Positions 1-64,000 of a DNA stretch of 64,000 nt are shown one piece after another. Origin of the DNA: Gari tellinella (Eukaryota; Mollusca; Bivalvia; Cardiida; Psammobiidae). The translations under genes and the position numbers were made by a program. The DNA lies in assembly GCA_922989275.2 (NCBI GenBank), contig OV277856.1, positions 82,913,038-82,977,037 of the forward strand. Reading direction: 5' to 3'. The notes beneath the pieces are model-generated. The model saw only the letters and a program-made list of their open reading frames with translations, ran no database searches and had not been told where the DNA came from. Each line of letters starts with the position of its first letter. Position 1 is the first letter of the stretch.

Positions 1-254
1 AAAGGGCCAAAGGAATAGGCTGTACTGTCTGAGCTCTCCGTGCCATAGAACATGGCATTGGCCAACATGGACATGTATAACAAACACAGGCAGCAAGACA
101 CTCTCTGACATCGCGTAAATCTGCTCTGTGGGGGCCGGGCAACAACTGAGAACCACAGGTGGCCGTCACTCAGATTCTTGGTGGCACGCTCGGAGAACAT
201 GTAGGAGAACTCTGTCATCTGTTCTTTACCAGCTACTGGGATAACACGGTCAAC
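1..254 (-). CDS. Exon: post-PLAT linker and second transmembrane helix (cut by window edge)
   Basis: Residues 909-992 plus two bases of the next codon; the exon continues beyond position 1. It starts after a TTTAG acceptor in phase 0, straight after the PLAT exon. The strongest family signature is DGHLWFSVVARPPQSRFTR (residues 938-956), matching the polycystin-1 linker between PLAT and the second helix, where a basic aromatic stretch precedes a Cys-rich hydrophobic helix. That helix is seen at about 961-978 (CCLCLLYMSMLANAMFYG). The following SSDSTAYSFGP begins the first large loop between membrane segments. I am confident of family and strand; only the 3' end of the exon is unknown. Confidence 0.93.
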
Positions 255-568
255 CTAAACACAAAATACAGATGTCACCTGCCTTGTCTGTAAAACATAT
301 ATGGTGTCCCCTACATGGATGTAAGGTAAATGCCCGTTTATACATGTGAAAATATCCGGCAAAATTTCAATAGGCTGCAGTTTGGAAACAGTGGTAGAAG
401 TTAGACAGACAAAGTATTTACTGTATGGATGAATTCAGACAACAGACAGATAGGATAAAACAGTGTATGGCCTATACAAATGGTTGTGAGGGATCAACAT
501 TGGAAAGAGTTGAGGGTAAAACATTTAACCAATTACCCCACAGCCTGCTACTAGTTTTGAAGACGGCC

Positions 569-820
569 TTAACCCATTACCCCATAGCCTGTTTCTAATA
601 TTGGAAGATACATGGGCACTTAAAGCAGGTTGAAAGTAAAAGCAGAATGTGCCTTAAGGCACATTCTGCTTTACTTTCAGCCTGCTTTAAACTATCAACT
701 GCTAGAAAAAGAAAATATTTCTTATGATATATATTAGTGGCTATATAAATTGGAACTATTTTTTAAGAGGAGGAATAAATTAGAGGCGTAAAAAGGCATA
801 TTTATGGGGTAATGGGTTAA
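569..820. mobile_element. TTAA-A MITE, complete
   Basis: TTAACCCATTACCCCATAG at the left and TATGGGGTAATGGGTTAA at the right form terminal inverted repeats with TTAA at both edges. The centre is a ~70 bp palindrome based on TTAAAGCAGG, GTAAAGCAGAATG and a CCTTAAGG loop. No coding capacity. A truncated second copy end lies just left (529-568). The rest of 255-568 holds nothing recognisable. Confidence 0.85.
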
Positions 821-984
821 GGTACATTCTGCTTTACTTTCAGCCTACTTTAAGAAGAAACTATTTCTCACGTTGCACAGTCATAAGACATTACTGTACA
901 AAATAGAACACCTTTTTTCAGTGGAGGATTTCACTAGAACTATCACTAAAAGTGATGCATACCCCAACTCCCTGTCACATGTTC

Positions 985-1310
985 TGCACAAGGTTTTTCA
1001 ATAATCAAGGTCAAGGTAACCCAAAAGTGGTATGTGACACTCTGCCATTCTAAGATATAACCACACGCCACATTTGGTAATCCTTGCTGGCATAGTAAAG
1101 AACATTTCATCCGGACAAGGTGTAGATGGTATAGTATAGGAGTTATGCTCTTGACAAGGTTTTTTGAAAATAATCAAGGTCAGAGGTCAAGGTTTAAGTG
1201 ACCTGAAAGTGGTATGCTACACTCCGTCATCTCAAGATGTATGTACACACCAGGTTTGGTAATCATAGATGATGTGGTATAGATGTCAGGCAAGCAAATT
1301 AAGCAGATGT
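985..1310. repeat. Two ~170 bp tandem units with AAGGTCA motifs
   Basis: Two diverged copies start near AAGGTTTTTCAATAATCAAGG (about 990) and AAGGTTTTTTGAAAATAATC (about 1157). Both continue with a GTGGTATG...ACACTC segment and end in a CCAGGTTTGGTAATC-like segment. This resembles the tandem cores of the pearl-like elements elsewhere in the window, but no ends are seen. Nothing else is recognisable in 831-1450. Confidence 0.55.
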
Positions 1311-1451
1311 AACATGTGACCTTGACCTAAGAAGCAGAGAACCCTCAAATGAACAACAAAGATCTACAAGCAAGTTTGCTGCAAACTACATTTGGTCAGG
1401 ACTGGTCAATCCAAACTTCAGTAATCTGTGACGGATGACTGGATGAAGTAT

Positions 1452-1710
1452 AACCCTTTCATGATTAAATTTATTGTGATGTTTTTACCCTTTCCCGACC
1501 ATGTTGTGGTTTACTCAATATTTGTTGTCTGCAGCAACTTTTCAAACATAGATTTAAGGCAGTATAACTGACATGATTTCAAAACAAGTAGCAAACTGTT
1601 TTGATCCTGTTCAGATGCCGTGTTACGCCACGGCATCTGATAAGGATCAAAACTGTTTGCAAATGCACTTTATGAAGTCATTGAGAGTGAAAGGATTACA
1701 ACAATTTGCA
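1452..1710. mobile_element. Degenerate TTAA-H-type MITE with palindrome
   Basis: AACCCTTTCATGATT at the left and GAGAGTGAAAGGATTA at the right are decayed inverted ends. The middle (1595-1663) is an imperfect palindrome with CAAACTGTTTTGATCCTG on one side and GATCAAAACTGTTTG on the other, the same core design as the copy at 19598-19815. Confidence 0.6.
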
Positions 1711-1755
1711 GTGGCATATCAAGAGTTAAAAGGAGCCACTTTGCTGTTAGATGTA

Positions 1756-2170
1756 CAGTAAAACCTCTCTATAACGACCACTTAAATACATTAACTATTT
1801 CGTGCTTAAGGTTGGTGGCTGCTTAAAGCAAGGAGATGGTAAGACAGAAAGCTCCTATAGGAGCTTTCTGTTTTATCATCACCTTGCTTTAAGCTGTCAC
1901 CTGCATTTTATAATATTTAACCCTTAGCCTGCCACTCACGACTATAGCTCCATATGCAAACAGCTTGGATCCGGATGAGACGCCAAGTAACTCGGCGTCT
2001 CATCCGGATCCAAGCTGTTTGACACTCGGACAACATTTTCAGCAATTTTGAGCAACTTTGAAGCACTTTGAAACTTGAAGCAGACGAGAAATATAGCAGA
2101 CGACAATTTATTTGGCGGGCTAAGGGTTAATAACCTTATTTTTGGTGGCCGTACTAGAGAGGTTCTACTG
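1756..2170. mobile_element. Tig1 (Tigger-like) MITE interrupted by a TTAA-C element
   Basis: CAGTAAAACCTCTCTATAACG at the left is mirrored by CGTACTAGAGAGGTTCTACTG at the right, with TA on both sides as expected for a pogo/Tigger target site. The internal palindrome carries GACAGAAAGCTCC and GGAGCTTTCTG arms. The body is split by the TTAA-C insertion at 1917-2130. Confidence 0.8.
1917..2130. mobile_element. TTAA-C (piggyBac-type) MITE nested in Tig1
   Basis: Ends TTAACCCTTAGCCTGCCACT and GGCGGGCTAAGGGTTAA show the TTAA target and CCC start typical of piggyBac-type elements. The centre is a ~66 bp palindrome with arms GCAAACAGCTTGGATCCGG and GATCCAAGCTGTTTG. Near-identical copies lie at 17512-17724, 19340-19553 and 62808-63021, so spread looks recent. 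Confidence 0.88.
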
Positions 2171-2188
2171 TACTACTTATAGCTGTAC

Positions 2189-2354
2189 CTGTCCATCGTC
2201 TTCTTCTACAGCAAACCATTTGTTAGAGATGAAGTAGTACTTCTTGTCTGTCTGTACATCTCTCACTATGATGTGATTGAGATACCAGGAGGCAGACTTG
2301 CCCTTGCCGGAGTTGTCATGCCAGATACGCAGGTAACTTAGGGCGCCCAGGGTA
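2189..2354 (-). CDS. Exon: C-terminal half of the PLAT domain
   Basis: One base completing Ser853, then residues 854-908 in frame, bounded by a TCTCACAG acceptor and a CAG|GTACAG donor. The protein reads through the PLAT core: LGALSYLRIWHDNSGKG, then SASWYLNHIIVRDVQ and KKYYFISNKWFAVEEDDG. The W-H-D-N-S-G-K-G and W-Y-L-N-H-I-I-V motifs are the conserved strands and Ca/lipid-facing loops of PLAT/LH2 beta-sandwiches in polycystins, where the domain lies on the cytoplasmic side after the first helix. The exon ends in phase 0 and joins the membrane-linker exon directly. Confidence 0.95.
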
Positions 2355-2367
2355 CTGTGAGAAAAAT

Positions 2368-2629
2368 AGGTATGCCATTAGCCCGTTACACCATAGAAGT
2401 GACTTTTAGGGTATTTAATTTACTCCTCTGCTGAAGAAAATAGTTCTAGTTCAAACCCTCATGAACAATTACCATAACAAGTATTTCTATATAGCCTAGC
2501 AGATGATAGTTTAAAGCAGGCTGAAAGTAAAGCAGAATGTGCCTTAAGGCACATTCTGGTTTACTTTCAACCTGCTTTAAGTGATCACCTATATTTAATG
2601 TTATAAACGGGTTATTGGGTAAAGGGTTG
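2368..2629. mobile_element. TTAA-A MITE, degraded ends
   Basis: Decayed left end AGCCCGTTACACCATAG and right end GGGTTATTGGGTAAAGGGTT surround a well kept palindrome (2512-2581) with TTAAAGCAGG and CCTGCTTTAAG arms. It starts 14 bases into the intron downstream of the PLAT exon's acceptor side. Confidence 0.75.
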
Positions 2630-2704
2630 ACCTTTACTCCATGGATACACCTTTTTACCTAATTGATTAGTTCCTCCATTGAGGAAAATAGTTCAATTTG
2701 TGGC

Positions 2705-2957
2705 TTAACCCTTTGAACCCTAGTCCCGCATATAGGCGTCCTTTTCAAACAGTGTACTTGTGAATAGTACACTTGTCCTGTGCAAACAGTGAAGACCCAG
2801 ATCAGAGGGCTCCAAAAGGAGCCCTCTGATCAGGGTCTTCACTGTTTGTCATAATGCCAAACATTGACAAAAACAACCCTTAAAAGTCAGAAATGGACTA
2901 GACTAAAATGGAAACAGGGATTGTCCATTTAAAGTTTTAGGGAGGAATTTTAGTTAA
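2705..2957. mobile_element. TTAA-B MITE
   Basis: Starts TTAACCCTTTGAACCCTAG and ends near GGGAGGAATTTTAGTTAA. It carries a palindrome with GCAAACAGTGAAGACCC and GGTCTTCACTGTTTG arms around AGAGGGCTCC / GGAGCCCTCT. It also has its hallmark GTACACTTGT...GTGTAC sub-repeat and GGACTAGACTAAAATGG. An A-type hairpin (2954-3023) follows directly, suggesting nested or abutting insertions. Confidence 0.8.
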
Positions 2958-3023
2958 AGCAGGCTGACAGTAAAGCAGAATGCACTTTATGGCACATTCT
3001 GCTTTACTTTCAACCTGCTGTAA

Positions 3024-3785
3024 GTTGAAGTAGTAAACTGTCTATAGGACACATAGAACTCTACAACTTGAAGTTGCGGTCATATTCGCATAGCGATGGA
3101 CGAACAACAACAGGACACATGTACTCTTCACAGGTTCACTGTTTGCTAATGACACTAAGTATACTTGTCACACTGGGTGAATGAGTCAAGCCATAAAACT
3201 CTTCTTTGTGTAATGTGGTGTTTAATCAAGATCCAAATATTTCCTATATCAAAATTAAATAAATACTAAGAATTTTAATTTTATGAAGAAAAAAAAAGCA
3301 GGCAGCAATTTGTAAGCAGAATGCTGATGATAATACGACAGTGAATGAGTAATATGCAACTATCTGCTAGGATACAGGAATTATTTCTTATGAAAAGGAA
3401 ATCATAGGTGAATCAGAGGCATAAGGAAATATTAACTAAGCATACGAGAATCAGAGGCATACCAGAATCAGAGGCATAAGGGAATTATAAAAGAGGTATA
3501 TGGGAGTCAGAGGCATAATTTCTACCAACAAAACCCCTGACAACAAGGTGTATTTGTGAACCCCTCCCCCAAATATTACCATGACCTTGACCTTTGTCTA
3601 AAATAAACCACATTGTTCTGGGCTCAAGAAGGAATACACATGCCGAAATATAAAACTTATGGCCAATTTCAAAGTTGTGGATAGACAGACAAACCAATAA
3701 TATTTAATACAGATAGACAGACCAACAACAGTATCAGATCTTCGATCTACGAGGCATAGCTAACTTTGCATTACACAGTTTGTAC
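3024..3785. repeat. Intron with remnants only
   Basis: Position 3095-3200 is an inverted one-arm remnant of TTAA-B (GTACTCTTCACAGG, ACTGTTTGC, GGGTGAATGAG). Position 3530-3720 has a pearl-like tail (ATGACCTTGACCTTTG, TGGCCAATTTCAAAG, ATAGACAGACAAACC). The part between (3200-3500) is AT-rich with GAATCAGAGGCATA repeated about four times and no gene. Confidence 0.5.
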
Positions 3786-3901
3786 CTTTCTACGGCCATA
3801 AGGAAGCCATCAGTATTTCCTCTCTGAAATATTTTACGTTTTTTGTCAGTAAATGTCCTCACATCTGTTTCGTCTTCCTCTCCGGACAGAATGAAATGAA
3901 C
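3786..3901 (-). CDS. Exon: middle of the PLAT domain
   Basis: Residues 815-852 plus two bases of Ser853. The translation VHFILSGEEDETDVRTFTDK continues the PLAT strand begun in the previous exon, with the conserved L-x-G-E and the R-x-F basic segment (KKRKIFQRGNTDGFLMAVE) seen in polycystin PLAT domains. Acceptor TTCATTTCAG and donor AAG|GTACAA. The acceptor side abuts a four-copy 40 bp tandem repeat that contains the exon's own first bases (see 3904-4075), so the 3' splice site sits in duplicated sequence. Confidence 0.94.
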
Positions 3902-3903
3902 CT

Positions 3904-4075
3904 GAAATGAACATTAACCCATTAACCCATAGAATGTTTCTAGTTTTGAATGAAATGAACATTAACCCATAGAATGTTTCTAGTTTTGAATGAAATGAAC
4001 ATTAACCCATAGAATGTTTCTAGTTTTGAATGAAATGAATATTAACCCATAGAATGGTTCTAGTTTTGAAAACAG
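3904..4075. repeat. 40 bp x 4 tandem repeat at an exon edge
   Basis: The unit is TGAAATGAACATTAACCCAT followed by AGAATGTTTCTAGTTTTGAA, four times in a row. The first ten bases are shared with the adjoining exon edge; the rest matches the end of a TTAA-A element (TTAACCCAT, TTTCTAGTTTTGAA). The array therefore looks like a tandem amplification spanning an exon/MITE junction. Confidence 0.85.
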
Positions 4076-4083
4076 GTAACTTT

Positions 4084-4334
4084 TTAACCCTTTCCCCCAT
4101 AGAAGCGCCTTTTAGCGAATATGATTTATTCCTCCACTGAAGAAAATAGTTTCAATTTAATCAGTCATGAATATATATTATAGGGATTATTTTTATATAT
4201 TCAAGCACATAATAGTTTAAAGCAGGCTGAAAGTAAAGCAGAATGCGCCTTAAGATGCATTCAGCTTTACTTTTACCCTGCTTTAAGTAGTCACCTATCT
4301 TTAATACTAGAAATAGGCTATCAAGTAAAGGTTT
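4084..4334. mobile_element. TTAA-A MITE
   Basis: Left end TTAACCCTTTCCCCCATAG; right end AGGCTATCAAGTAAAGG. Palindrome arms run 4213-4289. A second A-type copy follows immediately (4330-4533) and ends ATTTATGGGGTAATGGGTTAA. Confidence 0.75.
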
Positions 4335-4533
4335 AAGCAGGTTGAAAGTAAAGCAGAATGCGCCTTAGGACGCATTCTGCTTTACTTTCAGTCTGCTTTA
4401 AGCTATCATTTGATAGAATACAGAAAATATTTCATTTGCTACATATTCCTGACTGTATAAATTGGAATTATTACCTTCAGTTGAGGAATAAATTAAAGTT
4501 GTAAAAAGACATATTTATGGGGTAATGGGTTAA
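4330..4533. mobile_element. Second TTAA-A MITE, abutting
   Basis: Begins inside the hairpin arm (TTAAGCAGGTTGAAAG) and ends with the intact right TIR. It probably records insertion of one copy beside or into another, followed by loss of the left end. Confidence 0.65.
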
Positions 4534-4564
4534 GTAGATACTGAAACACTAATAAGGCGAGTAT

Positions 4565-5393
4565 AGTAAAACCTCTCTAATACAATGACTAAAAGAAGAC
4601 TAGTTGTATATTATGCAGTCACCTGCCTTAGACACACAATAACTAAAATGAATAAGTGGTTGTTAAAGAGAAGTTTTACTGACTATATCAAAAGCTGAAA
4701 CCTTTCTGACTCCACCAAACCCTATATGACTATCTTCAAACACTCATTGCTTTGTGACGGTTCCAATTAGCGATCACAACATAGGGTTCCGTGGTGGCAA
4801 AAATAAGATAAGGCTAGAAATTAATGGTTTACAGTCATGCTCTTGACTGTCGTGATCCCTAGATTGAAATTCAGCAGGGGAGACATTGTTCCTCCCTCAG
4901 TAAATGTGTTTGTGCTAAAGCAATTACAGGGCTGCCACTTCTCGGGATGATAGAAAGGCATATCTATGAAGTAATTGGACAACAAGTATACAGGATAACC
5001 TATGAAATATGGAAATTCCTGACAGCTGAAAGTCTCAGAAAAACAAACATAATTATGCTTTTTGGTCCCCAAATATTTATTTTAGTTGCATGATCATCAA
5101 TTATTCATCAAAGACTAATAAGGAGTTCTCAAAATAGGTGGCTATTTCATACTGGACAACAGAAATGCAGAAAGCTTCTAAAGGAGCTTTCTGCATTTCT
5201 GTTGTCCTGCATTACACTAATACCTGTTATAAAATATTGCTAATTCAACATCTTTTAAATGGCTGTTAACCCTTAATCTTAACTGGGGAAAAAACCCTAT
5301 TTTTAAATTTGTTACATTTGTATCTGGTTAGGACCAGCTGGGTTTTCAGTGGTTTATTACATGTATACATTTTTTAATTATACACGAATGTAC
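4565..5393. repeat. Tig1 remnant, hairpin, otherwise unremarkable intron
   Basis: Position 4565-4683 is a decayed Tig1 (AGTAAAACCTCTCTAATAC ... AAGAGAAGTTTTACT). Position 5155-5208 is a palindrome with GGACAACAGAAATGCAGAAAG and its complement around a CTAAAGG loop, related to the Tig1 core. I see nothing gene-like in 4690-5130 or 5220-5393. Confidence 0.5.
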
Positions 5394-5495
5394 CTTTGAT
5401 TCCGTGCCGGCATTTCTTCTCAATCCAGTGTTCACCATGATTTCGTAGTAATACCTGTCCTGAGGAACATTGTCAAGAAGTGGGGCAAGTCCCAT
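5394..5495 (-). CDS. Exon: TM1-PLAT linker and start of PLAT
   Basis: 34 codons, residues 781-814, phase 0 at both ends; acceptor TGTCTTCAG and donor AAAG|GTACATT. It reads PLLDNVPQDRYYYEIMVNTG, then LRRNAGTESK. The aromatic run YYYE followed by I-x-V-x-T-G is the first strand of the PLAT domain in polycystin-1-like proteins, and the L-D-N segment before it is the short cytosolic link from the first transmembrane helix. It joins without frame change to the TM1 exon (10082-10309) and the next PLAT exon. Confidence 0.95.
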
Positions 5496-5989
5496 CTGAA
5501 GACAAACAGTTCATTAGAAGAATAACATGTTTTGTCCCTAACAAAAAGCAGCAGCAACATTAGAGCAGAGACATACAGAGAGGGATTCCCAGGTACGGTG
5601 AATCTCTCTAACGAGACCGTTGAGCGAGATTTGACCGGGTAAACGCGAGAACAGATGCTCAAGATAAGCGTCAGTGGATACGACGCAGCGCTTACTTAAA
5701 ATCGATATCCAAGCGTCTGGACCGACCTCGATTACCTGGATGAATCGCATGTCAAGCGTCTACGGAAATCATTTATCCGAGTGACAGACGATAGAGATTT
5801 CGGGTTGGATACAAAAAGTAATAACTGCCTATGATTTCCATATGCAATTAGTACAGTGATTTTTCATACCTTTATATGATTCCTCGACTACAGACAATTC
5901 TTCCACTTTATAGTCTTGAAAAGTACCATAAGAAATTGTGTCTTAATCTTAGTAGATCTAAATTGTAGATTAAAGCAGATTTTTTTTTT

Positions 5990-6510
5990 GAATTCGGTTG
6001 CTTCTCAATATCGCATTTGGATCCAAACTGTTGCTGAACTCTTAGCACGGTCAGCTTTGATTCCGATCTGGGTTCTAACTGTTTGTCAGTCATTCTTATG
6101 AGTCAATGTTTCTTTCCAAAGAACTTTTCAATACATTAAAATATATCGTTTGGATCTTAATCAATCACAGAGTTTCTCAATATCTCATTTGGATCCAAAC
6201 TGTTGCTGACCTTTAAGTACAGTCAGTTTTGATTCCGATCTGGGTCCTAACTGTAAATGCCAGTCTCTCGTATGGATCAAAGTTTCTTCAATGAGCTTTT
6301 CAATACATTAAAACCGTAGTTTGGATCTTTCAATCACAGAGTTTCTCAATATCTCAGTTGGATCCAAACTGTTGCTGAACTTTTTGCACAGTCATTGACA
6401 TGACAAATGTGGATTATCAATTTATCATCTAGCATTTAGACTCGCAATGTCTGATTAAGATCCAAACTGTTTTATTGTCTGCTGAACAAAGTATTTAATA
6501 TTCTGATCTG
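5990..6510. repeat. ~171 bp tandem repeat, three units
   Basis: Copies begin near CTTCTCAATATCGCATTTGG (6001), TTTCTCAATATCTCATTTGG (~6172) and TTTCTCAATATCTCAGTTGG (~6343). Each contains ATCCAAACTGTTGCTGA and the first two contain GATTCCGATCTGGGT. This is one arm of the CAAACAG/GATC hairpin design, tandemly repeated without its partner arm. Confidence 0.75.
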
Positions 6511-6918
6511 GGTCAAAACTGGACACTCTAGATAACGTGACCCGAGTGTTCATTTATTGTATTAATGTCGTTTTTTATTTATCGTTTTATATCTTGAGCT
6601 AATATAAAGATCTATAAAAATCATAATCGAAACTGATTCAGAATATATTTCGGCAGGCAGCTTTGATCTAGATCTAATTTCATGCTGACATTCATCATCA
6701 ACCACTAATCAATTAAGCTGCCACCCAAATTGTACACTATGAACCGGAAATGTTTAAACACAACCCCTTTTCTGCCTAAGACCCCCTCTGTGAAGAAGCT
6801 TGAGGCCTGCAGGGCATAAAGATCCATATTACGTAATCTAATTAGCCGCACTTGTCAAACAGGGTTGTGATTTCAAACACAGGCTAGCTACTTAAATATG
6901 CCATTACACGCCATGAGC

Positions 6919-7144
6919 CTTTAACCCTTTACCCCATAGCCTGTTTCTACTTCTGAAAAAATGTGACCACTTAAGACAGGTTGAAAGTACTTTCAGCCTG
7001 CTTTAAGCTTTTATCTGCTAAAATACAGAAAGTATTTCATATGATTTTTATTTGTGACAGTATAATATTGAAACTCATTTCTTCAGTATATGAAGGAATT
7101 AAGTAAAGGCGTTAAAAGGCGTATTTATGGGGGAAAGGGTTAAA
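6919..7144. mobile_element. TTAA-A MITE with shortened hairpin
   Basis: TTAACCCTTTACCCCATAGC and TTATGGGGGAAAGGGTTAA ends are intact, but the central palindrome is cut down to about CAGGTTGAAAGTACTTTCAGCCTG. The inner part, including the AGCAGAATG arms and loop, is missing. Confidence 0.8.
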
Positions 7145-7990
7145 TCGAAACAAAAAGCCAAGATCTAAAAATAAAAAAAGAAGAAGATTAGACACTTCTA
7201 GCTCTTAGTGGTTTTGTATAGATCTAGATCTACGCTACGTGTACGCTGCTTAAAGTCTAGAGTCTACCATAAAACTCGAATTTAAATCTTAAATTAAAAT
7301 TCATTTAGGCATATCTAAAAGTTGTTTTAATTTTATTTTTTCGACAGAAATGACAAGTGTAAAGCTACACCTAGAAATTAAACGATAAAACTAGATCCAA
7401 CTAAAATCGGTTTTGGACTAAAGTAAGATCGCTCTATCAGATCGGGATCTAGAGAATCGCGATGATTAAATTAAGAAAGAAAAACGATCTAGATCTATCC
7501 GTACAATATGTAGATCTAGTGATGTTTAATTTTTTTTTTCATTTAGAATTTCTGTAACGTTGAATTCTTAAATCGAGACGAACCAGGTAGAAAATGCTGA
7601 TTTGTAAACGAGTTGGTAGATCTAAGCCAGTTCAATATTTAGGTCTAGATCAGCACAATATCGCTCTGATTATCAGATTATTTTTATCGTAGATCTAGAT
7701 CTATAATAATTATATATATATATAATCATCATACCCGATGATTAAATCAAGGTATTGTGGATGTCGCCATAACAAACTTATGTATAGAATTTGGAAATAA
7801 TTATCACTGCTTCTTTATTATTTTCCGCAGTTATTAAACACTACCACAGTTCTTAAAAGACGCGTCATTTTCGAGTTTTGACAGTTAGAAGTAAGAATAA
7901 TCTGAACAAAGTCCAATCATCACTTAACTGGGTACGACGTACACTCGTTAATTATTGTTTGGTAAATGCCGACTAAATAAAAGAAACAGT
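7145..7990. repeat. AT-rich region rich in AGATCT words
   Basis: Low-complexity interior of the 3.9 kb element. AGATCTAGATCT and related words recur (7196-7230, 7490-7520, 7690-7702), with a TATATATATATATA tract near 7712. No coding or RNA gene is seen. Confidence 0.5.
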
Positions 7991-8019
7991 TTGCACGAAG
8001 GTGTAAATGAACCCATCTC

Positions 8020-8890
8020 TTTATTTTCGGCGCTCCAGTGGGTGGTCTCATTAAAATTAAAATTTGTAGCAGAATGCTTAGGCCACAACTTGAAATAAGT
8101 CCGAGCTACATTGAAAATGATTTCTTATCAAATTTTAAAAGCTCAAATTGAAGTTTTAAGCCTTTACGGCAGGGCGCCTGTTCAATCTTTTTATATCCAG
8201 CTACATCAGATGGTCTCATTAATATTCAATTTCTAGCAAAATGCATTGACATATGAACATGGAAATTTAACCAACACTAAAACTAAGTCTGGGCTACGTG
8301 AAAAACAACTTTTTTTGTAATATTTGAAAGCGCAAACCAAAGTTTTAAGCGTAGCAAGGCTAAGTTTCATCTCTTTTTATTCGGCGCTCCAGTGGGTGGT
8401 CTCTTAAAAATTAAAAATTGTAACAGAATGCATCGACATATGGACATGAAAATTAGGCAACAACTTGAAATAAGTCCAAGCTACATTGAAAACTCATTTT
8501 TATGAAATTTTAAAAGCTCAAACTGTAGTTTAAAGCCTTTACGGCAAGGCGTCTGTTTCATCTTTTTATATCCATCTTCAGCAGATGGTCTCATTAAAAG
8601 TGAAATTTGTAGCAGAATGCATTGACATATGAACATGAAAATTTAACCAACAATAAAACTAAGCCTGGGCTACGTGAAAAACAACTTTTTTTGTAATATT
8701 TGAAAGTGCAAACCAATGTTTTAAGCGTAGCAAGGCTCAGTTTCATCTCTTTATATTCGGCACTCCTGTGGGTGGTCTTTTTAAAATTAAATTTTGTAGC
8801 AGAATGCATCGACATATGAACAAGAAAATAAGGCCACGACTTAACTAAGACTCAGCTACATGGAAATTTAATTCTTATTAACATTTGAAA
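8020..8890. repeat. Tandem repeat, five ~170-190 bp half-units
   Basis: The words GGTGGTCTC or GATGGTCTC occur near 8041, 8209, 8394, 8584 and 8771, each followed by ATTAAA...GCAGAATGC and preceded by a ...CTTTTTAT... lead. Odd and even units differ (GGCGCTCCAGTGG versus CATCAGATGG), so the true period is a dimer of about 360-375 bp. Non-coding. Confidence 0.8.
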
Positions 8891-9509
8891 CCTGACTCTG
8901 AAGATCCATGCATTTACGGCTAGCCATTTTGGCTTATACCGCTGGTACGCGAGTCGCCATTTTCCACATCATTTTTTTCTGCTAATTTATTCATCATTTT
9001 TTCACTTTAATGACGCAACACATTGTCAATTACATAAAATAATTATATAAAAGATTTCAGATAATCGTAAATGAAAAAAATGCCGCGTTCACGCCGTCGA
9101 GAAGCAAGTTTTTCATAAACAAGTTAAAAAAATAAATAAAAAGCAACACCGAGTAGTCATCGATTTCACAGCAAAAACACGGGAAATAGCTTCTGTTTAA
9201 TCCACAACTCATATTTATTGAGTTTAATATGAATACAATCACAAAATATCGTATTAAAACGTTATAAAGAGAAAATCTGAAACACAACTGATCACTATGC
9301 GGTTGTTTTTTCAATATGGCGGCGTAGTTAAATAAGCTCGGGTGAAGGCAAAAGTCACGTGACTGCCTCAAACTACGTCACTTCCTTTCAACGGACACCT
9401 GTTACAAAGAGAAAGAAGGAAAAATCCCGACCTGGGAATCCCTCTCTGTATGTCTCTGATTAGAGTTTGTAATATCATACGGTCAAGACTGTATCAACCC
9501 TTTACTCCA

Positions 9510-9678
9510 TTAACTCTTTGAACCCTAGCCACACCGATAAGGAGCCCTCTGGTCAGGGTCTACACTGTTTGTCATTTTGACATATATTGTAAAAATCAGC
9601 CCTAAAATGTCAGAAATGGACTAGACAAAATTGAAAAGTAGAATTGTCCATATGAGGTTTCAGGGAGGAAAGGGTTAA
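9510..9678. mobile_element. TTAA-B MITE lacking the left palindrome arm
   Basis: TTAACTCTTTGAACCCTAG start and GGAGGAAAGGGTTAA end are intact. Only the right arm (GGAGCCCTCTGG to CTACACTGTTTG) remains, as in the copy at 57410-57625. Confidence 0.8.
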
Positions 9679-9719
9679 ACCTTTATAATTTCTAGATTTG
9701 CAGATAGGCCCTGGTTCAT

Positions 9720-10081
9720 TTAACCCAATATGCTGAATTGTCATCTGCTTGAAATGTGTTGTCTGCGAAACATCATAATCACAATTGAAGCTATCTACAC
9801 TGACGAAAACTTAAATATGAGTGCTTAACAGTTTGGATCCAGGTAAAACGCTGTGCTATGCAGCGTCTAATCTGGATTCATTTAACTTTGCAAAATCTTG
9901 CAAGGTAAAGCAGAATGAAAGTAAAGCAGATTTAAGGTGCATTCTGCCTTACTTTCTACCTGATTTAAGTGGTCTCCTGTCTTCAAAACGAAGATACAGG
10001 CTTGATGCAGCAACGGTTTAAGAGAGGAAAAGTTGTGATGACCAAAAACAGGCTCGGAAACCAATTAGATTAAACACCTAC
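9720..10081. repeat. Mixed MITE fragments
   Basis: A CAGTTTGGATCCAGG / GCAGCGTCTAATCTGGATTC partial palindrome (9828-9872) is followed by an A-type hairpin fragment (9898-9970, GTAAAGCAGA ... TCTGCCTTAC). No intact ends and no gene. Confidence 0.45.
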
Positions 10082-10309
10082 CTTTGTCAAATCCTGCCTA
10101 TCCCGTCGTCTGGCCCAGATCATTGATATTATGTAGACAAGAACTATGATGATCTGTGTAACATACAGTGTGGGGTTCTTCAGGAAGTCTGCATTGGAGA
10201 AGATGAAGTCCCAGTCTATGGCATTAGGGGCCACCACCCAGCCCCCAGCAAATGAGGTCAAATGGGTACATTTGCACTTGATTGAGTCCCCATTGCACAC
10301 AGGCTGTGG
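10082..10309 (-). CDS. Exon: GPS cleavage site and first transmembrane helix
   Basis: 76 codons, residues 705-780, phase 0 to 0; acceptor TGTTTTACAG and donor AAAG|GTAGG. It holds the GPS core CKCTHLTSF with His720-Leu721-Thr722. Known GPS/GAIN proteins cut themselves between the Leu and Thr of this motif. The Cys residues at 709, 716 and 718 pair with upstream GPS cysteines in the family. After an acidic-aromatic stretch comes a hydrophobic helix (about 751-769, LYVTQIIIVLVYIISMIW) followed by ARRRDR, a positive stop-transfer that puts PLAT in the cytosol. The site looks intact, so the receptor is probably cleavable. Confidence 0.96.
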
Positions 10310-10348
10310 CTGTAAAACAGTAAGGAAGACAATACAGTATTGTGACCA

Positions 10349-10606
10349 TTAACTCTTTCAACCCTACTCACGCATATATGTGTCAATTGCAAACAGCGTA
10401 CCTGTGAGGAGTACGCTGGTCCTATGCGAACAGTATAGACCCTGATCAGAGGGCTTATAATTTAAAGAGCCCTCTGATCAAGGTCTATACTGTTTGTCAT
10501 ATTTACATCTATATTGTAAAAATCAACCCTAAAAAGTCAAAAATGGACTAGACTAAATTGAAAACTAGAATTGTCCATATGAGGTTTCAGGGAGCAAAGG
10601 GTTAAA
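10349..10606. mobile_element. TTAA-B MITE
   Basis: TTAACTCTTTCAACCCTACTC start and GGGAGCAAAGGGTTAA end. The palindrome (about 10423-10497) has arms AACAGTATAGACC and GGTCTATACTGTT. It starts 40 bases upstream of the GPS exon's acceptor. The remaining 10607-10754 is plain intron. Confidence 0.85.
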
Positions 10607-10754
10607 CTGTAATGGTTATCGTTTATACACAGTAGCCTCCCTTGCTTGTACGCTTATAGTTACTTTCCACTGTTCAGAGGCATCCATTTTTCCTAAGTAA
10701 ACACACATGGCTCTAGCCGCATTTTAAAAGGGTGTATACTATCTAAGTACTTAC

Positions 10755-11038
10755 GTAGCATCCCTCTGTTTTCAGCTGTGTGCTTCCAGTCTTTGTATAT
10801 GCACAGGAAAGTTCAACAGTTTTCAGAACATAGTCTTGGACAAAAGGTACTTTCTCCCAATCCAACTTCTGGCCCGGCGTTTTCTTCTTCAAAAACAATT
10901 TACCTCGGTATTTATTGAGCTCTTTGCGGGCCAACTGTCGAACCATGATAATATATTTGCCAACGTTGTTCTTGATCAGGTCTCCCGGCACAAAGCAGCT
11001 GTATGGATCCTCTTCACCATTATGAGTACATGTTTTAC
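10755..11038 (-). CDS. Exon: C-terminal GAIN subdomain leading into GPS
   Basis: Two bases completing Gly610, then 94 codons (611-704); ends in phase 0 at TAC|GTAAGT. It starts KTCTHNGEEDPYSCFVPGD and includes a YIIMVRQL strand, a basic segment and VELSCAYTKTGSTQLKTEGC. The last stretch supplies the first GPS cysteines (Cys688 in SCAY and Cys703 in EGC); the typical GPS tryptophans are not present here, a variation I note but do not interpret. The G|GT split codon fits the upstream exon 14852-14970 exactly. Confidence 0.92.
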
Positions 11039-11058
11039 CTGCAGGTAGGAATAGGACC

Positions 11059-11255
11059 CAGGGTTCCAGATAAGGAGGAGTAAACTGAACAAATCCAGAA
11101 TTTTCTAACTTATTTCAGCACCAAATCCTATGGTGTTACTACTCATTAGAATCGTCTCTTTGAGACGATTCTAATGAGTAGTGACACCATAGGGTTTAAA
11201 GCAGAAATAAAGATTTTAATTTTTGAAATACTCCCCTTATCTGGATCGAACCCTG
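11059..11255. mobile_element. CAGGG-family MITE
   Basis: CAGGGTTCCAGATAAGG at the left and CTTATCTGGATCGAACCCTGG at the right. The centre palindrome is TACTCATTAGAATCGTCTC with a TTTGAGA loop and its complement. The left end starts about 20 bases upstream of the acceptor of exon 10755-11038, inside its polypyrimidine side. Confidence 0.82.
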
Positions 11256-11321
11256 GGACCAGTGGAGAATACAAGTGCTCGTCTCATCTAACATATTACC
11301 TTATAAAGATGCTTTTTCTCC

Positions 11322-11815
11322 CCTTTAACCCATTCCCCATAAATACGCTTTTTCACGTTTTTAACCCATTACCCCTTAGCCCTTTTCTAGAATTGAAGAT
11401 TGGTGACCACTTAAAGCAGGTTGGAAGTAAAGCAGAATGCGCCTTGAGGCGCATTCTGCTTTACTTTCAGCCTGCTTTAAGCTATTATCTGCTAGGATAT
11501 AGAAAATATTTCTTATGATACATGTTCATGACTGTATAATTTAAGAGAACTACATGTATTATCTTCAGTGGAGGAAAATATTTAAGGTGTAAAAATGCGT
11601 ATTTATGGGGTAATGGGTTAATATATTCTTCCACTGAGTCTGAAGAAATTAGTTCAAAATTATACCTTCATAAATATGTACCATAAGAAATAGTGTCCTA
11701 GCAGATGTTAGCTTAAAGCAGGCTGAAAGTAAAGCAGAATGTGCCTTAAGGCACTTTCTGCTTAACGTTCAACTTGCTTTAAGTGGTCACCTACACTGAG
11801 CAACTAGTACTGTAC
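11322..11815. mobile_element. TTAA-A MITE nested in another TTAA-A
   Basis: A complete copy at 11361-11621 (TTAACCCATTACCCCTTAG ... GGGGTAATGGGTTAA) splits an outer copy. The outer copy begins TTAACCCATTCCCCATAAAT at about 11325 and resumes at 11622 with TTCTTCCACTGAG, palindrome 11712-11783. A third A-type hairpin lies at 11884-11965. Confidence 0.8.
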
Positions 11816-11981
11816 ATGTAGTTTCATTTTATCCAGAGTCAAGACTATGCATAAAAAATATTTTCTGTAACCAAGAAGATGTTAGCTTACAGCAGGCTGA
11901 AAGTAAAGCAGACTGTCATGATGATCTTAAAGATCATTCTGTTATACTTTCAACTTGCTTTAAGTGGTCACCTGTCTTAAC

Positions 11982-14075
11982 AAGAGTTGTAAGAGAGACA
12001 ACAAAGCTTGCCAACAGTACATTTCAAAACTTTAAAGTAGCGTCTGAGGTCCAGCTCACTGGGGTCAAACTTTTTATGTGCATGGAAAGATCTTGTCCAT
12101 ATGATATACACATGCATATCAAATATGAAAGCAACACACCAAGGGACACAGGGCTTATAAGCATTTTTTGAAACCTGAACATTGATTTCAAAACCTAAAT
12201 GGGGATCCTAGTTCAAGCTCAAGGTCACTGGGGTCAAATATTTTGGATGCGTTGAAAGGTCTTGCATATCACACAAAAAATCAATACCTCAAGAGATATA
12301 GGAGTTATATAAAGCATTTCTTAACAAGAGTTGTCAGAGAGACAACAAAGCTCGCCACCGGCACCTTTAGAAACTTAAAAGCACACTCAAGGTCACAGAG
12401 GTCAACCTTTTTGCCTGCATGGAAAGGTCTTGGCAAATCAAATATGAAAATAACACCCCAAGGGACATAGGAATTATAAGCATTTTTGAAACCTAAACGC
12501 AGATTTCGAAACCTAAAATCTTTTGTGACCTTAGTTCAAGGTCAAGGACACTGGGCTAATTTTTTTGCATGCATGGAAAGGTCTTGTCCATATACACATG
12601 CATGCCAAATATGAAAGAAATATCTCAATGGATATATGAGTTAAAGAAATTTTGAGAAACCTAAACGCAGACTTTGAAACCTAAACACGGGTCCTAAGTT
12701 CAAGGTCAGGGTCAGAGGGCTCAAACATTTTGCATGCAAGGAAAGATCTTGTCCATATACACAGGCAAACTGAATATGAAAGGAATATTTCAATGGACAT
12801 AGGAGTAATTAAAATTTTGAGAAACCAAAACTAAACATGGGCCCTAAGTTCAAGGTCAACCCTTGAAGGTCACAGGGGTCTAAGTTTTGCTGTGCCTGGA
12901 AAGGTCTTGTCCATATACACATATAAACCAACTATGGAAGCAATACCTCAAGGGACATAAAAGTTAAAGGCATTTTTCAAAACCTAAACGCAGATTTCGA
13001 AACCTAAACGCAGGCCCTAAGTTCAAGGTCACAGGGGTCTAAATTTTTCTGAGCATGGAAAGGTCTTGTCTATATACACACACATACCAACTATGGAAGC
13101 AATACTTCAAAGGATATAGAAGTTAAAGGCATTTTTCGAAACCTAAACACAGATTTCGAAACTTAAACACAGGCCCTAAGTTCAAGGTCAAGGTCACAGG
13201 GGTCTAAATTTTTCTGTGCATGTAAAGGTCTTGTCCATAAACACATGCATACCAACTATGAAAGCAATACCTCAAAGGACATAGAAGTTAAAGGCATTTT
13301 TCTAAACCTAAACACAGATTTCGAAACCTAAACACAGGCCCTAAGTTCAAGGTCAAGGTCACAGGGGTCTACATTTTTCTGTGCATGTAAAGGTCTTGTC
13401 CATATACACATACATACCAACTATGAAAGCAATACCTCAAGGGACATAGAAGTTAAAGGCATTTTTCTAAACTTAAACACAGATTTCGAAACCTAAACGC
13501 AGGCCCCAAGTTCAAGGTCAAGGTCACAGGGGTCTAAATTTTTCAGAGCATGTAAAGGTCTTGTCCATATACACATACATACCAACTATGAAAGCAATAC
13601 CTCAAGGGACATAGAAGTTAAAGGCATTTTTCTAAACTTAAACACAGATTTCGAAACCAAAACGCAGGCCCTAAGTTCAAGGTCAAGGTCACAGGGGTCC
13701 AAATTTTTCTGAGCATGGAAAGGTCTTGTCTATATACACACACATACGGACTATGGAAGCAATACCTTAAGGGATATAGAAGTTAAAGGCATTTTTCAAA
13801 ACCTAAACGCAGATTTCGAAACCTAAAAGCAGGCCTTAAGTTCAAGGTCAAGGTCACAGGGGTCAAAAATTTTCTGTACATGGGAAGGTCTTGTCCATAT
13901 ACACACACATACCAACTATGAAAGCAATACCTCAAGGGACATAGAAGTTATAGACATTTTCTTAAAAATTTTTACGCCGTTCACCACGCCGCCGACGACA
14001 ACGACAACGACGACGACGACGACTACACCGGGGGTATTGCAATAGCTCGTCATGTACTACGTACAGGCGAGCTAA
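11982..14075 (+). mobile_element. Pearl/Helentron-like element with ~11 tandem core units
   Basis: It opens ACAAGAGTTGTAAGAGAGAC; a second near-identical opening lies inside at 12322 (ACAAGAGTTGTCAGAGAGAC). It closes with AGCTCGTCATGTACTACGTA and CAGGCGAGCTAAAAA, a terminal hairpin. The core is a ~165-180 bp unit (AAGTTCAAGGTCAAGGTCAC, GGAAAGGTCTTGTCCATATA, ATAGAAGTTAAAGGCATTTT) repeated with small variations. A (GACGAC)n tract lies before the end. The same element, ~1.7 kb, recurs at 58181-59893. No coding capacity. Confidence 0.82.
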
Positions 14076-14366
14076 AAACTAAATACAGATTTGAAACTTA
14101 AACACTGGTCCCAAGTTCAAGGTCAACTGGGTCAAACTGTGTTCATGCAGCGTTAGATATTGAGCCCTTAATTTACAGAAAATATAAAAGCAATACCTTA
14201 AGGGTCATAGCCTAAACCCAGATTTCAAAACTTAAGCATGGACCTAAGTTTATAGTCAAGGTCGCTGGGGTCAAAACTTTAGCATGCATAGAAAGGTCTC
14301 CACTGTGTGTACTCTCCACAGGCACATGGTTTGTTAATGACTAGTATAATGTTGCTAGGATCGCAT
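14076..14366. repeat. Orphan core unit of the preceding element
   Basis: One and a half diverged units (CCAAGTTCAAGGTCAACTGG; ATAGTCAAGGTCGCTGGGG; CATGCATAGAAAGGTC) without ends. Confidence 0.6.
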
Positions 14367-14370
14367 GTGC

Positions 14371-14560
14371 AATGGCTCCAGATAAGGGGGAGTAATCAAA
14401 ATAAATCCAACATTTTCTCACTCATACAGCACCAAATCCTATGGTGTTACTACTCATTAGAAACATCTCTTTGAGACAATTCTAATGAGTAGTGACACCA
14501 TAGGGTTTGGTGCTGTAAAATAAAATTTTTAGTTTTTGTAATACTCCCCTTGAAGCCCTG
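14371..14560. mobile_element. CAGGG-family MITE
   Basis: GGCTCCAGATAAGGGGGAGT at the left and ATACTCCCCTTGAAGCCCTG at the right. The palindrome (14451-14500) is mismatched in the left arm (CATTAGAAACATCTC). Confidence 0.78.
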
Positions 14561-14587
14561 ATGTGCTATAGTAGAGGTTGAGTACAG

Positions 14588-14841
14588 TTAACTCTTTGAA
14601 CCCTAGTCATGCTTATATGCGTCATTTGCAAACATCGTTCTTGTGAGGAGTACACTTACCCTATGCAAACAGTGTAGATCCTGATCAGAGGGCTCCTTCA
14701 GGAGCCCTCTGATCAGGGTCTACACTGTTTGTCATTTTGACATATATTGTAAATATCAACCCTAATTAAACAGTCAAAAATGGACTAGACTAAATTGAAA
14801 ATTAAAATTGTCAATTTGAGGTTTCAGGGAGGAAAGGGTTA
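14588..14841. mobile_element. TTAA-B MITE beside a splice donor
   Basis: TTAACTCTTTGAACCCTAG to GGAGGAAAGGGTTA. The palindrome (14667-14734) has GTAGATCCTGATCAGAGGG and CCCTCTGATCAGGGTCTAC arms. The right end stops ~11 bases from exon 14852-14970, so the intron begins with the donor hexamer and then runs into the MITE. Confidence 0.85.
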
Positions 14842-14851
14842 GGGTGATTAC

Positions 14852-14970
14852 CTGCTTTCGATGTTTTCCATGGTATCATACAAACTTTTGTGACATTATC
14901 TACGTCTGGAGCTACTTCATGGTTGATCAATACCAACAGCTGGTTAGTTTCAGTCACATTGGTCACATTC
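14852..14970 (-). CDS. Exon: GAIN-like region with glycosylation sites
   Basis: One base (third base of codon 570), 39 codons (571-609) and one base of Gly610; acceptor GTTTCTAG and donor GCAG|GTAATC. The peptide begins NVTNVTETNQLLVLINHEV and continues with VDNVTKVCMIPWKT. Three N-V-T glycosylation sequons fit an extracellular region. This 119-base exon is required: the neighbouring exons 16121-16419 and 10755-11038 do not join in frame without it, and with it both split codons (Leu570 and Gly610) resolve. Confidence 0.88.
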
Positions 14971-15029
14971 CTAGAAACATTGAAATCCAGTCAAAGCCTC
15001 TTATAAAACAATATCAGTCAATCTAGGTC

Positions 15030-15546
15030 AGCATGGATCTCTCTCAAGGTAATATATTGACTATTCATTATAGTCAATATTACACAAAGTCATCATTCTT
15101 TGGCAAATTAAGTGTGGGCCTGTCTAAAGATAATGAAGTTTTTATGCCTTATAGTCAATATTGCACAAAAGTCAACATTCTTTGGTGAAGTGTAGGCCTC
15201 TCTTTAGATAATGAAGTCTTTAAACAGAATAGTCAATCTTGAATAAAGTCAATATATGGAAGGTTCAAATATTATAGACATTTAAAGATTTTTACAAAAG
15301 TAGGTCAAATGTCAAGGTCAAAAAGGTTGGCATGGTTGGAAAGGTCTTAACACAGGGAAGACACATGCCATGTATAAAAGGCCATGTGCAAAAATGCAAG
15401 AGTTATAGCCAAGGTTAAGGTTTTTGACACAGACAGACGGATGGATGGATGGACGGACAAATGGACGAACAGACAGGGCAAGAACACGACAACACGGACA
15501 CGATCACAATAGCTCACCTTGAGCACTTTGTGCTCAGGTGAGCTAA
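15030..15546 (+). repeat. Tandem ~95 bp pair, then pearl-like tail
   Basis: Two copies of a unit with GTCAATATTACACAAAGTC and TTTGGCAAATTAAGTG precede a tail that carries GGTCAAATGTCAAGGTC, an (GATG/GACG)n tract (15430-15470) and the terminal hairpin AGCTCACCTTGAGCACTTTG / TGCTCAGGTGAGCTAAAAA. Confidence 0.7.
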
Positions 15547-16020
15547 AAATCCAACGAAGGGTGTAGGAGGATTTGCATTTACCAGCGCTGCTGACCTATA
15601 ATGCATGAAACATTGAAGTTCAATTATCTCCCCTTTGAAACTATGGAATGGAAAACATTTCTTCATGCAGATCTTTAGATGGTACTGTATCAACCTCTGA
15701 AGTTTTGTAGAAATCCAATGAACAGTGTAGGACTTGTGCTCATGAGGGCTTATAACCTAAATATAATGTATGAAACATTTACATGTAAGTTAAATTAAAC
15801 TTGTAAACCTTTGAATTGTCTACCCTTAAAATGGTAGAGTGGAAAGATTGTTCTTTGTTGCACATCTTTCTATGGTGCTTTATCAACCTGTGAAGACTTT
15901 TTTCTGAATCCAATGAACATTTTAGGAGGAGTTGTGCTTACGAGGATGGACAGACGGCCAAACAGACGGGCTGGATGATTCCTATATATTACCCCTCAAA
16001 CTTGTTTGCAGGGGTATAAA
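15547..16020 (+). repeat. ~155 bp tandem repeat with terminal hairpin
   Basis: Units share AATCCAA(C/T)GAA(G/C)(G/A)GTGTAGGA and GAAACATT. It ends with GACAGACGGCCAAACAGACG and a stem ACCCCTCAAACTTGTTTGCA GGGGT. A different pearl-like tail type from that at 15511. Confidence 0.65.
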
Positions 16021-16120
16021 AAGCATACTTATTTGCTTAGGGAATAAGGCCCAATATCAGCCCCGAAAAAATTGCAAAAAAAAGAATAATGTGATTAGTG
16101 TTGAAAGGAGAAAAACTTAC

Positions 16121-16419
16121 AGAAATTGAATCAATATGCCAGAATTGGCCTTCACAATTGTAACTGCATGGCGATGTCCAAGATCGTCTGGCCTACTTTC
16201 TAAGATTGCTGGGTTAGCAAACTCAAGTGCAGAGTCATTATCAGGCTTTCTGTTAGGGTCTCTTTCTACTTCTAAGTCCACAGGCTCAGCAAGGTTGTTA
16301 ATCTCCATTTCATTGCCATTTTCGTCAAGGTAAGATGCAACTAAACACCTGGATCGAGCATCAGCAGCAGATTCCTGACCATCATTTATCACTAATCCTG
16401 GAGATGCACGACCCTCAAA
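16121..16419 (-). CDS. Exon: GAIN-like region, acidic linker
   Basis: 99 codons (471-569) plus two bases of Leu570; acceptor TTTTTAACAG, donor CT|GTAAGT. The sequence runs FEGRASPGLVINDGQESAAD, then a cysteine (RSRCLVASYLDENG), an acidic stretch ending DLEVERDPNRKPDND, and the strands HRHAVTIVKANSG and ILIQF. Its position and the V-T-I-V / I-L-I-Q-F strands suit the membrane-distal part of a polycystin GAIN domain. No catalytic residues are expected. The frame is open throughout and agrees with both neighbours. Confidence 0.9.
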
Positions 16420-16483
16420 CTGTTAAAAACAACAACACAGAAACTGAGAGTCAGAGCTCTAGATAAGAGAGTGTATATACATG

Positions 16484-16919
16484 TACAGTGCTCCCTCCCT
16501 ACAAAGGCCCTCACATCAACAACTCCCTCCTTACAACAACAGCCGCAGTTCCCTAAATAGGACAATTATGTCTCACGCTTCTACTGCTGCAATATCATCT
16601 ATCTATCTATCTCTTCATACAGCATACACCCTAAAATGAGTATTACGTGCCGGGTTTCCCGCAACATGTCTGCTTAAAATTGTTGTATGCTGTTTTCTCA
16701 AAGTTACATATAAGTGGATATTTTAAAATAGATAAAATGATGAGTGACAAACAGCTTGAATCCAGATCAGACGCAGCGTAATGTGGTGTCTGTTCTGGAT
16801 TCAAGCTGTTTGCAAATGTAAGCCAAGTCTTAATTTTCCCTCTCTATAAAGACTCCCTCTAAACAATACACACATTGTTTGTTTCCCATAGGGGGTCCTT
16901 GTAGAGAGCGAATATTGTA
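16484..16919. mobile_element. CTCCC-family MITE
   Basis: TACAGTGCTCCCTCCCTACA at the left; TTGTAGAGAGCGAATATTGTA at the right. The central palindrome (16747-16815) has arms CAAACAGCTTGAATCCAGATC and GATTCAAGCTGTTTG. Sister copies at 34005-34321 and 53491-53857. A (TATC)n microsatellite lies at 16590-16606. Confidence 0.75.
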
Positions 16920-17106
16920 TATATAATCAAAAAAGTTTTGCTTTAATTAGTGAATTTATTACAAAACATAATGAAAACTGTTTAGAGAGGAGAAAGTGAC
17001 TGAAAAAAGGAAATGGAACACAAACTGAGATCAATAAACTAATGAGTTATGCAAACAGTGAAGACATGGCACAGCCACATTGTCAGATTTGGTGTCTGGT
17101 CCAAGG

Positions 17107-17240
17107 GCCCGTTTCATAAAACTTCGTACGATAAAAACGATAGTAAGTCAGATTATACAATTCTCAATTATTATTCATTTCTCCATCTAATCCTGTCTTG
17201 AAAAGACGATTCCAAATGTGACACAAGACTGAGAAATAAA
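17107..17240. mobile_element. GGGCCC-family remnant
   Basis: GGGCCCGTTTCATAAAACTTC start, ATAGTAAGTCAG and CTCCATCTAATCCTGTCTTG in common with the complete copy at 63266-63470; the right half is lost. Confidence 0.6.
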
Positions 17241-17269
17241 AAATTAATGCCCCTCCTCTGTGAGGCTCC

Positions 17270-17455
17270 AGATAAGGGGGGTATTTCAAAATATAAAATC
17301 TTTATTTCTTGATTAAATCCTATGGTGTCACTACTCATTAGAATCGTCTCTTCGAGACGATTCTAATGAGTAGTAACACAATAGGATTTGGTGCTGAAAT
17401 AAGAGAGGAAATGTTGACTTTGTTCAGATAACTCCTATCTTATCTGGAGCCCTGC
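17270..17455. mobile_element. CAGGG-family MITE
   Basis: GGCTCCAGATAAGGGGGGTA to CTTATCTGGAGCCCTG with the palindrome ACTCATTAGAATCGTCTC around TTCGAGA (17332-17371). Confidence 0.82.
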
Positions 17456-17495
17456 CCTCCAGGTGTACACTGTTTGACATTTACTGCTGCAGGTA

Positions 17496-17950
17496 TTATC
17501 CCATTACCCCATTAACCCTTAGCCCGCCAAATAAATTGTCGTCTGCTATATTTCTCGTCTGCTTCAAGTCTCAAAGTGCTTCAAAGTTGCTCAAAATTGC
17601 TGAAAATGTTGTCCGAGTGTCAAACAGCTTGGATCCGGATAAGACGCCGAGTTACTCGGCGTCTCATCCGGATCCAAGCTGTTTGCACAGGAGCTATAGT
17701 CGTGAGTGGCAGGCTAAGGGTTAATACACATGTTTACACCTCTAATGTATTCCCTTACTGAAGAATATAGTTCAAATTAATACAGTAATGAATATGAATC
17801 ACAATATATATTTTCTATATTCTAGCAGATGTTACCTTAAATCAGGCTGAGAGTAAAGCAGAATGTGCCTTTTGGTGCATTTTGCTTTACTTTCAACCTG
17901 CTTTAAGTGGTCACATGTTTTCAAAACACAGGCTATGGGGTAAAGGGTTA
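17496..17950. mobile_element. TTAA-A MITE interrupted at its left end by TTAA-C
   Basis: The A copy starts CCCATTACCCCATTAA, is interrupted by TTAA-C (17512-17724), resumes ATACACATGTTTACACCTC and ends GCTATGGGGTAAAGGGTTA. The TTAA-C copy has both ends and a palindrome of CAAACAGCTTGGATCCGGAT arms. Confidence 0.85.
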
Positions 17951-18059
17951 TGTTAGATAACTTGTGGTCACATGTTTTCAAAACTAGAAACAGGCTAACG
18001 GGTAATAGGTTATGTTAGCTAACTTATTAGACAGTGTAGACCTTGATCAGACGTTGAGC

Positions 18060-18252
18060 CCAGGGCTCCAGATAAGAGGGAGTAAACTGCACAAATCCAA
18101 CATTTTCTCACTTATTTTAGCATCAAACCCTATAGTGTTACTGCTCATTAGAATCGTCTCTTCGAGACGATTCTAATGAGTAGTGACACCATAGGGTTTA
18201 AAAGAGAAATAAAGATTTTAGATTTTGAAATACCCCCCTTATCTGGAGCTCT
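18060..18252. mobile_element. CAGGG-family MITE
   Basis: CAGGGCTCCAGATAAGAGGG to CCCTTATCTGGAGCTCTG; palindrome ATTAGAATCGTCTC-TTC-GAGACGATTCTAAT at 18148-18178. Confidence 0.85.
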
Positions 18253-18401
18253 GAGCCTGAGATGAGGGCTAAGGCTTCCTTCACCAGATCTACAGAGTTT
18301 GGCCATGCTTTATGTCAGGTTTTCTCATGGCACAAAATAAATAGAGTCAATCCTCTTTCCAACATTATGTCATCAATGCCTATAATGTCATGTTATTTAA
18401 C

Positions 18402-18606
18402 TAAATGCAGGGCTCCAGATAAGGGGGAGTTAACCAAACAAATCCAACATTTTCCCACTCATTGTAGAACCAAAACCTATTGTGTTACTACTCTTTAGAA
18501 TCATCTCTTCGAGATGATTCTAATGAGTAGTGACACCATAGGGTAAAATGCAGATATAAAGATTTTAGCTTTTGAAATACTCCCCTTATCTGGAGCCCTG
18601 TAAATG
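18402..18606. mobile_element. CAGGG-family MITE with 6 bp target duplication
   Basis: Element 18408-18600 (CAGGGCTCCAGATAAGG ... CTTATCTGGAGCCCTG) is flanked by TAAATG on both sides. The copy at 57167-57359 is likewise flanked by AAGAGC, supporting a 6 bp duplication for this family. Confidence 0.85.
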
Positions 18607-18645
18607 TGTTATAAATTTTTACAACAGTAATAACCTTTTCTTCCC

Positions 18646-18887
18646 TTAACTCTTTGAACCCTAGTAACACATATATGCAGACAGTGTACTTGTGCAGAGT
18701 ATACTTGTCTGGTGCAAACAGTGTAGACCCTGATCAGAGGGCTCCTTAAGGAGCCCTCTGATCAGGGTCTACACAGTTTGTCATTTTGTCATATATCGTA
18801 AAAATCAACCCTAAAAAGTCAAAAATGGACTAGACTAAATTGAAAACTAAAATTGTCCATTTGAGGTTTGAGGGAGGAAAAGGTTAA
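18646..18887. mobile_element. TTAA-B MITE
   Basis: TTAACTCTTTGAACCCTAG to GGAGGAAAAGGTTAA; palindrome of AGTGTAGACCCTGATCAGAG arms with a CCTTAAGG loop (18718-18780). Confidence 0.87.
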
Positions 18888-19299
18888 CCTTCAAATGGAC
18901 AATACAAGTTACCAATTTAATCTAGTCCATTATTTTACTTTTAACCCTTTTCCTGCTGGTCGCAACTTTATTGATTTTTGCAAACAGTTTAGATCCAGAT
19001 CAGACACCGCATAACGCGGTGTCTGATCTGGATCCAAACTGTTTGACACTCTTCTTTAGGTTTCTTTACTTAAAAAATGTATAAATCTTAATTTAACAAA
19101 TGTTGCAGACGACAATTTCGAAGCAGACGACATCACCGCAGGATAAGGGTTAAGATTTCTTTTGTCAATGTATTGTAATATGACAAACAGTGAAGGCAAA
19201 GGGCTCCTATGCACTATTTGCATAGGACAAGAATACTCTTTACAGGTACACTGTTTGCCAAGGGGGAATATATACGTGACTATAGCATTCAAAGGGTTG
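18888..19299. mobile_element. Inverted TTAA-B interrupted by TTAA-H
   Basis: Inverted B sequence (CTTCAAATGGACAATAC ... ATCTAGTCCATT) is split by a complete TTAA-H copy at 18941-19153 (TTAACCCTTTTCCTGCTGG ... CCGCAGGATAAGGGTTAA). B resumes at 19154 and ends TTCAAAGGGTTGAATTG. The H palindrome has AACAGTTTAGATCCAGATC arms. The inverted B lacks one arm. Confidence 0.78.
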
Positions 19300-19339
19300 A
19301 ATTGATCAATCAATGAATATGGATAGAGATCATCAAAGA

Positions 19340-19553
19340 TTAACCCTTAGCCCGCCAAATAAATTGTCGTCTGCTATATTTCTCGTCTGCTTCAAGTTTC
19401 AAAGTGCTTCAAAGTTGCTCAAAATTGCTGAAAATGTTGTCCAAGTGTCAAACAGCTTGGATCCGGATGCGACGCCGAGTTACTCGGCGTCTCATCCGGA
19501 TCCAAGCTGTTTGCACATGGAGCTATAGTCGTGAGTGACAGGCTAAGGGTTAA
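19340..19553. mobile_element. TTAA-C MITE
   Basis: TTAACCCTTAGCCCGCCAAAT to GGCTAAGGGTTAA; palindrome 19448-19512 of AAACAGCTTGGATCCGGATG arms. Confidence 0.88.
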
Positions 19554-19597
19554 TGCAAGATAGAAATAATGCAGAAAGGAGCATACTTTATCCTGCA

Positions 19598-19815
19598 TTA
19601 ACCCTTTCACTCTCAATGACGTCATAAAGCGCATTAATTTTGCAAACAGTTTTGATCCTGATCAGACGCTGCGTAATGCGACATCTGATCAGTATCAAAA
19701 CTGTTTGCCATTTGTTTTCGTATTACCTCATTTATACTGCATTAAATCTAACTTTTGAAATAATGATGCAGACAACAGTATTGAAACAGACAACAATATG
19801 GTGGTGAAGGGGTAA
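19598..19815. mobile_element. TTAA-H MITE
   Basis: TTAACCCTTTCACTCTCAATG to GTGGTGAAGGGGTAA; palindrome GCAAACAGTTTTGATCCTG / TATCAAAACTGTTTGC (19642-19708). Confidence 0.8.
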
Positions 19816-19891
19816 AAACCTCAAGAAAATTTGATCATGAAAGGGTAAAGCAAGCACCTGTGTCAAGGACTGCCAAGAATCTTTTTAGATA

Positions 19892-20080
19892 CAGTCGAAC
19901 TTCGATATCTCGAACTCGGTTAAATCGAAAATACCCGTTTTTCAAAGTTAGTGGCTTGGCCACGTTTTAACTTTGAAATATGGGTATGTTCGACTCAACC
20001 AAGCATGAAATAACGCAGTTCATGTGTCGAACTATCGGGTAGTTCCAGTTAAGCGAGTTCGAGATATCGAAGTTCGACTG
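19892..20080. mobile_element. Tig2 (pogo/Tigger-like) MITE
   Basis: CAGTCGAACTTCGATATCTCG and CGAGATATCGAAGTTCGACTG ends match over 20 bases. An internal palindrome has TTTCAAAGTTA / TAACTTTGAAATA arms. Sister copy at 51594-51784. Confidence 0.88.
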
Positions 20081-20161
20081 AAGTAAGTTTGACTGTATTT
20101 CAAAAAACATTAATAGATCTACTACCTTTGTTCCTAATCATTATACTTCAAATATAACATA

Positions 20162-20363
20162 CAGTAAAACCTCTCTATTTAGATCACTAGAAAGAAGGCT
20201 AATAGATTGCATAAATGACATGTGGCTGCTAACAAACAGTAAAATGTAAAACAGAAAGCTCCTTAAGGAGTTTTCTGTTTTAAGTTCACTTTGCTTTAAG
20301 CAGTCACCTGCCTTAAACACATGATAAACAAAATTTAGTGGACCTAATAGAGAAGTTTTACTG
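20162..20363. mobile_element. Tig1 MITE
   Basis: CAGTAAAACCTCTCTATTTAG to CTAATAGAGAAGTTTTACTG; palindrome AACAGAAAGCTCC / GGAGTTTTCTGTT. It is followed after TA by another Tig1, a head-to-tail pair. Confidence 0.82.
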
Positions 20364-20365
20364 TA

Positions 20366-21490
20366 CAGTAAAACCTCTCTATTACGACCACTAAATTTTG
20401 TTAATTATTAGGGTGTTTACGATAGGTGACCGCTTAAATCAAGGTGACAGTGAAACAGAAAGCTCCTTTAGGAGCTTTCTGTTTCACTGTCAACTTGCTT
20501 TAAGGATGTCGGCCTGTCTTTTTGAGCATTATGAAATTTCCGAAATATTTTACGAACTCATTTTCCGAAAAATTTTAAGAACTCATTTTTGGTGAATGCA
20601 TACAGTCATAAAATACTATTTTCCGGGGAAAAAATGGATTTTCGTTCGGGACGGGACTTTTTATGTTTTATGTCCTATTCGTAGTTTACAGCATACACCG
20701 TTTTCATAGGTAGGTTGCATTTTGTTACATCCGATTTCATTTCAATTTCTCAGAATATAAGCATGAAATTTTCATGGTAGTACAGTTTTAGTATAAATTA
20801 TAGATAATTCAATAGATCAAATGATATTTTTTTGAAAAAAAATATTTTTGGTAAAAATACACCAAAAAGTGAAAAAATGAGAAAAAATGGATTTTTTTAA
20901 TAAAATGATCTATATCTTTTTTTAAAGATCCGGGACCCTGTGTTTTTATTTGCTATTTCACTAAAACTTTATGTTTGCAAGGCTAAAATCAACAAATAAA
21001 AAATTTGGTATTTAGTTTGCTACAATTTGTAGGGCAAGTTTCACTGTGCCTTTTTCTCCCATTATAACAAAGTGGGTGGGGTAAACTTTACTCCTTTCCG
21101 GTGAAATCAAACATTTTTATTGTGGATCTTGAAAAAACTTTATTTTCAGGGTTTATTCTTACTATGGTAATATAAATTAGGATACATTTTGTACAAATAG
21201 ATTGTTTAAATAAAGTTTTAAAATCCGTAGTACAAAAAAGTAGGAGTTTTTGTGAAGCTTCAATTTTAGGGGGTAGCCTTGAAAAATCTCAAATTGTGAA
21301 AAATAATGGTCCGGTACCCCCACTTTTTTCACCAGTTTTGTCATAGAAACTAATTTTAATGTCTGTATGCAAAGTTTGAAGAATTTAATAATTACTTTCC
21401 AAAGGTGCACCTACCCCCTTAAGCTGCCACCTCTCTATTATATAATCAATTAGCCTTCGTTTTAGTTGTCGTAATAGCAAGGTTTTACTG
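20366..21490. mobile_element. Tig1 MITE carrying a ~0.9 kb insertion
   Basis: Ends CAGTAAAACCTCTCTATTACG and CGTAATAGCAAGGTTTTACTG. After the palindrome (20438-20515) the sequence leaves the family consensus at CTTTAAGGATGTCGGCC and returns at CCCCTTAAGCTGCCACC (21417), so ~0.9 kb was inserted at a TTAA. The insert is AT-rich with poly-T/A runs and no coding frame of note. Confidence 0.75.
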
Positions 21491-21547
21491 TATTAAGTTA
21501 CACTGAGTCTTGATATCATAAATATTTTCTACTTTCAATGTACATAC

Positions 21548-21787
21548 CACAAAGGTCACTGCTGAATCTAGTGTTATTCCACCGAACAAAGCTGCTGGCA
21601 TTGTCACCGATCCTGCACGTGTGCTGCTAGCCACACCAGCAAAGGTAGAGGCGGGGCTTTTCTGTACGACCAATTCCACACTCTCACTTACATATGTAAA
21701 TGGAGTATTTGACATGGGTCTGATGTCAATCATGAGCTTGTTCATTTCAATTGTGAGGCTCCGGCATGTAGATGTAATTGTTGAACT
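21548..21787 (-). CDS. Exon: GAIN-like region
   Basis: 80 codons (391-470), phase 0 to 0; acceptor TTATTTTGCAG, donor GTG|GTATGT. It begins SSTITSTCRSLTIEMNKLMI, then PFTYVSESVELVVQKSPAST and ends AALFGGITLDSAVTFV. The pattern of S/T-rich strands and V-E-L-V-V-Q-K fits the beta-sandwich upstream of the GPS in polycystin-like receptors. The frame is open and both junctions keep phase, which is the main evidence since this part of the family is poorly conserved. Confidence 0.88.
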
Positions 21788-21799
21788 CTGCAAAATAAA

Positions 21800-22050
21800 C
21801 ACAATTTATCCCTTTAATCCAAAGACATTTATTTTCAAGCATGTAATTTATTCCTCCACTCAAGAAAATAGTTCAATTTTAAACATTCATGAGTAAGCAT
21901 GGTAAGAAATATTTCTATATTATAGCAGATGGTATGTTAAATCAGGGTGAAAGTATAGCAGAATAAGTCTTAAGGCGCATTCTGCTTTACGTTCAACTTG
22001 CTTTAAGTGTCACCTGTCTTCAAAACTAGAAATAGACTATTATGAAAAGG
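21800..22050. mobile_element. TTAA-A MITE, degraded
   Basis: Core features TAATTTATTCCTCCACTCAAG, AAATAGTTCAATTTT and a palindrome (21945-22004) without clean ends. Confidence 0.65.
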
Positions 22051-22056
22051 CTTTAC

Positions 22057-22715
22057 GTTTTACACCATAGCCTTTTTCTTGTAATGAAAATAGGTGACCA
22101 CTTAAAGGGACTCGCAACCGGATGGTGTACTTGTCAAAATAAAATAAAATACTCAAATAAAAGCAATTTTGTGGCATTATTTGGCTTCTGACATTAAAAA
22201 AATATGATCAGTCCAAAAAAAAGTCTCAACAATCGTCACCGAATCTTAGTTTTTTAGATATTTTCCATTGTTTTTCTATAGCGTCAGCTGACGGTATAGT
22301 TGTTGTTACTTCTCTACACGGGCTCAGACATAAACTCGAGCCGAATAAAGTATTATCAATTGCTACCAGTGAAGTATGTTAACTCGCTACCATGTAGATA
22401 GAGAGCGCTGGTAGCCGAGGCGGTAAAGGCGTTTCCTCATTTTTTCATGTTTGTCTCCGCATGGAGGGTCACGGGTTTGAATCCCACCAGAGCTTCTTCT
22501 TTTTTTTTGTTTTTGAAATGCATTTTTTAACAGAATTTATTATCCTAAACTAAATCTTACCCATTTATATAAGCATTTGACATATATTTACAAATTAGTA
22601 TTTTTAATGCTAAATCCGGATGCGAGCCTCTTTAAAGCAGGTGTAAAGCAAAGCAGAATTCTGTTTAACTTTAGCTTAAGGTGCATTCTTCTTTACGTTC
22701 AACCTGCTTTAAGTT
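22057..22715. mobile_element. TTAA-A MITE split by a TTAA-flanked tRNA-like MITE
   Basis: The outer copy runs to CCACTTAAA (22107) and resumes at TTTAAAGCAGG (22632). The insert has imperfect TIRs TTAAAGGGACTCGCAACCGG and CCGGATGCGAGCCTCTTTAA, i.e. a TTAA target within the outer element's own hairpin arm. Confidence 0.82.
22405..22493 (+). other. tRNA-Ser/Leu-like sequence inside the MITE
   Basis: GCGCTGGTAGCCGAGGCGG resembles the 5' half with an A box, and ACGGGTTTGAATCCCACC the TPsiC arm/B box (consensus GGTTCGANTCC). The two ends can pair (GCGCTGGT with ACCAGAGC, one mismatch), and the length with a long middle suits a type II tRNA. A TTCTTCTTTTTTTTTG run follows as a possible Pol III terminator. 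It is probably a degenerate tRNA-derived module rather than a working tRNA: the anticodon stem (TTTCCTCATTTTTTCATG) is poor. Confidence 0.55.
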
Positions 22716-22969
22716 GAAAAATAGAAATAATTTGGTTTATGTTTAGTCCACTTTTGACTATTCATGGTACCTTTTACAATGTGTTGTACTGCCCTTTGAT
22801 CAGGGTATACATGGAACAAATTAGTCTCTCTCTATTTTTTACTTGATTTGGCAAGTTTCTATTTATCCTTGCCTTCATGGATAATTTAGGTAATTTGCAT
22901 TTAGGGTTGTGGAAGAAATGTTTTCATATAAAGACAGAAATATGTGCGTGCTTAACTCTTTCTTCCATA

Positions 22970-23260
22970 GCCTTTTATTAGTTGTAACAGACGGCTACTT
23001 AAACCTTTAACCAATAGCTTGTTTCTAGTTTTGAAGACAGATGACCATTTAAATCAGGTTGAAAATAATTAAAGCAGAATGCGCCATTAGGTGCATTCTG
23101 CTTTGCTTTCAGCCTGCTTTAGGCTACCATGGTACTATGCTAGAAAATAGAAAATATTTCTTGCAAAACATATTCATAACAGTTTAAACAATTACTTTCC
23201 TTCAGTGGAGGAATACATTAATAGCATAAAAAGGCGTATTTATGGGGTAATTGATTACAG
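22970..23260. mobile_element. TTAA-A MITEs, partial plus near complete
   Basis: A left-end fragment (TTAACTCTTTCTTCCATAG) abuts a copy from about 23001 (CCAATAGCTTGTTTCTAG) to GTATTTATGGGGTAATTG. The palindrome is at 23053-23121. Confidence 0.7.
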
Positions 23261-23349
23261 CCAGCTGAAAGGAAAGCAAATATCTCCATTAGGAAGACAT
23301 GTTCTTCACTTTAAGTCTAAAATAACCAGAAACTTTTTTATTATTTAAG

Positions 23350-23560
23350 CATGCCTCAAATTTATTCCTTCACTGGAGAAAAAAAAATATATTATATATA
23401 TTTATAACTTTATACAGGGATGAATATGCACCGTGAAAAAAGTTTCTATATTCTAGCAGAGTGTAGCTTAAAGCAGGCTGAAAGTAAAGCAGAATGCACC
23501 TTAAGGTACATTCTGCTTTATTTTCAACCTGCTTTAAGTGGCCACCTGTCTTAAAAAAAT
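23350..23560. mobile_element. TTAA-A MITE, partial
   Basis: Palindrome 23468-23538 (TTAAAGCAGGCTGAAAGTAA ... CAACCTGCTTTAAG) with a recognisable left body and lost ends. Confidence 0.65.
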
Positions 23561-23659
23561 AAGTTTAACTGATGAAACGAGCGAGTAATGAAAGTCAATC
23601 AAACTTAACAGTTAAGTTGTCAAGGACAACTGGTAACTGTGCATATTGCAAAAACTTAC

Positions 23660-23742
23660 AAATGTTGTTTGGTACTGCGTGTTCATAATAAGCATTCCAG
23701 CATTCTTCTGATCCTCTGGATTGTCGAACGTTTCTGTCATAT
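23660..23742 (-). CDS. Exon: short GAIN-like region exon
   Basis: Two bases completing Asp363, then 27 codons (364-390); acceptor TCTTTGTAG, donor TTT|GTAAGT. Peptide MTETFDNPEDQKNAGMLIM and NTQYQTTF. Alone it is not diagnostic. It is supported by a strong donor, phase agreement on both sides and lack of stop codons in the joined frame. Confidence 0.82.
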
Positions 23743-23796
23743 CTACAAAGACAGAACATTATTTCGTAACAGCTTGACTGATATAAGCAGTCAGGG

Positions 23797-24497
23797 GGTG
23801 GGGGGGGGGGGGGTGTTTATCCAGGAAACAGCTGCACTCAGTGACCCCCTCTTTATTCTACATAACCTGCCATCTTGAATGAGGGGAAAAATGTGGGGAA
23901 ATTTCTGAATCAGTCAGGCGTGACTCTGTTGACCCTGATCCTACTAATTGGATAGATCTGGATCCCCTTGCAGACTTCATATGTCACCATTTGACCAATA
24001 CCCCGCCAAATAGTTTAAATTCAAATGTACAGTATATAGACCAAGCCATATTGTAAAGCTAGCAGAGGATGTAAAGCTAACTATATAATGAAATGGACCC
24101 ACAAACGTTTTCCTTGATTACTCTGAGAAGATAGCAGATTGCATAATTTATTGGTTACAGTCAAGGTTTGTTTCTAGCCTTTTGAAGTAGACGATACACT
24201 ATGTTTATATTGCAGATGTTTATTTTGCTCAATAAACCGTCCTAGGGTCGAATATATGTACTGATTTAAGGTATCATAATACCTTTAAAACTGCAAAATT
24301 GATGCTTTTATATTTTTTTCAGATTTCAATACATGCACCGGGCAGCTGAAAGTCTGTTCTATAAACTAGCAAAAATTTCATCACCAAATGGCATGCTACT
24401 TGACCAATAATCCTCATAAACACCTTGTAGTTCAGTCACGTGACTAGATCAGAGGCGCGCTTCAAATATTAATGGTGAAATTTATGGATTTTCCATG
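23797..24497. repeat. Poly-G tract and unremarkable intron
   Basis: A GGGGTGGGGGGGGGGGGGGT tract at 23797-23814. The remainder to 24497 shows no repeat family or gene that I can support. Confidence 0.5.
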
Positions 24498-24748
24498 TTA
24501 ACTCTTTGAACCCTAGTCCCGCATATAGGCGTCCTTTTCAAACAGTGTACATGTGAAAAGTACACTTGTCCTATGCAAACAGTGAAGACCCAGATCAGAG
24601 GGCTCCGAAAGGAGCCCTCTGATCAGGGTCTTCACTGTTTGTCATAATGCCAAACATTGACAAAAACAACCCTTAAATGTCCGAAATGGACTAGACTAAA
24701 ATGGAAACTGGAATTGTCCATTTAAAGTTTTAGGGAGGAAAGAGTTAA
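24498..24748. mobile_element. TTAA-B MITE, well preserved
   Basis: TTAACTCTTTGAACCCTAG to GGGAGGAAAGAGTTAA; palindrome GCAAACAGTGAAGACCC...GGTCTTCACTGTTTG with a CCGAAAGG loop (24577-24642). Nearly identical to 28122-28372 and to the outer element at 58018-59977. Confidence 0.9.
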
Positions 24749-24762
24749 AAGCATTATTGTTA

Positions 24763-25788
24763 CAGTATAACCTCTGTTATCCGACATCCCATGGTTCCGC
24801 ATTTGTAAGTCGGTTAAGAGAGGGTGTGGGTTAACGGAATTATGCCAAAGTTCACAAGTTTACACACCCAAAGATTCAGTCCACCTTTCACTGCAAGGGG
24901 AATTCCTCGATGCCAGTTGAAATATTAAATATATATGACTGCAGCATACAGTATTATATATCCTGATCAGATCGTTCCAGATTAAAATAGGAGTCACCTG
25001 GTCTGGATCTACACTGTTTTTCCATTAATCCTTAAAACTACAGTAGACATAAAAAGTGTATAGTGTACAATCGGAAGTAAACAGGCATGAACATATCAAG
25101 GGTTTGACGAAAACATGGGCATATTCGTATTTACATTTTATATACAAGTTTAGTCCATTGTCGTTATGTCGAACTCGCGGTAAATTAACAAAAACTTCAA
25201 AATGCGCGAATGTATTTATTTTCTCTCAGTATAACTTTAGCATACATTTTAATGCCTGTGACTATTGATAATTTTAGACTCGACTTATGCGGAGGGCGAA
25301 TTAGATATATATTCGTACTTTCTCATGTTGACAGTGAGGAGATTGACAGACACCTGTGTAAATTTAAACACGAAAACATGGTTAGCCATTGTTTGAAAGG
25401 AAGGATGAATCGGGTTTTAGGCACTGCAACACTGCTTACATTTGTTGGCTTAAGTTATCTTATTAACCCTCACATCATTCACTCACTGTTAAAACAACAC
25501 ACTTTGTTTTACACGGACATCCGAGTGATGTGTGTCATTATCACCTGCGAATGCATAGTCTCTGTCAATGATCACAGGTCAGCATACCGTCGAAAAACGA
25601 GGTGTGAAAAACCTCTAATTTGCCTGCATCGGACTGTCAAGGTATGTCGGATAACGGTTAACAGAGGATCCGATCGATGGAGAGTTTGGTTACATAAAAC
25701 AAATAGGGAAGCTGCATGGACCAAACAGCAGGGTCGGATAACAGAGGTTTCCGGTCAAGAGAGGTGTCGATCGACAGAGGTTATACTG
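24763..25788. mobile_element. 1.0 kb Tigger-like element without transposase
   Basis: CAGTATAACCTCTGTTATCCG at the left and CGACAGAGGTTATACTG at the right, TA on both sides. The subterminal parts carry further CGGATAACAGAGG / GTCAAGAGAGG motifs. Internally an open frame of 202 codons exists (25210-25818, plus) but it shows no DDE, DNA-binding or other recognisable motif and runs out of the element; I do not call it a gene. Confidence 0.75.
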
Positions 25789-25935
25789 TATATGATTGGT
25801 ATTATTTTTTGTGGGTGAAGCTAAGGAAAATCACTTATGAATGCTGTGTCTTCTTATTGGTTGAAACTAGAATACTGACCAGTCAGAAAGGGCCCCACAA
25901 AAGGAGTCAGGAGGAGAAAGGCACAAGATAAAACT

Positions 25936-27222
25936 GCAGATTTTATACTAATAAACATTTTCAGCAAGTTTTGTAAAAGATCCAAAATTAAATGTTTGTG
26001 TTAAGAGAGCGGAAAAAGCTGAAACAGTCATTTTTTTATAATTCATGGAAAATAACTCTGAATTGCCTAATGCGATTTGAGTAGTTATCGAACTTGGCTT
26101 AAATTTCATACCAATAAACATTTTCAGCAAGTTAAGTGAAGATCAGATAGAAACTGTTGTTTCAGTAAGGGAGCGGAAAAGGCTTAAACAGCTATCTTTT
26201 AATAATTGAAGGGCAATAACTCTGATGTGCCATAGGACATTTGGGTAATTATCGAACTTGACCTAGATTATATACCAATAAACATTTTCAGTAAGTTTGA
26301 TGAATATCCAATACAAAGTGTTTGTGTTAGAAAGTGGACAAGGTTGAAACAGCCATTTTTTAATAATTCAAGGGGTATAACTCCAACATGACTTATGCAA
26401 TTTGGGTAATTATCAAACTTGGCCTAGATTTTATAACAATACACACATTCATAAGGTTTGGTGAAGATTGGATATAAACTACTCAAGTTAGAGAGCGGAC
26501 AAGGCTGAAACAGCCATTTTTTAATAATTCAAGGGCAATAACTCCAACATGCCTTAAGCTATTTGGGTAATTATCAAACTTTGTCTAGATTTTATACTAA
26601 TACACATTTTCATTAAGTTTGGTGAAGATTGGATAAAAACTACGCGAGTAAGAGAGCGGACAAGGCTGATACAGCCATTTTTTAATAATTCAAGGGCAAT
26701 AACTCCAACATGCCTTATGCGATTTGGGTAATTATCGAACTTGGCCTAGATTTTATACTAATACACATGTTCAGCAAGTTTGGTGAAGATTGGATAAAAA
26801 CTACGCGAGTTAGAGAGAGGACAAGGCTGAAACAGCCATTTTTTAATAATTCAAGGACAATAACTCCAACATGCCTTATGCGATTTGAGTAATTATCAAA
26901 CTTGGCCTAGATTTTATACTAATACACATTTTCAGTAAGTTTGGTGAAGATTGAATAAAACCTACTCGAGTAAGAGAGCAGACAAGGCTGAAACAGCCAT
27001 TTTTTAATAATTCAAGGGCAATTACTCCAACATGCTTTACGCGATTTGGGTAATTATCAAACTTGGCCTAGATTTTGTACTAATACACATTTTCAGCAAG
27101 TTTGGTGAAGATTGGAGAAAAATTACTCGAGTTAGAGAGCGGACAAGAAAAAGTGTGACAGACTGACTGACGGACAAGGCGATTACTATAGGGCACCCAC
27201 CTCTCGGTGGGGCCCTAATAAA
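25936..27222 (+). repeat. ~150 bp tandem array, about 7-8 units, with terminal hairpin
   Basis: Unit markers: AATAATTCAAGGGCAATAAC, TTTGGGTAATTATCAAACTT, GGCCTAGATTTTATACTAAT, AGAGAGCGGACAAGGCTGAA. It ends after CTGACTGACGGACAAGGCG with TAGGGCACCCACCTCTCGGT GGGGCCCTA, a stem-loop. Pearl-like layout with a different core and tail from the other elements here. Confidence 0.8.
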
Positions 27223-27638
27223 AAAATGCCTGTGTCAAACACTGTGAGGATTTACAATCAGCCACACAGTCAAACTGACACGCCAATCAGTTAATTGACT
27301 CTTTCCACACTAACTTATTTGAAAGATGTGGCATTTTTTAACATGCATAACTTTCACAGTTGGGGATGGATTTTCTTGGAAGTTACAGCAGATGAAAGGA
27401 TATAATCTTCTCGAGGGATCTGTGTCTCAGATTTTATATAAGTTTTAAATGGACCAACTGTTCAAAACAAAGAATTTTCATAATAGAATGTCTACTTTAA
27501 ACAGTAAAACACTTTGATGTTACATAACAAAAGTTACTCAGCGTTTCATCTGGATCCAAACCGTTTGCACAAAAAAAAATCACAATTCTGCTGCTAGCAT
27601 CCAAAGGTTGATGTCAAGCCCTGTAAATGTTTAAAATA
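27223..27638. other. Intron, only a one-arm hairpin remnant
   Basis: CATCTGGATCCAAACCGTTTG at 27547-27567 is one arm of the CAAACAG design. Nothing else is recognised. Confidence 0.5.
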
Positions 27639-27835
27639 CAGTAAAACCTCGCTCTTACGACCACTAAAACGAAGGCTTATTGATTGTATAATAGAGAAGT
27701 GACAGCTTAAAGCAAGGTGACAGTGAAACAGAAAGGAGCTTTCTGTTTCAATGTCATCTTGCTTTAAGCGGTCACGTACCAGAAACACCCTAATAATCAA
27801 CATAATTTAGTGGTCGTAATAGAAAGGTTTTACTG
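27639..27835. mobile_element. Tig1 MITE beside a splice donor
   Basis: CAGTAAAACCTCGCTCTTACG to CGTAATAGAAAGGTTTTACTG with TA flanks. The palindrome arms are unequal: one of the CAGAAAGCTCC arms is shortened to GAAAGGAGC. The right end lies 15 bases from exon 27851-27950. Confidence 0.85.
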
Positions 27836-27850
27836 TACTAGCTACTGTAC

Positions 27851-27950
27851 CTGGGGTCTCTGAGTTTAAGCTGGTCGGGAAATATCTCACAGGTCCCTCT
27901 TGTTTGTCTACGTCTGAAGTGGCCGGCTTATGAGCATTGTTTGAAGTAGC
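27851..27950 (-). CDS. Exon: linker within the GAIN-like region
   Basis: 33 codons (330-362) and one base of Asp363; acceptor ATCCTCACAG, donor CCAG|GTACAGTAG. Peptide ATSNNAHKPATSDVDKQEG then PVRYFPTSLNSETP. Hydrophilic and low-complexity, probably a surface loop. Support is from splice signals, open frame and phase. Confidence 0.82.
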
Positions 27951-28121
27951 CTGTGAGGATGAATGTATTAATGTTCAGTTGTACAGGGGACATAATATAT
28001 CAATAAATATTTAAACACAAAAAATTGTTAACTAAAAATTGGTCTGTACTATGTACCATGGCATATTTGATCATAATTGCCCAATCTTGATTAGTCCAAT
28101 ACTGACCTAAACCCAAGCAGT

Positions 28122-28372
28122 TTAACCCTTTGAACCCTAGTCCCGCATATAGGCGTTCTTTTCAAACAGTGTACATGTGAATAGTACACTTGTTCTATGC
28201 AAACAGTGAAGACCCTGATCAGAGGGCTCCGAAAGGAGCCCTCTGATCAGGGTCTTCACTGTTTGTCATAATGCCAAACATTGACAAAAACAACCCATAA
28301 AAGTCAGAAATGGATTAGACTTAAATGGAAACTGGAATTGTCCATTTAAAGTTTTAGGGAGGAAAGAGTTAA
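28122..28372. mobile_element. TTAA-B MITE, well preserved
   Basis: TTAACCCTTTGAACCCTAG to GGGAGGAAAGAGTTAA; complete palindrome with AGAGGGCTCCGAAAGGAGCC at the centre. Confidence 0.9.
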
Positions 28373-28470
28373 CCAAAGTAACAGAGGTCGAGGTTAAAAG
28401 TCATGGTCATAGAACTGCAATGCAATATCGAGGGGCCTTATATGACCCTAACCTGTACTAAGTCTATAAT

Positions 28471-28738
28471 TAACCTAAACCCATTACATGTATCTCATAA
28501 AAACACCTTTTTATGACTTTAATTTATTTCTCCACTAAAGAAAACAGTATAAAGAAAATATATAAAGTTATGAATATGTTTGAAAAGAACTAATTTCAAT
28601 ATTCTAGCAAATGGTAGCTTAAAGCAGGCTGAAAGTAAAGTAGAACGCGCTTTTAAGGGCATTCTGCTTTACTTTCAACCTGCTTTAATTGGTCACCTAT
28701 TTTCAAAACTTGAATCAGGCTATGGGGTAATGGGTTAA
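28471..28738. mobile_element. TTAA-A MITE
   Basis: Left end decayed (TAACCTAAACCCATTAC), right end GCTATGGGGTAATGGGTTAA; palindrome 28618-28688 with arms slightly mismatched. Confidence 0.8.
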
Positions 28739-29226
28739 TCCATTACCCCGTAGCCGATTTCTAATCTTGAAAACAGGTGACCATTTAACCCTTTTCCTCA
28801 TAGCCTGTTTCTAGTAGTTAAGATATGTGACCTATTAAAGCAGGTTGAAAGTAAAGCAGAATGCGCCCTTGGGCGCATTCTGCTTTACTTTCAGCCTGCT
28901 TTAAGTTACTATCTGCTAGGATATAGAAAATATTTCTTATGGTACATATTCATGACAGTATAAAATGGAACTATTTTCTTTGGCGAATGAATAAAATGAA
29001 TGCGCTAAAAGTCGCTTCTATAAGGGAAAAGGTTAAAGCAAGTTAAAATAAAAGCAGAATGTGTCTTGAGTAACACTCTGCTTTACTTTTAGTCTGCTTT
29101 AAGCAACCATTTGCTAGAATAAATAATATATCTCTTATGGTGCATATTGATGACAGCATGAGTTGGAACTTTTTATGGAATAATAAATTAGTCGCAAAAA
29201 GGTGTATTTATGGAGTAATGGGTTAA
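28736..29226. mobile_element. TTAA-A nested in the hairpin arm of TTAA-A
   Basis: The outer copy (TAATCCATTACCCCGTAG) is broken at GACCATTTAA. A complete inner copy occupies 28785-29036 (TTAACCCTTTTCCTCATAG ... AAGGGAAAAGGTTAA). The outer copy resumes AAGCAAGTTAAAATAAAAGC and ends GGAGTAATGGGTTAA. A half hairpin follows at 29284-29320. Confidence 0.85.
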
Positions 29227-29639
29227 TGTTAAAACTTAACTCAACCCTTTTATACTTTTTCTTATTTTGGAGACAGGTGATCATTTAAAGCAGGTTGAAA
29301 GTAAAGCAGAATGGGCCTGAAGGTATATGAGCCATACCATGAGAAAACCTGACTTATTGTATTGCAAACAGTGTTAATTGTGGCAAGCCACCGCATCAAA
29401 GATTTGGTGGCTGGCTAAGTGATCTACAGTTCGACAACTACATGCATCTAAAGCATTTTATGTAGCTGTATTATATATGGCATTTGGCAGTGTTCCCCAA
29501 ACTCAGTACAGAGCCTTGGATGACAACAGTGCTTGCAATGGGTCTGTACAATTTGTTGCAATGCAATAAGGCTGGTTTTGTCATTGCACAGCTTATAAGA
29601 ATTTGTTGGTAAAATGTGTGTATGTGAAAGCCTCATTAC

Positions 29640-29765
29640 CGACTGTAAGTTGTGGCATGTCTCTACAGTACTGGCTAGCAAAGACTTGGCCTGTTCCACA
29701 GAGATAAGATTCTTTTTCCTCTTCAATGCAGCAACTTTGTCCGTCATTAATGCAAGTATTTCATC
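29640..29765 (-). CDS. Exon: helical segment before the GAIN-like region
   Basis: 42 codons (288-329), phase 0 to 0; acceptor CTTTCCATAG, donor TCG|GTAATG. Peptide DEILALMTDKVAALKRKKNL then ISVEQAKSLLASTVETCHNL. It is amphipathic and Lys-rich, compatible with the helical N-terminal subdomain of GAIN-like regions, in which polycystins have short helices after REJ. The frame reads on to 29448 as unspliced sequence, but the donor at 29639 gives the in-frame join. Confidence 0.87.
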
Positions 29766-30046
29766 CTATGGAAAGAAAATATACTTTACATTTCTGACAG
29801 CTTACCTTTTCAATGTATTGAATGTGAATGCATGAAATGAATGTAGGATGCATGCATATCTATACATATTATACAAGACTGCATTCAATAAATGCTTATT
29901 TGAATCCCATAACATCCATGACAATATATACTTAATCTTCTCCAAATCCAAATTAGGTCAATGTCAAATTGTGATTGGATGATATTGGTGGATTGGGAAT
30001 GGTACAAGTTTTTGAATAAGCAGTTTTCATGCTAGATTAGAAACAC

Positions 30047-30249
30047 GGGGCTGCCATTTCTCCGGATTTTTCCGAAATATTTGGATTTTGATCCTGGCAG
30101 ATGGTAGCTTAAAGCAGGCTGAAAGTAAAGCAGAATGCACCTTAAGGCGCATTCTGCTTTACTTTCAACCTGCTTTAAGTAATGAGGATTGAAAAATAGA
30201 AAATTTGGAAATCTTAGGATTTTTCATGATCAACTTATGGCAGCCCTGG
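30047..30249. mobile_element. GCCAT-family MITE with A-type hairpin
   Basis: GGGGCTGCCATTTCTCCGGA and ACTTATGGCAGCCCTGG ends. Its centre (30108-30180) is the same TTAAAGCAGG/GTAAAGCAGAATG palindrome that TTAA-A carries. Copies at 39087-39344 and 60415-60669. Confidence 0.8.
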
Positions 30250-30600
30250 AAACAGAACAATCTGGTCAACCTCTCACGCATACATGGATAGATGGACACA
30301 GCGATGGATTGACAGGACGATCACTGTATGCCTCCCATATCTATAGATTCTGGAGAAATAAAACCTCAAGCCACTATGAATATCTATAATCTGAACTATC
30401 ACAATGGCTGTTAAGATAAGGAATGTTTTCCCCCAGAAAGAGTGTAGCCTCATGCCAGTCAGGTACTATAAGGAAACAGTGCAGATCCTGATCTGGTCTC
30501 ATCTGGTTTCTAGATGTGTTGGTGTGACACAAATGCCACTGCAGGCACCAAAATATAATGTAGACCTGAACTCATGGTGGCATTGTTACTCATGAATATA
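30250..30600. other. Intron without recognised features
   Basis: It contains the pearl-like word GATGGACACAGCGATGGATTG followed by ATCTATAGATTCTGGAG, possibly an element tail; otherwise nothing. Confidence 0.4.
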
Positions 30601-30603
30601 AGA

Positions 30604-31880
30604 AATTGTCTAAGTGGAAGGGGCATAACTCCACCAAGATTTACTTAATACAAGAATATCGTTCCCAATGCTGGATGCTCCCCACAAAGAAAAACCCCAA
30701 GGTATAGCATGTTTAGTAGGTGAACACAGTATCAAGTTTCAATAACTTATGATGCATCCTTCAGGAGATATGCTTGAAAAAAGGGAGACAATTCAATATT
30801 TGGATATGACAGAGTTATAATTTTTGTGTACTACACTTCTTTTTATCATCTGTTAACACAGTATCAAGTTTCATCAAGTTACAGTGCTCCAGAAAATTAT
30901 TGAACTAAATTCCAACAACCCTACATACTAAATTTCAATTCAAAATATCAATGCAGGACTGAGATAATGAGCCAAAACCACAAATTGTCAGACATTTTCT
31001 ATGTCCAAGGCGCATAACTCAATCAAAACTTCTTCAGCTCAAATAAAATTCAATATTGACCTGCGTATTGCCATAATGTATCCTTATACCAAATTTCAAT
31101 TCAAAATGTCAGTGCATGGCTGATATAATGAGCCGAAACAACAAACTGTTCAAAACTTTCCAAGTCCAAGAGGCATAACTCTGTCTAAAATTATTCAACC
31201 AAATTCCAACATGACCTGCATAATACCTGCATGTATCTACATTCCAAATTTCAATTCAAAATGTCAATGCAAGACTGAGGAACTGAGAGGAAACCACAAA
31301 TTGTCTGAAAATGTCTGTATCCAAGGGGCATAACTGTCAAAACTTATTTTGCCAAAAAACCAAATTCAAACTTGACCTGTGTTTTGCCATGATATATAGC
31401 TATATAAATGTATTAGATTTCAACTCAAAATGTCAATGCACAGCTAAAACCACAAATTGTAAGAATTGTTATATGTCCAAGGGGCATAACTCTTTCAAAA
31501 CTTATTCATCTAAAAAAAATTCAAACTTGACCCATTCATTTCCATAATGGATCCATATACCAAATTTCAACACAAAATGTCAAAGCAAAACTGAAATAAT
31601 AAGCGGAATTAAACCACAAACTGTCTGATCTTTTTAGGTCCAAGGGGGAGTAACTCTGTCAAAACTTACTCGACTGAAACCAAATTGAAAGTTGTCCTGC
31701 ATTTTTCCAGTATGTAAATTCTATTAACCAAATTTGAGTCCAATAATTATATGCATTTATGACAGAGAAATTGAACAGACAGAGAATGATGACAGAAGGA
31801 CTGCATTGAGGGACGGAAAGGGGTAACACTGTTTGCCTCTGCTATTACATAAAGGGGGCATTATAAAAAGCACCATTATA
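30604..31880 (+). repeat. ~145-150 bp tandem array (GGGGCATAACTC core)
   Basis: Repeated words TCCAAGGGGCATAACTCTGTC, AAATTTCAATTCAAAATGTC and CCACAAATTGTC recur about seven times with drift. Near the end GACAGAGAATGATGACAGAAGG. It starts with ACAAGAATATCGTTCCCAATG, shared with the element at 42636. Confidence 0.75.
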
Positions 31881-31899
31881 AACCAATAGCTGGAGAATT

Positions 31900-32150
31900 G
31901 TTAACACGTTACCTCATAACTATGCGCTTTTATGCCTTTAATTCAATATAACTTCTAAGAAAATACTTCCATTTCTATACAGCCATGAATAGTTGCCATA
32001 AACTATTTTCTATCTCTTAGAAGATGGTAGCTTAAAGCAGATTGAAAGTAAAGCAGAATGTGCCTGAAGGCACAGTCTGCTTTACTATCAACCTGCTTTA
32101 AGTTGTAACCTGACTTCAAAACTAGCCACAGGCTATGGAGTAATGAATAA
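31900..32150. mobile_element. TTAA-A MITE, diverged
   Basis: GTTAACACGTTACCTCATAAC to GGCTATGGAGTAATGAATAA; palindrome 32032-32102. A sister with matching differences lies at 33165-33365. Confidence 0.72.
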
Positions 32151-32167
32151 ACACGTTGTAATCATAC

Positions 32168-32353
32168 CACTGTGTCGCTGAAAATGAAGGTCTGTGTTTT
32201 AGTCATAACACTGACGGTATGGATAGCTTCATCTATGTCAGCTACGGCTTCAATTGTTGTTTTTCTCAGGGTTTTCACCAGGGACTTGCATACAGTACCG
32301 GCATTGTTTCTATTGGCTTGATACTCCGCAAGCTTCACTGGATCTGGATCGTC
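32168..32353 (-). CDS. Exon: post-REJ helical region
   Basis: 62 codons (226-287), phase 0 to 0; acceptor TTCTGTGCAG, donor GTG|GTATGA. Peptide DDPDPVKLAEYQANRNNAG, then VCKSLVKTLRKTTIEAVAD and IDEAIHTVSVMTKTQTFIFS. The helical, alternating-charge pattern matches the stretch that follows the REJ module in polycystin-like proteins, where short helices lead into the GAIN fold. Well supported by frame and splice signals. Confidence 0.9.
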
Positions 32354-32578
32354 CTGCACAGAAAAAAGATGGATCGTTAATCCTTTACTTATACAATCGC
32401 TTTACGCAAATCCCAGGCCGCAAATTATGTGATAAATTTAGATTAACCATTGGCCTAGGGTCAAACAATTATTAAACAGTGACATTGATCCAGATAAGAC
32501 ACAGAGTTACTCTGGGTCTCATTTAGAAACATGTGTTTCTATGAAGCAATGGAAGCACAATAAGAGACTGCCACTTAC

Positions 32579-32658
32579 CTCTGTGAATGCCTTAGTTCTA
32601 ACTTCATTAGATAAGCTTGTAGCTGTGAAGGAAACGGCACCACCATTTCCCGTATACA
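32579..32658 (-). CDS. Exon: end of REJ region
   Basis: Two bases completing Val199, then 26 codons (200-225); acceptor CATTTTTCAG, donor GAG|GTAAGT. Peptide YTGNGGAVSFTATSLSNEV then RTKAFTE. Only 225 bases of intron separate it from exon 32168-32353, the shortest intron in the gene. That intron contains a partial ATCCAGATAAGACACAGAG hairpin remnant. Confidence 0.86.
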
Positions 32659-32708
32659 CTGAAAAATGAAGACAATAGACGATTGTCAAATCTGTAATCA
32701 ATATACAA

Positions 32709-33140
32709 TAGAACCCTTCTATCAGTCATAAAAAACAAACCTATTTGACAAGTGACAGCTTAACTCATTACCCCATAACCCATTTCTATAGTATTGAAGA
32801 AAGGTGACCACTTAATTAAAGCAGGTTGAAAGTAAAGCAGAATGCACCTTAAGGCATATTTTGCTTTACCTTCAGCCTGATTTAAGCCATCATCTGCTAG
32901 GATATAGAAAATATTTCTTATGGCACATGTTCATAACTGTATAAATTTGATCTATTTTCTTCAGTGGAGGAATAAATTGTAGGCATAAAAAAGGCGTATT
33001 TATGGAGTCATGTGTTAAAGCAAAACTTAAATAAAGCAGAATTCTATCAAATAATCTTTCTACTTTACTTTTATCTTGCTTTAAGAAGACACAAACAAGT
33101 AAACCTCACTCAGTGACTGAAATAGAGAGGTTCTATTGTA
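32709..33140. mobile_element. Tig1 MITE with TTAA-A inserted in its hairpin arm
   Basis: The outer Tig1 (ATAGAACCCTTCTATCAG ... GAAATAGAGAGGTTCTATTG) is interrupted at GACAGCTTAA by TTAA-A (32760-33017, TTAACTCATTACCCCATAAC ... GGAGTCATGTGTTAA) and resumes AGCAAAACTTAAATAAAG. Confidence 0.78.
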
Positions 33141-33164
33141 TATACAGACAGACACACAGACAGA

Positions 33165-33365
33165 CAATTGTTAATTTGCCATGATTGTTAATTTGCATTC
33201 AGCCATGAATACATGCCGTAAAACTATTTTCTATCTCTTAGAAGATGGTAGCTTAAAGCAGATTGAAAGTAAAGCAGAATGTGCCTGAATGCACATTCTG
33301 CTTTACTATCAACCTGCTTTAAGTGGTAACCTGACTTCAAACTAGCAACAGGCTATAGAGTAATA
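33165..33365. mobile_element. TTAA-A MITE, partial
   Basis: Palindrome TTAAAGCAGATTGAAAGTAA ... CAACCTGCTTTAAG at 33252-33322; right end GGCTATAGAGTAATAG. Confidence 0.68.
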
Positions 33366-33425
33366 GATAACCACGTAATCATTTGCGTTTCTTTTTTGTA
33401 CATGTTACACAAACATAAATACACA

Positions 33426-33642
33426 CAGTAACACCTCTCTAATATGCTCACTAAATAATGTATATCTATTAGGTGTTTTGGGTAGGTGACTGCTTTTAAT
33501 TAAATTAAAGCAAGGTGAAAATAAAACAGAACGTTTCTTTAGCCTTCTGTTTTATATTCACCTTGCTTTAAGCAGCTGTCACCTGTATTACATACAACCA
33601 ATTAGCTTTTGTTTTAGAGGTCTTGATAGAGAGGTCATACTG
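33426..33642. mobile_element. Tig1 MITE
   Basis: CAGTAACACCTCTCTAATATG to CTTGATAGAGAGGTCATACTG; palindrome with TTAAAGCAAGGTGAAAATAA arms. Confidence 0.8.
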
Positions 33643-33649
33643 TACATTT

Positions 33650-34004
33650 AATACAAGTTAACTGCTACAAAGCTACTCAATATTGAGTTATGAGAGACAG
33701 TTAATGTGGCTGAAGCTATAAAACTTCCTGAGAGGTAAAAAGTGCAAGATCAAATTAAAACGATGTAAATTGTCAAATGTTATTCTCTTTTTGCATGATT
33801 GTGCAGTCACTTGCAATATTTTATCTCTTACTTTAACTCATCAGTCTTACTTTAAATCATCACGATGAGACAGATTTTAGACCAGTTACTCAAAGCATTA
33901 ATGTTCACACAAATTGTAATTAGATAAGACAGGGATAAGAACATGCTGTTAGTTGTTAAATATCTCAAATGTACAGAATAATTTTGTTAGTGTTCATTAA
34001 GAGC
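33650..34004. other. Intron without recognised features
   Basis: AT-rich single-copy-looking sequence. TTTAAATCATCACGATGAG at 33852 and TTACTTTAACTCATCAG at 33830 are minor local repeats. No gene seen. Confidence 0.4.
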
Positions 34005-34321
34005 TACAGCGCTCCCTCCCTACAACGGCCCTCCAAACAACGACTCCCTCCCTACAACGACTTTTGCTGCAGTTCCCTAAACAGAACAATTATGTTCAAA
34101 CTATTCCCGGCTGCAATATTGTCTGCTTAAAATTGTCGTCTGCTGTTTTTCTCAAAATTACGTTATGTACATTTATACAGAAAAAAAACTTAATGATGAG
34201 TGACAAACAGCTTGAATCCAGATCAGACGCCGCGTTACGCGGCGTCTGATCTGGATTCAAGCTGTTTGCAAATGTTCGCCAATTTCCCTCCCTATAACGA
34301 CTCCCTCCAAACAACGCAACC
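34005..34321. mobile_element. CTCCC-family MITE
   Basis: TACAGCGCTCCCTCCCTACAA start; CTCCCTCCAAACAACG near the end. The perfect palindrome at 34204-34269 has arms CAAACAGCTTGAATCCAGATC, with GACGCCGCGTTACGCGGCGT at the centre. Confidence 0.8.
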
Positions 34322-34390
34322 AATTTTTAAGACCTTATTGGAAAAATTAATCATTGTTAGTTCCTTTAAAATTTCAGGTGGTAAAATATT

Positions 34391-34817
34391 AACCCCTTCA
34401 CTGCCGTATCATCAATTTTAACTCATTTATACCCAGTGAATTCTTCCATGTTTATATATTGGATTAGTCCATTTTTTATCAAAGGGATGTCTGGTCAAAA
34501 TTTTCATTTTCATTTTGTTTTATATTGAAATTGCTATCAGCAAACAGTTTAGACTCTGATCAGACGCCGCATAATGCGGCATCTGATCAGAGTCTACACT
34601 GTCTGCTTATTTCCCATATATGGGATCGTGGGCACAAATGGGTTAACAATTGTTGTCTGTTTTTATGTCTCAAACTTAATTTCTACATATTTTGACTTAG
34701 AAATATTGAAATGAGTAGCAGCTTGGATGGTCAGAGGCTGCAATACACGGCATCTGGTCAGGATTCAAACTGTTTGCAATTATAACCGTTTCACTCGGAG
34801 TAAGGCAGTGAAGGGAT
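34391..34817. mobile_element. TTAA-H MITE split by TTAA-J
   Basis: H begins TTAACCCCTTCACTGCCG and ends GTAAGGCAGTGAAGGG. Inside, TTAA-J (34418-34646, TTAACTCATTTATACCCAG ... GGCACAAATGGGTTAA) carries the palindrome CAAACAGTTTAGACTCTG...GAGTCTACACTG. Another J copy lies at 60061-60288. Confidence 0.78.
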
Positions 34818-34984
34818 TTATTAAACCAATCAAGTACAGCAAAGCAAGACAACCAATTAATTTTTTCTATAATGTCCTCTTATGAATACTTAAACTCATT
34901 TAGCCGTTGAAAATTATATTTTGTTTCCTTAGAGAAAGTATGTTAGTTTATAAACATTTTTTATTATTCATACATTATAATAAT

Positions 34985-35095
34985 GACAAGTGTCAAACAG
35001 TTTGTAGCCAGATCTGACCGCCTTATGTGGCATCTGATCTGGATCCAAACTGTTTGCAAAAACCAGTAGTCGCGATCAGCCTGACGCAAAGTGTT
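34985..35095. repeat. H-type hairpin remnant
   Basis: Imperfect palindrome with AAACAGTTTGTAGCCAGATC and GATCTGGATCCAAACTGTTT arms around GACCGCCTTATGTGGCATC. Confidence 0.65.
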
Positions 35096-35254
35096 AATTG
35101 ATTTCATGCAAGTTAAAACTGGAGGTAAGTGTTAGAAACAGGGCAGTGTTAGATAAGCAAATCAAACGCAATCTGTTAGTAATACCATATAGAATTGAAA
35201 TAGAATGTGTTAGTAAATCACACAAACATTCAAACTTGTCAGGCAGCCTTTCTT

Positions 35255-35400
35255 TAAACCCATTACCCCATAGCCGCATTATAATGACTGGATGTGAGAC
35301 AGGTGACCACTTATAGCAGGTTGAAAGTAAAGCAGGATGCGCCTTAAGGCACATTCTGCTTTACATTCAGCCTGCTTTAAGCAACTATTTATCCATGGTG
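35255..35400. mobile_element. TTAA-A MITE, left half
   Basis: AAACCCATTACCCCATAGC followed by the palindrome (35313-35381); the right body is missing. Confidence 0.7.
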
Positions 35401-36240
35401 TTGAAAGATTTAATGCAGTATGTGCTATCACTGGTATAAAACTAAGCCTAACTATTAACTCTTTGCAAGCTCGGTATATTTTTTGTCTGCCACATTTTTT
35501 GTCAGCAACTGATCCATATTTGGAATTTGCATGCTCAGAGTTAAGGGACAATTCAGACTATTTTCAATCTATATAACAATTTAGTCTATAAAAGATCCCT
35601 ATGCTTGATAATGAACAATTCTGACAAGTAAAATGGAAGAATCCATTAAATATATACAGACATAAAAATGTTAGTAAACATGCAAATGTTAAGAAACAAC
35701 TTTGTACTGTTGAACTTACATACATCCATCCGCAAATACATGCCTACTCCTTTAAAACTTTAAAAGATTTGGCAAAAAGATACCTGCTGTATATAAGTAG
35801 GAGCAATTAGCTGAAAATGTTCTAACATTTTATCTTTTCTGTCTTTTAAAAGCTATGCTATGTTGCTAGTTTTGAAGAAAGCTAGGTCACCAGTGAAAGC
35901 AGCTTAAAAGTAAAGCAGAATGCGCTTTAATTCACATTTTGCTCTACTTTCAGCTTGCTTTAAGTTTCCATCTACTTATAAGAATATAGATATACACATT
36001 CATGATGGTATAAATTGGAACTAATTTCTTTAGTGAAGAAACAAATTTACATACCGGTATCTATTGAAAAATGGGTTAAAAATACTAAAATGAAACATTT
36101 TCAAGCTATTTTATGTAGACAGTCACTGTGTAGCTATCTATAACATAATTATTTATATTTTCTTGAAAAAGTCTATGGTTTAATTATTGAGATATTGAGA
36201 ATTCCTTTGTTACATAATGTTTATGTGTTTACATACCCTG
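35401..36240. repeat. Intron with one diverged TTAA-A (35830-36080)
   Basis: Diverged A copy with palindrome AGTAAAGCAGAATGCGC ... CATTTTGCTCTACTTTC. The flanking 35401-35820 and 36081-36240 show nothing recognisable. Confidence 0.5.
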
Positions 36241-36700
36241 TGGAATATATATATTGAACAAGATGTGTTTATGAAACACAATGACTTTTGATGAAACTTT
36301 TTCACCTTTAACTGACCTTGACCTTTAACAAACATGGCCCATTAGCTGCATTGAGCTCAAGGGCTACTCAAGTCGAGTACAATGCCAAATATAAAATCTC
36401 TTTCATATGTAGTTATGGCGAAGGTTAAATTAAGCATATTTGACTTATATATTGACCTTTAACTTTGTACTGAGTTCAAGGGCTTCTTCAGAGAACTTTA
36501 CATATGCCACATAGGGTCCCTCTAAAGACTTCTTCAGAGAACTTTACATATGCCACATAGGGTCCCTCTAAAGACCCCAGACCTCCCTAAACCACTCCAA
36601 ACCTACTCAAACCACTTAAAAAACAGCCCAAACTACTCTAATTTCAGAATATCGAATAAAACTAAGCTTATAAATGACGAAATCAAGCTAAAATAATGAA
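36241..36700 (+). repeat. Pearl-like fragment with a 46 bp direct duplication
   Basis: ACAAGATGTGTTTATGAAACA start and ACTGACCTTGACCTTTAAC repeats. CTTCTTCAGAGAACTTTACA to GGGTCCCTCTAAAGAC occurs twice in tandem at 36483-36576. Confidence 0.65.
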
Positions 36701-36702
36701 GA

Positions 36703-37776
36703 AACAAGAGACCCAGAGGGTCACATTTTGCTCACCTGAGAAAGCTAGCAGGGCAAAACAACCTTTTAATAAAGTTATGCTCAAGGTGTCATAATTTGAA
36801 CAATCTTGGTAGAGGACCATAAGGCAAAGCTACATGTCAAATATTTATGATCTGGGCCTTACGGTTTCAAAGAAGAAGATTTTTAAAGGTTTTCTTATGA
36901 CAAACTGATAAGCCCGAGGGCGAGGTCATTTTTGGTCGGGGTCATAATTTGAACAATCTTGGTAGAGGTCAATAAGGCAAAGCTATATGTCGAGTATTAA
37001 AGATCTTGGCCTAACGGTTTCAGAGAAGAAGATTTTTAAAGGTTTTTCTATATAAGTCTATGTAAAACTGATAAAACCTGGGGCGGGTCAATTTTGACCC
37101 GGGGTCATAATTTGAACATCTTGGTAGAGGACCATAAGGCAAAGCTACATGTCTAATATTAATCATCTAGGCCATACAGTTTCAGAGAAGAAGATTTTTC
37201 AAAATTTCCCTAAGAAAAACTGATAAGCCCAAGGGCGGGACCATTTTTGGCCAGGGCGGGCCATTTTTGGCAATCATGGTAGAGGACCATAAGGCAAAGC
37301 TACATGTCAAATATTAATGATCTAGGCCATACAGTTCCAGAGAAGAAGATTTTTAAAGGTTTTCCTAAGAAAAACTGATAAGCCCTAAGCCCAGGCCATT
37401 TTTGGCCCTAGGGTCAAAATTTGACCAATATTGGTAGAAGAGCATTAGGTAATGATACATACCAAACATCAAAGGTCTGGGCCTAGCGGTTTCTGAGAAG
37501 AAGATTTTTTAAGATTTTCTTATGCATTAAAAGTTGTTTATACTGTCATGTTAGAAAATCTGGTCCCACATCAAGGGGAATAACTCTAGCCAGAAACTTT
37601 GAACAAGATTTCGTTCCCCCTTGTCACTGATGCTTCTGGCAAAGTTTGGTTGAAATCGGGTCAGTGGTTTCTGAGGAGATGCTGTTTGGAAATGTGGACG
37701 TACGACGGACGCAAGACGCCGAACAAATTGCGGTCACAATAGCTCATCCTGAGCCTTTGGCTCAGGTGAGCTAAAA
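36703..37776 (+). mobile_element. Pearl/Helentron-like element with tandem core
   Basis: Starts ACAAGAGACCCAGAGGGTCA (a short stem). Core units of ~170-185 bp carry ATAATTTGAACAATCTTGGT, GAGGACCATAAGGCAAAGCT and AGAGAAGAAGATTTTTAAAG. Ends with ACGTACGACGGACGCAAGACG and the hairpin AGCTCATCCTGAGCCTTTGG / CTCAGGTGAGCTAAAA. Confidence 0.82.
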
Positions 37777-37799
37777 AAGTATCAAATCTACCATGTTTT

Positions 37800-38580
37800 T
37801 CATTTAAGGGGATTCAACCTACCAGTAATTACCCTACTTTTTGACCAGACATAAATCATATTCATAGGAGCAAGTTTCATGAAATTATGGCTAAAAATAT
37901 GGCCCAGAAAGTGTTCAGATCCCTTTTCATGCTTTGACCTACTTTTTATTCAGACATAACCCAGATTCATAACTGACCTAGTCTGTCAAGGTGATCAATC
38001 TGAGATAGTTACATGAAAATTAGGGCAAAAGATGTGGGCCCTAGAAAACTTTGAAGCTTTTCCTATGATTTGACGTACTGACCCACTTTTTGACCCCAAG
38101 TAATCCATAATACATTGCATAGATTTTGTCAAGGTGGTCATTCTGCGCAAGTTTTATGAACTTGTGGCTAAAAACATTAGCCCTACAGTGTTCAGAAGCT
38201 ATTTCTATGTTTTGACCAGTCCTACTGACTTACTTTTTAATCTTATGTGACCAATATTAACATAGTGCCTAGCTTTTGTCAAGATAATCGTTCTAAGCAA
38301 GCTTTAAGAAGATTTGGACTAACCCTAACTCTAACCCTAGAATGACCTGGAGGCAACCCCTAACCCTATGTCCCACAACTGGCCAGGTTAATATACAAGA
38401 AAGGCATTTTAGGGCCAGGTTAAAATCACAACAAATGGCCAAGTTAATGATTTTACATTGTGTGTCTCTTAAAAAAAGTCAGGCAAGATACCATTCGTGA
38501 ATACGGAGGGACTGACGGAAGCCGGACACAGCAGTATCACATTATAGCTCGCCTGGAGAACGTTGTGCTCTGGCGATCAG
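37800..38580 (+). mobile_element. Pearl-like element, tandem core and terminal hairpin
   Basis: About three ~165 bp units (GACCTACTTTTTATTCAGAC, GTCAAGGTGATCAATCTGAG, TTTGACC). The end is ATAGCTCGCCTGGAGAACG / GTGCTCTGGCGATCAGCTAAAA, with a damaged hairpin. A CTAACCCTAACTCTAACCC run (38328) is too short and impure to be telomeric. Confidence 0.65.
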
Positions 38581-38814
38581 CTAAAATAAAAAATCTTTAT
38601 CTTGCAGAAGTAAATTTGTCAATGCTATTGTATCAAATGTTAGAAAAAGTATCAGTTAAATACAAACCTTGAAATACAATGTAGTTATAGCATCTTTGTT
38701 TTTCACAAGATAAGCCTTAAAGCTTCAATCTTAAATAACTACACTAGCTACTTTAAATTACATTGCTCTAGGTAAGAGGAAGTAATATTTCCAACACAAT
38801 ACCTTTAACTCATT

Positions 38815-39054
38815 CACCCCTGAAACTTTTAATGGACAATTCCAATTTCAAAATAAGTCTAGTCCATTTTTGACTATTTAGGGTTGATTTTAAAGATATA
38901 TTTCAATTGACAAACAGTGAAGGCCCTGATCAGAGGGCTCCTTAAGGAGCCCTCAGATCATGGTCTACACTGTTTGCATAGGACAAGTGTAATCCTCACA
39001 GGTACATTGTTTGTAAATGACAAGTATACTCATCACTAGGGTTGAATGAGTTAA
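38815..39054. mobile_element. TTAA-B MITE, inverted
   Basis: TTAACTCATTCACCCCTGAAA to CACTAGGGTTGAATGAGTTAA; palindrome AAACAGTGAAGGCCCTGATC ... GATCATGGTCTACACTGTTT. Confidence 0.85.
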
Positions 39055-39086
39055 TATCTCCACTAAACACCATGTTGTGACTATAG

Positions 39087-39344
39087 CAGGGCTGCCATTT
39101 CTCCGGATTTTTCCTAAATCTTCGGATTTTTTTCTAGAACATGGTAGCTTAAAGCAGGCTGAAAGTAAAGCAGAATGCGCCATAAGGCGCATTCTGCTTT
39201 ACTTCCAGTCTGCTTTAAGTAGTCATGTGTCAACAAAACTAGAAACAGGCTATGGGGTAAAGGTACGATTCGTAAATTCGCACTTGGAAAAATGCAAATT
39301 TGGAAATCTTAGGATATTTCATGTCAACTTATGGCAGCCCTGCT
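39087..39344. mobile_element. GCCAT-family MITE carrying A-type hairpin
   Basis: GGGCTGCCATTTCTCCGGATT to ACTTATGGCAGCCCTG. The interior palindrome (39148-39217) and its following AACTAGAAACAGGCTATGGG come from TTAA-A, so this family appears to contain TTAA-A-derived sequence. Confidence 0.8.
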
Positions 39345-39645
39345 ATAGTCATTCACATAGTCCCTTCTTGACGATTCAAATGAGCAGTCACAAGATGAGG
39401 TCTAGTCGGGACATTTAGAATTACAATTGGAGTGACGTTACTCTTTCCTGTTCAAACAGAACTAAACGAAGGAATACATAATGCAGTCAAATGGCGAAAA
39501 AATAGACAAAATATTAAAAACTATTTTTTTAATTTAATCATAATTTTGAAATACAGGATTTACTGAATCATGAAAACACTCCCCTTATCTAGAGCCTGGT
39601 ACTATTAACAATGCAAAGGAGGGTGGGTGGGGAAAAAACATGCAC

Positions 39646-39814
39646 CTGATTCATCATTACTACTAAGTTTCACAAATGAAGTGCTGATGGCATTAATGAA
39701 GCCTGTGGTCATGGACAAGACTGCAACAGCATCAATAACATGCAAGAAACTGTGGGGCTGTTTAATCCATCCATCTAGCTCTGCCTTGAGGTCGTCAAAA
39801 GACTGAGCAGCCGA
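39646..39814 (-). CDS. Exon: REJ region
   Basis: 56 codons (143-198) and one base of Val199; acceptor TTCTTTTCAG, donor TCAG|GTGCAT (weaker donor). Peptide SAAQSFDDLKAELDGWIKQ, then FLHVIDAVAVLSMTTGFINA and FVKLSSNDES. The helical pattern with D-x-W and V-I-D-A-V-A-V-L resembles the segment after the REJ beta-domain in polycystin-like proteins. Frame and phase agree with both neighbours. Confidence 0.88.
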
Positions 39815-40046
39815 CTGAAAAGAAAATATTCAAACTGTCTGAATTGAGTTGTACTGCCAACATCCCTTACATATGATTCGTAGAAACTGTATTTAGAGCA
39901 AAATTTACTGGGTTTTTTCGGCGGAGCTGACTGTTTTCTATTTAGACACACTTTATATTTGGCCACACATTTCAACCAATAATATTTGATCAGAAATTTA
40001 GAATTAAGAGCACCTGTTGAAACTGAATAGTCTGATTGGATAGTAG

Positions 40047-40241
40047 CCAGGGCTCCAGATAAGGGAATTGTTTCAAAACTTAAAATCTTTATTTGTGCAT
40101 TAAACCCTGTGGTGTCACTATACATATGAATTGTCTCTTCAAGACAATCAAAATGAGTGGTAATACCATAGGGTTTGGTGCTAAAAGAGGTGAAAAAATG
40201 TGATTTGTTTATTTTAATCACTCTTATCTGGAGCCCTGTAG
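40047..40241. mobile_element. CAGGG-family MITE, diverged
   Basis: CAGGGCTCCAGATAAGGGAAT to CTTATCTGGAGCCCTG; palindrome arms mismatched (AATTGTCTCTTCAAGACAAT). A right half only is seen at 39530-39600. Confidence 0.8.
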
Positions 40242-40880
40242 GCTGGTTATGTCCCATTACAGTGTGGGTGTAAAATTTAGAGATACAGGCTGGCTGTTTA
40301 CTACACTGGTCTGATGAGTTTCCACTGTTGACAAAATTATGCTTCTATTTTAAGATATGATCTGAAATCTATTTATAGATACACAGAGGAAGCTAGGTGT
40401 TTCGTAATTGTTTACAACCAATTTGTTTTAATTGTTAACTATTTGTACACATTTGCCATACATTAAAAGCAATATTTTATATATGAATGGCCTAAAGTGA
40501 GTTAAACACAATTGTGTTGTTTCATCATTATTTACAAGAGTGAAGTACAGTAGATTGTTGTATCTGTACATTTGTGTATGCTATAGTTTGTTTCAAGAAA
40601 CTCTATGAATGGAACAATAGATTAATGTGAGGATCTCCTACCAGTAGCTAGGATATGAGTTAAATTATTGTTTTGTTTTGCATTTCTGTACATGATAGTT
40701 TTGCATTTTAAATAAAAGTTACTGTTTCAATTGAATACTTGTATTTTTTGCTTTTCAATCCAAGATATATATTCTTTGAAAACCTCAATTTAATTCAATT
40801 TTGCACACCCATCTATATAGCCTTAGTTCAACCACTCATTCCGCCGAATATCTTTTTTAAAGATATTTCTTGTTATGACT
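40242..40880. other. Intron without recognised repeats
   Basis: AT-rich sequence with no gene, palindrome or tandem repeat that I can support; one of the few single-copy-looking stretches. Confidence 0.45.
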
Positions 40881-40887
40881 ATTAAGG

Positions 40888-41212
40888 CCTTAACCCATTA
40901 CCCAATAGCTTGTTTCTAGTAGTGAAGATAGGTGACTTCTTAAAGCAGGTTGAAAGTAAAGTAGAATGCACCTTCAGGCACATTCTGCTTTACTTTCAGC
41001 CTACTTTAAGCTACTATTTGCTAGGAGGTAGAATTTATTTCTTTTGGTATATGTTAACTCTTTGAACCCTAGTCACGCATTTATGCGTCATAAATTTGTA
41101 AACAGCATACCTGTGAGGAGTACACTTGTTTTATGCAAACAGTGTAGACCTTGATCAAAGGAACCCTCTGATCAGGGTCTACACTGTTTGTCATTTTGAT
41201 ATATATTGTAAC
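40888..41212. mobile_element. TTAA-A and TTAA-B, both truncated
   Basis: The A copy (TTAACCCATTACCCAATAG, palindrome 40939-41010) is broken at 41052 by TTAA-B (TTAACTCTTTGAACCCTAG). B itself ends abruptly at TATATTGTAACATTAGGGC, where the next element starts. Confidence 0.75.
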
Positions 41213-42115
41213 ATTAGGGCCATCATGGCCCTAAATCGCTCACCTGGTACACCATGTAAACTTAACCTATAGTGACTTAGATTATGACTGGACATGACCC
41301 ACAATCAACCTTGAGAGTGTTAACAAGATTTTTCTATAATTTGACCTAGTGACCTAGTTTTTGACCAGACACAATCAACATTTGATTTTGACCAAGATTC
41401 TGGAAATATTTCATTCAGATCTAACAAGAGGGTTAACGCTGTTTTTCTTTGATTTGACCTAGTGACCTAGTTTTTGAACCAACATGACCCATATTCGAAC
41501 TTGACCTAGATATCAATTGGGCAAACATTCTAACAAAGTTGCATTAAAATCTAATTAGATTTGAAGCCTCTAGAGGGTTAACACTGTTTATCTTTGATTT
41601 GACCTTGTGACTTAGTTTTTAACCCAACATGACCCACATTCAAACTTGACCTAGATATTAATTAAGCAAACATTCTAACCAAGTTGCATTAAAATCAAAT
41701 TAGATTTGTAGCCTCTAGAGTGTTAACAAGGTTTTTCTATGATTTGACCTGGTGTCTTAGTTTTTGACTGGACATGACCCACATTCAAACCTGACTTAGA
41801 TATTAATAAGGTAAACATTCTGACCAAGTTTCATTAAGATCCATTGAGATTTGTAGCCTCTAGAGTGTTAACAAGGTTTTTCTATGATTTGACCTAGTGA
41901 CCTAGTTTTTGACCAGACATGACCCACATTCAAACTTAACCTAGATTTCATCAAGACAAACATTGTCATGAAGTTTCATGAAGATCCGATGAAATTTGTA
42001 GGCGCTAGTCATATCTCTAGGCGCTAGAGTGTTAACGAACAATTGTGGACGGACGAAAGGACGGACGGACGGACAAACGACGGACATTCAGCGATCCAAG
42101 CAGGCCGGTATGGTG
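41213..42115 (+). mobile_element. Pearl-like element, ~150 bp core units
   Basis: Starts with a stem AGGGCCATCATGGCCCTAAA and TCGCTCACCTGGTACACC. Units carry GATTTGACCTAGTGACCTAG, TTTTTGACCAGACATGACCC and AGCCTCTAGAGTGTTAAC, about five times. Ends (GACG)n, GACGGACGGACGGACAAACG. Confidence 0.78.
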
Positions 42116-42289
42116 TGAATATGCATTAGAATTGTACTGAGACTGTTTACAATATGGGGAGACATAAATAATACTAGAGATATGACTGGGTCAACACTGT
42201 AAGAAACAAACGATGCACCCTAGTTGTAGGCATGATATATGCAGCAGGTAATTCTTGAAACTAGAATGTACGTTCAATAAATGCTTCTG

Positions 42290-42625
42290 CCCCCCTCCAC
42301 TCCCTAATCAAGGTTAGGTAATTTGGGTGGATTGGTAGTGGTCAAAGGCAACAACTGTGAAATCTAGTTAACCAAGAAATAGGCAATTTACAATATTCCA
42401 AGTCCACATTAGGTCAAGGTCAAGGTCAAAATTATGGTTGGGTGATATTAGTGGATTGGGAATGGTCCAAGGAAACAACTGTATAAGTATCAAAGCATTT
42501 GAGTGTTGAAGCTAGACGAAATGGTAAAATCTAGTTAACCTGTTACGGACGGACGGATGGACAGACAGGACAATCACTTTATATCTCGGTATCTTCAGAT
42601 GCTGGGGACATGAAAATTGAAGCAT
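42290..42625 (+). repeat. Two-unit pearl-like tail
   Basis: Two units with GGTTAGGTAATTTGGGTGG / GGTTGGGTGATATTAGTGG and AAATCTAGTTAACC; ends GACGGACGGATGGACAGACAG. The preceding 42116-42289 holds nothing. Confidence 0.6.
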
Positions 42626-42631
42626 ATAAAA

Positions 42632-43610
42632 CAAGAATATCGTTCCCAACGATGGATGCTCCCCACAAATATAAAGACCAAGGTATAGCATGTCTAGTAG
42701 GTGAACACAGTAACAAGTTTCATCAACTTACGATGTAACATTCAGGAGATATGCTTCGGTCAAAAATGAATTTATTATGAAAAAGGGAGGCAATTCAATA
42801 TTTGGAGATGACAGAGTTATAATTCTTGTGTACTACACTTTTATTTTGTCATCCGCTCACACAGTATCAAGGTTCAAGTTACAGTGCGGCAGAAAATTTG
42901 ATTTTTTTTAAAAATTTTATGTAGAAAAAGGGAGATAATTCAATATTGGGAGATGGCAGAGTTATGGTTCTTGAGTACAGCACTCTTTCTGTCATCTCGT
43001 ATCACTGTATCAAGTTTCATCAACTTACAATGCAATGCTCAGGAGATATGCTCCAGAACAAATTTGATTTTTTTAAATAGAAAACGGGAGATAATTAAAT
43101 ATTGGGAGATGATAGAGTCATGGTTCTTGTGTACTGCACCTCCTTATGTCATCACCTATCACTGTATCAAGTTCCATTAACTTATGGTGTAGCAGTCAAG
43201 AGATATAATCCGGACACATTTTTTTTGTATTTTTAGAAAAAGGGAGATAATTCAATATTGGGAGATGACAGAGTTACCGTTCTTGTGTACTGCACTTCCT
43301 TTAGTCATCCTCTATCACTGTTACAAGTTTCATCAACTTTCAGTGTAACGGTCCAGAGATATGCTCCGGACAAAATTGATTTTTTTTTATGAGAAAAGGG
43401 AGATTATTCAAAATTGGGAGATGAGAGAGTTACGGTTCGTGTCTATTGCACCTCCTCCTGTCATTCCCTATCACTGTATCAAGTTTCATCAACCTACGGT
43501 GTACCGTTCAAGAGATATGCTCCGGACAAAAAAGCGTGACGGACGGACGGAAACACGGACGGATGGACAAAGCGGCGACTATATGCTCCCCCCCATAAGG
43601 GGAGCATAAT
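42632..43610 (+). mobile_element. Pearl-like element, ~160 bp core, palindromic tail
   Basis: ACAAGAATATCGTTCCCAACG start. Units with AAAAGGGAGATAATTCAATA, TTGGGAGATGACAGAGTTA, CACTGTATCAAGTTTCATCA about five times. Ends ACGGACGGACGGAAACACGG and TGCTCCCCCCCATAAGGGGA GCATA. Confidence 0.8.
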
Positions 43611-43677
43611 AATGACATGCAAAACCTTTAGGGGCTTTATGCCGTACTTTTGTATTGCTTCCACTTACCACCTGTAT

Positions 43678-43946
43678 TTAACCCTTTCCCCAATAGAAGC
43701 GCCTTTAAGCGGTTATGATTTATTCATCCGCTGAAGAAAATAGTTCCAGTTTAATCAGTAACGAATATGTATTATAGGGAATATTTTCTATATTATAGTA
43801 CATGATAGCTTAAAGCAGGTTGAAAGTAAAGCAGAATGCGCCCTAAGGCGCATTCTGTTTTACTTTCAACCTGCTTTAAGTAGTCACCTATCTTAAGTAC
43901 AATGTACTAGAAATAGGCTTTTCTAGGCTATCAGGTAAAGGGTTAA
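43678..43946. mobile_element. TTAA-A MITE
   Basis: TTAACCCTTTCCCCAATAG to CTATCAGGTAAAGGGTTAA; palindrome 43810-43881. Confidence 0.86.
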
Positions 43947-44140
43947 CTCAACTTAACTGCACCAGTGAACATTATAAGTTTGTGGTGCTTACCCAGAGGA
44001 AGGGCCAGAGGCCTCTTATGGTGCTTATGTGGAGGGAAGGGTTGGAGAATGTAGACTCAAAGCATAGTAAAAACATCTTAAAGGAGCTTAAACAACAGTA
44101 TCAAGCCTAAAAGGGGGGAAAAGTAAACATAATGCATTAC

Positions 44141-44307
44141 CGTAACATCATGTATGGGATCGGATTTTATTGCTCCAAGAGTATCTTCGACTTCTACATG
44201 ACACTTTAATACATCACCATTGGTCGGGTCACCACTAGGAAGGTAGATGTTATCCCAGGAAGATTCGTAGCCACGGATAACCACTTTGTCCTCTACTCCG
44301 TCATGAC
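44141..44307 (-). CDS. Exon: REJ module, C-terminal part
   Basis: Two bases completing Cys87, then 55 codons (88-142); acceptor TTTGTTTAAAG, donor ACG|GTAATG. Peptide HDGVEDKVVIRGYESSWDNI, then YLPSGDPTNGDVLKCHVEV and EDTLGAIKSDPIHDVT. Y-L-P-x-G-D...L-x-V-x-V-E-D-x-L-G-A is the classic end of a REJ repeat. The join to exon 48896-49156 restores Cys (T|GT) and gives a continuous REJ fold, so normal splicing must skip the whole intronic array between them. Confidence 0.93.
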
Positions 44308-44334
44308 CTTTAAACAAAAAGTCTCAATAATACA

Positions 44335-44480
44335 ATGTCAGGGCTGCCATAAGTTGAGCTTGAAATAATCTAAGATTTCCAACTTGTCTATTTTTCAAGC
44401 GTGATTACTTAAAGAAGGTTGAAAGTAAAGCAGAATGCGCCTTAAGGCGCAATCTGATTTACTTTCAGCCTGCCTTAAGC
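44335..44480. mobile_element. GCCAT-family fragment, inverted
   Basis: CAGGGCTGCCATAAGTTGAG start and A-type palindrome TTAAAGAAGGTTGAAAG ... CAGCCTGCCTTAAG (44407-44480); the other end is lost. 44481-44800 shows nothing further. Confidence 0.6.
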
Positions 44481-44802
44481 TACTGTCTGCTAGGATAAAA
44501 ATCAGTAGATTTCGAAAAGACTGTAAGAAATATTTTGAATGAGACATTAATTGCTCATCAGGACCTGAATTGTTTGACAGACTGTAACCTTTTTATGAAA
44601 AGAATTTTTTCAAAAACCTATTTTTAGAACAGTAACATTCAAAAGTTAAATGTTAATACATGAGTAAAGCTAACTAAAGTCAAACATACCCACAATCCAA
44701 AGTTGCAGCTAAAATGGTCATGTTTTAACTTTGAAATACAGGTAACCATGGACTTAAAATCTAGAAAAATTACAATTTCTTAAAAAAAGTTGATCATTTC
44801 TT

Positions 44803-45054
44803 TTAACTCTTTCCTCCCTGAAATTTTAAATGGACAATTCCAGTTTCCATCTTAGTCTAGTCCATTTCTGACTTTAAAGGGTTGTTTTTGTCAATGTTTG
44901 GCAATGTGACAAACAGTGAAGACCCTGATCAGAGGGCTCCTTTCGGAGCTCTCTGATCTGGGTCTTCACTGTTTGCATGGGACATATGTACTATTCACAT
45001 GTACACTGTTTGAAAAGCACGCCTATATGAGGGACTAGGGTTCAAAGATTTAAG
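44803..45054. mobile_element. TTAA-B MITE, inverted
   Basis: TTAACTCTTTCCTCCCTGAAA to GGACTAGGGTTCAAAGATTTAA; palindrome ACAGTGAAGACCCTGATC ... GATCTGGGTCTTCACTGT. Confidence 0.86.
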
Positions 45055-45078
45055 CTGAGTGTCTAAAAACTTGAGCCT

Positions 45079-45229
45079 TTAACCCATACCCCATAGCCTG
45101 TTTCTAGTCTTCAAGACATGTGACCACTTTTTGCGTTCATATTCCTGACTGTATATATAGGAACTTTTTTTCTTCAGTGGAGAAATAAAATAAAGACATT
45201 GAAGAGGGTATCTATGAAGTAATAGGTTA
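45079..45229. mobile_element. TTAA-A MITE with its palindrome deleted
   Basis: Both terminal parts are present (TTTAACCCATACCCCATAG; GAAGTAATAGGTTAA), but the sequence jumps from GTGACCACTT to TTGCGTTCATATTCC, so the ~70 bp hairpin is gone. Confidence 0.75.
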
Positions 45230-45318
45230 ACCAACACCAAGTTACGGTGTCACATCTAGTTCCAAACATGTTTATTTGCTGAAATAGTTCAATAACACAG
45301 GCCCGTAGGAACAAGCCC

Positions 45319-45345
45319 GCCCCCCCCCCCCCCCCCCATAATTTT
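45319..45345. repeat. Poly-C tract
   Basis: CCCGCC followed by about 15 C residues; the exact length may be unreliable in assembly. Confidence 0.7.
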
Positions 45346-45558
45346 GCCAATTATAGTAACCAAGCAAATTTTTATATATTTGTACTAAAAAAAGGCCTAA
45401 AAACGCTTGTTTTTACCTAAATTTTAACGAACAACCAAAAAAAATGAAAAAAAACAAAAACGTTGTCAAAGACAAAAAAAATCGGTGGTGCCCCCCAATG
45501 TTGAGTGGCCAATATATAGAAGAAGTGTGTGCCCCCACAATCCATGTGTATACCTGTT

Positions 45559-45808
45559 ATTAACCCTTTCCCCCATAGAAGCGCCTTTTAGCGCATTCAG
45601 TTTATTCCTCCGCTGAAGAAAATAGTTCCAATTCATAGTCATAAATATGTTTCATAAGGAATATTTTCTCAATTCTAGGAGGTGGTAGCTTAAAGCAGGC
45701 TGAAAGAAAAGCAGAATGTGCCTTAGGGCACATTCTGCTTTACTTTCAACCTGCTTTAAGTAGTCATCTATTTTCAAAACTAGAAACAGGTTAGGGGGTA
45801 AAGAGTTA
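45559..45808. mobile_element. TTAA-A MITE
   Basis: TTAACCCTTTCCCCCATAG to GTTAGGGGGTAAAGAGTTAA; palindrome 45689-45762. A one-arm B-like fragment follows at 45855-46010. Confidence 0.83.
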
Positions 45809-46072
45809 ACAAACAATTTATCTGTGGAGAATAAACATTTCCTATATGCAAGCAGTGCAGACCCTGATCAGATGGCTTCTGCAGGAACCCTCAGATCAGG
45901 ATCTACACTTAGTCATTTAATTTGCAGTGTATTGTTAAAATCAACCTTAAAAGTAAAGCACTGACTAAAAGTAATTTCAAATTTAATTTTTTCCAGTAAA
46001 AGTTTCAAGGGTGATTGAGCGAAGAAAATTTACCATTGTGATGGTTAAGCTTAACTGTGTCACTAAAGAAAT

Positions 46073-48940
46073 GTAAATTGTATGAACTTACACAGAACTG
46101 TCTATACCATCTGAAGCAGTGTAACCTGACGTAAAACTGTATGAAAACTAACCCAGGACTGTGTACCATCTGAATCAGTGTAGCCTGAGGTAAAACTGTA
46201 TGAACTTGCACAGAACTGTATAGAGCTGTGTACCATCTGAATCAGTGTAGCCTGAGGTAAAACTGTATGAACTTACACAGAACTGTAAAGAACTGTCTAC
46301 CATCTGAATCAGTGTAACCTGAGGCAAACCTGTATGAACTTACACAGAACTGTATAGAACTGTGTACCATCTGAATTAGTGTAACCTGAGGTAAAACTGT
46401 ATCAACTTACACAGAACTGTATAGAACTGTGTACCATCTGAATAAGTGTAAACTGAGGTAAAATTGTATGAACTTACACTGAACTGTATACCATCTGAAT
46501 CAGTGTAACCTGAGGTAAAATTGTATGAACTTACACAGAACTGTATACCATCTGAATCAGTGTAACCTGAGGTAAAACTGTATGAACTTACACAGAACTG
46601 TATAGAACTGTGTACCATCTGAATCAGTGTAACCTGAGGTAAAATTGTATGAACTTACACAGAACTGTATACCATCTGAAGCAGTGTAACCTGACGTAAA
46701 ACTTTTGAACTTACACAGAACTGTATAGAACTGTATACCATCTGAATCAGTGTAACCTGAGGTAAAATTGTATGAACTTACACAGAACTGTGTACCATCT
46801 GAATCAGGGTAACCTGAGGTAAAACTGTATGAACTTACACAGAACTGTATAGAACTGTGTACCATCTGAATCAGTGTAACAAGAGGTAAAACTTATGAAC
46901 TTACACAGAACTGTATAGAACTGTGTACCATCTGAATCAGTGTAGCCTGAGGTAAAACTTTTGAACTTACACAGAAATGAATAGAAATGTGTACCATCTG
47001 AATCAGTGTAACAAGAGGTAAAACTGTATGAACTTACACAGAACTGTATACCATCTGAATCTGCATAACCTGAGGTAAAACTGTATGAACTTTCACAGAA
47101 CTGTATAGAACTGTGTACCATCTGAATCAGTGTAACCTTAGGTAAAACTGTATGAACTTACACACAACTGTATAGAACTGTGTACCATCTGAATCAGTGT
47201 CTCTTGAGGTAAAACTTATGAACTTACACAGAACTGTATATAACTGTGTACCATCTGAATCAGTGTAGCCTGAGGTAAAACTGTATGAACTTACACAGAA
47301 ATGTATAGAACTGTCTGTGTACCATTTGAATCAGTGTAACCCGAGGTAAAATTGTATGAACTTACACAGAACTGTATAGAACTGTATACCATCTGAATCA
47401 GTGTAACCTGAGGTACAACTGTATGAACTTACATAGAACTGTATACCATCTGAATCTGCATAACCCGAGGTAAAACTGTATGAACTTACACAGAACTGTA
47501 TAGAACTATGTTCCATCTGAATCAGCATAACCCGAGGTAAAACTGTATGAACTTACACAGAACTGTATAGAACTATGTTCCATCTGAATCAGCATAACCT
47601 GAGGTAAAACTGTATGAACTTACACAGAACTGTATAGAACTGTGTACCATCTGAATCAGTGTAATCTGAGGTAAAACTGTATGAACTTACACAAAACTGT
47701 GTACCATCTGAATCAGTGTAATCTGAGGTAAAACTGTATGAACTTACACAGAATTGTATAGAACTGTGTACCATCTGAATCAGTGTAATCTGAGGTAAAA
47801 CTGTATGAACTTACACAGAACTGTGTACCATCTGGATCGGTGTAACCTGAGGTAAAACTGTATGAACTTACACAGAACTGTGTACCATCTGAATCAGCTT
47901 AACCTGAGGTAAAACTGTATCAACTTACACAGAACTGTATAGAACTGTGTACCATCTGAATCAGTGTAACCTGAGGTAAAACTGTATGAACTTACACACA
48001 ACTGTATAGAACTGTGTACCATCTGAATCAGTGTCTCTTGAGGTAAAACGTATGAACTTACACGGAACTGTATATAACTGTGTACCATCTGAATCAGTGT
48101 AGCCTGAGGTAAAACTGTATGAACTTACACAGAAATGTATACCATCTGAATCAGTGTAGCCTGAGGTAAAACTGTATGAACTTACACAGAAATGTATAGA
48201 ACTGTATGTGTACCATCTGAATCAGTGTAACCCGAGGTAAAATTGTATGAACTTACACAGAAATGTATAGAAATGTGTACCATCTGAATCAGTGTAGCCT
48301 GAGGTTAAACTTTATGAACTTACACAGAAATGTATAGAACTGTCTGTGTACCATCTGAATCAGTGTAACATAGGGTAAAATTGTATGAAAACTTACACAG
48401 AACTGTATAGAACTGTGTACCATCTGAATCAGTGTAACCCGAGGTAAAACTGTATGAACTTACACAGAAATGTATAGAACTGTCTGTGTACCATCTGAAT
48501 CAGTGTAACCTGAGATAAAACTGTATAGGACTGTGTACCATCTGAATCAGTGTAACCTGAGGTAAAACTGTATGAACTTACACAGAACTGTGTACCATCT
48601 GAATCAGTGTAACCTGAGGTAAAATTGTATGAACTTACACAGAACTGTATACCATCTGAAGTTGTGTAACCTGACGTAAAACTTATGAACTTACACAGAA
48701 CTGTATAGAACTGTATGCCATCTGAATCAGTGTAACCTGAGGTAAAAGTGTATGAACTTACACAGAACGGTATAGGACTGTATACCATCTGAATAAGTGT
48801 AACCTGAGGTAAAACTGTATGAACTTACACAGAACTGTATAGGACTGTGTACCATCTGAATTAGTGTAACCTGAGGTAAAATTGTATGAACTTACACAGA
48901 ACTGTATAGGACTGTATACCATCTGAATCAGTGTAACCTG
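46073..48940 (-). repeat. Splice-site-bearing minisatellite, ~44 units, derived from the REJ exon 3' end
   Basis: Read on the minus strand, each unit runs ACTGATTCAGATGGTA, (AC)ACAGTTCTGT, GTAAGTTCATACAG, TTTTACCTCAGGTTAC. Units are ~57 bp, or ~67 bp when an extra ATACAGTTCT is present; some are ~71 bp. I count about 44 copies of the CCATCTGAATC marker (plus strand) before the copy that is the real exon end at 48896-48940. Nearly every unit has GTAAGT directly after TTCTGT, as at the real donor, and a pyrimidine-rich ACCTCAG just before GTTACACTG. The segment between these sites is 42 nt in ~67 bp units and 32 nt in ~57 bp units. All copies have the same orientation as the gene. Confidence 0.93.
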
Positions 48941-49156
48941 AACACTGGATAGTATTTTGAGTAACTAAAGATGTTCCACTAGTTGGCGTTATTGTACATG
49001 AACCACCACTTGGAGGGGGGTTCCGTCTGAGATCAACAGTCGTTTGTCCTGATATACTAGCCAGGTCAGTACAGGTGAGGGCCACCTTGAATAATTCACC
49101 CGAACTGTAGCGGTCAAACAACGCCGTATGAATGGTCAGCTCCTCTGAATTGGTTC
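48896..49156 (-). CDS. Exon: REJ module, N-terminal part (source of the array)
   Basis: Two bases of a split codon, 86 codons (residues 1-86) and the first base of Cys87; acceptor TTTTTTTAG, donor CTGT|GTAAGT. Peptide TNSEELTIHTALFDRYSSGE, then LFKVALTCTDLASISGQTTV, NPPPSGGSCTITPTSGTSL and CSGYTDSDGIQSYTVL. The N-x-P-P-x-G-G-x-C...C-S-G-(W/Y)-x-D-x-D-G pattern is the REJ consensus. The last 42 bases (GGTTACACTG onward) are the sequence that has been amplified in the adjoining intron. Confidence 0.94.
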
Positions 49157-49199
49157 CTAAAAAAACAGAAAACTTAATTGTTTCATTTATTATCATTAT

Positions 49200-49690
49200 A
49201 TTCATCCTTTTACATATTAATCCATTTAGGTCAAGTGAATTCTCCCATGCTTTCATATTGAATGATCGAGTTCATTTTTTTTTCACTTCAGCGGCCCGTT
49301 TTACTAAACAACTTATGCAAATTAATTGCGTAAAGTCAAAATCTTAAATTTAAATTTATGTTTTTTATTATCACTTGCTACAAACAGCAAATAGCCAGAT
49401 CAGAGGACGCGCTTTTTAGCGCGTCCTCTGATCTGGCTATTTGCTGTTTGCAAACGTTTATGATTGAAAAATAAAGAGTTAAACGATTTTGAATTTTGCG
49501 TAAGTAGTTTAGTAAAACGGGCCCCTGGTGTGCCTGATTTAATATTGCATTTTCAATTTACTTGGATAGATATTCTTGTTAGTAAAAGTACAGACTCAGA
49601 TCAGACGTTGCATTATGTGGCGTCTGATCTGTCGAGTCTGCATTGTTTATCAATGTCCTATTACGTATGACACTAGGCACAAATGGGTTT
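49200..49690. mobile_element. TTAA-J MITE split by a GGGCCC-family palindromic MITE
   Basis: The inner element 49291-49525 has ends GCGGCCCGTTTTACTAAAC and GTTTAGTAAAACGGGCCCC, and a near-perfect ~67 bp palindrome at 49383-49450 (AACAGCAAATAGCCAGATC, GAGGACGCGC arms, TTTTT loop). The outer J part carries CAGACTCAGATCAGACG and CGTCTGATCTGTCGAGTCTG. Confidence 0.78.
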
Positions 49691-49859
49691 AAATGCTCTA
49701 AACTCTTAGAAAGCCAGAAGCAAATTTAATGCCATTACAAAGAGTACAAATCCTAATCAAAATGCTGACTAATTTAGCATCTGATCAGAATATAAAATGT
49801 TCGTAAGAATTACTGAACATAAAGGATATCAGCCTTATAATGGTAATTAAGAAAGGGAG

Positions 49860-50358
49860 GCAATAAATTGTGTTGTCTGATTATCCCATAAATATGCCAC
49901 TGAAGAGAATAATTCTTCTTTATGCAGTAATAAATATGTAACATAAAAAAATATTTTCTACATCCTAGCAGATGGTAGTAGCCTATGTACAGCTGGTTGA
50001 AAGTAAGCAGAATGAGCCTTTTTTTAGGCATTTTCTGCTTTACTTTCAACCCAGCTTTAACCCTTTACCCCATAGCTGAATTCTAATTTTGAAAATAGGT
50101 GACTACTTAAAGCAGGTTGAAAGTAAAGCAGAATGCGCCTTCAGGCGCATTCTGCTTTACTTTCAGCCTGCTTTAATCTTTAACTGCTAAGATATAGAAA
50201 ATATAATTTTTGGTACATGTTTATGACTATAAAATTTGAACTATTTTCTTCCGTGGATGAATAAATTATGTGTGCTAAAAGGTGCTTCCATGGTGGAAAG
50301 GATTAAGTGGTCACCTAGCTGTCTCCAAAAGAAGACAAAGGCTATGGTGTAATCTCAA
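49860..50358. mobile_element. TTAA-A nested in the hairpin end of TTAA-A
   Basis: The outer copy runs to CAACCCAGCTTTAA (50058). A complete copy follows to 50305 (TTAACCCTTTACCCCATAGC ... GGTGGAAAGGATTAA), then the outer copy resumes GTGGTCACCTAGCTGTC. The insertion is exactly at the TTAA of the hairpin arm. Confidence 0.8.
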
Positions 50359-50599
50359 AATGAGTTCAATGACAATTTAATCCTACTTCATTGACTTGAT
50401 ATTCATCCAATAATCTTTAAAACTACATGTTTAATGCCAAACAAATTCACATTCAGACTTCATGAATTCTTTACCAATGGAACATAAACAGGAAGTGAAA
50501 ACAGTTTAAATCCTGATCAAATACAAAGTTTCTCAGCATAGTGTCAGGATCCATACTGTTCGCTTATGCTTTTCAAGAAGAATTTAATCAGATTAGGTG

Positions 50600-50849
50600 T
50601 TACCCATTACCCCATAAATACACATTTTTACGCCTCTAATTTATTCCTCTACTTAACATAATAGTTCCAATTTATATAGCCATCAATATATATCATAAGA
50701 AATATTTCTATTTTCTAGCAGATGGTAGCTTCAAGCAGGCTGAAAGTAAAGCAGAATGTGCCTTAAAGGCACATTCTGCTTTACTTTCAACCTGCTTTAA
50801 GTGATCATCTATCTTCAATATATGAAACAGGCTGTGGGGTAATGGGTTA
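50600..50849. mobile_element. TTAA-A MITE
   Basis: TTACCCATTACCCCATAAATA to GCTGTGGGGTAATGGGTTAA; palindrome 50730-50800. Confidence 0.86.
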
Positions 50850-50937
50850 AAGTTTTTTTTTTTTTAGCTAAACAGTTGTAAATACAATAACAACTAACAA
50901 TGTAGTAGTATCAGCGTATTGAACCCTAGAGACAAGC

Positions 50938-51134
50938 AGGGTTCCAGATTATAAAGGGGGAGTAAACTGAACAAATCCAGCAATTTCTCAGTTATTTCAG
51001 CACCAAATCCTATGGTGTTACTATTCATTAGAATCGTCTCTTAGAGAAGATTCTTGTGAGTAGTGACACCATAGGGTTTAAAGCAGAAATAAAGATTTTA
51101 ATTTTTGAAATACTTCCCTTATCTGGAACCCTGG
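50938..51134. mobile_element. CAGGG-family MITE
   Basis: CAGGGTTCCAGATTATAAAGG to CCCTTATCTGGAACCCTG; palindrome ATTAGAATCGTCTC / GAGAAGATTCTTGTGAG, partly decayed. A diverged B-like piece follows at 51140-51340. Confidence 0.8.
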
Positions 51135-51406
51135 ACAAGTATACTAATATCCTTCACAAGTACATATAAAGAGTATATCTGTCCTATGCAAACAGTGTAG
51201 ACCCAGATCAGATGGATCAGGGTCTGCCCTGTGTGTCATTTTGCAATATATTCTCAAAATCAAACTAAATAGTTATAAAAGAACTAGACTAAATTGAAAA
51301 CAGGAATCGTTCATTTAAAGTTTCATGACTGAATAGGTTAAAGAAATATAGAAATGGATCGGAGATAATTGTTAAAGTGCCGTTATTTCATTTTACAGTG
51401 TTAATG

Positions 51407-51819
51407 GTTTAACTCATTCACCCCTTCAAATGGACAATTCAAGATTCCAATTAAAGTCTAGTCCATTGTTGAATATTTAGGGATTGCAGACCCTGCTCAG
51501 AGGACTCCTTTAGGAGCTCTCTGGTCTGGGTTTGCACTGTTTGCATAGGACAAGTGTGCTCTTCACAGGTACAGTTTGTTATTGACAAGTACAGTTGAAC
51601 ATCGATATCTTGAACTCTCTTAACTCGAACTATCCGATAGTTCGACACATGAACTGCATTATTTCATGTTCGGTTAGGTCGAACATACCCATATTTCAAA
51701 GTTAAAACGTGGCTAAGCCACGTTTTAACTTTGAAATACGGGTATGTTCGATTGAACCGAGTTCGAGATATTGAAGTTCGACTGTATACTCATCCCTCAG
51801 ACTGAGTTTTAAATGAGTT
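51407..51819. mobile_element. Inverted TTAA-B split by Tig2
   Basis: B (TTAACTCATTCACCCCTTC ... GAGTTTTAAATGAGTTAA) is interrupted at 51594-51784 by Tig2 (CAGTTGAACATCGATATCTTG ... TATTGAAGTTCGACTG), flanked by TA. One B arm (51488-51500) is shortened. Confidence 0.78.
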
Positions 51820-51961
51820 AACAATGGAATATTTAGTAAGATGCTAATGCAGCATTAAAGATGAGGGAGAGATTGAGACAGACTCGGTACATGTACAATA
51901 CATTTAGTACGATTAAACAGGAATATACAAGAGTTAATCTAGGACAATAAAAGTATAGTTT

Positions 51962-52210
51962 AGCCCATTACCCCATAAATACGTTTTTTTACGCCTTTAT
52001 TTTATTCCTTCAATGAAGAAAATAGTTCCATGTTATACATTTATGAATATGTATCTTAAGAAATATTTTCTTTATCCTAGTAGATTGAAGCTTAAAGCAG
52101 GCTGAAAGTAAAGCAGAATAAGCCTTAAGGCGCATTCTGCTTTACTTTCAACCTGCTTTAAGTATTCATCTGTCATAAAAATAGACACAGGCATTGGGTA
52201 ATGGGTTAAA
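51962..52210. mobile_element. TTAA-A MITE
   Basis: TAGCCCATTACCCCATAAATA to GCATTGGGTAATGGGTTAA; palindrome 52092-52162. Confidence 0.85.
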
Positions 52211-52294
52211 CAATAAAACTTTATTTATTTTACATTATAAAAGTTCCTACTGAAGTTTATACCAATGATTTTTAATGACATGAACAGGGCTAAT

Positions 52295-52552
52295 TAACCC
52301 ATTACACCTTTATGTCTTTAAACACCTATTGTTTATTCTTCCATTACAGAAAAATAGTTTATATATTTATATATATAGAAATATTTATCCTAGCAGATGG
52401 TAGCTTTTTTATCCTAGCAGATGGTAGCTTATATCAAGCTAAAAGTAAATCAGTATGCGCCTAAAGGTTCATTCTGCTTTACCTTCAACCTGCTTAAAGT
52501 GGTCACATGTCTTCAAAAGTAGAAACAGGCTATGGGGTAATAATGGGTTAAT
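52295..52552. mobile_element. TTAA-A MITE, diverged, with internal duplication
   Basis: TTAACCCATTACACCTTTATG to GGGGTAATAATGGGTTAA. The phrase TTTATCCTAGCAGATGGTAG is duplicated at 52385 and 52409, and the hairpin arms are decayed. Confidence 0.75.
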
Positions 52553-53085
52553 GTGACTGTTACTATGGGCGGGATTGGGATGCCTAGAAACCCCAATGTG
52601 TCCAATGTGTCCGGACAAGTCTTCAGTGTGTACATGTTCCCTCACAAATACACCAACCTGGATTCAAACCAATCAACAGATGATACTAAGTGGTGTTGAA
52701 GACAGTAGACAGCTTTAAGCAGGATGAAAGTAAATTAGAAAGCTCCTGTAGGAGCTTTCTGATTTACTTTCATCTCGCTTTAAGCAGTCATCTGCCTTTA
52801 ACACAAAAATACAAGTTTTCATTTTATTGGTCATTATAAATATGTGGGACTTTAGTATAGAAATAATAAAATCATTCTCTACCATTTAGAACCTTCATAG
52901 TAGTTTTTTTGGTAACTGTTTTATAATTCCCTGAAAATAATTTTTATAGCTTTACCATATACATGTACATATATTATGGTTTTTGCTATATATACACATA
53001 TAATATAAAGTTACGATTATAATGACAATACAAATGACAAGACAGCTAACAGATGATACACATGGTTATCACAACACAACAGTTA
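52553..53085. repeat. Tig1-type hairpin and otherwise unassigned sequence
   Basis: Position 52714-52782 is a TTTAAGCAGGATGAAAGTAA...CTCGCTTTAAGC palindrome with AGAAAGCTCC arms. Position 52557-52700 and 52830-53085 are AT-rich without an identified element or supported exon. Confidence 0.45.
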
Positions 53086-53086
53086 C

Positions 53087-53104
53087 CCGTGCCATTCACA
53101 TTCT
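53087..53104 (-). CDS. Tentative 18 nt microexon
   Basis: Between a good acceptor (GTGTTTTTTGTAG) and GTAACTG lies AGAATGTGAATGGCACGG. In phase 1 it would encode ...NVNGT with a trailing G that completes Gly with the GA starting exon 48896-49156. Spliced from exon 61437-61552 the frame stays open (ITENVNGTG); spliced from 53418-53468 it gives TAG. Plausible, but short enough to be chance. Confidence 0.4.
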
Positions 53105-53410
53105 CTACAAAAAACACAGTAACTGTCTAAGACATTCAACATGGGGTACACAGTGAACACAAGTGCTGGGTAAGTGGAACAATAAACTTTGGGATCTCAC
53201 CCTAAAACAGGTTATAAAAGCTAAAATCTGACCAACCAAATGCATGAGAACCATTTCAGACTCAACTGACACCCTTTATACCGGTAACCTGCGTCCTGTA
53301 TTAACTCAGAAGAGAGCCAAGAGGTGGTTTGTAAACAAGGAAGACCAAGAATGGAGGTCCTAATATTATGTCATTGGTCAAGGGGTGATCTTGGTTAATC
53401 TTCCGAGATA
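53105..53410. other. Unassigned intronic sequence
   Basis: No palindrome, tandem repeat or clear exon. A short frame with KGCQLSLKWFSC (53265-53300, minus) follows a CGCAG acceptor-like site in a phase compatible with 53418-53468, but I see no convincing donor. Confidence 0.3.
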
Positions 53411-53417
53411 CACTTAC

Positions 53418-53468
53418 ATTGAATGGACAGTTCAAACTCAGCTCCTTCCTTCACAGAGATGATACAGA
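53418..53468 (-). CDS. Tentative exon upstream of the REJ module
   Basis: 51 nt, phase 1 to 1, strong donor AAT|GTAAGTG but a weak acceptor (GTTATAAG). Peptide CIISVKEGAEFELSIQ, a beta-strand pair of the kind found before REJ modules. It fits the phase of exon 61437-61552. It cannot join 53087-53104 or 48896-49156 directly, since T|AG and T|GA are stops; an unseen exon, an alternative site or a false call is implied. Confidence 0.45.
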
Positions 53469-53490
53469 CTTATAACTCCATATAAGTCCT

Positions 53491-53857
53491 AGAGCGTTCC
53501 CTCTCTGCAGCGACATCCAATGGGAGACACATATTGTGTGCCTTGTTTGGAGTGAGTCGTTCTAGGGAGGGAAATTGGCTTACATTTGCAAACAGCTTGA
53601 ATCCAGATCAGACGCCGCGTAACACGGGGGTCTGATCTGGATTCAAGCTGTTTGTCACTCGTCACTAAGGTTTGCATGTTATGTCAAAATGCCCAATATG
53701 TAATTTTGAGAAAAACAGCAGACGACAACTTTAAGCAGAAGATATTGCAGACGTAAAAAGGTTGGACATACTTTCTTGTTTCGGGATCAGCGGCAAGCGT
53801 CGTTGTGAGGAGGGAATCGTTGTTGGGAGGGCCGTTCTAGAGAGGGAGCGCTGTATA
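53491..53857. mobile_element. CTCCC-family MITE
   Basis: GAGCGTTCCCTCTCTGCAGCG to GTTCTAGAGAGGGAGCGCTG; palindrome 53589-53654 (CAAACAGCTTGAATCCAGATC ... GGATTCAAGCTGTTTG). It starts ~25 bases upstream of the tentative exon's acceptor. Confidence 0.82.
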
Positions 53858-53899
53858 AACAAATATTCATTGGTGGTATTGAATACAGGTGGCAGGTTA

Positions 53900-54680
53900 C
53901 GATAATATGAAAATAAAGCAGGAGTTAGGCTCTTACAGAAGAGTTCTGCTTTACTTTCAAATTACACCTGCATTAAACACATGTAGTTGGATATCATCAA
54001 TTAGATGATTTGCACATTAAATTTTGACTTCAGAAGAAAGGGCGATTTTTTTCTAAGACTTTCCTCTGCAGAGTTAATACACCCATATTTTTTCCTCCAC
54101 TGAAGAAAATGGTTCCCTTTTATACAGTTGTGAATATGTATCATTATTAAAGGAACATTTCTTTATTCTAGCAAGTGGTAGCTTATTAAAGCAAGCTGAC
54201 AGTAAAGCAGAAGGTGCATTCTGCTTTACTATAAACCTGCTTTAAGTAGTTACCAATTTTCAAAGGTAGAAACAGGCTATGGGGTAAGGCCAAGGGGTAA
54301 AATTCTTTGAAGAGAAGCCCTAATCAGGGGATTTGTACTGTCTAATACTAACTGATAATGCTTAATACACGTGACAGCTGAAAGTAGTCTGAAAAGAACC
54401 ACTTAAAACTCAAATTACTGGAGTTTACTGCTTTACTTCCATCTTGCTTAAATTGACCCATATTACATGTATACTTCCTAAATATGCATTTGTTTACCTT
54501 TAATTTATTCATTCACTGAAGAATATAATTCTATTTTATACAGTCATGTATGATGCACCATAGGAAATATTTTCTATATTCCAGCAAATACATAGCTAAT
54601 TTTACAAGACTTTCAACCTGCTTTAAGTGTGTAACCTGTCTTCAAACTAAAAACAGCCGGGCTATAGGGTTAAGGGTTAA
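53900..54680. mobile_element. Degraded Tig1- and TTAA-A-type copies
   Basis: Hairpin remnants at 53918-53980 (AAAATAAAGCAGG ... CTGCTTTACTTTC) and 54185-54245, plus an A body at 54470-54680 (TAATTTATTCATTCACTGAAG; GGGCTATAGGGTTAAGGGTTAA). Ends incomplete. Confidence 0.55.
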
Positions 54681-54785
54681 GCAGCCATCATCTACCTATA
54701 ATACAGAGGATACTTTCTTCATACACAATTGGGTGATGGGTAGATCATGTGACCAATACAACACACAACAAATATAAATGAACAA

Positions 54786-56192
54786 CAAGAGGCCCATGCG
54801 GGCCTATTAATATCGCTAACCTGGAAAAACCAACACAAGGGTCACATGACCCCTGGGGTTGGATCACTTTTCACCAAAGAGACATAATTTCAAAAATCTT
54901 GCTGATCAACTAGAAAATTAAGTGTGCTGTCAAATATTTTGTACATGGATGGTTTCAGACAGGAAGACTTTTCATTGAAAAAATCTATTTTTAGCTAATA
55001 TGACCCAGATATGCAACAGACCTGAACCATTTCAGCAATATTGGTAAAGAACATCTAAAAGTGTCACTATGCTAAATATCAAAGCTCTTGCCATAGTAGT
55101 TTCAGAGAAGAATATGTCACTACGTAACTCTTATGTAAAACTGCGAGCCCAAGGTTCTCGGCAGTTTTAACCCCAGGGGCATAATTTGAACAATCTTGAT
55201 AGAGGACCTAAAACTGATGCTTTGTGCCAAATATCTAAGCTCAGGGTACTGTGGTTTCAGACAAGAAGATTTTTTAAGATTTCATTGCAAAATTCTATTT
55301 TTAGCTCCTGTGACCTAGATATGCAACTGACCTGAAACCATATTTACAACATTGGTTAAGGGCTTCTAGAAGTGTCATCATGCCAAATAGCAAAGCTCTG
55401 ACCATATTAGTTTCAGAGATAAAGATGTTTGAAGATTTCACTACATAACTCCATGTAAAATTGCGACCCCCAGGGCGGGGTCATTTTTTACCCAAGGGAC
55501 ATAATTTGAACAATCAAGATAGAAGACCTGTAGATGATGCTTAAGTGTGCCAAATATCTAAGCTCAAGGTACTGTGGCTTCAGACAAGAAGATGTTTTAA
55601 GATTTCATTGAAAAAATCTATTTTTAGCTCCCGTGACCTAGATATTCAATGGACCTGAACTATATTTACAACATTGGTTAAGGGCTGCTAGAAGAGTCAT
55701 CATGCCAAATATCAAAGCTCTGGCCATTAGTTTTAAAGAAAAAGATGTTTGAAGATTTCACTATATAACTCTATGTAAATTTACGACCCCCGGGGCGGGG
55801 TCATTTTTGACCCCAGGGACAAACTTTGAACAATCTTGATAAAGGACCTAGAGACGATGCTTTGTGCCAAATATCTAAGCTAAGGGTACTGTGGTTTCAG
55901 CCAAGAAGATTTTTTAAATTTTCATTGAAAAAATCTATTTTTAGCTCCTGTGACCTAGATATGCAACGGACCGGAAATGTTTGTACAACTTTGAAAGAGG
56001 ACCATATAAGGATCATTCAGGCCAAGTTTGGTAAAAAACTATCCAGTAGTTTAGGAGGAGATGTCGTTTAAAGAAATTGTTGACGACGAACGAACGAACG
56101 GACGGACGGGCGAACGACAGACGGACAAACGACGACGGACAGAGGACGATCAAAATAGCTCACCTTGGCACTACGTGCCAGGTGAGCTAAAA
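54786..56192 (+). mobile_element. Pearl/Helentron-like element, ~270-350 bp core
   Basis: Starts ACAAGAGGCCCATGCGGGCC (a short stem). Core units contain CATAATTTGAACAATCTTGA, TGTGCCAAATATCTAAGCTC, TTTTTAGCTCCTGTGACCTA, about four times. Ends with ACGAACGGACGGACGGGCG and the hairpin AGCTCACCTTGGCACTACG / TGCCAGGTGAGCTAAAA. Confidence 0.82.
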
Positions 56193-56401
56193 AACGCTCA
56201 TGCTCTCTAGCTTGTGACCTATTAGTATCAGAAACATTGCACCAAACAGTGCCAACCGTGTAAACCCAGATAAAACAAGCCACCATTGAAACATATAGCA
56301 CATGATCTGGGTCCGCTTATTATGTGGTTCTGTTTTGTTTGCATTGTCTCAATGCTTTTTTTCTCGGCCTATTAGTCTAATAGATTTCCACTCTAACCTG
56401 T

Positions 56402-56692
56402 TAACCCATTACCCCATATAAAAGTCCTTATTTATTCCTCCACTGAAGATAACTGTTCCATTTTATAGTCATAAGAAGTAGTTTCTATATCTCTATATCA
56501 TAGCAGATGGTAGCTTAAAGCAGGCTTAAAGAAAAGCAGAATGTGCCTTAAGCCACCATTTACGTAGAAAATTGAAAATATTCCTAACCTTTTATATTCA
56601 TGACAGTAAAAAATGGAACTATTTTTGTCCATGAAGGAATAAAGTGAAGGCGTAAAAAGACGTATTTATGGATTAATGGGTTAACATAACTT
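56402..56692. mobile_element. TTAA-A MITE with one-arm hairpin
   Basis: TTAACCCATTACCCCATATAA to GTATTTATGGATTAATGGGTTAA. Only the left hairpin arm (TTAAAGCAGGCTTAAAG ... TGCCTTAAG) is present. Confidence 0.78.
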
Positions 56693-56752
56693 ACTGTTCA
56701 ACTTTAACAACCGTCATACATCCAGATTTGTCTACCTACTTGCTTATAATTT

Positions 56753-56991
56753 ATTTAACCAATTACCCCATAAATACACCTTTTTACGTCTTTAATTTAT
56801 TCATCCTCTGAGGAAAATAGATCCACTTCATACAGTCATGCATATGTTTCATATAAGAAATACTTTCTGTATTCTAGTAGATGTTAATTTAAAGCAGGTT
56901 GAAAGTAAAGCATTCTGCTTTACTTTCCACCAGGTTTAAGTAGCAACTTGTTTTCAAAGCTAGAAACAGGCTATAAGGTAATGGGTTAAAG
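56753..56991. mobile_element. TTAA-A MITE, shortened hairpin
   Basis: TTAACCAATTACCCCATAAAT to GCTATAAGGTAATGGGTTAA. The palindrome is reduced to AAAGTAAAGCATTCTGCTTTACTTT, without the inner GC part. Confidence 0.8.
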
Positions 56992-57160
56992 CTATAATAT
57001 ATTCATTCAGGTTTTCTCAGTCAAAGTCATAACTTTGGCTACTCTTTTATTTACTGAACTGGAGCAAGGAGTCTTTTGCCTGCTAACAAATACGGGAATA
57101 AAAGGTAAAAACTGCATGTTAGTAAAAAACGCCAGACTTGTGTCCAGGAACCATTCATTG

Positions 57161-57365
57161 AAGAGCCAGGGTTCCAGATTAGAGGGAGTATTCTGAACAA
57201 ATCCCAACATTTTCTCACTCATTCTGAACCAAATCCCATGGTGTTACTACTCATTAGAATCGTCTCTTCGAGACAATTCTAATGAGTAATGACACCATAG
57301 GGTTTAATGCAGAAATAAAGATTTTAATTTTTGAAATACCCCCCTTATCTGGATCCCTGAAGAGC
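57161..57365. mobile_element. CAGGG-family MITE with 6 bp target duplication
   Basis: Element 57167-57359 (CAGGGTTCCAGATTAGAGGG ... CCTTATCTGGATCCCTG) flanked by AAGAGC on both sides; palindrome ATTAGAATCGTCTCTTCGAG at centre. Confidence 0.87.
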
Positions 57366-57409
57366 CAATGAGATCTCTAAGCATCTTCTTATAGACTTAT
57401 ACCCATTCG

Positions 57410-57630
57410 CTCCCTTAAACTTTTCCTCCCTGAAACTTGAAATGGACAATTCCATTTTCCATTTTAGTCTAGTCCATTTCTGACTTTTAAGGGTTGTTTA
57501 TGTAAATGTTTGGCATTAAGGAGCCCTCTGATCTGGGTATTCACTGTTTGCATAGGACAAGTGCACTTTTCATATGTATACTGTTTGAAAAGGACGCCCA
57601 TATGCGGGACTAGGATTTAAAGGGTTAAAC
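57410..57630. mobile_element. Inverted TTAA-B lacking one palindrome arm
   Basis: Body GGACAATTCCATTTTCC, TAGTCTAGTCCATTTCTG to GGACTAGGATTTAAAGGGTTAA. Only GGAGCCCTCTGATC ... TTCACTGTTTGC of the hairpin remains. Confidence 0.76.
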
Positions 57631-57689
57631 CTTTAATGGACAATTCCAATTTTCAATTAAGTCCAGTACATTTTTGACTTTAGCAATAC

Positions 57690-57894
57690 AGTAAAACCTC
57701 GCTAATACGACCACTAAAACGAAGGCTAATTGATTGTATAATAGAGAGGTGGCAGCTTAAAACAAGGTGACAGTGAAACAGAAAGCTCCTAAAGGAGCTT
57801 TCTGTTTCACTGTCACATTGCTTTAAGCGGTCATCTATCTTAAACACCCTAATAATTAACAAGTTTTAGTGGTCGTAATAGAGAGGTTTTACTG
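57690..57894. mobile_element. Tig1 MITE, near consensus
   Basis: CAGTAAAACCTCGCTAATACG to CGTAATAGAGAGGTTTTACTG, TA flanks. The palindrome GTGACAGTGAAACAGAAAGC ... TCTGTTTCACTGTCAC has a CCTAAAGG loop. It is inserted in a further TTAA-B-like remnant (57630-58017). Confidence 0.86.
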
Positions 57895-58017
57895 TACATT
57901 GCAAAATAACAGACAGTGCACTGGAGCCCTCTGATCACTGTTTGTATTGAACAAAATTGAATGTTCTCTTTACAGGTAATGACAAGTATACTCGTTGTAG
58001 CTAGGGTTGAATGTGTT

Positions 58018-59977
58018 AACCCTTTGAACCCTAGTCCCGCATATAGGCATCCTTTTCAAACAATGTACATGTGAATAGTACACTTGTCCTATGCAAACAG
58101 TGAAGACCCAGATCAGAGGGCTCCGAAAGGAGCCCTCTGGTCAGGGTCTTCACTGTTTGTCATGATGCCAAACATTGACAACAAGAGTTGTCAGAGAGAC
58201 AACAAAGCTCGCCACCGGCACCTTTAGAAACTTAAAAGCACACTCAAGGTCACAGAGGTCAACCTTTTTGCCTGCATGGAAAGGTCTTGTCCATATACAC
58301 TGGCAAATCAAATATGAAAATAACACCTCAAGGGACATAGGAATTATAAGCATTTTTGAAACCTAAACGCAGATTTCGAAACCTAAAACCTTTCGCGACC
58401 TTAGTTCAAGGTCAAGGACACTGGGCTAATTTTTTTGCATGCATGGAAAGATCGTGTCCATATACACATGCATGCCAAATATGAAAGAAATATCTCAATG
58501 GATATATGAGTTAAAGAAATTTTGAGAAACCTAAACGCAGACTTTGAAACCTAAACGCGGGTCCTTAGTTCAAGGTCAAGGTCAGAGGGCTCAAACATTT
58601 GGCATGCAAGGAAAGATGTTGTCCATATACACATACAAACTGAATATGAAAGGAATATTTCAATGGACATAGGAGAAATAAAAATTTTGAAAAACCAAAA
58701 CGCAGATTTCGAAAACTAAACATTGGCCCTAAGTTCAAAGTCAAGGTCACAGGGGTCTGAATTTTGCAGTGCCTGGAAAGGTCTTGTCCATATACACACA
58801 TAAACCAACTATGAAAGCAATACCTCAAGGGACATAGAAGTAAAAGGCATTTTTCCAAACCTAAACACAGGCCCTAAGTTCAAGGTCACAAGGGTCCAAA
58901 TTTATCTGTGCATGGAAAGGTCTTGTCCATATACACACACATACCAACTATGAAAGCAATACCTCAAAGGATATAGAAGTTAAATGGATTTTCGAAACTT
59001 AAACGCAGATTTCGAAACCTAAACACAGGCTCTTAGTTCAAGGTCAAGGTCACAGGGGTCTAAATGTTTCTGTGCATCGAAAGGTCATGTCCATATACAC
59101 ATACATACCAACTATGAAAGCAATACCTCAAAGGACATAGAAGTTAAAGGCATTTTTCTAAACACAGGCCCTAAGTTCAAGGTCAAGGTGACAGGGGTCT
59201 AAATTTTTCTGAGCATGTAATGGTCTTGTCTTCATACAAACACATACAGACTATGGAAGCAATACCTTAAGGGATATAGAAGTTAAAGGCATTTTTCAAA
59301 ACCTAAACACAGATTTAGAAACCTAAACGCAGGCCCTAAGTTCAAGGTCAAGGTCACAGGGGTCAAACATTTTCTGTGCATGGAAAGGTCTTGTCCATAT
59401 ACACACACATACCAACTATTGAAGCAATACCTCAAGGGACATAGAAGTTAAAAGGCATTTTTCGAAACCTAAACGCAGATTTCGAAACCTAAACGCAGGC
59501 CCTAAGTTCAAGGTCAAGGTCACAGGGGTCTAAATTTTTCTGTGCATGGAAAGGTCATGTCTATATACACACACATACCAACTATGGAAGCAAAACCTTA
59601 ATGGATATAGGAGTTAAAGGCATTTTTCAAAACCTAAACGCAGATTTCGAAACCTAAACGCAGGCCCTAAGTTCAAGGTCAAGGTCACAGGGGTCTAAAT
59701 TTTTCTGTGCATGGAAAGGTCTTGTCCATATACACACACATACCAACTATGAAAGCAATACCTCAAGGGACATAGAAGTTATAGACATTTTCTTAAAATT
59801 GTTTACGCCGTTCACGACGATGCGAAGACAACGACGACGACTACACCGGGGGTATTGCAATAGCTCGTCATGTACTACGTACAGGCGAGCTAAAAACAAC
59901 CCTTCAAAGTCAGAAATGGACTAGACTAAAATGGAAACTGGAATTGTCCATTTAAAGTTTCAGGCAGGAAAGAGTTA
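58018..59977. mobile_element. TTAA-B MITE split by the pearl-like element
   Basis: B begins TTAACCCTTTGAACCCTAG, contains a complete palindrome and reaches AAACATTGACAA at 58180. It resumes AACAACCCTTCAAAGTC at 59896 and ends GGCAGGAAAGAGTTAA. Comparison with intact B copies gives the exact empty site. Confidence 0.88.
58181..59893 (+). mobile_element. Pearl/Helentron-like element inserted in TTAA-B
   Basis: Same family as 11982-14075: start CAAGAGTTGTCAGAGAGAC, ~165-180 bp units (CTAAGTTCAAGGTCAAGGTC, GGAAAGGTCTTGTCCATATA), a (GAC)n tract and an end hairpin TAGCTCGTCATGTACTACG / TACAGGCGAGCTAAAAA. No clear target duplication; flanks are only A-rich. Confidence 0.86.
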
Positions 59978-60060
59978 ATGCAGGACAAACTTAATGACGA
60001 GAGCTTCACTGCCAGCTTTATATGCATTAACTCCTGTCTGCATCAAGCTGAACACTGTCT

Positions 60061-60288
60061 TAACCCATTTATGCCTTGCAGTGTCCCATAAAAGGGACAT
60101 AGGCAAACAGTGTAGACTCTGATCAGACACTGCATTATGCGGCGTCTGGTCAGAGGTCTGCAATGTTTGCTGATAGGAATTTCAATATAAAACAAAACAA
60201 TTTTTTTTTAGACCAGGCACCCCTTACATCAAAAATAGACTAATCTGATATATAAGCATGGAAGAATACACTTGGCATGAATGGGTAA
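60061..60288. mobile_element. TTAA-J MITE
   Basis: TTAACCCATTTATGCCTTGC to CTTGGCATGAATGGGTAA; palindrome GCAAACAGTGTAGACTCTG / GTCAGAGGTCTGCAATGTTTGC. Confidence 0.78.
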
Positions 60289-60414
60289 AAGACAGTCCTT
60301 TATTGTTCTTCTGAATAGTTGCTAAACACAAGATAAGCTCAGTACTTCAGGGAACACATTATGGCTAAAAAAAGCAAAAAATGTAAATCTTCCAAATACA
60401 TCAATATAATAAAA

Positions 60415-60669
60415 CAGGGTTGCCATTTCTCCGGATTTTTCCTAAATCTCCGGATTTTTTCCCAGTACATGGTAGCTTAAAGCAGGCTGAAAGTAAAGCA
60501 GAATGCACCCTAAGGTGCATTCTGCTTTACTTACAGTCTGCTTTAAGTAGTCGCATGTCAACAAAACAAGAAAAAGGCTATGGGGTAAAGGTACAATTCG
60601 TCAAATCGCACTTGAAAAATGCAAATTTGGAAATCTTAGGATTTTTTATGTCAACTTATGGCAGCCCTG
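60415..60669. mobile_element. GCCAT-family MITE with A-type hairpin
   Basis: CAGGGTTGCCATTTCTCCGG to CAACTTATGGCAGCCCTG; palindrome 60477-60547. Confidence 0.82.
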
Positions 60670-60734
60670 ATAAAACATGTGATAAGCAGCCACTCCCATG
60701 AAGTTGGAGCAAAACATTTTAAATCAGTTCGTAG

Positions 60735-60985
60735 CTGAACCCTTTACTCCATAGATACACATTTTAGCGCCTTTTATTTAATCCTCCACTGAAGAAAATA
60801 GTTTCAGTTTATAGTCATGAATATGTATTAATTTACAGAATATTTTCTATATTCTAGCAGATTGAAGCTTAAAGCAGGCTGAAAATAAAGAAAGGACCTT
60901 AAGGTGCATTCTGCTTTACTTTCAACCTGTTTTTTTTAAGTGTTCATCTGTTAAGGTACCGTATGCATTTATGCATGATTAGGGT
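60735..60985. mobile_element. TTAA-A MITE, diverged
   Basis: AACCCTTTACTCCATAGATAC start; palindrome decayed on the left arm (AATAAAGAAAGGACCTTAAGG). The right end merges with a B-like ATTAGGGTTCAAAGGG. Confidence 0.68.
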
Positions 60986-61050
60986 TCAAAGGGTAAAGCT
61001 TGAAAATGTAGAGGTCAGTGGTTCCTCAAAGAGTGGCGACTAAACACCCA

Positions 61051-61290
61051 GGGGCCCGTTTTACTAAACTATTTACGCAAAATTTTTGCGTAAGTCAAAA
61101 TCGTTTTACTCTTATTTCTCGATCATAAACGTTTGCAAACAGCAAATAGCAAGATCAGAGGACGCGCTAAGCTAAAAGCGCGTCCTCTGATCTGGCTATT
61201 TGCTGTTTGTAGCAAGTGATAAGAAAAAATATAATTTAAATTTTGACTTACGCAAATAATTTGCGTAAGTTGTTTAGTAAAACAGGCCCC
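61051..61290. mobile_element. GGGCCC-family palindromic MITE
   Basis: GGGGCCCGTTTTACTAAACTA to TTTAGTAAAACAGGCCCCC. The long palindrome 61135-61211 (AAACAGCAAATAGCAAGATC, GAGGACGCGC arms) sits within outer ATTTTTGCGTAAGTCAAAAT repeats that also pair. Confidence 0.84.
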
Positions 61291-61436
61291 CAGTCTGGTT
61301 TTAATATCAATAAAAGCTAGGAATATATATATGAAAAGGTTGAAAGGTTGTTAACGGCAATCTAGAATAAAAATTGGAATAAATTCTACTGGGCAGTGAA
61401 CAATTAAACTAGGATCCCAGCTTAATGAAGTCTTAC

Positions 61437-61552
61437 CCGTTATTCCTGAAACACGCATATTTATGGTGGTGTTTGAGGCACAAGCGCGTAGATGTAAATA
61501 CAAAGACAGAGTATAGTATACAATGAATGGTATGTTTGGTGCAGAACACTGA
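61437..61552 (-). CDS. Tentative upstream exon
   Basis: One base, 38 codons and one base (phase 2 in, 1 out); acceptor TTTTATTCTAG, donor ACGG|GTAAGA. Peptide QCSAPNIPFIVYYTLSLYLH, then RACASNTTINMRVSGIT. It is the only frame with an extracellular-looking beta pattern, an N-T-T sequon and two cysteines. SLYLHLRAC resembles the R-L-x-L-x-A-x-C stretch of REJ modules. Good splice signals and outgoing phase match the downstream pieces, but the upstream partner is not found, so the call is moderate. Confidence 0.55.
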
Positions 61553-61637
61553 CTAGAATAAAACATTTAAATCTGACTTTACATCAAACAATGAAAGATG
61601 ATGAAGTCCAACGAGAACGACGTTATTCTTGCCAATT

Positions 61638-61886
61638 AACCCATTACCCCTTAAAAACGCCTTTTTACCCCTCTATTTATTCCTCCACTGAAGAAAATAG
61701 TTCCAATTTGTACAGCCAAGAATATGTATCAGAAGAAATATTTTCTATATCCTTGCAGATGGTAGCTTAAAGCAGGCTGAAAGTAAAGCAGAATGTGCCT
61801 TAAGGCACATTCTGCTTTACTTTCAACCTGCTTTAAGTGGTCACCTGTTTTCAAAGCTAGAAATAGGCTAAGAGGTAATGGGTTAA
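61638..61886. mobile_element. TTAA-A MITE, near consensus
   Basis: TTAACCCATTACCCCTTAAAA to GCTAAGAGGTAATGGGTTAA. The perfect palindrome 61769-61838 with GAATGTGCCTTAAGGCACAT centre. Confidence 0.9.
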
Positions 61887-61909
61887 ATGTGTTTGTGTTA
61901 AAAAAGTTC

Positions 61910-62275
61910 TGTCCATTGCAAACAGTTTGGAGCTCCTAGATCAGATGCCGGGTAACCTGACGTCTGATCACACTCCAAACTGATTGGCACTCAGATAGAA
62001 ATAAATTGTCAGGTTGTCAAATATTGTCATTCTCTACAGTTAATTGCAGTGCATATTTAAACAGGAAAGCATAACGTCTTCTCCACTGTACATGAACACT
62101 AAACAAATTTCTAGAAGGCCATCTAGGTTTTTGGTAAATTGCAGGACATGATCTAAATTAAACACAATTTTATGGCAAAGTTTTCCTTGAATTTCATTGA
62201 AAGTAAATGAGTAATGAGGCTGTAACAGTTGATTAATTTTTTTTAACTGTCACCCTAAAAACAAAAGGTTCAAAT
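61910..62275. repeat. H-type hairpin and unassigned intron
   Basis: Palindrome 61917-61985 (GCAAACAGTTTGGAGCTCC ... ACTCCAAACTGATTGGC) without clear ends. 61990-62275 shows nothing. Confidence 0.5.
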
Positions 62276-62277
62276 AC

Positions 62278-62468
62278 AGTAAAACCTCTGTATTACAACC
62301 ACTAAAACGAAGGCTAATTGATTGTATAAAATACAGGTGACAGCTTAAAGCAAGGTTGCAGTGAAACAGAAAGCTCCTTACTGTAACCTTGCTTTAAGCA
62401 GTCACCTGTTTTAAATTCCTAATAATTAACAAATTATAGTGATCGTAAAAGTGGGGTTTTACTGTTTA
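62278..62468. mobile_element. Tig1 MITE, hairpin arm shortened
   Basis: CAGTAAAACCTCTGTATTACA to CGTAAAAGTGGGGTTTTACTG; arms TTAAAGCAAGGTTGCAGTG and CTGTAACCTTGCTTTAAGC, with the inner right arm missing. Confidence 0.8.
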
Positions 62469-62623
62469 TGTTGAGTTATATTTTTAAATCAAATGGCCAT
62501 TTAGAAATTTTGTAGAGTGTATATAAATAATCTGAAATAGAATTAATGTAATACTGAATTATACATTAATTGTAACGAGAAAAACTGCACACAAATGCGA
62601 ACCTGTTTTAAATGACCATTTAA

Positions 62624-63021
62624 ACCTTTTACCGCCATAGGTGACCAAAGTTGATTTTGCAAACAGTTTTGATCCAGATCTGACACCGTATCTGATCAGG
62701 ATCCAAAATGTTCTGCTCTCATATCAACATTTCCACAGTCAAAATTAAAAAAAGTTAATTTGGCATGAAATTGCAGACATAAATTTTTTTCAAAAAATGG
62801 CAGACAATTAACCCTTAGCCTGCCACTCACGACTATAGCTCCATATGCAAACAGCTTGGATCCGGATGAGACGCCGAGTAACTCGGCGTCTCATCCGGAT
62901 CCAAGCTGTTTGACACTCGGACAACATTTTCAGCAATTTTGAGCAACTTTGAAGCACTTTGAAACTTGAAGCAGAAGAGAAATATAGCAGACGACAAATT
63001 ATTTGGCGGGCTAAGGGTTAA
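62624..63021. mobile_element. H-type MITE interrupted by TTAA-C
   Basis: An H-like body (AAACCTTTTACCGCCATAGG, palindrome 62659-62711 with a shortened centre) is cut by a complete TTAA-C at 62808-63021 (TTAACCCTTAGCCTGCCACT ... GGCGGGCTAAGGGTTAA). Confidence 0.78.
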
Positions 63022-63047
63022 TATATTGACTGATAAGAATAGACCCT

Positions 63048-63242
63048 TAACTCTTTCAACACCATGGACCTGTTTAAAATATAGGAGCCCTCTGATCTGG
63101 GTCTACACTGTTTGCTAATTAAAACCAGTATTTTTTAAATAAACCAGAATTCCAAGTGGACTGGTTTATGTTTTGGTAACTTAAATGATCCACAAATGAA
63201 CCTAATAACCCACAAGAGTTATTTAGTGTTGAAAGAGTTAAA
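63048..63242. mobile_element. TTAA-B-like MITE, one arm
   Basis: TTAACTCTTTCAACACCATGG to TAGTGTTGAAAGAGTTAA. Only the GGAGCCCTCTGATC...CTACACTGTTTGC arm remains; the interior is diverged from B. Confidence 0.65.
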
Positions 63243-63265
63243 TTTGGCGGTGGTAGTATAAACCT

Positions 63266-63470
63266 GGGGCCCGTTTTACAAAACGTCGTACGACAACAAT
63301 GGTCGTAAGTCAGATCCTAAAATCATCAGTAAACATTTATTTCTCCATCTAATCCTGTCTTGTGACATCTCTATTGAATCGTCAGGATTAGATGGAGAAA
63401 TCAGAAAGTAGTTATTTGAAAGTTTTGACTTACGGAGGTTTTTGTCGTATGATGTTTCATAAAACCCCTA
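63266..63470. mobile_element. GGGCCC-family MITE
   Basis: GGGGCCCGTTTTACAAAACGT to GATGTTTCATAAAACCCC; internal inverted pair TTTCTCCATCTAATCCTG / AGGATTAGATGGAGAAA. Confidence 0.8.
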
Positions 63471-63509
63471 TAAGGCAGTAATACAGATAATTCACAAGGG
63501 AGCTTCAAC

Positions 63510-63726
63510 TTAACCCCTTCACTGTCTTACCCTGAGCACAACAGCTTTTTACAAACAGTTTGGATCCAGATCAGACGCCGCGATATGCGGCGTCTGATCA
63601 GGATCCAAACTGTTTGACACTCATTTCAATGTTTCTTAAGTCAAAATATCTAAAGATTGTTGTTTAGAAATAGAAGCAGACGACAATTGTTTAAATTTGA
63701 TGACGTCATGGCAGTGAAGGGGTTAA
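63510..63726. mobile_element. TTAA-H MITE, near consensus
   Basis: TTAACCCCTTCACTGTCTTAC to CATGGCAGTGAAGGGGTTAA; palindrome CAAACAGTTTGGATCCAGATC ... GATCCAAACTGTTTG with GACGCCGCGATATGCGGCGT centre. A one-sided hairpin remnant follows at 63843-63908. Confidence 0.88.
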
Positions 63727-64000
63727 TTCATGTTGCGAACCTCTTAGCATGCTGGGTAATTTTTTCGTCAGGAAAAAGTGTTGTCTGCAACTGTTCTTAA
63801 AATAGAATTTTCTAGATTTCTTTTAAAAACCGGGTCAGAGTGTCAAACAGTTTAAATTGAATACTGATGAGACGTGTTATGCAGCATCTGGATCCAAACT
63901 GATTGTCAAAGTAATCACTGTGGCACATATCCGCTGCTAGCATAGTAAGCTATCACCTGCAATTTTAATGGCAGGTCACAAAGGTTTGCATCTTTCTCAC

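Follow-up and report, generated by a model that had tools for sequence, protein, structure and literature searches.

The REJ exon and its host gene

The window (the whole stretch of DNA analysed, 64,000 nt) contains a gene with a REJ module on the minus strand. Guided by open frames and splice motifs, we drew up a model of nine exons by eye, with GT/AG borders. Two successive exons, called a and b here, encode the REJ module, and the intron that separates them begins with a long tandem array. The features are as follows, all on the minus strand.

48896..49156, minus strand: REJ exon a, matching Pfam REJ PF02010 at profile positions 284-345 (E 1.1e-11), with the splice context TTTTTTTAG / GTAAGTTC
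48871..48895, minus strand: GTAAGT, the authentic donor of exon a, and the 25 nt that lead to the first acceptor-like AG in the copies, from sequence and alignment
46069..48895, minus strand: array region, in which the donor and intron start of the exon itself (48895-48871) precede 44 copies, from the unit alignment, TRF and per-site counts
48510..48556, minus strand: unit u07, a 47-nt copy whose donor is gone through an internal deletion, from the alignment
46069..46125, minus strand: terminal copy u45, with a 3' part that becomes ordinary intron sequence (CAATTTACATTTCTTTAG) as it diverges, from sequence and alignment
44308..46068, minus strand: rest of the host intron, with no GTAAGT, compared with 41 in the array when the authentic donor is included
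44141..44307, minus strand: next exon b of the REJ module, where a direct join from exon a gives a Cys and a continuous REJ match

Exon a alone scores 44.4 bits against the REJ profile (PF02010), above the curated cut-off of 25. Exon b alone matches profile positions 363-404 with 18.1 bits, which is under this cut-off. When the two exons are joined directly, one match of 72.4 bits covers positions 271-404. That skipping the array gives a normal REJ join at T/GT, a Cys codon, had been claimed in the original prediction, and the single match running across the junction of 48896-49156 with 44141-44307 bears this out. The insertion of one 14-residue unit between the exons gives 68.3 bits, a cost of only 4.1 bits, and the insertion of two gives 63.5 bits. 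Since the REJ score is best when the array is skipped, the direct join is the natural REJ module. Judged by profile score, a single 14-residue insert appears not to be grossly disruptive to the module, and one such insert might be tolerated by the REJ fold.

Near 10.1-10.3 kb, an exon matches GPS with 20.8 bits, just under the cut-off of 22.5. From the REJ module, this weak GPS match and general knowledge of the family, the host gene is probably a polycystin-1/REJ-like receptor. When exons a-e are joined in one frame, the frame breaks after exon c. The nine-exon model is therefore incomplete, with small exons missing or some borders wrong. A search for protein homologues gave no match in a collection that may contain few animal proteins. 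Solved structures gave two matches only, both at the chance level (E about 1), and no match was found in Rfam. The unit pattern of the array was not found in viral contigs.

Architecture of the array

The last 42 nt of exon a (48896-48937) are the exonic template of the array. Together with about 25 nt of adjoining intron, they are repeated in tandem 44 times, as far as about position 46069. Each unit consists of the exon end, the donor and an acceptor-like junction. Read on the minus strand from exon 48896-49156 into the intron, the sequence runs ...CAGTTCTGT/GTAAGTTCATACAATTTTACCTCAG/GTTACACTAATTCAGATGG... and then repeats. Units were anchored on a conserved core, which gave 43 pieces, two of them holding two copies each, and thus 45 aligned copies. 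In the numbering of this alignment, u01 is the real exon end with its donor (start 48937), u02-u44 are the 43 intronic copies and u45 is the terminal partial copy. The latter starts at 46125, and its lower end at 46069 is a chosen cut at 57 nt. The copies tile the stretch without gaps and all lie in the orientation of the gene. TRF calls the array at 46158-48526 with a period of 67, 36.7 copies and a score of 3169. The alignment and TRF thus confirm the intronic array of about 44 exon-end copies, with donor and acceptor-like site in gene orientation, that had been predicted.

The main unit lengths are 57-71 nt, and the consensus is 67 nt. With u01 included, 19 units have 67 nt, 12 have 57, six have 66 and four have 71; lengths of 47, 59 and 69 nt occur once each, in addition to the terminal copy. 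In the alignment, the 57-nt class is without one of two 10-nt near-repeats within the exonic part. Both u07 (48556-48510) and the 57-nt units seem to have arisen by deletion between short repeats inside the unit (ACAGTT, CAGTTCT), and one of these deletions takes away the donor.

On average, two units among u02-u44 differ by about 10%, a value that includes a penalty of 0.02 for gapped pairs. This value and the TRF match exclude chance as the source of the array. The array could instead be an assembly artefact, either mis-joined or collapsed. Misassembly of tandem arrays is common, and the draft-genome version of one lancelet case described below was apparently such an error (PMC3087553). Here the copies differ by about 10%, fall into several length classes and carry many private variants, which indicates a real sequence even if its copy number may be uncertain. 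An assembly artefact is extremely improbable.

The surroundings of the array are rich in repeats. The window has 13 tandem arrays with a TRF score of at least 200, covering 12,405 of 64,000 nt. When 13 arrays and nine modelled exons were placed at random, at least one array lay over an exon edge in 90% of the trials, in a calculation that ignores selection removing arrays that cover exons. In a window so rich in tandem arrays, it is therefore unsurprising that one touches an exon edge.

Several further repeats were noticed. The arrays at 12439-13960 and 58244-59791, 45 kb apart, have a common 165-bp unit family with GTTCAAGGTCAAGGTCACAGGGGTC. Open-frame fragments at 1942-2172, 17398-17724, 19301-19528 and 62833-63102, on both strands, encode nearly the same peptide, NSLDPD-TPSY-ASHPDPSCLH, and probably belong to a dispersed repeat. 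In the host intron, downstream of the array, 18 consecutive G stand on the minus strand at 45320-45337. Short elements resembling inverted repeats (e.g. GCAGAATGTGCCCTAAGGCACATTCTGC) were seen by eye in the same downstream part at about 44420-44490, 44920-44965, 45710-45740 and 45855-45925.

Variation at the copied splice sites

The donor GT is retained in 41 and the full GTAAGT in 40 of the 44 copies u02-u45. An acceptor-like AG is present at 34 of the 44 unit boundaries, and at two of the ten boundaries counted as having lost it (the ends of u14 and u27) the alignment keeps an AG one base off. Per-site variation was measured on the 43 intronic copies u02-u44 and compared with random sets of unit positions. 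These statistics take unit positions as exchangeable, and the trees used below ignore exchange between units, which makes all P values approximate.

Variation averages 0.046 per site. The donor GT has 0.035 and GTAAGT 0.019, and the probability of equally low variation by frequency is 0.51 and 0.11, respectively. Inferred changes give the same picture. On a FastTree tree of u01-u44, GTAAGT has 0.83 steps vs 1.21 (P 0.30) and the donor GT, with 1.5, is not low; a second count of inferred changes gives a P value of 0.26 for GTAAGT. The retention of GTAAGT in 40/44 copies, on the conserved side of the distribution, may reflect a weak constraint on donors. Variation is similar in the exonic part of the unit and in its intronic part (0.050 vs 0.040 per site; 1.17 vs 1.28 inferred steps). 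Codon positions 1, 2 and 3 are about equal, with position 2 slightly lower (variation 0.055, 0.043 and 0.051; inferred steps 1.29, 0.93 and 1.29).

The acceptor AG has a variation of 0.143, which is high by frequency (P 0.03). On the FastTree tree, it has 4.5 steps per site vs 1.2, the highest of all neighbouring pairs, and the P of a higher value is 0.002. On a neighbour-joining (NJ) tree, it ranks second of 66 pairs (P 0.023). The acceptors of the array are thus not maintained. The original prediction had proposed to ask whether splice-site bases vary less than the rest of the unit; the donors do not do so significantly, and the AG is, if anything, among the most variable positions, so that this test speaks against function. 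Its caution that homogenisation alone could explain the kept GTAAGT was right, given P values of 0.11 by frequency and 0.26-0.30 by events.

The excess loss of AG could reflect selection that strips acceptors because the inclusion of a pseudo-exon is harmful, while bare donors are tolerated. The step counts and the frequency test given above agree with such purging. However, the signal is not robust. It falls to P 0.09 and rank 9 of 66 when neighbouring identical variants are collapsed, and on 20 bootstrap trees the median P is 0.031 and the maximum 0.10. Positions just across the unit junction (e.g. unit base 2) also show raised variation, and a hotspot at the duplication junction explains the loss of AG equally well. 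In addition, the two shifted AGs count among the losses. The excess is suggestive only, and purging by selection is unlikely.

Can copies be spliced in?

As its alternative to a silent minisatellite, the original prediction had proposed a source of optional repeat-length variants. In such a scheme, chosen units would be spliced in and lengthen the REJ module by 14-residue CYTDSDGTQFYTVL-like repeats. The segment between acceptor and donor is a multiple of three in 26 of the 44 copies, and 22 of these 26 are free of stops. An AG before, a GT after, a kept frame and no stop are found together in 16/44 copies, including the first three after the exon. The predicted arithmetic (42 nt, phase 1-1, 14 residues added) is therefore right for this minority of copies. 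It had missed a frame-shifting class of 46 nt (u08, u10, u12 and u26) that exists besides the 32-nt class. The REJ scores also leave room for one or two inserted units, both being above the cut-off.

The remaining evidence points the other way. In cassette or optional exons, splice sites and frame would be kept by selection. Here AG is not conserved and is absent at 10/44 boundaries, 18/44 segments shift the frame, 4/26 in-frame segments contain a stop and the codon positions vary alike. The 34 intact acceptors of the array have a mean of 10.6 pyrimidines out of 16 (range 8-12), compared with 12.0 (10-14) in the nine modelled acceptors. A second AG lies at most 16 nt upstream in 27/34 array acceptors vs 2/9 modelled exons. 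By these sequence features, the array acceptors are weaker than those of the modelled exons yet overlap with them, and they are not dead. The segments of 32-42 nt are microexon-sized, which by this general size rule also speaks against their use. Only 24-27 nt separate the donor from the next unit in 43 of the 44 units, which is shorter than any animal intron known to us. Splicing between copies would therefore need to skip units. The site statistics and frame counts rule against an array of optional exons as the main reading. It is very unlikely, and AG decay, donors that are not preferentially conserved, frame shifts and stops leave the predicted source of length variants unsupported.

When an inner donor is used alone, the extension of exon a reads CKFIQFYLRLH and then meets a stop. 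A recursive-splicing ratchet was rejected, as the junction AG/GTTACA would be a poor regenerated donor; this is a reading of the sequence rather than a computed score.

Origin and growth of the array

The array is very probably a passive intronic minisatellite that began with a tandem duplication spanning the 3' border of the REJ exon and expanded to about 44 copies. The copy structure, the site statistics and the fit of the REJ module support the minisatellite seeded at an exon/intron border that had been put forward as one of two possibilities. A unit extends from the exonic TTCAG/GTTACAC (Ser-Gly codons) to TTTTACC in the intron, about 25 nt past the exon. Each junction sets the exonic (T)CAG/G behind an intronic pyrimidine stretch, so that the mimicry of an acceptor is accidental. 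The acceptor-like site would thus be a fusion of intronic pyrimidines with exonic CAG rather than a copied acceptor, as far as the sequence can tell. The donor would be present in every copy by descent.

We searched the nine modelled exons with 40-nt flanks against the window. Only exon a has copies of exon sequence elsewhere (46 matches, in the array). Three more matches, 18-38 nt long (E 3e-4 to 5e-3), came from exons d and h; all of them involve intronic flanks and no exon sequence, and the one from d lies about 1 kb from exon d. An origin of the array from another exon or from a dispersed repeat was rejected, as among the nine modelled exons only exon a has exon sequence that recurs in the window.

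After the seeding duplication, the passive minisatellite would have expanded by slippage or unequal exchange. Units u14-u16 resemble u27-u29, and such a three-unit block copy is what segmental growth of an array leaves. Within these matching blocks, u15 and u28 (47203-47137 and 48037-47971) share the rare variants GAGACACTG and GTTGTGTGTAAG, a sign of block duplication. As regards the concerted evolution that marks mirages (described below) away from their border units, neighbouring units are only slightly closer to each other than average (0.092 vs 0.102). Units u02 and u03 differ little from the exon copy (0.045), yet some distant units are closer. The sequence CAATTTACATTTCTTTAG that follows the terminal copy may be the original continuation of the intron.

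The spliceosome most likely defines exon a by its own acceptor and the first donor, and would remove the array as part of the 4.6-kb intron. If a later donor were used now and then, exon a would, as we infer for the fate of mis-spliced RNA, be extended into an early stop.

Comparison with known systems

Minisatellite-like tandem duplications of exon/intron boundaries are described as "mirages" in lancelets, in Adh3, the globins BflGb6 and BflGb9, TnC and PGBD5 (PMC3087553, PMC3902484), with PGBD5, Adh and TnC given as the further cases (PMC3902484). In the account of PMC3087553, either border of an exon can be duplicated, and AG/GT signals are found on many but not all repeats. The Adh3 units have 10-72 bp, BflGb6 has three or six units of 150-160 bp and BflGb9 has one duplicate of 157 bp (PMC3087553). 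RT-PCR of the globins and the Adh3 data are reported there to suggest that regular splicing is undisturbed, in line with the passive reading here, and the clusters are reported to be unstable in length (PMC3087553). The present array likewise consists of tandem units of exon edge and adjoining intron, with AG and GT in many but not all of them. Its unit spans the exon-intron border (42 nt plus about 25 nt), and the 44 copies stand head-to-tail in one orientation. Unlike the globin mirages, it has as many as 44 copies, mostly of 57-71 bp, and lies in a REJ receptor gene; neutrality for splicing and length instability are reported for the lancelet cases only.

The array also spans and multiplies the donor of an exon (GTAAGT in 40/44 copies), as do two human arrays. 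In ABCA7, the VNTR of intron 18 has 25-bp units, from about 12 to about 427 copies, and starts with the donor GT of exon 18 (PMC5954066). As in the present case, a donor is multiplied within an intron in tens of copies, and the ABCA7 array begins exactly at the donor of its exon. Its unit is described as intronic from the donor GT on and, in this description, is without exon sequence or an acceptor-like site, unlike the unit found here. Retention of one unit is reported at a low level that does not change with array length, and skipping of exon 19 grows with length (PMC5954066). Effects on splicing and disease were measured for ABCA7, whereas the present array is known from its sequence. The other human array is a 31-bp VNTR of CBS, c.1444_1467+7(16_21), at the boundary of exon 13 and intron 13 with 16-21 copies (PMC2630376). 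By its name, the unit has 24 nt of exon and 7 nt of intron, i.e., an exon end with its donor, as in our array. It differs in its shorter unit and fewer copies, and a review calls it non-coding sequence (PMC5188458).

These human cases suggest that the length of the array could matter even if the array itself is unselected. A longer array might alter the splicing of the flanking exons, e.g. through rare use of a second donor or skipping of the next exon, and might thereby make receptor dosage depend on the allele. Such an effect is compatible with a passive origin. The ABCA7 VNTR, with the same start point, and its length-dependent exon skipping favour it, as does the lower CBS activity linked to more repeats in the same review (PMC5188458). 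The 41 GTAAGT sites of the array, the authentic one counted, also favour it. Against it, the retention of one ABCA7 unit was constant across array lengths, and only exon 19 skipping changed (PMC5954066). We consider this effect of length a tentative possibility. A more elaborate version is quite unlikely. In that version, each unit would add a competing donor and a weak acceptor, the variable copy number would set the share of mRNA with an intact REJ module, and acceptors would be purged while donors persist. If it held, the array would offer a natural series for the domestication or silencing of an exon-border minisatellite and, among invertebrates, a parallel to the ABCA7 VNTR.

In humans, novel introns have also been connected with variable tandem repeats that lie at exon-intron boundaries (PMC2812944). 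A review covers the gain of introns through tandem genomic duplication of AGGT (PMC3443670), and Drosophila cases are given in PMC2891723. As in these accounts, AG/G and a donor are brought into register in the present array, here at the exonic TTCAG/GTT. Unlike in these accounts, no new intron is needed, as the copies lie inside an intron that reaches 1.8 kb past them.

Among the matches listed in a search of the open-licence literature, there was no report of an exon-border minisatellite in a mollusc or a REJ gene. Read as a passive minisatellite, the array is a large further case of the exon-border minisatellites of lancelets and humans and reveals no new mechanism. Behind a single exon defined by its acceptor stand 41 GTAAGT donors, of which one is the true donor. 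The array is a natural test case for how the spliceosome settles on the first among many equal donors, and for what keeps exon-border minisatellites harmless. The REJ match, from what is known of the family, points to an animal, and the array may carry the pattern seen in lancelets and humans into another animal lineage.
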